DNA from: Haliclystus octoradiatus
Lineage: Eukaryota; Cnidaria; Staurozoa; Stauromedusae; Haliclystidae
Length of the DNA: 64,000 nt
Assembly: GCA_916610825.1 (NCBI GenBank)
Contig: OU744447.1
Span: forward strand, 14,057,751-14,121,750
Direction of reading: 5' to 3'
Shown here: in pieces, positions 1 to 64,000 of the stretch
Position numbering within the stretch: the first letter of the stretch is position 1
Layout of the letters: every line of letters starts with the position of its first letter
Translations under genes and position numbers: made by a program
Notes under the pieces: model-generated
The model's database searches: none
The model's input: only the letters and a program-made list of their open reading frames with translations
What the model was told of the DNA's origin: nothing

Positions 1-1
1 C

Positions 2-3000
2 CAAGGGCAACCAGATGCCAATACGCCACAACAAAATCCTATTTCTTCAGAGACTTTCAACTGTGAGTAGATTTGTGAAATCATATTACTGGCGTTATAA
101 TTCATCACATACAGTCACTCACCAGTATATCACGTTTTACATGCTACGTTGTGATAATATATCACATACTCACTGTATTATGTACGGATATCTCTATCGC
201 ACAGAACATATTTATTACGCATATCCTAGTTTTACACACATTTACCACCAAATGCCCTACTCCTAACAATGTAGGCATTATGTCTTCCCTATAGTTTATA
301 TCCAGTCCATATTGGTATGGTAAGACCCTCTAGGAAAGGATGTTTCTGTAATACAAACCTAATTGCTTTATCTGAAGACGGTAAATTCATTCCTCTATAC
401 CCTTTGAATCCTGGATGATGTGATACATCTTAATACTTTTATGTCTAATCAATCATTTTTCCCGATACACTCTACTTTACTGTTCCGTAACTGATAAAAT
501 CATCAATATGTAATTGTGTGTCTTCCTCAGCTTCTGCCGATCCTCATTCCAGTGGCAATGTCGCTCAAATGGATCCAAACTATGGTCGTTCTGATGTACA
601 AAATTCTTCACAAGATGTAAGGCCAGCCTACTTTGTTTTTAATTAACTTTACATGATTTTCTCAATATTGTGATTGACAGTTAATAAATACTTCTTTTTT
701 TTCTGCTCCAGCAATCTGGTTCCGGATTTCCACCCCATGATCATCAAATGCCACACGGTGGCTACGATGCAAGAGGTCCTACGCCGTTCCAAGCTCGTCC
801 AATGCCACCTTTCTATCAGGTAAACAATGCATTCCCATTTGATTTATAATTTTCAATCATTTCGTAATTTTGATTATTTTTATTTTGAATTGCTTATAGG
901 GTCGTCCCCCAATGCCAGATTTCGGTGGACCTATGGGGTTTCCTAATCAACGCTTTGGTCCTCCAATACAAAGATTCGATGCCCCACCAGTCCAACAGTT
1001 TGACTATGGCCATCAGCGACAGGGTGGTTTTAACGACCCGCCTGGAGGTGGTGGCCCACCACAGCCAATGTCATTCGACTATAACCATGGGCGTGATGGG
1101 GGTGGACCGCAAATCCTCCCTGAGCCACCACGTGATCCCACTTTACCTCGTGCACCTTACTTCGATCTACCAGCAGGCCTCGTTGTTCCACTTGTCGAGG
1201 TATGTATATCTTTGTTTCTTAAATTGTCTTATGATTGAATGCAAATGTTGTGTGTGATTGGATATGTTTATAACTGATTCCACTCTCTGTGTTATCAGAT
1301 GTGGGATAGTGAATACAGGCCTGTTGATCCGGATGATCTCCGTCTACCTGTACCTCAGCCACCAAGTGAACGTCTGCTTGCTGCTATGGAAGCATTTTAT
1401 AGTCCACCTTCTCACGACAGACCACGTGACAGGTGCGTAATCTTCATCATTTATTTGCCTTCCATGATTGCTGCGCTTTTTTCACTAATGCTTCACCGTT
1501 TCTTGAATATTTTAGTCAAGGATGGGAAAAGAATGGTTTATTTGAATATTTCAAAGAGAAATTAGGATATATGAAAGACAAACCTCGTAATATAGCTGCA
1601 ATTAATCGATCACCTAGTCCACAACGAACATTGAAACGAGGCCGTTCTAGATCACGATCTATATCACGCTCACCACGACGACGTCAAAGCGAGAACAAAA
1701 ATGGCCGAAGGTGGGTCATGTCATAAATAATATCTCTTCTTCTCTGGATCAGTACGTACATTAGCTTTTAGCCCGTGTTGTATTTCTATTTACAGATCTG
1801 CATCACGGTCACGGTCGCGTTCACCTGTCCGTCGCCGTTCACGATCCCCCATCAAAAAGTATTTAATAATTATCATTCCTTTTTTTGTAACTTCATTTTA
1901 TCTATTATTGTGTTTTTTTAGCTTATCGATACCTACTTTCTGTTTATAGAAATAGATCACGTACGCGTTCAAAGTCTAGATCTCGTTCACCTCGACGGTC
2001 CAAATCAAGAAGTCCTCGAAGGTAGGTTTAGTTTGAAGACGACAAAGGTGACAAAATTCCTTCAAACAGCTGATTTCCTTCTTTCTATTTACACTAAACA
2101 CAGAAAACACTGATTTAGGAAATAACCCATTCTTTCCTTTGATTACCACGTGAAATTACATTGACAAGACAAGAAAGTATAAACACATAACAGCAGCTCT
2201 AAAAGAATTACACTGATTACCAGTATCAAACAGAATTCAGTATAAAATAACATTAATGACGTTCAAGGCATCCCATCCATTAATTACAATTTAAATAGTA
2301 CTATATATAATTTGTAAATAGATATCCAAAATATAGTTATTTTTAAATTTGAATTTTTTATTCTATTTATCTAGTAAATATTTATATAATTTCACTTTTA
2401 AATAATTGCATTTCCCTTTTTATTGTAAGATCTGCTACTTTCTGATGATTTGTTCTCGTTTGTCTGTTATGCAGAAGTCGTTCTAGGTCACGTTCTCGTT
2501 CTCCTGTTCAACGACGTTCAATTAGTCCTCGTCGTAGTCCAACGCCACCACAAGCAGGATTTGTGTAAGACTCCGTCATCTGTCAATCCAATTCTAATTT
2601 TCTATTTTTAACTATCTAAATGTCTTATCTTAATCATTGGTTTGTTTTCTCTTAATAGTATGTTCGAAGCAAAATCATTAGATAGTAAAATCGAAGAGAC
2701 AAATGTTGGTCATCAACTTCTCAAGAAAATGGGTAATGTCATCATCATGTTCACTGAATGGTTAATAAAGTATTAATCAATAATTCCATCTCATTTTAAA
2801 GTCTTTTTTTTGGTTTAGGCTGGGGAGGGAAAGGCCTTGGACGAAAAGGACAAGGAATCGAAGCACCAATTAAAGGGGGTGATGTCCGAGACAAGAGTGA
2901 TATGTTCAAGGTATAATTATTCTAATTTATTCTAATCGTTTTCGTCCTTTTACTGCAATGACGTTAAAATGATTTTTGATGTTAAAAATGTTGTATGTTA

Positions 3001-4336
3001 TGTTATGATGTTATGTTATGGCATGTTGTATGTTCGATTAGGGAATTGGCATGGACATGAAAGATCCTTTTGAACAATACAGAAAGAACAGAAGCTACAC
3101 GTATACAAGACGTAAGACCATTTGAAGTTTGATGTTTAATGATTGTGCTGCCAGTATTTAAACGGTAGTGTAACTCCTCAAGATATTGGCTTGTCTCACC
3201 AAGGCGATGATGGGGACTTATCTAGTGGGCACTAATTGCTGATACTAAGCAATGATACTTCAATGAGGGAACTTATACGGCCGTTAGATTACTGTCCAAC
3301 GTAATCAAAGTACTGAGACGGGCCACCATTATTTCGACTTTAAATTGATTAAACTACAATTGTAGACCGTATGATGATCAGGCCTTTGCTAGCCTGTCTT
3401 TTTGTTAACAATTTTTTATTGCTTTAGATCACGTGGAAAGGGCTGAAATGAAGAAAGGTAATAACAACATATCGAAATGAATGTTTATCGACATCTCTTA
3501 TCAATCCGTCATTACCTATTGAAGATACTAATATGGGTTATGATAATATCTGATAATTTAGAAACAACATAACAGCCCTACATGTATTACTTCTTTGCGT
3601 CAGTGCTGTAACAGCTAATACAGTAATGACAATTTACGATTTATAACTTACATTACTATACGTTACATTATTACATTACACTGCAATTATTACATTAACT
3701 CCCTAGCATAGTTCGAGTGCCACTTTTAATGAAATACCTCACGAAGTCATACAGTACTAAATTCTGAAATTAAGAACCATGTAGACACCCTCTGTATGGC
3801 AATGAAATCATCATCTTTGGTCTGTCTCTGCTACTGTTACTACAGTGTAAGCCACATAAGTGCAATTCGGATAAGACGAATTTCCTGTTGATAATTACAA
3901 CCTGGCTTTGAAATCCTACTAACAATGTGTCCTCAATTGAAATCTTTGGCAATTTTGGCTTGCACTTAAGCGGGTTGGCTGCTCTGTATTCCATTCTAGC
4001 AAACATGTTATCATTTTATTAAAAATCAAGAATTAATGGCAACATAGTTACTTTCTAAGAATTTGATAACCCACAAATAAATTTGAAAACGTATACTATA
4101 GAAAGTGTCACGACCTGATCTGACTGTCTCGTTTTGGAGCCTTTCTTTTTCATTCTACTCAATAAATCAAATAATGATATGCTCTCTTTAAACTCGCAGA
4201 AGAGGCTGAACGTCTTTCAAAAGGGGGAGAAAAGAAAGGTAGGTTTTCACTAAGTCACATTATTTTGCTCTGCAATGTCAGCTGTTTCTCTGTTTCCTAT
4301 CCTTATTTTGATATTTGTTCTGCAGGTCGAAGATAA
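2..4336 (+). CDS. CHERP: CHERP, 3' part (5' end outside window)
   Basis: CHERP (calcium homeostasis endoplasmic reticulum protein) is a nuclear SR-related protein tied to U2 snRNP splicing; the role comes from the family. Phase-consistent exons: 2-62, 531-616, 712-819, 900-1199, 1299-1432, 1516-1710, 1796-1858, 1950-2021, 2475-2564, 2659-2732, 2819-2910, 3042-3111, 3428-3457, 4200-4238, 4326-4336 (stop TAA 4334-4336). In order the product shows a Gly/Pro/Gln-rich stretch, the family signature PYFDLPAGLVVPLVE, SERLLAAMEAFYSPPSHDRP, GWEKNGLFEYF, an Arg-Ser repeat region over exons 1516-2564, then a G-patch (GHQLLKKMGWGGKGLG) followed by KGGDVRDK and DPFEQYRKNRSYTY, which is the CHERP order. The N-terminal SURP and CID domains would lie upstream of base 1. 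The RS region is split over five small exons. The last coding exon has only 11 bases. Identity is very likely. Confidence 0.95.
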
Positions 4337-4779
4337 CAATATCGATGGACTGCTTTTAAACTGACTTCAATGTGGAATATTAACTGTCTGTGTTAGTTAG
4401 TAACTATACCTAGACTTATATTATTAACTCATCAATCAATATGCTCTTATAGCAACGTTGTAGTTACGTGTACAGTGTATGTAGATATTCAATGCTCTGG
4501 CAATCAAAGAAACTATAAAACTTACATATGCATATTGCATAATGACGTCATTTTTGTCGTGGTGAACACGTGTTGGTTTGCTTATAATTTCCTGTTTTCA
4601 TTCTTCTTGTGTGTCTTTTATTTACTTTCAAATGCATCTGTGTCAACAGTTAAAGTTAATCCCAGACCTCTAATGCTATGATAGCTACTCCCGTAAGAGG
4701 CCGCTGATAAAATAATTCTTCTGCAGACGATGATTTTAGTTGATATACATTTGAGTGACTCGCATACCTAGTTTAGATA
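4337..4779. other. Intergenic gap, CHERP to thioredoxin-like gene
   Basis: Holds the CHERP 3' UTR and the upstream region of the next gene on the same strand. No convincing AATAAA signal, promoter motif or repeat was recognised. The ORF at 4475-4681 has no recognisable features and is probably chance. Confidence 0.5.
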
Positions 4780-8193
<3,414 letters not shown>

Positions 8194-8992
8194 CGTCATA
8201 TGCCTTGTTTGTAAGCGATAGATGGACAATATTGCTTCTGGATGCTTCTAGCTATACGTTTGGGCAAATCACTGATGTGTGGTCTATCGCAAAATATATT
8301 TTATATTTTATAGTTCCGCAGCGAATTGAGGGCTGACTGAAATAACTGTTTTAATTAATATAAATTGAGGTAAAACAATATAATAAAAACCCATTAATAT
8401 ATTGCCCGAGCAGCCGCGTGGAATATTATGTAAAAATAGTGTAACTGCTTGTAAAAGCATATGCAAATATATTTTGACTACATTTTTAATAACATTGAGA
8501 ATATAAAGTTTTAGTACGATCGTTTTGAATTATAAATATTGTGGTGTTGGTTATCCATTGTCTGTGTATTCGTTTGTTGACTGAATGTTTACGTGTTCTG
8601 TTTTTATCTGGCTAGGCCCACCCTGTTCCAATTGAATGATATTGCGGGAAATAAACCAATTGTTTGTGTCCTAGCCAGAAGGAAATTGCCAATTTAATAT
8701 TTAAAGGGCGAACATAATGAAAGAGTATGTTGATAATGAAATAATATAGAAGAACCCTTCAGCGCCATTCAAAATGATTATGCATTTCTGAGTTCAATTT
8801 TCAATATAGTTTGAATCATAAATGATAAGAGAAGTCACACTTGATATATTCGTGAGTTATCTATCTCTTTCGACAATTCAAATCTAAGTCAACAATACTT
8901 CTAGAAATATAATAGTTAATTTATGCAAATTTATATACAGCATTCCTTTATAATTTATGTACATTTAAGCAATTAATCAATCTCTATCAAAT
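8194..8992. other. Convergent intergenic gap
   Basis: Presumed 3' UTRs of the thioredoxin-like gene (+) and the orphan ORF (-). No further gene or repeat was recognised. Confidence 0.5.
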
Positions 8993-9709
8993 TTAATATA
9001 ACATAAATGAATCAAATCCTTTAACATCAACGTAACGAAATAATTGTGAGTTCTTTGTTGTCTGTTTCATCGTTAATTCTTTAAATATAACTCTTTCTGA
9101 GTTGATTGATCCTTCGAAGTCTTTATTGTCCTTCATTTCGACTTTTTCTTTTTCTTCCACTTTTGCAATCTCTTTATTAGGTACAACATTAATCTCTGGT
9201 CTTTCTTTAGTGTGACTATTTGTTATTTCAATCACGTATTTCTGACTAAAGTTTTCTTGAACTGCTACTGTTCTTTTATGCCATTCAATTTTTTCTTTCT
9301 TGGGCGATGGAATTTCTGATTTATTTTCTGATTTGCTGCGATGGGATTTACTACGTGGTCTGATAGCAACTGAAATCTCGTTATTTTTACTTTGGAAGTC
9401 TGCTTGTGGCGAATGATTCTGTATTGTTAGTTGAACTACTTGATCAATTGAGGCAGTATTTGCACCGTCTCTTCCTTGCGATTTAAACCATGATCCTAAT
9501 GCTGTTACTTGCATGATTTCTTGTGATTGTCCAAAACGCACTTTTTTTTCTTTCTTTCTCTTGGATCGTTGATTTAAATTCTCACTTGCAGGGATAATAT
9601 GTTGTGTTGTTTGTTCTTGTTCTTGTTGCCTCTGCACTTGGTCGTGGTAACTGATCAATGTTGATGGTTGGGGGCTTAATATAGTTGCAATAAACTGCCC
9701 ACTACTCAT
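8993..9709 (-). CDS. Unrecognised intronless 238-aa ORF with RVxF-like motif
   Basis: One open frame of 238 codons on the minus strand, with no introns evident, between two spliced genes. The product is hydrophilic and rich in Lys, Glu, Gln and Ser, with no signal peptide or TM. It contains KKEKKVRFGQ (about residues 52-61), where KVRF fits the protein phosphatase 1 docking consensus [R/K]x0-1[V/I]x[F/W], and a Ser/Lys cluster around residues 120-140 (RPRSKSHRSKS ... PSPKKEKIEW). A 717-bp open frame is unusual in such AT-rich non-coding DNA, and the composition is protein-like rather than repeat-like. I do not recognise a family. It may be an intronless gene or a retrogene. Function beyond a possible PP1 link is unknown. 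Confidence 0.5.
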   Translation of the reverse strand: MSSGQFIATILSPQPSTLISYHDQVQRQQEQEQTTQHIIPASENLNQRSKRKKEKKVRFGQSQEIMQVTALGSWFKSQGRDGANTASIDQVVQLTIQNHSPQADFQSKNNEISVAIRPRSKSHRSKSENKSEIPSPKKEKIEWHKRTVAVQENFSQKYVIEITNSHTKERPEINVVPNKEIAKVEEKEKVEMKDNKDFEGSINSERVIFKELTMKQTTKNSQLFRYVDVKGFDSFMLY

Positions 9710-11065
9710 TGTAAGAATAGAAATAGAATTCGAAAGCGAACTAATATCAGTTTGAACTCATCGAAAAACAGTCCGACGTAACACGCTGGTTTCTTTTCAA
9801 ATATTATTCAAATATTTCGCTGTGCCTTTCAGAGCGCAGTGCCACTTACTATGTTGATAAACACATCAAAAGTGTAACATAATAACCGTCGGTGCTGGTC
9901 TTTCTTATTTCAATGCAAATGATCAACTCTTGGACCATGTTATCTTTTATAAAAATCCTTTCACGCTGTTGTCAGTGACAACCTAGATGTGACCCCGTAG
10001 ACCGAACAACGCACGTCTATCCCTACATAATTATGTTTCATGTTCTGTTTTTGTTTGCTATGACGGTGTTTAGGTTGAAAAAAAGAACACATTAAAGCGA
10101 TGAAGACGCAATAAATTCTAGATGTAGAATAATGTATCTTAATTGCGATACTAAAATGACGCAGGAGAAATCAAAATCTATCTTGAAACGGAAAGAGGAC
10201 AGTAATAACGATAGCCACTGACAAAGAATAGATCATCTAAACTGTAGAGATAGGCCAGTAGATCACCATGACGAATCAATTGATTATCATAATAGAAAGA
10301 ACTTTGATATTCATCTCTAAGCGATAGTGTTATCCATAGAACTATTTCAATAAAGGGCACATTCGTTTTATTGAAGGACGTAATGTTTGTCTCAAACGCA
10401 CTCAGGTGCTTTGGCACACCTATGCATTGTTACCATAGGGATTTGAGGCTCACTGATTTTACCGCTGTTTGTGACAAATGGTTTAATTTTAATGGTATTA
10501 ATGGCTTTTAGATTGTCACATTTTAAGTCAAGACCGTAGATATATTTGTCTGAATTTTTTATTGCTTTCAAGGAAATCCACGTACCATTAAAGTTCCACT
10601 AAATTAAAAATAACACACACAAAGATCCTACACATTCATTTCATCTTCAATTTTATGGCCGTGCTATATGCTGATTGTTTAGTTTTCATTCATTTTCCAT
10701 CAAACATATTTGCAAGAAAAATTATAAATTTGAAAATGTAGAAAGAAAATATTTATTCTCTTGATAATTTGATGTCCTGTTGAAATAAATCGCCTGATGG
10801 TGATCACTTGATGATGTGAAGGTTGAACCATAACGCAATCTACATATATCTGACTATGATAACTTTTGAATCATAGTTAATAATTTAAATTCAGCTGACA
10901 ATGACAAAAATCAAAGAGGAACAGATTTCAAGTAATCAATAATATAATATTATCGGGAATATTATGTACAACGCAATCATAAAATCTTTTTTTTTTAATA
11001 AAAACATATAATATTATTCACAACTATTGATACACATTAAACTTTCCATATCACAAATTTTATGA
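9710..11065. other. Intergenic region
   Basis: Lies between the orphan ORF and the 3' end of the receptor gene. It contains an 80-codon minus-strand ORF at 10178-10417 with no recognisable domain. I see no other gene and no repeat shared with the rest of the window. Confidence 0.5.
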
Positions 11066-14000
11066 TTATAATTGTGATCCACTATGATTGGGGGTTTCTA
11101 TAGAGATAGAATAGTAAGTCCGAGATGATTTCCCAATAGGCGGGTCTGGACACCAATCCGTAAATATATCTTGTATTATATTACAATGAGGTCTCTGTTC
11201 AGGACTGACATGCCAGCATTTTAATAAGAAATCGTAAACCTTTTCAGGACAAGGCGAAGGACGGGATAACACAGATATTTCTTCGTTCTTATCTAGCAGA
11301 TCAAAATGTGATAATTTATCATAAGGCCAATCACCAAACGAGAATAGCTCCCAAACGAGAACACCAAATGAAAACGAGTCCGATGCTAGAGTATAGAAAA
11401 CATCCGCTTTTGTCTCTGGTGCCATCCATCGAATAGGTAGAGGACCAAGTGTATCATGCTCCATATAATCAGTCGGATGAAAGTAATAGCCGAACCCACG
11501 CCTTGCTAGTTTCACATGGCCAGTACGTGTGTTAATATAACAACTATGAGCAGCAATATCACCATGAACTAGTTGACGTGTATGGAGATAGGCAAGGGCA
11601 CTACCCAGTTGCATGCATACTGATAAAAATAATCTGTTTAGTCTATCTGTCAACTGAGGCTGTCTTAGTAATTTTAGTTCTAACTTTAGATCAGAGTATG
11701 CAGCGATATCATAGATTAACACAGGTCTTTCACAGTCCATTGCTAAGTATGAAAGACAGAGCAGGTTGGGGTGTCTCAGTTTACGCAATGATTTAGCAAC
11801 CAGTCCAAATGCAGTGGCAGATTGTTCATCGGTTGATTCTATCTTTTCAGCGACACAATTCTTTCCTCGTGACCTACGACATCTTTTTATTTTCACAGAC
11901 CAAAGAGTGGTAAACTCACCATGACTTAGCTTGTCTACATATGAAATGTCTTGTATTTTTAACTGAGTACATCGCTGAAAAATAAAAAATGATATCTGTC
12001 TGACTGAGAAGTATTTAACATCAAAAAATAATGATCATTATTAATCATTGTATACTACTCCAGAGGGGACTTTTGTCGGGGGGGGGGGTGTCATGGTCAG
12101 AGAGTTGAGACTCTAACATTTGATGTTTTTACGACCAAAACAAAGGAAAAGTTTAAAACTTTTGAAATCCTTCGACACTGATACCGTAAAATTTCTAAAA
12201 CATTTGGAAAAGGCATACTTTAAAAGCGGCACGTCCCCGTATAGCCGATGTATCGATGAAAGTGCTCCACGCGGGTTATTGATTCACAATGTACAGAAGT
12301 GCTACACGGAACAGTAATAGTCCTGTTATATACTAATGGTGCAGATTTGACGTTTCTCCGACTTTTAATGTCGAATTAGTTACAGTGTCTTGTACTGGAG
12401 TAATTGAAACTACCACATGGATACTGGAGAATAATTTAATGAATCGCAAAGTTATCATATTCTTACCGATTTAGAATCTGCCTCGTTTTCATTATTATTT
12501 GAAGGATGAAATATTACACTGCCCGTAGAAGGAAGCCTGTGACATTGCTTGCCACGCCAGAGGGCCACACAAATGGTTACCATTAGAACTAGTAGAATCC
12601 CACAAACAGCCGGTACCAAACAATACATCAGTAATTTCTTATTGGTATCTACAATCAAATCGAAATTATGAATAATTACAATGCATGTAATTGTTTAAAG
12701 TTCATTTATCATTTAGTATTAGATGTATCTTACCTCGTTTTTCTTCGTGATGAAGCTTTGCTTGGACGGTAGTGAAATTCAGAGATTCCGAAGTTAGATG
12801 ATCGAAAACTAAAAATGAAACGGATTTGAAATGGTATGACTAATTTCCCTTGTGATAAGGAAATAACAATGACAATTAATGATGATCAATTAGTTTGTAT
12901 ACCTGGGGTTTGTAGGGAGGGAGTGGTCTCTGCCTCGCTCTGATTGGTTGACAAAGGTAAACATGACGTTTCATTCTCAGGTAGACTCTGACAGTCTGGT
13001 GCCAAATCAAGCAAACCAAAGTCACCTCTTGATATTTCATCGTAACAAAATGACTGGTGGAAAGCAAGACAATCACGTTTGCAAAGCCTAGGCCGAGGAC
13101 CCGTGTCAAGAGATGTGCCACACGATTGAAACATATGGAAACAGAGAACAGCCAAACCAAGGGTTTTGCAGCTTTTACTCATTGAAGTATGAGATTCAAC
13201 GGCCTCGATCTCCGATAATAGTTGTCTCTCAGCCAAGTATTGTGGACTGTGATTATATTCGAACACTGAATTATCGCTGGCGTACTTTTTGAATACTCCA
13301 TCGCATACCTTACCAGAGTAAGTCCGACAATCCCCAAATCTGCAAGAAAAAATATCCCCAAATAGTTCAAGATACAAGCGAAGAAAAACAACTCACTGTG
13401 ATAGGAGTTGCATCACTCTACTTACTTATTTCGGTTTGATTTTAATTTATTTTTCTTGTTCGCAACCCTCCTTGCGGTGTTTGTGTCTGCAGAAACAAAT
13501 TATATGGTTTACAAGTGATCGTCAAAACAACAAAAAAGATTGCAGATAAAATATCTCAAATTAAAGACAACACTCACTGTTTGAATTTGTAGATCCAGTA
13601 TCTTGCAAATGACGTATTTTCACGTTGAATTTATCTAACAAGATATTATACATGACACTAGTTTATAAATTGAAAATAAAATAATAGCATATATATATAA
13701 TTAATAATGATGTCATGGTAATGATGGATACCTTTAGATGGATGTGATAGCCTCGTTGTGCACGTTTGGTTTCCGTCAATATAATTCATATGACAAGTGT
13801 ATTCACCGTAGTCTCGATTCAATGTCTTCGAGACAACCAATACTGCTGTCAATCTATAGATAGAATCATAACGTAATCATCATCATCATCATTTATTGCT
13901 TTATTCAGAATAAACCTGGTAAGCTGTAAACTTTTTTCACAGGACTTATGTTTCAAGATCTATTGCAGACAAGACATGCACGCGACAGGTTGAGAAAATC

Positions 14001-17000
14001 AAAAGCAATATCATCTGAACGAGTTTAGCATTGTTGCGGATTGATTCTTGATAATAAAAGATGATTAAATCTGTTACAGCTGCATCACAAGTAGCAACAT
14101 TTAAGTGATAGCGTTACCACATTACAGAGAATAAGAGAATACTGCGAAAGAGCAGAAGGAATTCATCTATAAGGCTACCGTCGTGCTTAAGTGTTCTAGT
14201 AGCCTGTATTTGACCATCAATCAATCAGTCAACTATTATACAGCACATCAAAGTTATCACAACTGGGCGAAATCGATGATCCCAGATACCCTCAATTATG
14301 AGATGCGCTTACCGTTGAGGTGTCTTGCGCAGTAACTTTGTTTTGAATCTTTTGCGACCGCTCGAGATGATCTTTTTGCCTTTGTACCACGTGATTTTAA
14401 AATCTCTTTTTGAGTTAAGATTGTTCGCATGAAAGTCACATTTTAAGAAAGCTTTTCCTCCTTTTCTACTCGAGTAATGATGAGCTCTTGCTATGTAGGA
14501 TCAATAACAACAACAAAATATTACTCAGAGCATTCACTTGAGCGATGTACATTAAGGTCCACCGAGAGGGGGTTAAATGAGGAAATCCCCAGGGCCCGAA
14601 ATTGTTATCGTCGGCCCTATGTACATTGTACAAGAACAGGAGTCAAACTCCAACTCCAGCAGGAGTATTTATGTTTAAATAGGAGTCGGACTCAAGTGAA
14701 CTTTTGCCAGTCAGGAGCAAGAGTCTAGAATACAATCTCTTGCGATTTCTTCACACACGCTGCAAAATTGAAAATTGTCTGTTTATTCCAGATAGAGGCT
14801 AGATTGTATCTTCTTTCATTATTTATCAGTAGCTTATTTTCCGATCGTGTAGCTTCTTTTGTAGCTTTACTGAATTTCGGGTTGAAGTTCGAGCTAAGAG
14901 CTGGAGTCGATGTTAGAGTCTATTTTTCTCTCACATTTCGAAGCACTGAGGATTGTGAGTCAGGTGCTTCTATTAGGACTTTATTTGGATTCGGAGCTTC
15001 TAATGATGGTACATGCGCAGTGACATACCTGGCAGTGATGAAGAAGCAGCGTGCGTGTTACCATAAATACCAGGGAGTGGCCAGCACGAGTTCTTTGCAG
15101 TTTTCATTGGTAATGATTGACAATTGGGCATGAACTTTTGCACACTTGAAATTGAACGGGCCATGAGAAACTCTTTTCTGCATACGAAAGATTGCAATTT
15201 AAGACAGTCGTTTCTACAAAAGGTTTGCTGAGATGCAATGTTGCAAGGGGCGAAGACATGGCGACAAACGAGCATTTTCGCGGACGGCCAGCATCGATTT
15301 GATAATGTCTTTGATTTGTATGCTAAATGATATAAATAAATAATAGATATAGCCTCGAGGCCAAAGATGAAAGACTCTTTCTAATATAGCCCTTTTTCCT
15401 ACATTTCCTACAATAAATATAAAATATCTTTTCAATACAGAAAACCCGTCAAGATAAGACATTCATACAACGTTCTAATAAATTTGATTAATTTCCTAGA
15501 TTTCTAGATATTTATCTTAACCAATAGAAAATTACTAATTTATAATGTATACGCATGAAACTGAAAATACCGTGCGAAGTACAGAGGTCTGTATATAGGA
15601 GTTTAATGGCTGTTCTCTCTTTCTCTTCATAAAGTTTCAAAATGTTCAGACTCGTGGGTCTAGGCAGTTAATTAATAGCCTGCGTCCAGACTAAAACGTT
15701 TCTGAAGGAAAAGTGTTTTGTTTCTACTTATTCTATTTATCCACTCTCGACATCCTTATTGGGACAGTTTGGGGTTCTTTTGATGTAAATTGTTCTTGGT
15801 TAGTATCAATTAATGTTGTAAATTTTCAATTTCAGGAGAGGTCAACTGCGTTTACACTTTCCTTCAGAAACGTTTTAGTCTGGACGCAGGCTATTAATTA
15901 ACTGCATATAACCACCGGGCAATCTCCTTTCGAGCTTGTCTCCCTTAGGGAATAGGGAACATTCACAATTGACATCAACAAGCGACAGAGAGGAGGTTGT
16001 GTGACAGTTGACAATCTGTAAGTTGAATGCTCAATTGTAACTCCAATTACAAAGTTGATAAAAGGGGGAGGGGTCCAACCGCCCTCCAACGTCGACTGAA
16101 AATTGGTTCATGTCAACTGTGAACGACCCCTAATTGGAGCTATCGTAGAACATAAATTAGAAAATAAAAAATTTGGAAAAAAGATCATATGAAGAAATGA
16201 TATAAGAACTGACCAGATGTTAGCCAAGAGTTGATCTGTTTCTCGATTAAATCGTGATTGCTTCCTATCATTAGATGAACTGAAGTGTTCATGAAATATT
16301 CGTTGCATATGCCACCTCCATAAACTCTGCATTCTTTGTTGCTACATAAGAAAGGAAAAACAAAGTGTAAGATGAATGATAAAATATATATACATATACA
16401 TATACATCATGATATGTAGCAGCAGACAAGTACTTGCTTCTGACCATTGTACTACTCAGTGAACAAGGGACTGACTTCGCATGTTATAGCTATAGGGCAG
16501 CTATGTTAAGATGAATTATAATCAATGTGGCGAAAGACTCATAGCGTGAAAAAACATCTGTGAAGTACAAGAGTGTCAACCGAAGTAGTAGTGAGCAATG
16601 CATTCGCAAATAGTATAGACATAACCCAAGTCAATAGTGTTCAAAATATGTATCACGGCAAAGTATGCATCATTTTATTTATATAAAATAAGTATTTTCT
16701 ACTCTTAAAACTATCGACGTGAGATCATTATCATGATGATTGTTCTAATAATTGTTAAGAAATGATGTATATAAGGAAAATGAAATATTTGAAATCTAAT
16801 TATACATATTTATAGCATTCCTATTAGTAAACTGTAGTGGCAATCGTTACAAACTTTACGCAAAACGCAAAGCCACCAAAGTCGTAGCCTTCTTGGTTCT
16901 CAATGTCAATTTACAATGATTGAATTACTAATCCTTCTATAGGTTTAAATAATGTATTGATGAAAAATATTTCCACGGTTTACCTTTGATTCTATAATTT

Positions 17001-18646
17001 AAGTCATGGTGTATTTAAGTCTGCAAACTACAAAAATGGCGTAATTTTTACTTCGATCTGGGATTTCCTTGATTTTGTATTAAACTGCCCTGAAAGGGGT
17101 ATTTAAGGCCAAATCTCGCCGAGAAAAAAGAGATTGGATAGGCTTATACATATGTGGTTTGCGCTCCTACCTTGCTAAAATAAAATTGCGCTTCAGGCTA
17201 CTCAGCTATGTTAAATTAAAAAACAAATTCGCCTGACAGTTCAATACGTTTCTCTATTAAAAAAATAAAATTCGTTCATAGTTTTAAGTCATAAAGCTAG
17301 ATCTAGTCTCTTTATTTTCTCAGCGAGATTTGACCTAAAATACACGTTGATGGCAGTTTACACCAACAAGGAAATTCCAGATCAAATTAAAAATTACGCC
17401 AACGTAATTTTCAGACTCGAATGCATCATGTATTAAATTATAATTTCAATGGTTTTTTCCACTTTAAATCGTAATTCGTTTAAGCTAAGCACCCTGCTCG
17501 GCTGGCGCTACGGGTAAAATTACCAGGAAATGCCATTTGAATGCGTCGACCGATAATTCCGAGCAGCTAACTGTACATTTCACTTGTTATCTTCAGAATA
17601 TCTACACAAACATATTTTGTGATATGTACGTTGCAGTATAGCTGGTAGTTTTTTACTTGAAATAATCGTTTGTTCCCGCTTTCGGATCTACGTGCTATAC
17701 GTGACTGCATCTCTATGGCAATAAAGAGAATACTATAATGTGGCTAATTGGCACCAAAGTGAGGTTTAGTAAGCACGATGCCGGCTAGCACGTGCAAACT
17801 TTGAAACATGCAGAGTAATCTATCTAAATACACAGATTAACATTGATTTCATTTTGAATTCTTGAAAAGGACACTCGAAATCAGCATTTACGCAACAGTG
17901 ATAAACTATTGTCTATTGAAATTGTTAAGAAATTCTAGAGATGTAACAATGGCTCTTATGTACCGTTTATAATCCCTTTCGGTGTAAAAAATCTGTAGTA
18001 GTGCATATATTATTTTATTTTTGAAATCAGAAAGTAAAATAATCTATATTGCTTCTTTGACCAATCGCTAGATACAAGCTGATACTATATGGTATTCGAG
18101 GATGACAGCATTTTGTCTGTCTGACTGATAAAAACAATCTTATCAAGCAGTTATTGACATATCACTCAGCAAAACAAACAACAAGCGTTGGGCAAACATC
18201 TAACAATAACAAAAACCAACAATGTAGCAATACAACAATACATGATGTGTACCTTGATGAACTGCCAATCAATGTAGAATGTAGTTGTGTTGATAATAAT
18301 GATGGTGAGATGGAATTAGAATCATTGTGAAGAGATGCAGCCATTCCTAAATCAACAAGACAGAAACATTAGGTCAATATGACGTAGTGGCCTAACTTCC
18401 TTCCACATAAAGAAAAACTACAACAATTTAATTATAAAATATTTTAATATGGTCATTTGAATTTTGTTTGATGAAGATTAACAATCGAAATGTAGTCAAG
18501 ATTGATTAGAATCTCATAATATCAAAAGCTGAACTTTGTATATTTGTGAAAACATACAGAATAAGAATTTCCTTCTCATATAGAGTCTCACCTTGCCAGC
18601 TGAACTTTGATGCAATCAATGCTACTACTAATAAATACACCATCAT
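11066..18646 (-). CDS. Receptor pseudokinase: SP-Fz-Ig-Fz-TM-tyrosine-kinase-like (ROR/MuSK-related)
   Basis: Twelve phase-consistent exons, 5' to 3': 18646-18592, 18346-18253, 16341-16214, 15322-15029, 14490-14313, 13853-13732, 13634-13578, 13486-13426, 13339-12903, 12808-12734, 12648-12467, 11974-11066; 863 residues. Residues 1-16 are a signal peptide. Exons 3-4 encode a frizzled CRD with all 10 Cys (ECRVYGGGIC ... CRHVFAPC ... NCQSLP). Exons 5-6 encode an Ig domain (LKCDF, ITWYKGKK, RDYGEYTC). Exon 9 holds a second 10-Cys frizzled CRD. The TM (CLVPAVCGILLVLMVTICVAL) is in exon 11. Exon 12 is the whole kinase-like domain. APE (RWMAPET) and SFGVLVWELFSFG are kept, but the Gly loop is SHGEFTTLW, HRD-loop reads HGDIAAHS (Arg to Gly, Asn to Ser) and DFG reads RRGF, so catalysis is unlikely. 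There is no kringle. ROR is Ig-Fz-kringle and MuSK is Ig repeats-Fz; this order matches neither. Probable Wnt-type co-receptor (inference). An alternative exon-4 donor at 15071 keeps phase. Confidence 0.88.
13873..13975 (-). mobile_element. LINE 3'-tail fragment with (GAT)n end
   Basis: On the minus strand it reads CCTGTGAAAAAAG..TTTACAGCTT...TTCTGAATAAAGCAATAAAT followed by GATGATGATG. This matches the tail at 5771-5832. It sits in an intron of the receptor gene. Confidence 0.6.
14632..14998 (+). mobile_element. Truncated copy of hAT-like family B
   Basis: Shares ordered blocks with the complete copies at 23933-24344 and 54797-55207 (GGAGTCGGACTCAAGTGAA, TGCCAGTCAGGAGCA, TCCAGATAGAGGCTAGATTG and the closing CTCACATTTCG). 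The terminal CAGAGG and CCTCTG are not present, so the ends have eroded. Receptor gene, intron 4. Confidence 0.65.
15664..15905. mobile_element. Fold-back MITE with ~52-bp inverted arms
   Basis: The left arm (15664-15718, GCAGTTAATTAATAGCCTGC...) and right arm (15853-15905) are reverse complements over about 52 bp with a single one-base length difference. About 130 bp lies between the arms. Receptor gene, intron 3. The arm ends are themselves AT-rich palindromes (TTAATTAA), so the exact border and TSD cannot be read. Confidence 0.8.
16412..16650 (-). repeat. Diverged relative of the 260-bp satellite unit
   Basis: On the minus strand this aligns end to end with the repeat unit of the array at 40390-41410 (GTAGCAGCAGACAAGTAC, GAACAAGGGACTGACTTC, AAAACATCTGTG, GCAAATAGTATAGACA), with many substitutions and small indels. 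It is preceded by a TA-rich tract (16383-16410), as is the array. Receptor gene, intron 2. Confidence 0.85.
17037..17401. mobile_element. 365-bp fold-back MITE
   Basis: The ends TGGCGTAATTTTTA and TAAAAATTACGCCA are inverted, and pairing continues with mismatches over about 50 bp on each side. A second inner inverted block (AAATCTCGCCGAGAAAA / TTTTCTCAGCGAGATTT) suggests arms over 100 bp. No clear TSD. Receptor gene, intron 2. Confidence 0.75.
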
Positions 18647-19866
18647 CGTTTGTAGTGTAATCGTGTAATCTATGCAAGCGTTTGTCGTTAGAAACCAAAA
18701 TATATATTCTTGTTTGCCTAAGCAATACAACCATAAGAGGCCAACAGTAGAAGCGGTACTATGCTGTTTTCAACGGGCCGCCACTTTTAATCCAGCACAG
18801 TATTTTGACAGAGGTGTTGATGGATTCAGACAAACCGGAAATGCAACTTCAAAGGAGATCAACAATTGAAGTATTAACCAGTAAAAAACGGTCTTCGCTA
18901 ATTAATGCATAAATGGTAAGATTAGAGGCAGCTCACTGGTTGTATGGTTGTGGATTTATATAACAGAACGAGCGATTGCGCATTCTTCTTCTAGTACATT
19001 TTTCATATAGTCCAATGTTCACGATTACAAAAGCAGAGAGCTTAGATTTGCCTAAAAGATAGTTCACGGCTGGAAAACCTCCTCTAATCAGCACGATGGC
19101 ATTCCAATATGACATTAAATAGAACGCATCAATATTTTCATCTAGGCTTTGCAAACAAACGAGACAAGAATAATGGTACAAGAATAATAGCACTTCGAAG
19201 TAACAGAGTGAAACCACGTGATATTAGCTATGGTCTTACGGCCCTTAGGTTTAAAAAATGATTTTCTAAAGTGGTATAGTATGCATCAGTGATTCCGTTG
19301 CAATTTATTTAACCTCATTCAGTTTTCATCGCGGGAGGTGACTGATGTTTGTCAATAGTACTAATATATTGTGTATAACTTTTATGAGTAAGATCACAGT
19401 GTTCTCCCTGCAGTCAGACTGTTTACTGCTATGCTACGATGACGCAAATTGATCCACGAAAAACAACCGTAATATAAGTGTGAAAGCATCATCACATTCC
19501 ACCTGTCCCGCAATCTCTAGACAAGATTTTGGATGAACAAAATACTTGCAATATACTTCCAACCAAGGGGTATGGGAAATAAAATAACCACATGTCTTCC
19601 CCGATTGAAACATGTTCGTAATTTAATACGACAGCAACGATTTTGTAAACCAAAAGGACGATAGATCATCACCATATAAAGAATATGAATTTGATATTGA
19701 ATGGGTGTGGCATTTCATAGATATATCCTTTTCAGGGTAAAAACAACAGACAGCTTGAAACCGTTCTCATATGTATATAAATTGGCCTAGATAAAATATA
19801 ATTAAATAATTGCGTTGATAAAATATCATTATATAGGTATTACAAGTTACAAATATGACAATATCG
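18647..19866. other. Intergenic: OXCT1 3' flank / receptor 5' flank
   Basis: Both genes run on the minus strand, so this 1.2 kb holds the OXCT1 3' UTR and the receptor promoter. I recognise no extra gene. Several short minus-strand ORFs here carry no domain or matching phase. Confidence 0.5.
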
Positions 19867-32342
<12,476 letters not shown>

Positions 32343-32919
32343 TTTATTAGCAACCTACGCCAGTCATCTAATAATTATCATTAGTTTGACTCTAGAATGA
32401 ACACTGCATCAACAACAGTTTTTCTTTGGTTTGCCTACTCTAGCCTCATACAACATGAAGCCCTCGTCAAACTTGGCACAGAAACGAGGACTAGGATAGA
32501 AGTCAAGGATAGTAGAAGAAAAGGTGTGGCTGGGGGTCCTGAGAGGGGGATAATTATAAGAGCAACTTGACAGTTTTCGAAAATTCGTACGCTGTCAGAG
32601 TCTTTATTATATGGTCAATATAGAATAGAGGTGATAGTACAGTATTAGAATCAAAAAGGCTTTTAAATTGCACACCACACGATTATTAGTAAATGGGAAT
32701 TAGGCCTTATTATTTGGGCATTGGATAGGATTAATTTTGTCACCCAGGCAAACTACATAAAAACGACGACAAAGTCAACATGATTAAATTTTTTTTTCCA
32801 TTAGTCATTTATCAATCATCACCGTTATTACAAAAACCGATCAATATAGAAAGTGCATGCATACATATTTAATTCAAAAATAATTCCAAAGTCAAATTTT
32901 AAATAATTGTTATAAATTA
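32343..32919. other. Intergenic: RICTOR 3' flank / OXCT1 promoter
   Basis: Only 577 bp separate the RICTOR stop from the OXCT1 start, on the same strand. It must hold the RICTOR 3' UTR and the OXCT1 upstream region. No repeat or TATA box was recognised. Confidence 0.5.
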
Positions 32920-35900
32920 TCATTTTTCTTTTGTAGTTCTACCAAGAATGTAATCAGCTTGCTGAAAGACCTGAAAACAGATTAATCAAATAAATGTAGA
33001 AGATACATAACGTAAGGCACTTAATTGCAGGATCAAAGAAGGATGGAAACACGCTCGTTATTCCTACCGGTAGAAAATTAACAGTATCGAATTGTGCTTC
33101 AATAAAACGTCGTATCGAGAGCTGGAATCGAAAGTTTCCGAGTTGATCCATGACTTGAGAATATAAGCATAGGTCTTGAAAAGCACTGGGATATCGCTCT
33201 CTTAGTCTGCATATATAATGAAATCGATAGCAATTATGAAGTGAAGAATGATAGTCATGCATACATTCAATTATCAATTATGATATAATCGACATACAGT
33301 AATAAGGCCTGTTGTGATGATTTCGATGCGACTGCACTGCTTAGATTAACCGTAAGACGAATAACCTCCTTTTGAACGGGAGACAGATCTTGATTTGCCT
33401 GTGTTATGGTATCCGCTTTTGACGTAGATGTAGATAAATGTTTAGTGTGATCCAATCTGTGATCCGTATTTATTGCAGCAGGGTCATTCTCTCTTTTAGG
33501 AATATTCATGCATGCGAGGCAAGATGGTTGGTCGTGTAGGAAAGTATCGGTGGAATTGGGAGTGTCGTCACCGCCATTGGTATTCCGCCGGGCACTCTCC
33601 TCCTTGACAATCATCATCTGCTTGCAATAGTCTGCAGGGGATCCTTCAAATTTGTACGGTTTGACCTACAACCAACATGTAAATATATTGAGAACAAAGA
33701 CATCACAATACAAAAGTTAGGGGGAAATAGTTCAATGTTTGCTTACCGCTAAAATCTCCAGCATGTCACATGGCAGGCACCTTCCGACGTAGTTTTCCGT
33801 GATAGCTCCTGATGTGTCGGTCGTAGCAGTAGCAGGTGATGATCCACCAGGGCTCATGGTTTCCACCACGGTGCTCAAATTACTTATGGAGCTAGCAACA
33901 CTAAACTGCCGACGGTGTCCAGGGTGCGACAGTACAGCAGGGGATGAGCCGCGCCTGTCAACTACCCCAACACTGTTCATATCATAGTCACGTGTTGTCC
34001 CCCGCCCACTGTTGGACGAAGAAGATGATCTACAAGAAAGAAAGACATAACGTAATTAGCTAAAGGGATAATTACGATCAGACATGAGATTAATATAAAT
34101 ACAATACATTGATGACAACCCACTTATTTCTGGTTCTCCTGCGTCGTTGGTGTCCACGTGATCCGTGTCCATGGTAGCTGCTTGTGATTCGCCGTAGCTT
34201 AGTCTCCATCTCCTTTTTAAATGCTCTCTGCTTTTGGAGTGTGCTCCAGACCGTGTAACCATATGCATCACGTGACGAAGTGAAGGAATCATTCAAATTA
34301 AACGTAGGCTCAGTAGTTGTACAATATGCACCACGTGGACTAGGACTGAGAGTAGAACCAGACCCTTTAAAGTACGCTCTTCTTAATTTCTTCTGCCTGA
34401 CAGGTGACGTTGAAGAACCCGCTTCATGCTCAAAGCTACACGATCTATCCCTATCACTATTGTTACGCATTCGTTGTTGCAATATTTTCGTTTGTGAATT
34501 GAACCGATTGCGTGCCACGTCACTGTTGCTATGAACTCTGCTTTTATTGTTATGGTTGCTAACGATTCGTATTTCTGATTGGCCAGAATCACTTTCTTGG
34601 CTACTGTAACTGCTGGTCTGTGAGCCAATCGTCGTGCTGCTGTCTAAACGTGAAGATCTACCATCCATCAAGTTGCCGTGAAAAGATGTTCCAGAAAAGC
34701 TAGCACTACGGTTCTCATGTGCGTATGCCGCTGTCTCCCCGTTCTCTGTCAAACTGACACTTCGGAATCGAGATTCATCGCCAGACACGTGCAATCGTTC
34801 AATGTCACTGTTGATTGATGCGCATGTATTTCTTCGTGTCACTTGTTTACTTGATTCGAAGTCACTACCATCACTGATTATACTGGCTGTTCGTCGATTT
34901 TCAAAAGAGGTTGCAAGAGTTGGCTCGCCAGATGATTTCCGTATGAGGCTCTCACTGCTTTCGACTTCACGGATTGGAACAAGGGCCTCGCTGTCCCCTC
35001 TCATGGAATCCAACATACGAGGTTGTTCAAGAAACAAACTACTAGTGTTTGATTCAATACTTGTTCCTATAGTTGAATCATTAGCACTAAACTCAGTATC
35101 ATCATCTGATAGTTCTTCCTCGCCAAGATAAATACCAGCACGATCAAATATCTCACGTGTTGGTTTTGTTTTGGCAGCATAACTATTATCTTCATTTGGT
35201 AAATGATCAAATTTAAAAGTATTACCAAGTGAACTAATATTAGGTTCTGTATTACTATGATGCATTTTAACATCTCCATTGCTGAACGTACTATTCATAG
35301 ATGTACCAAGGAAACCAGACATATTTCCATCGTATGACTCACCGCCCATTGAAAATGAGAAATCAGAATTAACAAGTCTTTCCAATCCTGCAGTTAAACT
35401 TACAGAACCACCTTCACGTAGACGTCCTTCATCATCGATGTCAAGTACACGTGATGTGAAATCAGTTACTAACGCATCTTTCTCTTGTTTCTCGTTCTCT
35501 TCTTGAGGCGTTCGTTTGCCACCTTTGCGTCGTCGCGTTTCTTCGTTGAACGTAATACGCGTGTATTCGAATGCTTTAGATTGATAAATGTTCGGTTCCT
35601 CATTAACGTCGTCATCACCAAGATAAACGCCACCAAATCTGTCAGCATTGAAACTAGATGAAGCAGCACCACCAGCATTACCATCTTCTCCTTCGTCGGT
35701 TTCATCTTCATTGTCATCGTCATCAGAATTAAAATCAACGGGTAAATAAGGCCCCATTTCTTGTTCAATTACAGGCCACTGTGTACCACCCTTATGCCTA
35801 ACACATTCCCAATTGAGATCTTCTAGTGTGTCTGCACCTTGGGACGTTTTAGCAATTAAACACAATACATAGATACATGTCCTAAAATGAGAAACACGTT

Positions 35901-38900
35901 TAAATAATAAACAACACTTCAATCAAATATGCTTTCATAAATGTATTATCAATTCCATAATGTGTGTTACCCTCGGATTGAAAATACTTCGCTATCAGAA
36001 GAGAGACGAACAATTTCTCTAACGATGTCAACATCATCCAAAACAGTTGAGATCTGTTGAGCCTCATCAACAACTGAAACACGACAACGAGGTAGGATCT
36101 GTGCTATACCCCATTGCGTTGAACCAATATGACCCTGGTGAATTGAAAAATCCCAAGAAACAAAATATATGACGAGTTAGAAAGATACGTCAAATAGAAA
36201 AGAATAATAAACAGGATTGCAATTCAACATACCAAACCCCAAAGAGCAGCCTTAAGTGAAAGAATTGAATCAATGGTAGATAGATCTGAATGTGTTATGA
36301 CACTCATCAAATCATTGATAATACCCTATGATGCACAAATGAATATCATCAGCAGCATTCAGCAACAACAACAATAGCAAAACAAAAAAATGATGACCAA
36401 TTATATACCTTCTCTTCTAACAGGGCAATGCCTGATCGATGTTGAGCTAGTTCGCCATACAAATGGGGGGCAACAAAAACATTCCGATTGAAAGATCTAT
36501 ACACGTGCAAAGAGAAGAGATTATCATCATGGTCAACATCCATCACGGCCCCTTTTTAATATCCCACTTTGCATAATAATAATATCCCCATAATTTGGTT
36601 TCCATTTCCTACTTTTCTAAGTTGGACTGTGTAAAATTTTCTTGGTTTCAAGGTATATGTTACTCATGATTTCAGCTAGGGCGGATTAGCTCAGATGGCA
36701 GAGCAACCGAACTTCAGATCGGATCATATCTGATCGACTGTGGTTCGAATCCCCCGAAGGTCAACTCAGCCTTGACTTTATCTGAAACATCAAATGAGTA
36801 CCATCTGAGGATGGCGGATGGAATGGTCCAGAGGGAATTGCATTGTGAGTAGCTGCGGCGCATCGCTGCGCATTGACAATCGAGACCTATCTGCCATGAA
36901 ATCTGTTGACATTGATCTGCAGTGTCGCGGCTGAGATCAACAAAGAGCGTTTAAAATCATTGCTCTCAGCAAAAAAAGCCACTCATCTAGAAATAGAGGA
37001 GTGGTACGGGTGCCTTCGGTAGGGCGACACCGTCTACATTACTTATTTTATGATTTTAGCTACTAAATCATGCTCGTGTCGAACTGATTTGATCTCAAAC
37101 TATATATGATTACTAACATAATTTGGGCTAAATACGATATTTCTTAAAAGAGTCAAAATAATTCCCCAGTGAAGGGTGAATGACAAATATATACCTTTCG
37201 TTTGAGCGTCGAATATAAGACCCATCTTGAGAGATCCTTTCAAATGATGTCAATGCTTCAGCCAATCCACCTTCAACCCATCGGACATACTCTGCGTTAT
37301 ACGTCTAACAAAACAAAATAATAACAGCGATTCAATGAAAATGTTCGGTTAATACGTTCATGTTCATCTTATGTGTACTTACGTGCTGCCATCGTTGTAA
37401 TAGTACATCAACGTATTCCATATCAGACAAATAAGAGAAACCACGTGATATAGAAAGAAACCTACGCAAAGATACATCACATGCAATTTAAATATTACTT
37501 CAATTACCAGGAGAGGAGGTATCAGAAGAAGTGATTGCACATTACATAACGAACTAATACATGTTATACAGTCATAACGCCTAACTAATGCATGCTATAT
37601 ACAATCATAACGCCTACATAATGCATGTTATATAGTCATAACGCGTAAATAATACATGTTGTATAGTCATAACGCCTAACTAATGCATGCTAGACAATCA
37701 TAATGCCTAGATAATACATGTTAAACAGTCATACCTTATCAACAATCGCATTCCTTTGTCACCAAGATGCAACAATGATGGTCGGATCTCAACCAGTCTC
37801 TGAAGGTTTGTCTAATTGGAAGGTAAGATAAAAAAAAATCAGAATTATGCTGTTGCACGTGAAAGAATGCGCCATATAGGGTATAAACGTCCATACAAAA
37901 ACAACATTATTTCCAAACTACCTCGTCCTCACAGGCTTCTTCTAAAATTGTGATGGCTTCGTTTACAATTTCTTTATCTTGATCGTAAAGCTGGTGATAC
38001 AATATTCAATATACCACAACTACACATAAGGAATATACATATCATACACACGAATTCAAAATTTATCACATTTTTAGCTTTTACCTGATTAGTTAACAAT
38101 TCCATTCCCCAATTGCTAAAGTATGGTGCCTTTGCACGTAGCAAGACTCTTAGAAAACGTGTACCATAGAAACGGCAACTCTAGAGAAATAGCAGAAGAT
38201 ACATGGTATATACATATACATATATATTAATTAAATGGGAACATGAATAATCAACACATAGAAAAATGATGTAGATACAAATCATTGTACATTAGTAGAA
38301 ATATAGCTAATGAAGTTGTATTGGTCTGTACTTTGGACTGACGAAATTTGATTGACATTTATTGGTATTGATTGTGATACTTCACACTAGCCAACTAACC
38401 AATCACATCGGTGAAACAAGGTAGGCCCATTCTATGTATTGTGAATAAGGTAAATAAGTCAAACTCTACTGAAACAACACAGCTACTATCAAACTTACCA
38501 ATGATGGCGATGTTAATACTTTAGACAATAGAACTCTTGCAATTCCATCGCGACCATAATCAAATGTACACACTAACAATTTGGCAGCACTCTCTCTCGT
38601 TGACATATTACAGATCTCAAGAGAGCTGCAATTAAAATGATCATAATGAACAAGCTATCCACAAATATAAGTTAGCTGGCCCATGATAAAACTACTGAGA
38701 ATCGACGTACTATTGAAATACACCAGCAGTTTTCTCCAGAACCCTCGTGCCCATTGTTGAAGATGATAATTTACCAATGAAAAGAAAATAGTATTGACTG
38801 AGTGTATCCGTGATACTGCTTGTGCTAAACACGCCAGTAACAGTACCAGTTGATGTTGCCTAAAAACAAAACAGAAGGCTGGTTAGCAACAATATATTTC

Positions 38901-41900
38901 CATATGATATGAAGTGACATTATGCTAGTTACCTCGCCTAGTGCATCACGAACTTCAATCATCAATTCATGGAGCAGTTTCTCTCCTTCTGTTTGCTAAC
39001 GAAACATAAATATCGTATTATCATCAACATCACCAGATCTATACAACACGGTGAGAGTAACATAATATATGAATTAACCTCATCTTTACGCAAAAGAAAA
39101 TCAATCAACTGAAGACCAATTTCAGCCAATTTCTTTCCATGAACATGATCTACAGGAACAACACAAAACTGCTTGCTACTTGGTTTGAAAAGATGTAGTA
39201 ACCGACGGATAAACCTAATATAAATCACATAAACATATGGTTTTAATTAAAATAACATTTCAATAATAGTATAATCAAGATATTACAATGAGACCTAAGA
39301 TATAGTACAGTACAACTCAGATTTGAGTTTTCAAGGAATTGAAAAGGTCATGACATCATCTCACGTTTGCGTAAATAATCCAATGTTTAAACTGTATTTA
39401 ACATCTTGAAAAAATAACAGATTCTTCGACCGATATTAATAACATCCTCAAACTCTGTCTGAGCTGACCTCAATTATGAAGTTTTCATAAAAAATTACCA
39501 ACTTTTTGAGAGTAAGATTATTGAACATGAGTGGTTTTTGGAGTGTTTGAAGATGTTAAACAGTTTAGTTTGATTACAAAGGTAAGATAATATTATAATC
39601 TCTTGAAAACTCTTTAAAACGCAAATTTGAGTTAGATTACTACCTTATAGTGCTCATTATATTATCTAATTATATAATGTTTGAACTTTATTATTATTGT
39701 TATACTATCTTATTATTTAATATCTCTTTAAAACTCTTTATAACACAAATTTGAGTTACACTACTACCTTATACAGTGAAACCTGTATATAACAGCCAGC
39801 TATGAGAGGTAGATAAATTGACCACTATAGACAGGTGGCCTATATATACAGGTTTGATTCAATAGAAATTATTATTTTAGACATTTCAAGAGTGACCACT
39901 ATGGACAGGTGGCCTTTGTATAGAGGTGACCGCTATAACAGGTTTGACTGTAGTGCGTTCATTATATTATCTTGGTATCATTAATCAGAGTTAGTATAGA
40001 CACACACTTACTTGGCATAGGTGGGATCATCAACACGCTTCAGAGACAATCTTGAACTCTATAAATAATAACACAGGATTATAGAAAGGGGATGCCCTGA
40101 GAGTGCAGTATTACATTGAATGACGCAATTAAGTAAACTTACATCAAGAACAGTACTGATTAGATCCCAGTCCCACATGGTTAAGAAATCATTAAGAATT
40201 AACACTTGTGTGTCTCTGATTGTATAAAGCAACTCGTCAGCATCCTGTAACGAAACAAACATAATGCAATTATCTGTACTTGAAGAAATAAAATATTTGT
40301 CGTAATAAAAGTCTTCTATTGAGATTTTTCAAGCAAAAGTGTTAATTGGAAAACTGTTGTATATATATATATTATATATATATATATTTGCGCAATTTTG
40401 AGCACTATCGACTCGGGATGTGTCTATACTATTTGCATTATGCATTGCCCACTACTTCGGTAGTTTGAGCACTCTGGTATGGCACAGATGTTTTTTTCAT
40501 GTGATGAATTTTTTCACCACATTTATAACTCATCTTGACTTAGGTGTATACTGAAGTCAGTTCCTTGTTCGCTCACTGAGCAGTACTGATGAAGGCTAAT
40601 GGCCAGAAACATGTACTTGTCTGCTGCTATGTATGTCTCAATTGCGCATGCGCAATTTTGAGCACTATCGACTCGGGATGTGTCTATACTATTTGCATTA
40701 TGCATTGCCCACTACTTCGGTAGTTTGAGCACTCTGGTATGGCACAGATGTTTTTTTCATGTGATGAATTTTTTCACCACATTTATAACTCATCTTGACT
40801 TAGGTGTATACTGAAGTCAGTTCCTTGTTCGCTCACTGAGCAGTACTGATGAAGGCTAATGGCCAGAAACATGTACTTGTCTGCTGCTATGTATGTCTCA
40901 ATTGCGCATGCGCAATTTTGAGCACTATCGACTCGGGATGTGTCTATACTATTTGCATTATGCATTGCCCACTACTTCGGTAGTTTGAGCACTCTGGTAT
41001 GGCACAGATGTTTTTTTCATGTGATGAATTTTTTCACCACATTTATAACTCATCTTGACTTAGGTGTATACTGAAGTCAGTTCCTTGTTCGCTCACTGAG
41101 CAGTACTGATGAAGGCTAATGGCCAGAAACATGTACTTGTCTGCTGCTATGTATGTCTCAATTGCGCATGCGCAATTTTGAGCACTATCGACTCGGGATG
41201 TGTCTATACTATTTGCATTATGCATTGCCCACTACTTCGGTAGTTTGAGCACTCTGGTATGGCACAGATGTTTTTTTCATGTGATGAATTTTTTCACCAC
41301 ATTTATAACTCATCTTGACTTAGGTGTATACTGAAGTCAGTTCCTTGTTCGCTCACTGAGCAGTACTGATGAAGGCTAATGGCCAGAAACATGTACTTGT
41401 CTGCTGCTATATATATATATATATATATATATATTAGTTAATTTTCCATACTTTATCACATGAAAATGAAATACAGATTATTGTTGAACACGTTGTTCTA
41501 TTCAATATAAATATTAAATTGTTGCAGTTGACTTCAGATTGCTTGAAAATAAAACAGAAAAAGTGATTCAAAATACCTTTATTTGCAAAACATCATGCTT
41601 GTCTTTGTTTGACTTTGTCCTCCCTTCGTTGTGAGAGGCAGCCTGTGGAATATAAACATCATTATTATAGCATTAATGTATAATTGTTTTACTTTCAATT
41701 CCAGTAAGTTTGATTAAGTCAATTCGGTATTCATTTCAAGAAGTTCATATGTTCATCGACCGTTTACGAACAGTTCTCCGTCAGTGGACTATTTATAACT
41801 CACTCTGTCTACCAAGCATCATAGGGTATTCCTTCTTGGCGTATGTATATTTGAATATAGGGTACCACACAAATGTGGTTTAGGATCTCTTTCAAAAATT

Positions 41901-44900
41901 GTTGAATTTAATTTCAAAATATGACTCCTTTCTGAAATTGATTGAATGATCATGAACATTTCTTGAAAATTTAATACACAGTAAAGAACAATTCATGAAC
42001 ATCATCTATACTTTTCATTAACTCTGTGAACCATTTATGAAATGCTCACACACAATTCATAGATGACAGATTATAAACATTTCTAAAAAATGTATGAACT
42101 AGTGTTCATGAAGAGCTCACAGTCGGATTTAGAATCTCTTTCAAGTAATTGTTGAGTTAAGTTTAAAATACTACTTCTTTTTAAAATTAATAAAAGCTCA
42201 TTGACAGTAATGAATACTAAAGAACAGCTCATGACCGTTGTGTATAATTTTCATTAACTCTGTGGACTTTTTATGGAATGTTCATGCACAGTTCATGAAA
42301 ACTGATTATAGACATTTCTGAAAAATTTACTGGCTGGCTGTTAGAGTACGATTCACAAAAGATGTTTGATCTGTAACAAGATACCTGTGTGACAAGATGA
42401 ATCAAAAAGAGGCTGCATGGGACTGTGCCTCTTTTCTTCATTTGATGAAGTTGATTCAAATATCCAACAGCAACACTTGCCTTCCTTTAAAACATAAATC
42501 AAAGAAATTAAAAATATTCATCTTTCTTCAGGTTATCAAGTTTGATTTGACGTATATCAAGTAGCAACAAAGAATTACCCTCTTTTAGCAGAAGAAAGTT
42601 CAGGATTTGTAGCAAATGACATAAGCGTTGGAAGGCAGTGAGTATGAACACCACATCCTGGCGGAAGAAGGCTGTTTGCCTAAAAACAAACAATAAAAAC
42701 ATGCCAATCACAAGAGACCTGAGCATCATCATCATCATCATTATCTTTATTATAGGGGTAAATCAGTAAGTCAATGACATGTCTTCTCTGGTATCCTCGA
42801 ACTTTAGATTGAACAGGCAAAATATTTACAATATAATGATGGATATTTTTAATATGAATTAGTAAAAACTAAAAATAGACATACAAGTATCAGTAATCCA
42901 TATACATTAGTGACATTTTCACAATTCTAAATTTGATGTTTGGTTTTGAGGTTCAATTTCTTAGAATTTGTGATAAAGTATAGCACTTGTCATAGGTTTA
43001 TATTACATTCTGACTTTTAAAATCCAATCTAAACATTAAACATGAAATTGTTAAAAAGTCCCATGTTATTAAAAAGATATGAAAGTGTATATCTCGCCTT
43101 TGGAACACAACAGATTTCGAAAGGACTATTTTCTATTAGTCCATATCACTGTTGCGTTTTGAATACTGTGACTCTTTTCACTGGAAGCAATGATTTTAAA
43201 CGCTCTTTATAGATCTCAGTCGCGATACTGCAGATCAATTTTAACAGATTTTATGGCAGATAGGTCTCGATTGTCAATGCGCAACGATGTGCCGCAGCTA
43301 CTCACAATACAATTCCCTCTGGACCATTCCATCCGCCAACCTCAGGTGGTACTCATTTGATGTTTCAGATAAAGTCAAAGCTGAGTTGACCTGGGGGGAA
43401 TTTGAATCACAGTCGATCAGATATGATCCGATCTGAAGTTCGGTTGCTCTGCCATCTGAGCTAATCCTCCCTGTCAAAGTTGGTCTTGAACATGGCCATT
43501 TTGGAGATTAAAACTTTGAGGCATATAGCTCTTATTGGGATATGTTATACTATTAGAAAAGCAGCTAGTAGGATCGGGATGAACAGTTAAATATAAAATA
43601 TAAAATTTAAAAGTTAAACAATTCTGAGATTGGTTTTGCCTGTAGCAATTAAAACGTAGAGTGTTGGCTGAAAATCACATTCAAACGTTTCAAAGAGTGG
43701 AACACTACAATTTCCATATATATACAATATATATACAACATTCACATACCATGTGTAGCAATTCACCAAGAAGAATTGTAGCCCTGATAAACACTTCATC
43801 TTCACTTGTGGTGATAACCTCGACAAGGCTCTAATTAAATTAAAGAAAATGAAAATTCAATTTATTTAATTCAGTAGAAATATGAAAAACAATATAATTA
43901 GAAAACAAGGAGTATGCTCACCTCAAGAACTCCAGCTTCAATAAATACATAAAGTATAACAGCAAGATAAGAATCAATCAAATTGATTCTGAAATTCAAA
44001 ACATAAACAATATTGTAAACAAGAAAGGAAGACACTGCTATGTTGATCTGTTAACCATGTGATGATAAGTTACCTTGTTGTCTTTGCCTTATGTGGCAAT
44101 ATTTCATTTGCCTCAAGGACAACAAAGCCATTACTTAATTCCCAAGCAGATTGCATAGTAGAAGGATCTAGAAGAAATCAATTGGAGTTGTACAAAAACA
44201 TTGATTGTTTGTAAACGAACATAAAAATTGATTGTCAAGGACCGAAAATTTTTTTTTTCTTTACCAACGCTACTGAGGGCTTGTGCAAAATCATTAGTCC
44301 ATTCTGGTATGCGTAGACAGAATATATCGAACAACGATTCCATAATGGCTAGCTATCATGATGAAATAAAAAATAAATATTACAACTATTGAATCACAAT
44401 ATTAGGTATTTCAAATTACATGCCAAAATGAAAGTTAAATGCCATACACGAATGGATGGCGCCGGCAAAGTGAAGACGCCCAATAATGACATGATGCCAC
44501 TACCTTCTGGATTGCATAATGCCACAATACCTAAAAATAATGCATGCATAGACATCAAGTAATAATTACACCATAGAAAGTGAGCTATGGGTCAACAATA
44601 GAATTAATAGACAAACTACTCAATTACCTGCCCATGAGCGAAACATTGTGACCAGCGCAGTTTTGCCAGCATCCATCCGTTGCTGATGATCCTCTCTGTT
44701 AAAATAGATGTAATATGAACAAAGGTAATGATGAAAATTGTAAGCCAGATCAGTTGAACTTGCTTCATACCACCTCCCTTTTTTGTGCACCAAGAGGGGA
44801 CATTAGGGAAAAGTGGGATATTGAGCAAGGCAAATTAAGAAAGTTAGTTTGGAATGCAATATTGAAATAATTAAGCATAAACAAAGTCCAGTATGTGATA

Positions 44901-47900
44901 TTAAGCACTTTCAGTGTATAGATTTTTAAATGGATGATAGTAATATTTATAAGATATAGCCATATCATGACAAATATAGCTAACAAACATTCAACTAAGT
45001 TGACAGGCAATGAATTATAATGAAAATTATAAAAAGGTGTAGAAAGCTTTGATCTCAATATCCTTTATTTCCTACTTTAATCGGTCCTTTATAAATCATT
45101 AACAAAAATAAATTAGGTAACTTACTTTAAGAGATTATCGGGGATATCAGCTGAATGCCTGTAGTAGAGATCTGTAAATGGAGCAAGTACTGCCTGGAAA
45201 TCAATATTTTAAAATAGAGTGATATAAACTCAATATGATATATCATAATATCTACATGCTCAATTACGGACATAAATGTTACCTCAAGACATACGTCACG
45301 TCTGACGTAAATCCTGTAGTCTGGATGATTGAACATATACAAAATAGCAAGAACTAGAGACTCATTCATTCGGGGAATCTGTTAATAAAATCAAAACGGA
45401 TTTAAAATATTAATAGCTATGAATATAAGCAAATGGTCATAATAATGAAATATCACTTACAGAGCAATCTAGAACATTGCTGATAATAGCATTAATAGCA
45501 CCACTACTAGCTGCAACACTAGCATTCAAAACAGCTATTGAAGGAAAAAATTGATTGAATATTACTTATAGGCACATACTACATCAACTGAAGAATGTCT
45601 TTCATTCATTCAATTTTCATTCAATTCATTCTTTGAATTATAATGAGTATCGACTTGCCTAATTCACAGAGAGTGGCTAAACATGCTCTTGCCATGCGAT
45701 CTTTGTCTTGTGATGAATCTGTACTGATTGATGTCAATGCCATTCCAAGGGTCTTTGGGAAGAGACGTGGATGCGTATACATGATCTACAACAAACACAG
45801 CATAGTCTCAAAATTGATATCATTAGGAAAAAACAATTGAATTCCAGTAAATTGGGGTCTACACAATAACAGTGTTGGCGTTGTAGGCATACCTTTCTAG
45901 CAAGTCTTAATGCTTGGACCCTCTCTACTTCAAAAGCAGGCATTAAATCCAACGCCCTGAAAAATTATTTACAATAATAAACACATTATTCATTTTACCT
46001 AAAGTAGTAGAATTAGTCATTTGAAAAAGGTTTTACATAATTTATTTAATAATAGCAAACATTTAATAAACATTAAACAAGGATAATACCTTGCAGCAAA
46101 AAGATCAATTCGTTGCTCAACAACAGCCAAGAGACTCTTTTCGTCTTTGACCAGATGACGACATGCTCGCAGCGCAGCAGCTCGAACCTCTTTTGCTGGA
46201 CTAACAAGTGGAACTTTCAAACTGATTAAGAATCAAAATAATATAAGATCAAAATACATGATAAGCTTATACATTTTGAAACCAGCAATATGACTATCAC
46301 TAACTAATTTTAATAGTGGCTTATTAGATACTTTTAGGCATATGATTAGTCTAGGCAATCGAAAAGCCACAAGGGCTGATTTAGAAGTAAATTTATATGT
46401 TGTTCGTTTCATAACTATATAATGGGAACAATAATAAAATGCTCTATGATTACAGAACTGTCAATAAACTGTTGCTGAAATGGAAGCCAGTGTATTTCAT
46501 ATAAACTACTTAGTTTAAAGTGCACATGACAACAAAACACTGGATCAACGCATGTGGTAATAGAAGGTATTGAGTAGTCAAACAGCGGCAAAATGCTTTG
46601 TATTCTCTTCGCCGCGAATGATGATCAAAACCAGAGTTGATCCAGAGTTTTAGCTCCTTTTTGACAGAAAAATTCCATCGCAGTCTAATAAAACCTTTTC
46701 TAAACTCTAAAATCATGTTCAATTTCAGTTATATATGGCCAACAAGGTGTCTCAAAGATATGTACACATCTGTTTTGGAAAGTGGACCATTTCTTTTTCG
46801 CGAGAAAAAGCTTACAATTTTTTAAGTCTAGACTTTGTTATTTTTCCATAGTGGACTCTCTTGTCATTTCAGCATGAGTTCGGACATTGGAAGGGGCATT
46901 ATGTTTGAAATATGGTAGCCTACTTTCAACATTAAATAGCTCAGCTTATAAGAGTCCAAATTGAAAAATTATTGTCCCCAATTCCTATTTATTTTGCATG
47001 GTCTACTCGATTCCGGAAAACAAATGTTGGTGTCATGTGCACTTTAATATTATCATATTTTCATTTTTCAGGTGAATGTGATTATCAATGATCTTCTGAA
47101 TTTTGAACAGCTGTTCTTCACAAATACAGAATTTGAAGATGCTTTCGATGAAAAAAATATTGAAATAATTTTATTTTTAAGATAGGTCAGCAAGGAATTA
47201 AGTTCTCACATGAATTAATGAATATTCCACGCAGCCAGGTTTTCTGTAACGTCTGTGTAATGGTCAAGAAAAGTTGTTACTCCTCTCATTGGCTTATAGA
47301 AAGCAATCAGAGAGCAAAGCATTTATGAAACAATAAAAAGAGGGTAATGATAGTTGGAAACGTAATTTGTAAATATTTGTTCAATATGAATTCAGTAGAA
47401 ACTATTGAAGGCACAGAATGTTCTCCGTCTGCTTATGCACAAGCTGATTATACATTTAAAGAAAGTACAGTATTGCTAATCATAGGCCTATAGGGTAAAG
47501 AACACCTTGTAATAACCCAAATGGCAGTAAAAAAGTCACATAGCTGATAGCTCTGCCAAATGCACCCCCAATGTCACTGTTTCACTTCTACAAACTATAA
47601 TTTTGCTTCAGCAAATTTCATCTTACCATACGATAATCTCTTGTAGACTAAAACCAAACCCTTTCTCTGGTGGCGTCACTCGAATAAGCTGACAAAAGAA
47701 TACACAACATAATAACAATGAAATATCTTATTAACATTACTCATGATAAAATATTGTATTGTAGGCTATCATAGAAGACTGCGACTCACTTGTGAAAAAT
47801 TATTAAGGAATCCCATTCGTTTTGACGTTGCCATTGATTCTTTCTTAGTAATTTCTGTCAAAAGATCTTTCATGTTTTCGTGTGGTTCTATAATAATTTA

Positions 47901-50265
47901 AAAAGCATTTATAAATATATATTTGATATTTAGAGAGCTTAGATGGTTTTCAGGAGGATCCGAAATATAATAAAGAAAATATCAATCAGCAGATATTGTT
48001 TTACAAACAGTTGGATCGGCCACGTGTCAGACATAAGAAATTTAAATGCGACCTTATATATTGCAAATTGGTTAGTGCATTTGGACTTGATTTACCTGCG
48101 GTGTATTCAGTTCAATACCTGACAAGACCGTTGAATTAGTTGGTGTCAGGAAATTAAAGGTAGACCTAAACAGCAATTAAAGGGCCATTTACACTGCAGC
48201 AAAATAGGCACGGTACTCGTCAATTAACACATCAAAGGTGTGAAGGTGTCAAGTGGTTTTGAGCACGGGCCAAGCAAAAACACTGTCTAAACGGCTTTAC
48301 AGACATTGAAAAGCGGCACCGTGCCTACTATTTTGATCGTGCCGAGAACATTTCTCGAGGTAGTCTCGGCCCGCTCAAAAAGTGGGCACCGTGCCGTTTT
48401 GCAGTAATTATGACGTCATCGTAGAAGTTTCGTCTCTTTACAGTGGAATTCTGAGGTTTTCTAATAAAATCAATACCAGACTAAAGATTAGCAAGTTAGA
48501 TAAGCATATTAAGCATATTTTGTTTCGTATTTCTGTAGAAAATTGATGAAGTTTCTGTAGTATAAAGGTTTAATTATGCAAATTGTAACTGCGAGTGCGG
48601 AGCGTAAATTTAGATGTGTATTTTGTTACAGAAATACTGCTCTAGCGTGGTAGCATGTCCAGGAGGTGAAAGACTAACTCAAATGTATATGAATTTTGCT
48701 CAATTGAGATAAGAATGTCACAAAAATATAAATATTATAATTGATGAAAAACATAGTGATTTTCAGTTCAACGGAATCCTGACAAGTTAATTAACTTGAT
48801 TGAATTTCAATTTATCGAATTTCACCGATAAAACCATTAAATAATGAGAAACCTATAATTCAGTTTGTAAGTTTTCAATCTCGGCCCGCGTAAAAATAGG
48901 CACGGGCGATCTTGAAAACAGCTTTTAATAAGCTGTGTAAACCCTGAAAAAAGTCAGCACGGGCCGCATTCTTGTTAACACCTCGGGTGTTAATTGACGA
49001 GTACCGTGCCTGTTTTGCTGCGGTGTAAATGGCCCTTAAATGCACTTGGTGAGCCTACTTCAACTATTAGGCCTAATAAGAAACCAGCAACCTTGCCAGC
49101 TTACACAGATTTGGGATAAACAAGCAATCCAAAATTAAAAGATAATACAAATTTAAAGTACAAGCCATGTTATTACCTTTAGACAGATCCAAAGGTGGGC
49201 ATTCCTCGTTCTGCTCAAGGCGAGATGCTAGAGTCATATAAATAAAATAAATAAAATACACAATATAATGTAGTGGCTTGTAGAAGAGGTGTTATATCTG
49301 TGTAATTCATAGTCATGTAAATATCACATTGTAAACTGTTTGTTCTCTTTCGTCTCTTGTTATCGTTGTGTAGAGTTGTGCCTGTTGTATCAAAGAGCTC
49401 TGACTATTATGACCATAGGTAGTATCCAAAATAACCAACTATAATTGTAGGCCCTATTATTTAATAACTGGCACAATAACATGAATAAGCCTACAAACAA
49501 GCACACCGTAGGCCTATAGGCTATGTATAGAATATAGCCTACACCTTGTATATAGGACCGTTGTCATAATCATGATCAATATTTCCTTAAAATTTCTCAC
49601 TCTTACATCAAAGTTGACCTGGTAATAAATTTTTGAGCATGCTTGATCAATTCCAACATGTAATAATATGGTGGAATAATCACTTTGAATTTCTTGCACA
49701 TGCGTTTCGATTTTCAAAGAAGAAACTTGCTCGCCTTAGGCATATTTAGTTAATTGTTTTGTGGAGTCATTGAAATAATTGTAAAGTGATCTGTTATATC
49801 AATTATTAGGCTACAAAACATTGAACATTGCTAAATGCTAGGTATAGGCTACTGATAGGCCAACACCCATATAAATTTCCTAGGGAAACTTTCAAGGTTA
49901 TCTCATCCCAATTAGCCTACATAATTGAAAGGGCCCTCTTCTCTTGGACTTGGATAGATTAGATTATTATTAGGCACTATGCTATAAAATCAGATGCTGG
50001 AGTTCATATTATCGTGCAGCGACAGAGTATCCTCCCATCCATATCCATAGCAATTGTTTCTATGATTTATTTAGAAATAGAGTGCCAAGGCAATGGGTCC
50101 ATGAATGATGTTGGATCAAAACAAGGATAGGCTATAGACGTAGCCTATCATCTCTTGTCTGACAGCTTCTCTTGATATACATATTTGAATATTTTCAACT
50201 CTAAGTGAAAGCTCCCTGGGGGAAATCTCACCTGATCCAAAGCTCCTCCTTTTAAATTTCTTCAT
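32920..50265 (-). CDS. RICTOR: RICTOR, mTOR complex 2 subunit
   Basis: RICTOR is the defining scaffold of mTORC2, which phosphorylates AKT-type kinases. I can place 38 phase-consistent exons, 1850 residues (human about 1708): exon 1 50265-50232, then 49227-49177, 47887-47790, 47688-47627, 46221-46090, 45956-45893, 45785-45659, 45534-45461 and so on down to the stop in 32970-32920. Landmarks in family order: PPLDLSK; EVRAAALRACRHL; EVERVQALRLARK; NHPDYRIYVRRD; APFTDLYYRHS; TMFRSWAGIVALCNPEGSG; ILLGELLHM; QMKKRGTVPCSLFLIHL; HLFKPSSKQF; FDYGRDGIARVLLSKVLT; GDKGMRLLIRFLSISRGFSYL; RSFNRNVFVAPHLYGELAQHRSG; YVLCLIAKTSQGADTLEDL; SSRDAYGYT; YPSAFQDLCLYSQV. The low-complexity regulatory part is one 1758-bp exon (35881-34124). 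Exon 7 uses a GC donor (AG|GCAAGT at 45658). Introns are loaded with MITEs. Confidence 0.97.
34124..35881 (-). other. RICTOR: RICTOR exon 34: single large exon, disordered region
   Basis: 1758 bp of coding sequence against about 90 bp for a typical exon of this gene. It starts with the conserved YVLCLIAKTSQGADTL block, then turns acidic (DSDDDDNEDETDEGEDGN), Ser-rich and basic. Two similar motifs, DRFGGVYLGDDDVNEE and DRAGIYLGEEELSDDD, lie about 170 residues apart. It ends just after the conserved SSRDAYGYT block. The extra length accounts for this RICTOR being longer than the vertebrate protein. Confidence 0.9.
36679..37040 (+). mobile_element. tRNA-derived SINE, full length
   Basis: The tRNA-like head starts GGGCGGATTAGCTCAGATGG, with box A (TAGCTCAGATGG, 36687-36698) and box B (GGTTCGAATCC, 36742-36752). 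A ~250-bp unrelated body ends near GGTAGGGCGACACCG. The head has an extra self-complementary insert (GATCGGATCATATCTGATCG) between the anticodon arm and the T arm, so it is not a functional tRNA. RICTOR intron 30. Confidence 0.9.
39774..39950 (+). mobile_element. TA-flanked MITE (Tc1/mariner/pogo-like)
   Basis: 177 bp with CAGTGAAACCTGTATATAAC at the left and, inverted, CAGTCAAACCTGTTATAGCG at the right, flanked by TA on both sides (39772-39773, 39951-39952). A same-length relative lies at 63676-63852. RICTOR intron 21. Confidence 0.85.
40357..40389. repeat. (TA)n tract bordering the 260-bp array
   Basis: Almost pure TA dinucleotides immediately before the first satellite unit; a matching tract follows the last unit at 41410-41433. 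Confidence 0.95.
40390..41410. repeat. 260-bp satellite, about 3.9 head-to-tail copies
   Basis: The period is exactly 260 bp (unit starts at 40391, 40651, 40911, 41171) and the copies look identical by eye. Complete junctions form the perfect 18-bp palindrome AATTGCGCATGCGCAATT (for example 40640-40657). The last copy is cut at GTCTGCTGCTAT, where a (TA)n tract begins. RICTOR intron 19. Identical 60-codon ORFs in the units are by-products. Confidence 0.98.
41880..42335. repeat. Degenerate tandem duplication, ~240-bp unit
   Basis: Two successive blocks share GGATCTCTTTCAA / GAATCTCTTTCAA, CATTAACTCTGTG, TTATGGAATG / TTATGAAATG and ACATTTCT.AAAAA.T. Rich in TTCATGAAC-like palindromes. RICTOR intron 18. 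Confidence 0.7.
42722..42765 (-). mobile_element. LINE-type 3' tail with (GAT)n
   Basis: Reads on the minus strand CCCCTATAATAAAGATAATGATGATG, the same kind of end as the tails at 5771 and 13873. How far the element extends to 42850 or beyond is not clear. RICTOR intron 16. Confidence 0.4.
43170..43471 (-). mobile_element. tRNA-derived SINE, 3' truncated
   Basis: Head and body match the copy at 36679, including box A and box B on the minus strand (GGTTCGAAT is changed to GATTCAAAT here). The last ~50 bp of the tail is missing. RICTOR intron 16. Confidence 0.9.
46515..47047. mobile_element. Candidate 533-bp element with 17-bp terminal inverted repeats
   Basis: TTAAAGTGCACATGACA at 46515 is exactly inverted at 47031-47047. 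The interior shows no coding sequence and no match elsewhere in the window. RICTOR intron 4. Confidence 0.65.
48181..49036. mobile_element. Harbinger-like non-autonomous element
   Basis: 856 bp with ends AGGGCCATTTACAC and GTGTAAATGGCCCT. Inverted pairing runs about 55 bp (through CACGGTACTCGTCAATTAACAC) with a few mismatches. It is flanked by TAA on both sides (48178-48180, 49037-49039); a 3-bp TAA duplication and G/C-rich ends are PIF/Harbinger hallmarks. Inner segments carry further inverted CACGG-containing motifs. RICTOR intron 2. Confidence 0.85.
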
Positions 50266-52457
50266 TTCAATTTTTTGATAGGTATATGAGCAATAATAGA
50301 GGTGCGTGGCATTAGAATTGTTTGAATGTTATGCCGCTTCCTTGGAATTGTTGGTTCTCTCTTGCTGCCATGTTGGATTTAGATCTTCAAGAGCCTGGGA
50401 CATAATAATCATCAAGACTGTACACAGACTGATGACACAGTCTTGTAATCGACTCTTAATCGACTATGTATTTATCAAAACCATGTCAAAACCCATGGGT
50501 TTGGAACTTTGGATGGACAATGAGAAAAGTAGCCCTTCATTCTCTTCTTATTATTTATTTTTTTTCTAAGATAACGAATGGTAAGCGATATTTTCATCAG
50601 AATTGCTTTTATAGAGAAAATAAGTTTTACAATAATTGATCTAAAAAACTTGTTTCAATTAAACCATGTTGAAACGATGAGATACACATCAGCTAGTGCA
50701 GTAATAAACATACTATATGGTATTTCATTAAATTTTTTTGTCAAATGTGAAGCACCTGTGATTGGATTTCTTACTCGGTCTTCCCGTATATCTTCTTTTC
50801 CCCTGAACCGCATCGTGTTTAATATCATATATATGTGGGACTAATAGAAAATGTCTATATCAGCTTAGTAATTTGTAGCATTTGAATGAGGAGGATCTCC
50901 CGCTGTTTGTTACGATAAAACTAAAAAAAAAACAAGTTACAACATGTATGTATGTACTGTAGATGCATTTCTGATTGTTTCAAGAGCAGATCGAGATCCT
51001 GGCAACACCATGCTGATGTGGACCTGCTATAAATTTATGTACATTTTTATATACAAAATTCAAATTTCAGCTTCAACAGGATTAGCTATATAAATTATAT
51101 ACATGTTTGATAAATTTTATATTTGTAGATTGTCTCTCATGCTTTTGTGTTGATGTTTTTTCTCAAGTAAATTTGAAATTGTCTCAGTACATCTTTGATA
51201 GTATCTTGTATGGGCTATAATGATCAGCTCTGATAATAATGCCTATACACCGCTATACCCATCATGCCAATCCTCTTTTAATTGTAAACTTTTGTTAACG
51301 ACCACCCATTTTAACGAGCAAAATTAATCTTGATTCCTGTCGGCTGCATGTCATGAGCGCCCTCTTGCATGTGTACGTAACACTGATCTATCTAATAACG
51401 TATTATATAGATCAGTGGTACGTACATACAGCGCACACAGAATTGATATTCTACTGATCAGATATAGATAAATAGTTAGGTTTGGCTATTTTTGGCACTC
51501 GTATATAGTACTGCTCTTTGCAAAAAAGTTCCAATAACTTATATAAGTTCTCTAGAGTTAAAAAGAAGTCAAAAAGGAGATCTAAAAAGTTTCAGAATCT
51601 GAAATGAGTGATGATGAATGATTACAATTGCGGCCTCGTGGGTATCACTGTGTCACTGATGAAGGTATAAGCGGTGTGCATAAGTGTTCAATGTTCGAAT
51701 GAACGGTTTATATTTCTATCCTAATTGATTGGCCAGACAGAGGGATACTTATGATTATAGATAAGAGCAAGACGACTATTTGAAATAAAACATTCCTTCT
51801 TTGCAAAGGTCGGCGTTGATTTTGTCTTCAATGGATTCCGCCATCAAAGTACCACATTTAAATACTTCAAAATGTTACAAACATTAATTGCAGCTAATTT
51901 TAAAACAAATACCCAATGCTAGAATGAAGATATTGATTATCCCGTGATTATTAGAGGCACCTGCTATACGTACAGTCTGTAAAGATAGAATTGCATAGAT
52001 GTGAAACTGACATGTGATTGAAGTGCGGAGGTTATATTTGTAGAAGAGATCAGTGATATGATTCATCATAAATTTATTACAATAATATACGCTAATCATG
52101 AAACAATAACATCACCTTGACTATGATATTATTATCTTTACATATGGCACGTTCAAGTTTATATATTTGACTTTGGTGTGACAGCTGGTGACCCACTTTG
52201 GGTTTCCTCATCAAAGTTTATTCTCCTGGCTAGAGAGTGGCATACATCAGCAGCTGCTCCATGTGATTGTATTTACATATCTACATCATAATCCTACTTC
52301 AATTGAACATTTGATTGTTTTTCAAATCGATCAATAGACTTATTTTAAACTATGCGTAGAACACAGCTACTCAAGTACTGTATTGGCTTTGCTCATTTAA
52401 TTAAGTAGCTGAGTCGATCGATCAGTCTAACAAGATACACGACCTTTACGTTGAGTT
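50266..52457. other. Intergenic: divergent RICTOR / GPCR upstream region
   Basis: 2.2 kb between the RICTOR start (-) and the GPCR start (+). Apart from an inverted repeat at 51373-51425 I see no gene. The ORFs at 50306-50569 and 50578-50844 have no domain. Confidence 0.5.
51373..51425. repeat. 19-bp inverted repeat, short loop
   Basis: GTACGTAACACTGATCTAT (51373-51391) pairs with 51407-51425 with one mismatch across a 15-base loop. Shorter GCGC motifs flank it on both sides. It could be a tiny MITE relic. Confidence 0.75.
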
Positions 52458-53426
52458 ATGACTTGCTTTCCTGTTATATGGGCACCAACAAGTTTATCTT
52501 ATTTCACAGCACTATCATGTTGTCTATTATGTCTACCGACTGTTATTGGCAATTCATCTATATGTCTCGCTGTATTCGTTGATCCTCTCAGAAGACTTCG
52601 TACACCTTTTAATATTTTCTTGGTGAATTTAGCAATCAGTGATCTTATCGTAGGAACATTTGTGTTACCATTTTATGTTGTTGCTCATTTGATGGAAGCA
52701 AATAGATCATTACCTGTGAAATTGTTTGTACCTATGCATTTAATTAAATTCGCTTCAACATTTGCTAGTGCATTTAGCTTGGCTGCTTTGTGCTTGGATC
52801 GTTATGCTGCAATTGCTTGGCCAATGATGTTTAGAGTAAGACTTAGCTGGCGTCGATGTACATTCATTTCTATTGTGATTTGGATATTAAGTCTGTCGTT
52901 ACCGTGGTTTTATCTGACTATGGATTATATTGATTATTTGATGGTTTATGCGCATGTTGCATTATTAACCACTATGCTTGTTTTAGTTGTAACGTATTCA
53001 CGTGTTTTTAAAGTATTATCAAAACGTTCACGTTGTGTATCAGATGCTGATATACAGATGCATTCTGTCACTCACCGACGATCAAGTTTACATAAACACG
53101 AACACAGAGCCACAACAACATTTCTTGTGATTTTAGTAGCATTCTTTTTCACTTATTTTCCTGCCTTAGTGATTATCTACATCTTACAATTCTGTGATGA
53201 CTGTTCGTGTGTGTTTCGACACGTCATGAGGGATGCCCAGAATATTCTTATTTTATCAAACAGCTGCGTCAGTCCTGTACTGTGCATATTTCGTTTAAGG
53301 CCACTTAGACGAGGAATTATAAGACTATGGAAAACATACTGCTGTGCAATGCCGTGTAAATTTGTGCAGAAGCAACCACACACGCTACAGGGCCCCGCAG
53401 TAATTCTTCCAAGTCGGTCGAGGTGA
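52458..53426 (+). CDS. Orphan class A (rhodopsin-like) GPCR, intronless
   Basis: 322 residues in one exon with seven hydrophobic segments: TM1 about 15-40 (GNSSICLAV, N32 = 1.50), TM2 (NLAISDLIVG, D62 = 2.50), TM3 ending LDRY (R115 = 3.50), TM4 (W142 = 4.50), TM5 about 162-182, TM6 (AFFFTYFPAL, P235 = 6.50) and TM7 (NSCVSPVLCIF, P273 = 7.50). G-protein coupling at the plasma membrane is expected from the fold; the ligand is unknown. There are several departures: position 3.25 is Phe90 and ECL2 has no Cys, so the usual TM3-ECL2 disulfide is absent; NPxxY is SPVLC; CWxP is TYFP. Loop 3 has three Cys (CDDCSC). The N-terminal tail is very short and has no signal peptide. The start is the only Met before TM1. 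An AATAAA lies 127 bp past the stop. Confidence 0.92.
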   Translation: MTCFPVIWAPTSLSYFTALSCCLLCLPTVIGNSSICLAVFVDPLRRLRTPFNIFLVNLAISDLIVGTFVLPFYVVAHLMEANRSLPVKLFVPMHLIKFASTFASAFSLAALCLDRYAAIAWPMMFRVRLSWRRCTFISIVIWILSLSLPWFYLTMDYIDYLMVYAHVALLTTMLVLVVTYSRVFKVLSKRSRCVSDADIQMHSVTHRRSSLHKHEHRATTTFLVILVAFFFTYFPALVIIYILQFCDDCSCVFRHVMRDAQNILILSNSCVSPVLCIFRLRPLRRGIIRLWKTYCCAMPCKFVQKQPHTLQGPAVILPSRSR

Positions 53427-53552
53427 CCAGAATGAACCACTCATAAGAGTCATAACAGCTAACATTGTAGATTTTATTCATGAATCACATAAATTATAAA
53501 TTGTCAATGATTATGGTGTATATACTAAATTACTAATGGAACCTTTTTATAA

Positions 53553-53558
53553 AATAAA
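53553..53558 (+). promoter_or_regulatory. Possible polyadenylation signal AATAAA for the GPCR
   Basis: The first AATAAA downstream of the GPCR stop codon, before the convergent KIF2 gene ends at 53748. Confidence 0.5.
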
Positions 53559-53747
53559 TCACAGCTTATAGCTCAGCTCAACTTGGTTGAGATTAATTGC
53601 ATTATTACTATTTCACTCTACTTCCATCATGATCTATTATAATATTGTAATAATGATATTAATAATAACTTAACTTTTGTTCAACAACATGACAGTCAAT
53701 GTATAGGGCATATATACATATGTCCATACTAAGATGAGATGTAGTCA

Positions 53748-63518
<9,771 letters not shown>

Positions 63519-63675
63519 CTGTAAATTACATAACAATATGAATAATATGAATAACTTTAAAAGCAAAAGTCTATGATTAATTTCGCTGCCCAGTTTTGAA
63601 TACTTATTGCACATGTCGCATTTGTGTTTTGGTGCAAGAAGGTCAGACCTTCGTAGTATATAGTAATTAATAATA

Positions 63676-63852
63676 CAGTCAAACCTGCTATAACGGTCAC
63701 CTCTATACAGGGGCCACCTGTCTACAGTGGTCACTCTTGCAACGCCTAAAATAGTATTTTCTATTGAATAAAACCTGCATATAAAGGCAACCTGTCTATA
63801 ATGGTCAATTTATCAACCTCTTGTAGCTGGCCGTTATATACAGGTTTCACTG
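63676..63852 (-). mobile_element. TA-flanked MITE (Tc1/mariner/pogo-like)
   Basis: 177 bp, same length as 39774-39950 and inverted relative to it. Ends CAGTCAAACCTGCTATAACG and AACGGCCAGC-side CAGGTTTCACTG are flanked by TA. Upstream of the first KIF2 exon in the window. Confidence 0.85.
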
Positions 63853-64000
63853 TACTAATATTTACAACGTCATTAAACTAATTAGACTTAGTTGTAAATT
63901 AGGCACACAGGAGTATATTGCACGGCGTTGTAAAACTAACATGCATATGATTAATAAAACAGAGTTACACAAGTTATCTTGATGTTTGGTCGTTTGTCTT

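Follow-up and report, generated by a model that had tools for sequence, protein, structure and literature searches.

A predicted pseudokinase receptor with two ROR/MuSK-class CRDs around an Ig domain in the staurozoan Haliclystus octoradiatus

Receptors of the ROR family (ROR1, ROR2 and CAM-1) have a CRD of the ROR/MuSK class and follow an order with one CRD and a kringle; fly RORs lack the Ig domain. Mammalian MuSK has no kringle, carries three Ig domains before its CRD and has a short tail with a PDZ-like end, and NPxY is its juxtamembrane motif. PTK7 (CCK4) and RYK, which have degenerate kinase domains with an altered DFG, belong to the Wnt/PCP pathway; the ectodomain of PTK7 consists of Ig repeats only and that of RYK of WIF. 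In the passages considered here, a 2014 paper describes human ROR1 and ROR2 as pseudokinases (their membrane-bound ectodomain is by itself enough to suppress Wnt3a signalling), the CAM-1 kinase as active, unlike those of human ROR1/2, and the Nematostella ROR as predicted to be inactive (PMC4100928).

On the minus strand of the window (the whole stretch of 64,000 nucleotides of H. octoradiatus DNA that was analysed), a gene at 18643–11066, which corresponds to about 14,068,816–14,076,393 of chromosome 2 (OU744447.1) and is called here the CRD-Ig-CRD gene, is modelled in 12 exons from the genomic sequence of this one species, on the basis of splice sites, phases and homology (Table 1). The computed structure bears out the 12 exons, with the kinase domain in a single one, that an earlier note on this DNA had proposed: all 11 introns have GT/AG ends and a single consistent frame runs throughout, and the joined product of 862 amino acids has the order signal peptide, CRD, Ig, CRD, TM and tyrosine-kinase-like domain, which that note had also read from the first CRD onwards. 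Pfam matches two parts of this product to Fz (3.9e-15); it also detects PK_Tyr_Ser-Thr (1.1e-47) and, at 1.2e-4 to 0.016, a number of Ig models, each under its curated cut-off. The Ig domain, weak in Pfam, has the Cys-Trp-Cys pattern and the intron phases of the ROR Ig. Taken alone, the open stretches of the second CRD (13392–12886) and the first CRD (15380–15000) give Fz at 1.2e-9 and at 4.9e-7, the latter slightly under the cut-off, and a genome-wide Fz profile search marks both CRD places, with the second exon of the first CRD again under the cut-off. Exon 2 was chosen on splice score and phase alone and further Met-started hydrophobic stretches are present upstream of the first CRD, so the 5′ end of the gene is uncertain. 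Homology backs neither exons 7 and 10 nor exon 8, which is demanded by phase; by codon-usage score, the model exons are not distinguishable from random stop-free pieces, and exons 8 and 10 are not best-scoring in their own frame. As judged from its sequence, the gene is an intact single-pass receptor gene. The ectodomain of the product contains an odd number of cysteines (23). Among the matches listed in the open-licence literature, by titles and abstract openings, no description of an Fz-Ig-Fz kinase receptor was found, in keeping with the earlier note, which knew of no family with two CRDs around an Ig domain.

Table 1. Exons of the CRD-Ig-CRD gene, with positions in the window
Feature	Position	Strand	Content, phases and basis
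Exon 1	18592..18643	-	Start codon (or 18646), signal-peptide-like MVYLLVVALIASKFSWQ; hydrophobic N-terminus; donor phase 1, CAAG/GTGAGA (/, exon end); other starts possible
Exon 2, candidate	18253..18346	-	Short linker; phase 1 to 2; top splice score among phase-compatible open exons, without homology
Exon 3	16214..16341	-	First CRD (Fz1), N-terminal part, Cys 1-2; phase 2 to 1
Exon 4	15029..15322	-	First CRD (Fz1), Cys 3-10; phase 1 to 1; joined Fz1 best PDB match ROR2 CRD, 3.7e-10
Exon 5	14313..14490	-	Ig first half (Cys, Trp); phase 1 to 2
Exon 6	13732..13853	-	Ig second half (DYGEYTC); phase 2 to 1
Exon 7	13578..13634	-	Post-Ig short linker; phase 1 to 1; splice sites and phase, without homology
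Exon 8	13426..13486	-	Basic linker ahead of second CRD; phase 1 to 2; phase-required, strong splice sites, without homology
Exon 9	12903..13339	-	Second CRD (Fz2), single exon with all 10 Cys; phase 2 to 1; best PDB match MuSK CRD, 6.2e-9
Exon 10	12734..12808	-	75 nt, phase 1-1, at slot of ROR kringle exon; without homology
Exon 11	12467..12648	-	Transmembrane segment and juxtamembrane; phase 1 to 0; hydropathy peak; 182 nt vs 179 nt in ROR
Exon 12	11066..11974	-	Whole tyrosine-kinase-like domain, 24-aa tail ending SGSQL, stop codon; Pfam 1.1e-48, 166 bits

Both CRDs are of the ROR/MuSK class. Pfam and a Cys alignment confirm that each of them (Fz1 and Fz2) has the full 10 Cys that had been claimed, at the same 10 columns as the CRD of the ordinary ROR of this genome (own ROR). 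All five PDB matches of Fz2 at E values up to 0.1 are MuSK, ROR2 and Ror2 chains, the MuSK CRD being the nearest to it (35/114 positions); Fz1 matches the same five chains at 3.7e-10 to 0.005, and its list has 11 rows, of which the other six, at 0.037 or higher, are unrelated molecules. In a computed tree built on 13 of the genome's 15 Fz places (the CRDs of L009 and L011 left out), Fz1 and Fz2 group with ROR2 and MuSK with support of 100/99, against seven Frizzled/sFRP-type CRDs of the same genome. Kinship of both CRDs with Frizzled or sFRP was ruled out by this tree, in which they lie outside those seven. In a smaller tree, without three ROR-type rows that lack a kinase and five rows of Frizzled/sFRP type, Fz1 and Fz2 are mutually nearest by path, with the fork not settled and no decision from the AU test; it is plausible that one arose from the other by duplication. 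The earlier idea that the receptor could bind two lipid-modified ligands loses weight because neither of the nearest solved CRDs, those of ROR2 and MuSK, has a lipid groove, though the fly Nrk CRD contains a fatty acid (PMC11219042, in the part considered). Single-sequence structure predictions had mean pLDDT values of 44.0 (Fz2) and 36.3 (kinase), too low for use.

Own ROR is located at C2:1.365–1.380 Mb, and Pfam detects Ig, Fz, Kringle and TK in it, in the order Ig-CRD-kringle-TM-TK; its kinase groups with ROR1/ROR2 (98/94 in a 21-row tree, 89/95 in another tree, not resolved in a C-lobe tree). All 8 exon boundaries that were compared have the same computed phase in the two genes (Ig 1-2-1, CRD 2-1-1, TM start 1, TM/TK 0), the TM exons (both 1-0) are 182 nt in the CRD-Ig-CRD gene and 179 nt in own ROR, and the kinase domain is unsplit, in one exon, in both. 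The CRD-Ig-CRD gene departs from the ROR order in its additional CRD before the Ig domain and in the kringle, for which Pfam finds no match on the joined product and the slot of which is occupied by the 75-nt exon 10. Because the exon-phase skeleton is common to both genes, this points, at the matching slot, to the kringle loss that the earlier note had supposed. Some of this agreement in skeleton comes cheaply, because a CRD start in phase 2 and end in phase 1 are frequent among the ROR-type CRDs of this genome and phase 1 is frequent in extracellular modules. In a CRD-kringle-TM gene (L014) taken as a control, the TM exon is 1-1. The TK domains of the INSR, PTK7-like, DDR-like and C2:10.43 Mb genes of the genome are intron-split, and the kinase of its RYK candidate is apparently split.

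The kinase-like domain is predicted to be a pseudokinase. Its motifs are a Gly loop LSHGEFTTL, VAEK, Val in place of the alpha-C Glu, HGDIAAHS, and RRG replacing DFG; the computed loss of the DFG Asp, alpha-C Glu and catalytic-loop Asn supports the kinase-dead look reported earlier. The domain is much more degenerate than ROR kinases, resembles PTK7 and RYK in its altered DFG, and is followed by a tail of 24 aa, against about 140 aa in own ROR. The terminal SQL of the 24-aa tail is compatible with the class I PDZ ligand motif. The short tail with a PDZ-like end is shared with MuSK, as is the lack of a kringle, whereas the product has one Ig region (Pfam) rather than three, an extra CRD and lost catalytic motifs; no NPxY was found by eye in its juxtamembrane segment. 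From PTK7 and RYK it differs in having CRDs and no WIF match (Pfam, joined product), the single WIF match found in the genome being at C11:2.536 Mb.

In kinase trees of several samplings, the domain is a long branch without firm placement; in the 21-row tree it stands weakly with the C2:10.43 Mb kinase (54/84). AU tests on 13 rows give p = 0.028 for a group of the domain, ROR1, ROR2 and own ROR, p = 0.042 for a pairing with own ROR and p = 0.038 for one with MuSK; a group with both ROR and MuSK gives 0.07, which rises to 0.375 when NTRK1 is added to it. The C-lobe gives 0.039 for ROR/MuSK and 0.092 for ROR alone, and with 21 rows neither ROR/MuSK (0.155) nor own ROR (0.119) is rejected, PTK7 and RYK being cheaper in likelihood. 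Classification of the receptor by its kinase domain alone failed, and AU outcomes vary between samplings. In separate domain trees of the kind that the earlier note suggested, the ROR/MuSK-related lineage it proposed is supported for both CRDs, which side with ROR/MuSK (by tree and PDB matches) and not with Frizzled/sFRP; it is not supported for the kinase domain, which is unplaced and does not join ROR/MuSK in these trees, with some AU tests leaning against it.

With moderate confidence, we regard the CRD-Ig-CRD gene as a diverged pseudokinase receptor of the ROR lineage that gained a CRD, lost the kringle and is probably a non-catalytic Wnt co-receptor or antagonist. The order of events that we infer would begin with an ancestor of the ROR plan (SP-Ig-CRD-kringle-TM-TK), in which another CRD cassette of the ROR type, together with the linker before it, would have been inserted ahead of the Ig domain, possibly through tandem duplication of the Ig-linker-CRD unit (phase 1 at both ends) and subsequent loss of the first Ig. 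The kringle would have been lost or have shrunk to the short 1-1 exon, and the kinase domain would have drifted into a pseudokinase. As to ligand, partners and function, which we likewise infer, the two CRDs may touch Wnt or Wnt-Frizzled complexes via protein surfaces, with the pseudokinase as a putative scaffold; by analogy, the receptor would most likely act as a non-catalytic co-receptor or antagonist of the Wnt pathway.

A possible but less probable reading is a cnidarian (at least staurozoan) family of double-CRD pseudokinase receptors outside ROR, MuSK, RYK and PTK7, which would have come from a local radiation that shuffled the ROR-type CRD exon cassette among several receptors. ROR-type CRDs occur in this genome in the settings CRD-kringle-TM, CRD-kringle-CRD-kringle-TSP1-TSP1-TM and Ig-CRD. 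The loci at C7:19.87, C7:25.39, C5:28.50 and C2:15.37 Mb have ROR-type CRDs (three of the four are in the CRD tree, C7:25.39 being absent from it), and the CRDs at C7:19.87 and C2:15.37 start in phase 2 and end in phase 1, as in the CRD-Ig-CRD gene. Unlike that gene, two of these loci have kringles and one has TSP1; a home-made profile found no tyrosine kinase in the 29.7 kb surrounding each of the four. Split kinase pieces lie 23–25 kb away from the C2:15.37 CRD. If the reading as a new family is true, a chain with two CRDs and an odd Cys count, which could leave one Cys free to tie two chains by a disulfide, would form a multivalent Wnt co-receptor or antagonist without catalytic activity.

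Also less probable is a chimera, in which an ectodomain of the ROR type, made up of the Ig and two CRD cassettes brought in by shuffling, would be fused to a pseudokinase from another family such as PTK7/CCK4, INSR-like or RYK, giving a scaffold receptor with Wnt/PCP input. The shuffled settings of ROR-type CRDs elsewhere in the genome are consistent with it, as are the matches of the unplaced kinase, for which INSR and PTK7 outscore ROR1 by BLAST and are the best matches by phmmer too. AU tests reject none of the placements with PTK7 (0.376 on 13 rows, 0.265 on the C-lobe, 0.347 on 21 rows with the PTK7-like row of this genome), INSR (0.429 on 13 rows, 0.452 on the C-lobe) or RYK (0.278, 0.103 and 0.332 on 13 rows, the C-lobe and 21 rows). 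However, the long branch by itself accounts for the failed placement, the kinase is unsplit, in contrast to the split INSR, PTK7-like and apparently RYK kinases of the genome, and the phase-0 intron before it lies near the ROR position, behind a TM exon of almost equal length.

A decoy or ligand sink, binding Wnt-like ligands with a dead kinase that has no signalling role, is improbable. In its favour are the joint loss of several catalytic residues, the shortness of the tail and the ability of human ROR ectodomains, by themselves, to suppress Wnt3a signalling (PMC4100928, in the passages considered); against this, the kinase-like domain has kept an open frame and can still be recognised (Pfam 166 bits), which points to constraint, and the C-terminal SQL matches the class I PDZ ligand pattern. 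Improbable, too, are two adjacent genes or alternative products misjoined by the model, exons 1–4 encoding a short secreted sFRP-like protein ahead of a separate MuSK-like, kringle-less Ig-CRD-TM-TK receptor. In favour of this, linker exons lack homology support, a stop follows 9 codons beyond the donor of exon 4, with the result that an unspliced transcript would yield a secreted single-CRD protein, and a hydrophobic stretch of 28 codons, with its Met at 14552, is found a little upstream of the Ig exon. Against it, exon phases continue without a break, and that stretch is out of frame with exon 5, the own frame of which has a stop just upstream. Of the donors of the stretch, those at 14525 (phase 1) and 14515 to 14509 (phase 2) would give introns of <40 nt to exon 5, and the last (14470) lies inside exon 5; the phase-2 donors could join only exon 6, which would leave half an Ig.

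The family of ROR-type receptors senses Wnt mostly without kinase activity, and a two-CRD, kringle-less variant with a degenerate kinase would help to show which components are essential to it. In the part considered of a 2021 survey (PMC8662651), the Ror and MuSK kinase families are dated to bilaterians, whereas a Nematostella ROR is already listed in the 2014 paper (PMC4100928, likewise in part). A cnidarian genome with both a standard ROR (Ig-CRD-kringle-TM-TK) and a double-CRD variant bears on the age of the ROR plan.

The receptor gene is modelled as 12 minus-strand exons (18643 to 11066), which join in a single frame. On the joined product, Pfam identifies two Frizzled-type (Fz) stretches and one tyrosine-kinase (TK) domain, and hydropathy is maximal at the N-terminus and at residues 505–530; several Pfam Ig models match the Ig region, each below its cut-off. 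These data support the Fz-Ig-Fz-TM-TK order proposed in the earlier note. The two cysteine-rich domains (CRDs), Fz1 (exons 3–4) and Fz2 (exon 9), each retain 10 of 10 cysteines in register in the alignment, as had been claimed. Exon 2, a linker, is a best-guess candidate, and exons 7, 8 and 10 are based on splice sites and phase; codon usage scoring was of no help in confirming exons. Further Met-started hydrophobic stretches are located upstream of exon 3 (among them those at 18243, 17809, 16603 and 16410); another, at 14552, precedes exon 5 and is out of frame with it. The 5′ end of the model is therefore provisional. The genome searched comprises 33 contigs (261,861,806 bases; C1, C2 and so on below), with the window on C2 (38.98 Mb, chromosome 2).

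Features in the window and related loci in the H. octoradiatus genome
Feature	Location	Strand	Remark
Rictor-like exon	window 34093–35922	-	RICTOR_V 4.6e-6, barely above its cut-off
Rhodopsin-type GPCR frame, single exon	window 52455–53423	+	5.1e-28
Very long TAA/ATA trinucleotide repeats	window 5390–5520 and 6190–6760		Read by eye; seemingly intronic in a plus-strand gene, window ~4800–8200 (by eye)
Staurozoan ROR gene, order Ig-CRD-kringle-TM-TK	C2:1,365,423–1,380,249	-	Pfam: Ig, CRD, kringle (7e-18), TK exon (3.5e-80)
CRD-kringle-TM gene	C7:19.866–19.870 Mb (L014)		No kinase in the stretch examined
CRD-kringle-CRD-kringle-TSP1-TSP1-TM, further kringle upstream	C7:25.386–25.399 Mb (L011, L018)		Receptor-like candidate gene; second double-CRD arrangement in this genome
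Ig-CRD gene			ROR-type CRD
ROR-type CRD beside retroelement-like ORFs	C2:15.37 Mb		ORFs read by eye

Both CRDs are of the ROR/MuSK type, in agreement with the kinship suggested earlier. The best PDB match of Fz1 is ROR2 (3.7e-10), followed by MuSK (8.9e-8), and that of Fz2 is MuSK (6.2e-9), with ROR2 at 5e-4; neither match list contains a Frizzled, Smoothened or sFRP chain, and the last 6 of the 11 rows for Fz1 (0.037 and up) are unrelated molecules. A 16-CRD tree, which omits L009 and L011, two of the 15 Fz places found genome-wide, separates nine ROR-type rows from seven rows of Frizzled/sFRP type taken from this genome (support 100/99), with no fork settled within the ROR-type group. Fz1 and Fz2 are identical at 36 of 121 aligned positions and are mutually nearest by path in an 8-row tree, on which the AU topology test admits Fz1+Fz2 (0.535), Fz1+ROR2 (0.349) and Fz2+MuSK (0.222). 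Each has a phase-2 intron at its start, its first Cys as the fourth full codon, and phase 1 at its end.

The exon skeleton matches that of the ordinary ROR gene of this species, with phase agreement at 8 of 8 compared boundaries (splice sites picked by hand). Phases are 1-2-1 for the Ig domain (178 + 122 nt in the window gene, 163 + 131 nt in ROR), 2-1-1 for the CRD (Fz1, 128 + 294 nt; ROR, 146 + 321 nt) and 1-0 for the TM exon (182 and 179 nt; in ROR, the hydrophobic exon that follows the kringle and precedes the TK). The TK domain is unsplit in both, on an exon starting in phase 0, 15–16 residues ahead of the first Gly-loop position. Internal introns are offset by 6 (Ig) and 5 (CRD) alignment columns, in loosely aligned stretches. 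Between CRD and TM, ROR has a 237-nt 1-1 kringle exon and the window gene a 75-nt 1-1 exon, which supports the proposed kringle loss.

Part of this skeleton is generic, because five ROR-type CRDs (Fz1, Fz2, ROR, C2:15.37, C7:19.87) share a phase-2 start and a phase-1 end; C5:28.50 is the exception among the six whose start was examined, a count that leaves out the two CRDs at C7:25.39. An internal intron is found only in Fz1 and ROR among those five. Phase 1 is frequent in such modules, so what is informative is the agreement at phase-2 boundaries, in the TM exon (1-0) and in having a kinase domain without introns. The TM exon of the C7:19.87 Mb gene, a control, is 1-1. Introns split the kinase domains of four genes: INSR and a PTK7-like gene, which group with INSR at 100/99 and with PTK7 at 97/97, respectively; a DDR-like one (named by eye); and the one at C2:10.43 Mb. 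The kinase of a RYK candidate also appears to be split; its pieces lie 11–14 kb from a WIF match at C11:2.536 Mb, on the same strand. The C5:11.67 Mb kinase matches profile positions 29–258 within one exon, and a Src-like kinase (L025) is likewise unsplit, so this feature also occurs outside the ROR plan.

In the alignment, the kinase-like domain retains the Lys of VAEK, the catalytic-loop Asp (HGDIAAHS) and APE, and its Gly loop reads LSHGEFTTL. The alpha-C Glu is replaced by Val and the catalytic-loop Asn by Ser; the DFG position reads RRG, or GFG if shifted by two by eye, and the Asp is missing both ways. The domain is thus a predicted pseudokinase under the usual criteria, consistent with its earlier description as kinase-dead-looking. 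DFG Asp is also absent from tyrosine-kinase-like domains at C5:11,674,686–11,675,417 (L032; LSNTAA) and C4:15.18 Mb (L031; PTK7-like, VAFLSL), so the genome holds several predicted pseudokinases. The ROR kinase groups with ROR1 and ROR2 (98/94 in a 21-row tree, 89/95 in another kinase tree), a fork not settled on the C-lobe alone; because its DFG reads WFS, it may be inactive too, in which it would resemble Nematostella ROR, whose VAIK Lys is replaced by Val (excerpt of PMC4100928).

On the simplest history, the window gene descends from a ROR-plan gene by addition of a second linker-CRD cassette and loss of the kringle and of catalysis. An Ig-linker-CRD unit with phase 1 at both ends may have been copied in tandem, and subsequent loss of the first Ig would leave exactly the CRD-Ig-CRD order. 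It is rather unlikely that a ROR-type ectodomain was instead joined to a pseudokinase of other origin. The kinase has a long end branch (4.35 vs a median of 0.84), its AU outcomes vary with row set, and its BLAST bits are higher for INSR (115) and PTK7 (111) than for ROR1 (106), MuSK (102) and the species' own ROR (99; lowest, HalSrcB, 69). The 21-row tree places the kinase weakly with that at C2:10.43 Mb (54/84), flagged as a meeting of two long branches.

A home-made kinase profile detected no kinase in the 29.7 kb around each of the four other ROR-type CRD loci. Split kinase pieces (C2:15,346,038–15,347,729) lie 23–25 kb downstream of the C2:15.37 CRD (C2:15,370,504–15,370,983) on the same strand, possibly forming with it a third CRD-kinase gene.

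Among the matches listed (titles and abstract starts of open-licence PMC papers), no description of Fz-Ig-Fz-TK was apparent. The window gene, identified in the one cnidarian genome searched, seems to be a variant on a known receptor plan, in an apparently undescribed order. According to excerpts of PMC11219042, the ROR2 CRD is without a lipid groove, and WNT5A signalling requires this CRD, which is also minimally sufficient for it; the MuSK CRD likewise is without a groove, and fly Nrk carries a fatty acid. Excerpts of PMC4100928 describe extremely weak activity of human ROR1/2 kinases, an active CAM-1 kinase, and suppression of Wnt3a signalling by membrane-bound human ROR1/2 ectodomains. The ectodomain of the window product has 23 cysteines (10 per CRD and 3 in the Ig domain), a count from which one may be left free for a covalent dimer. 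By analogy, the product would be a non-catalytic Wnt co-receptor or antagonist, in which two CRDs per chain may increase avidity.
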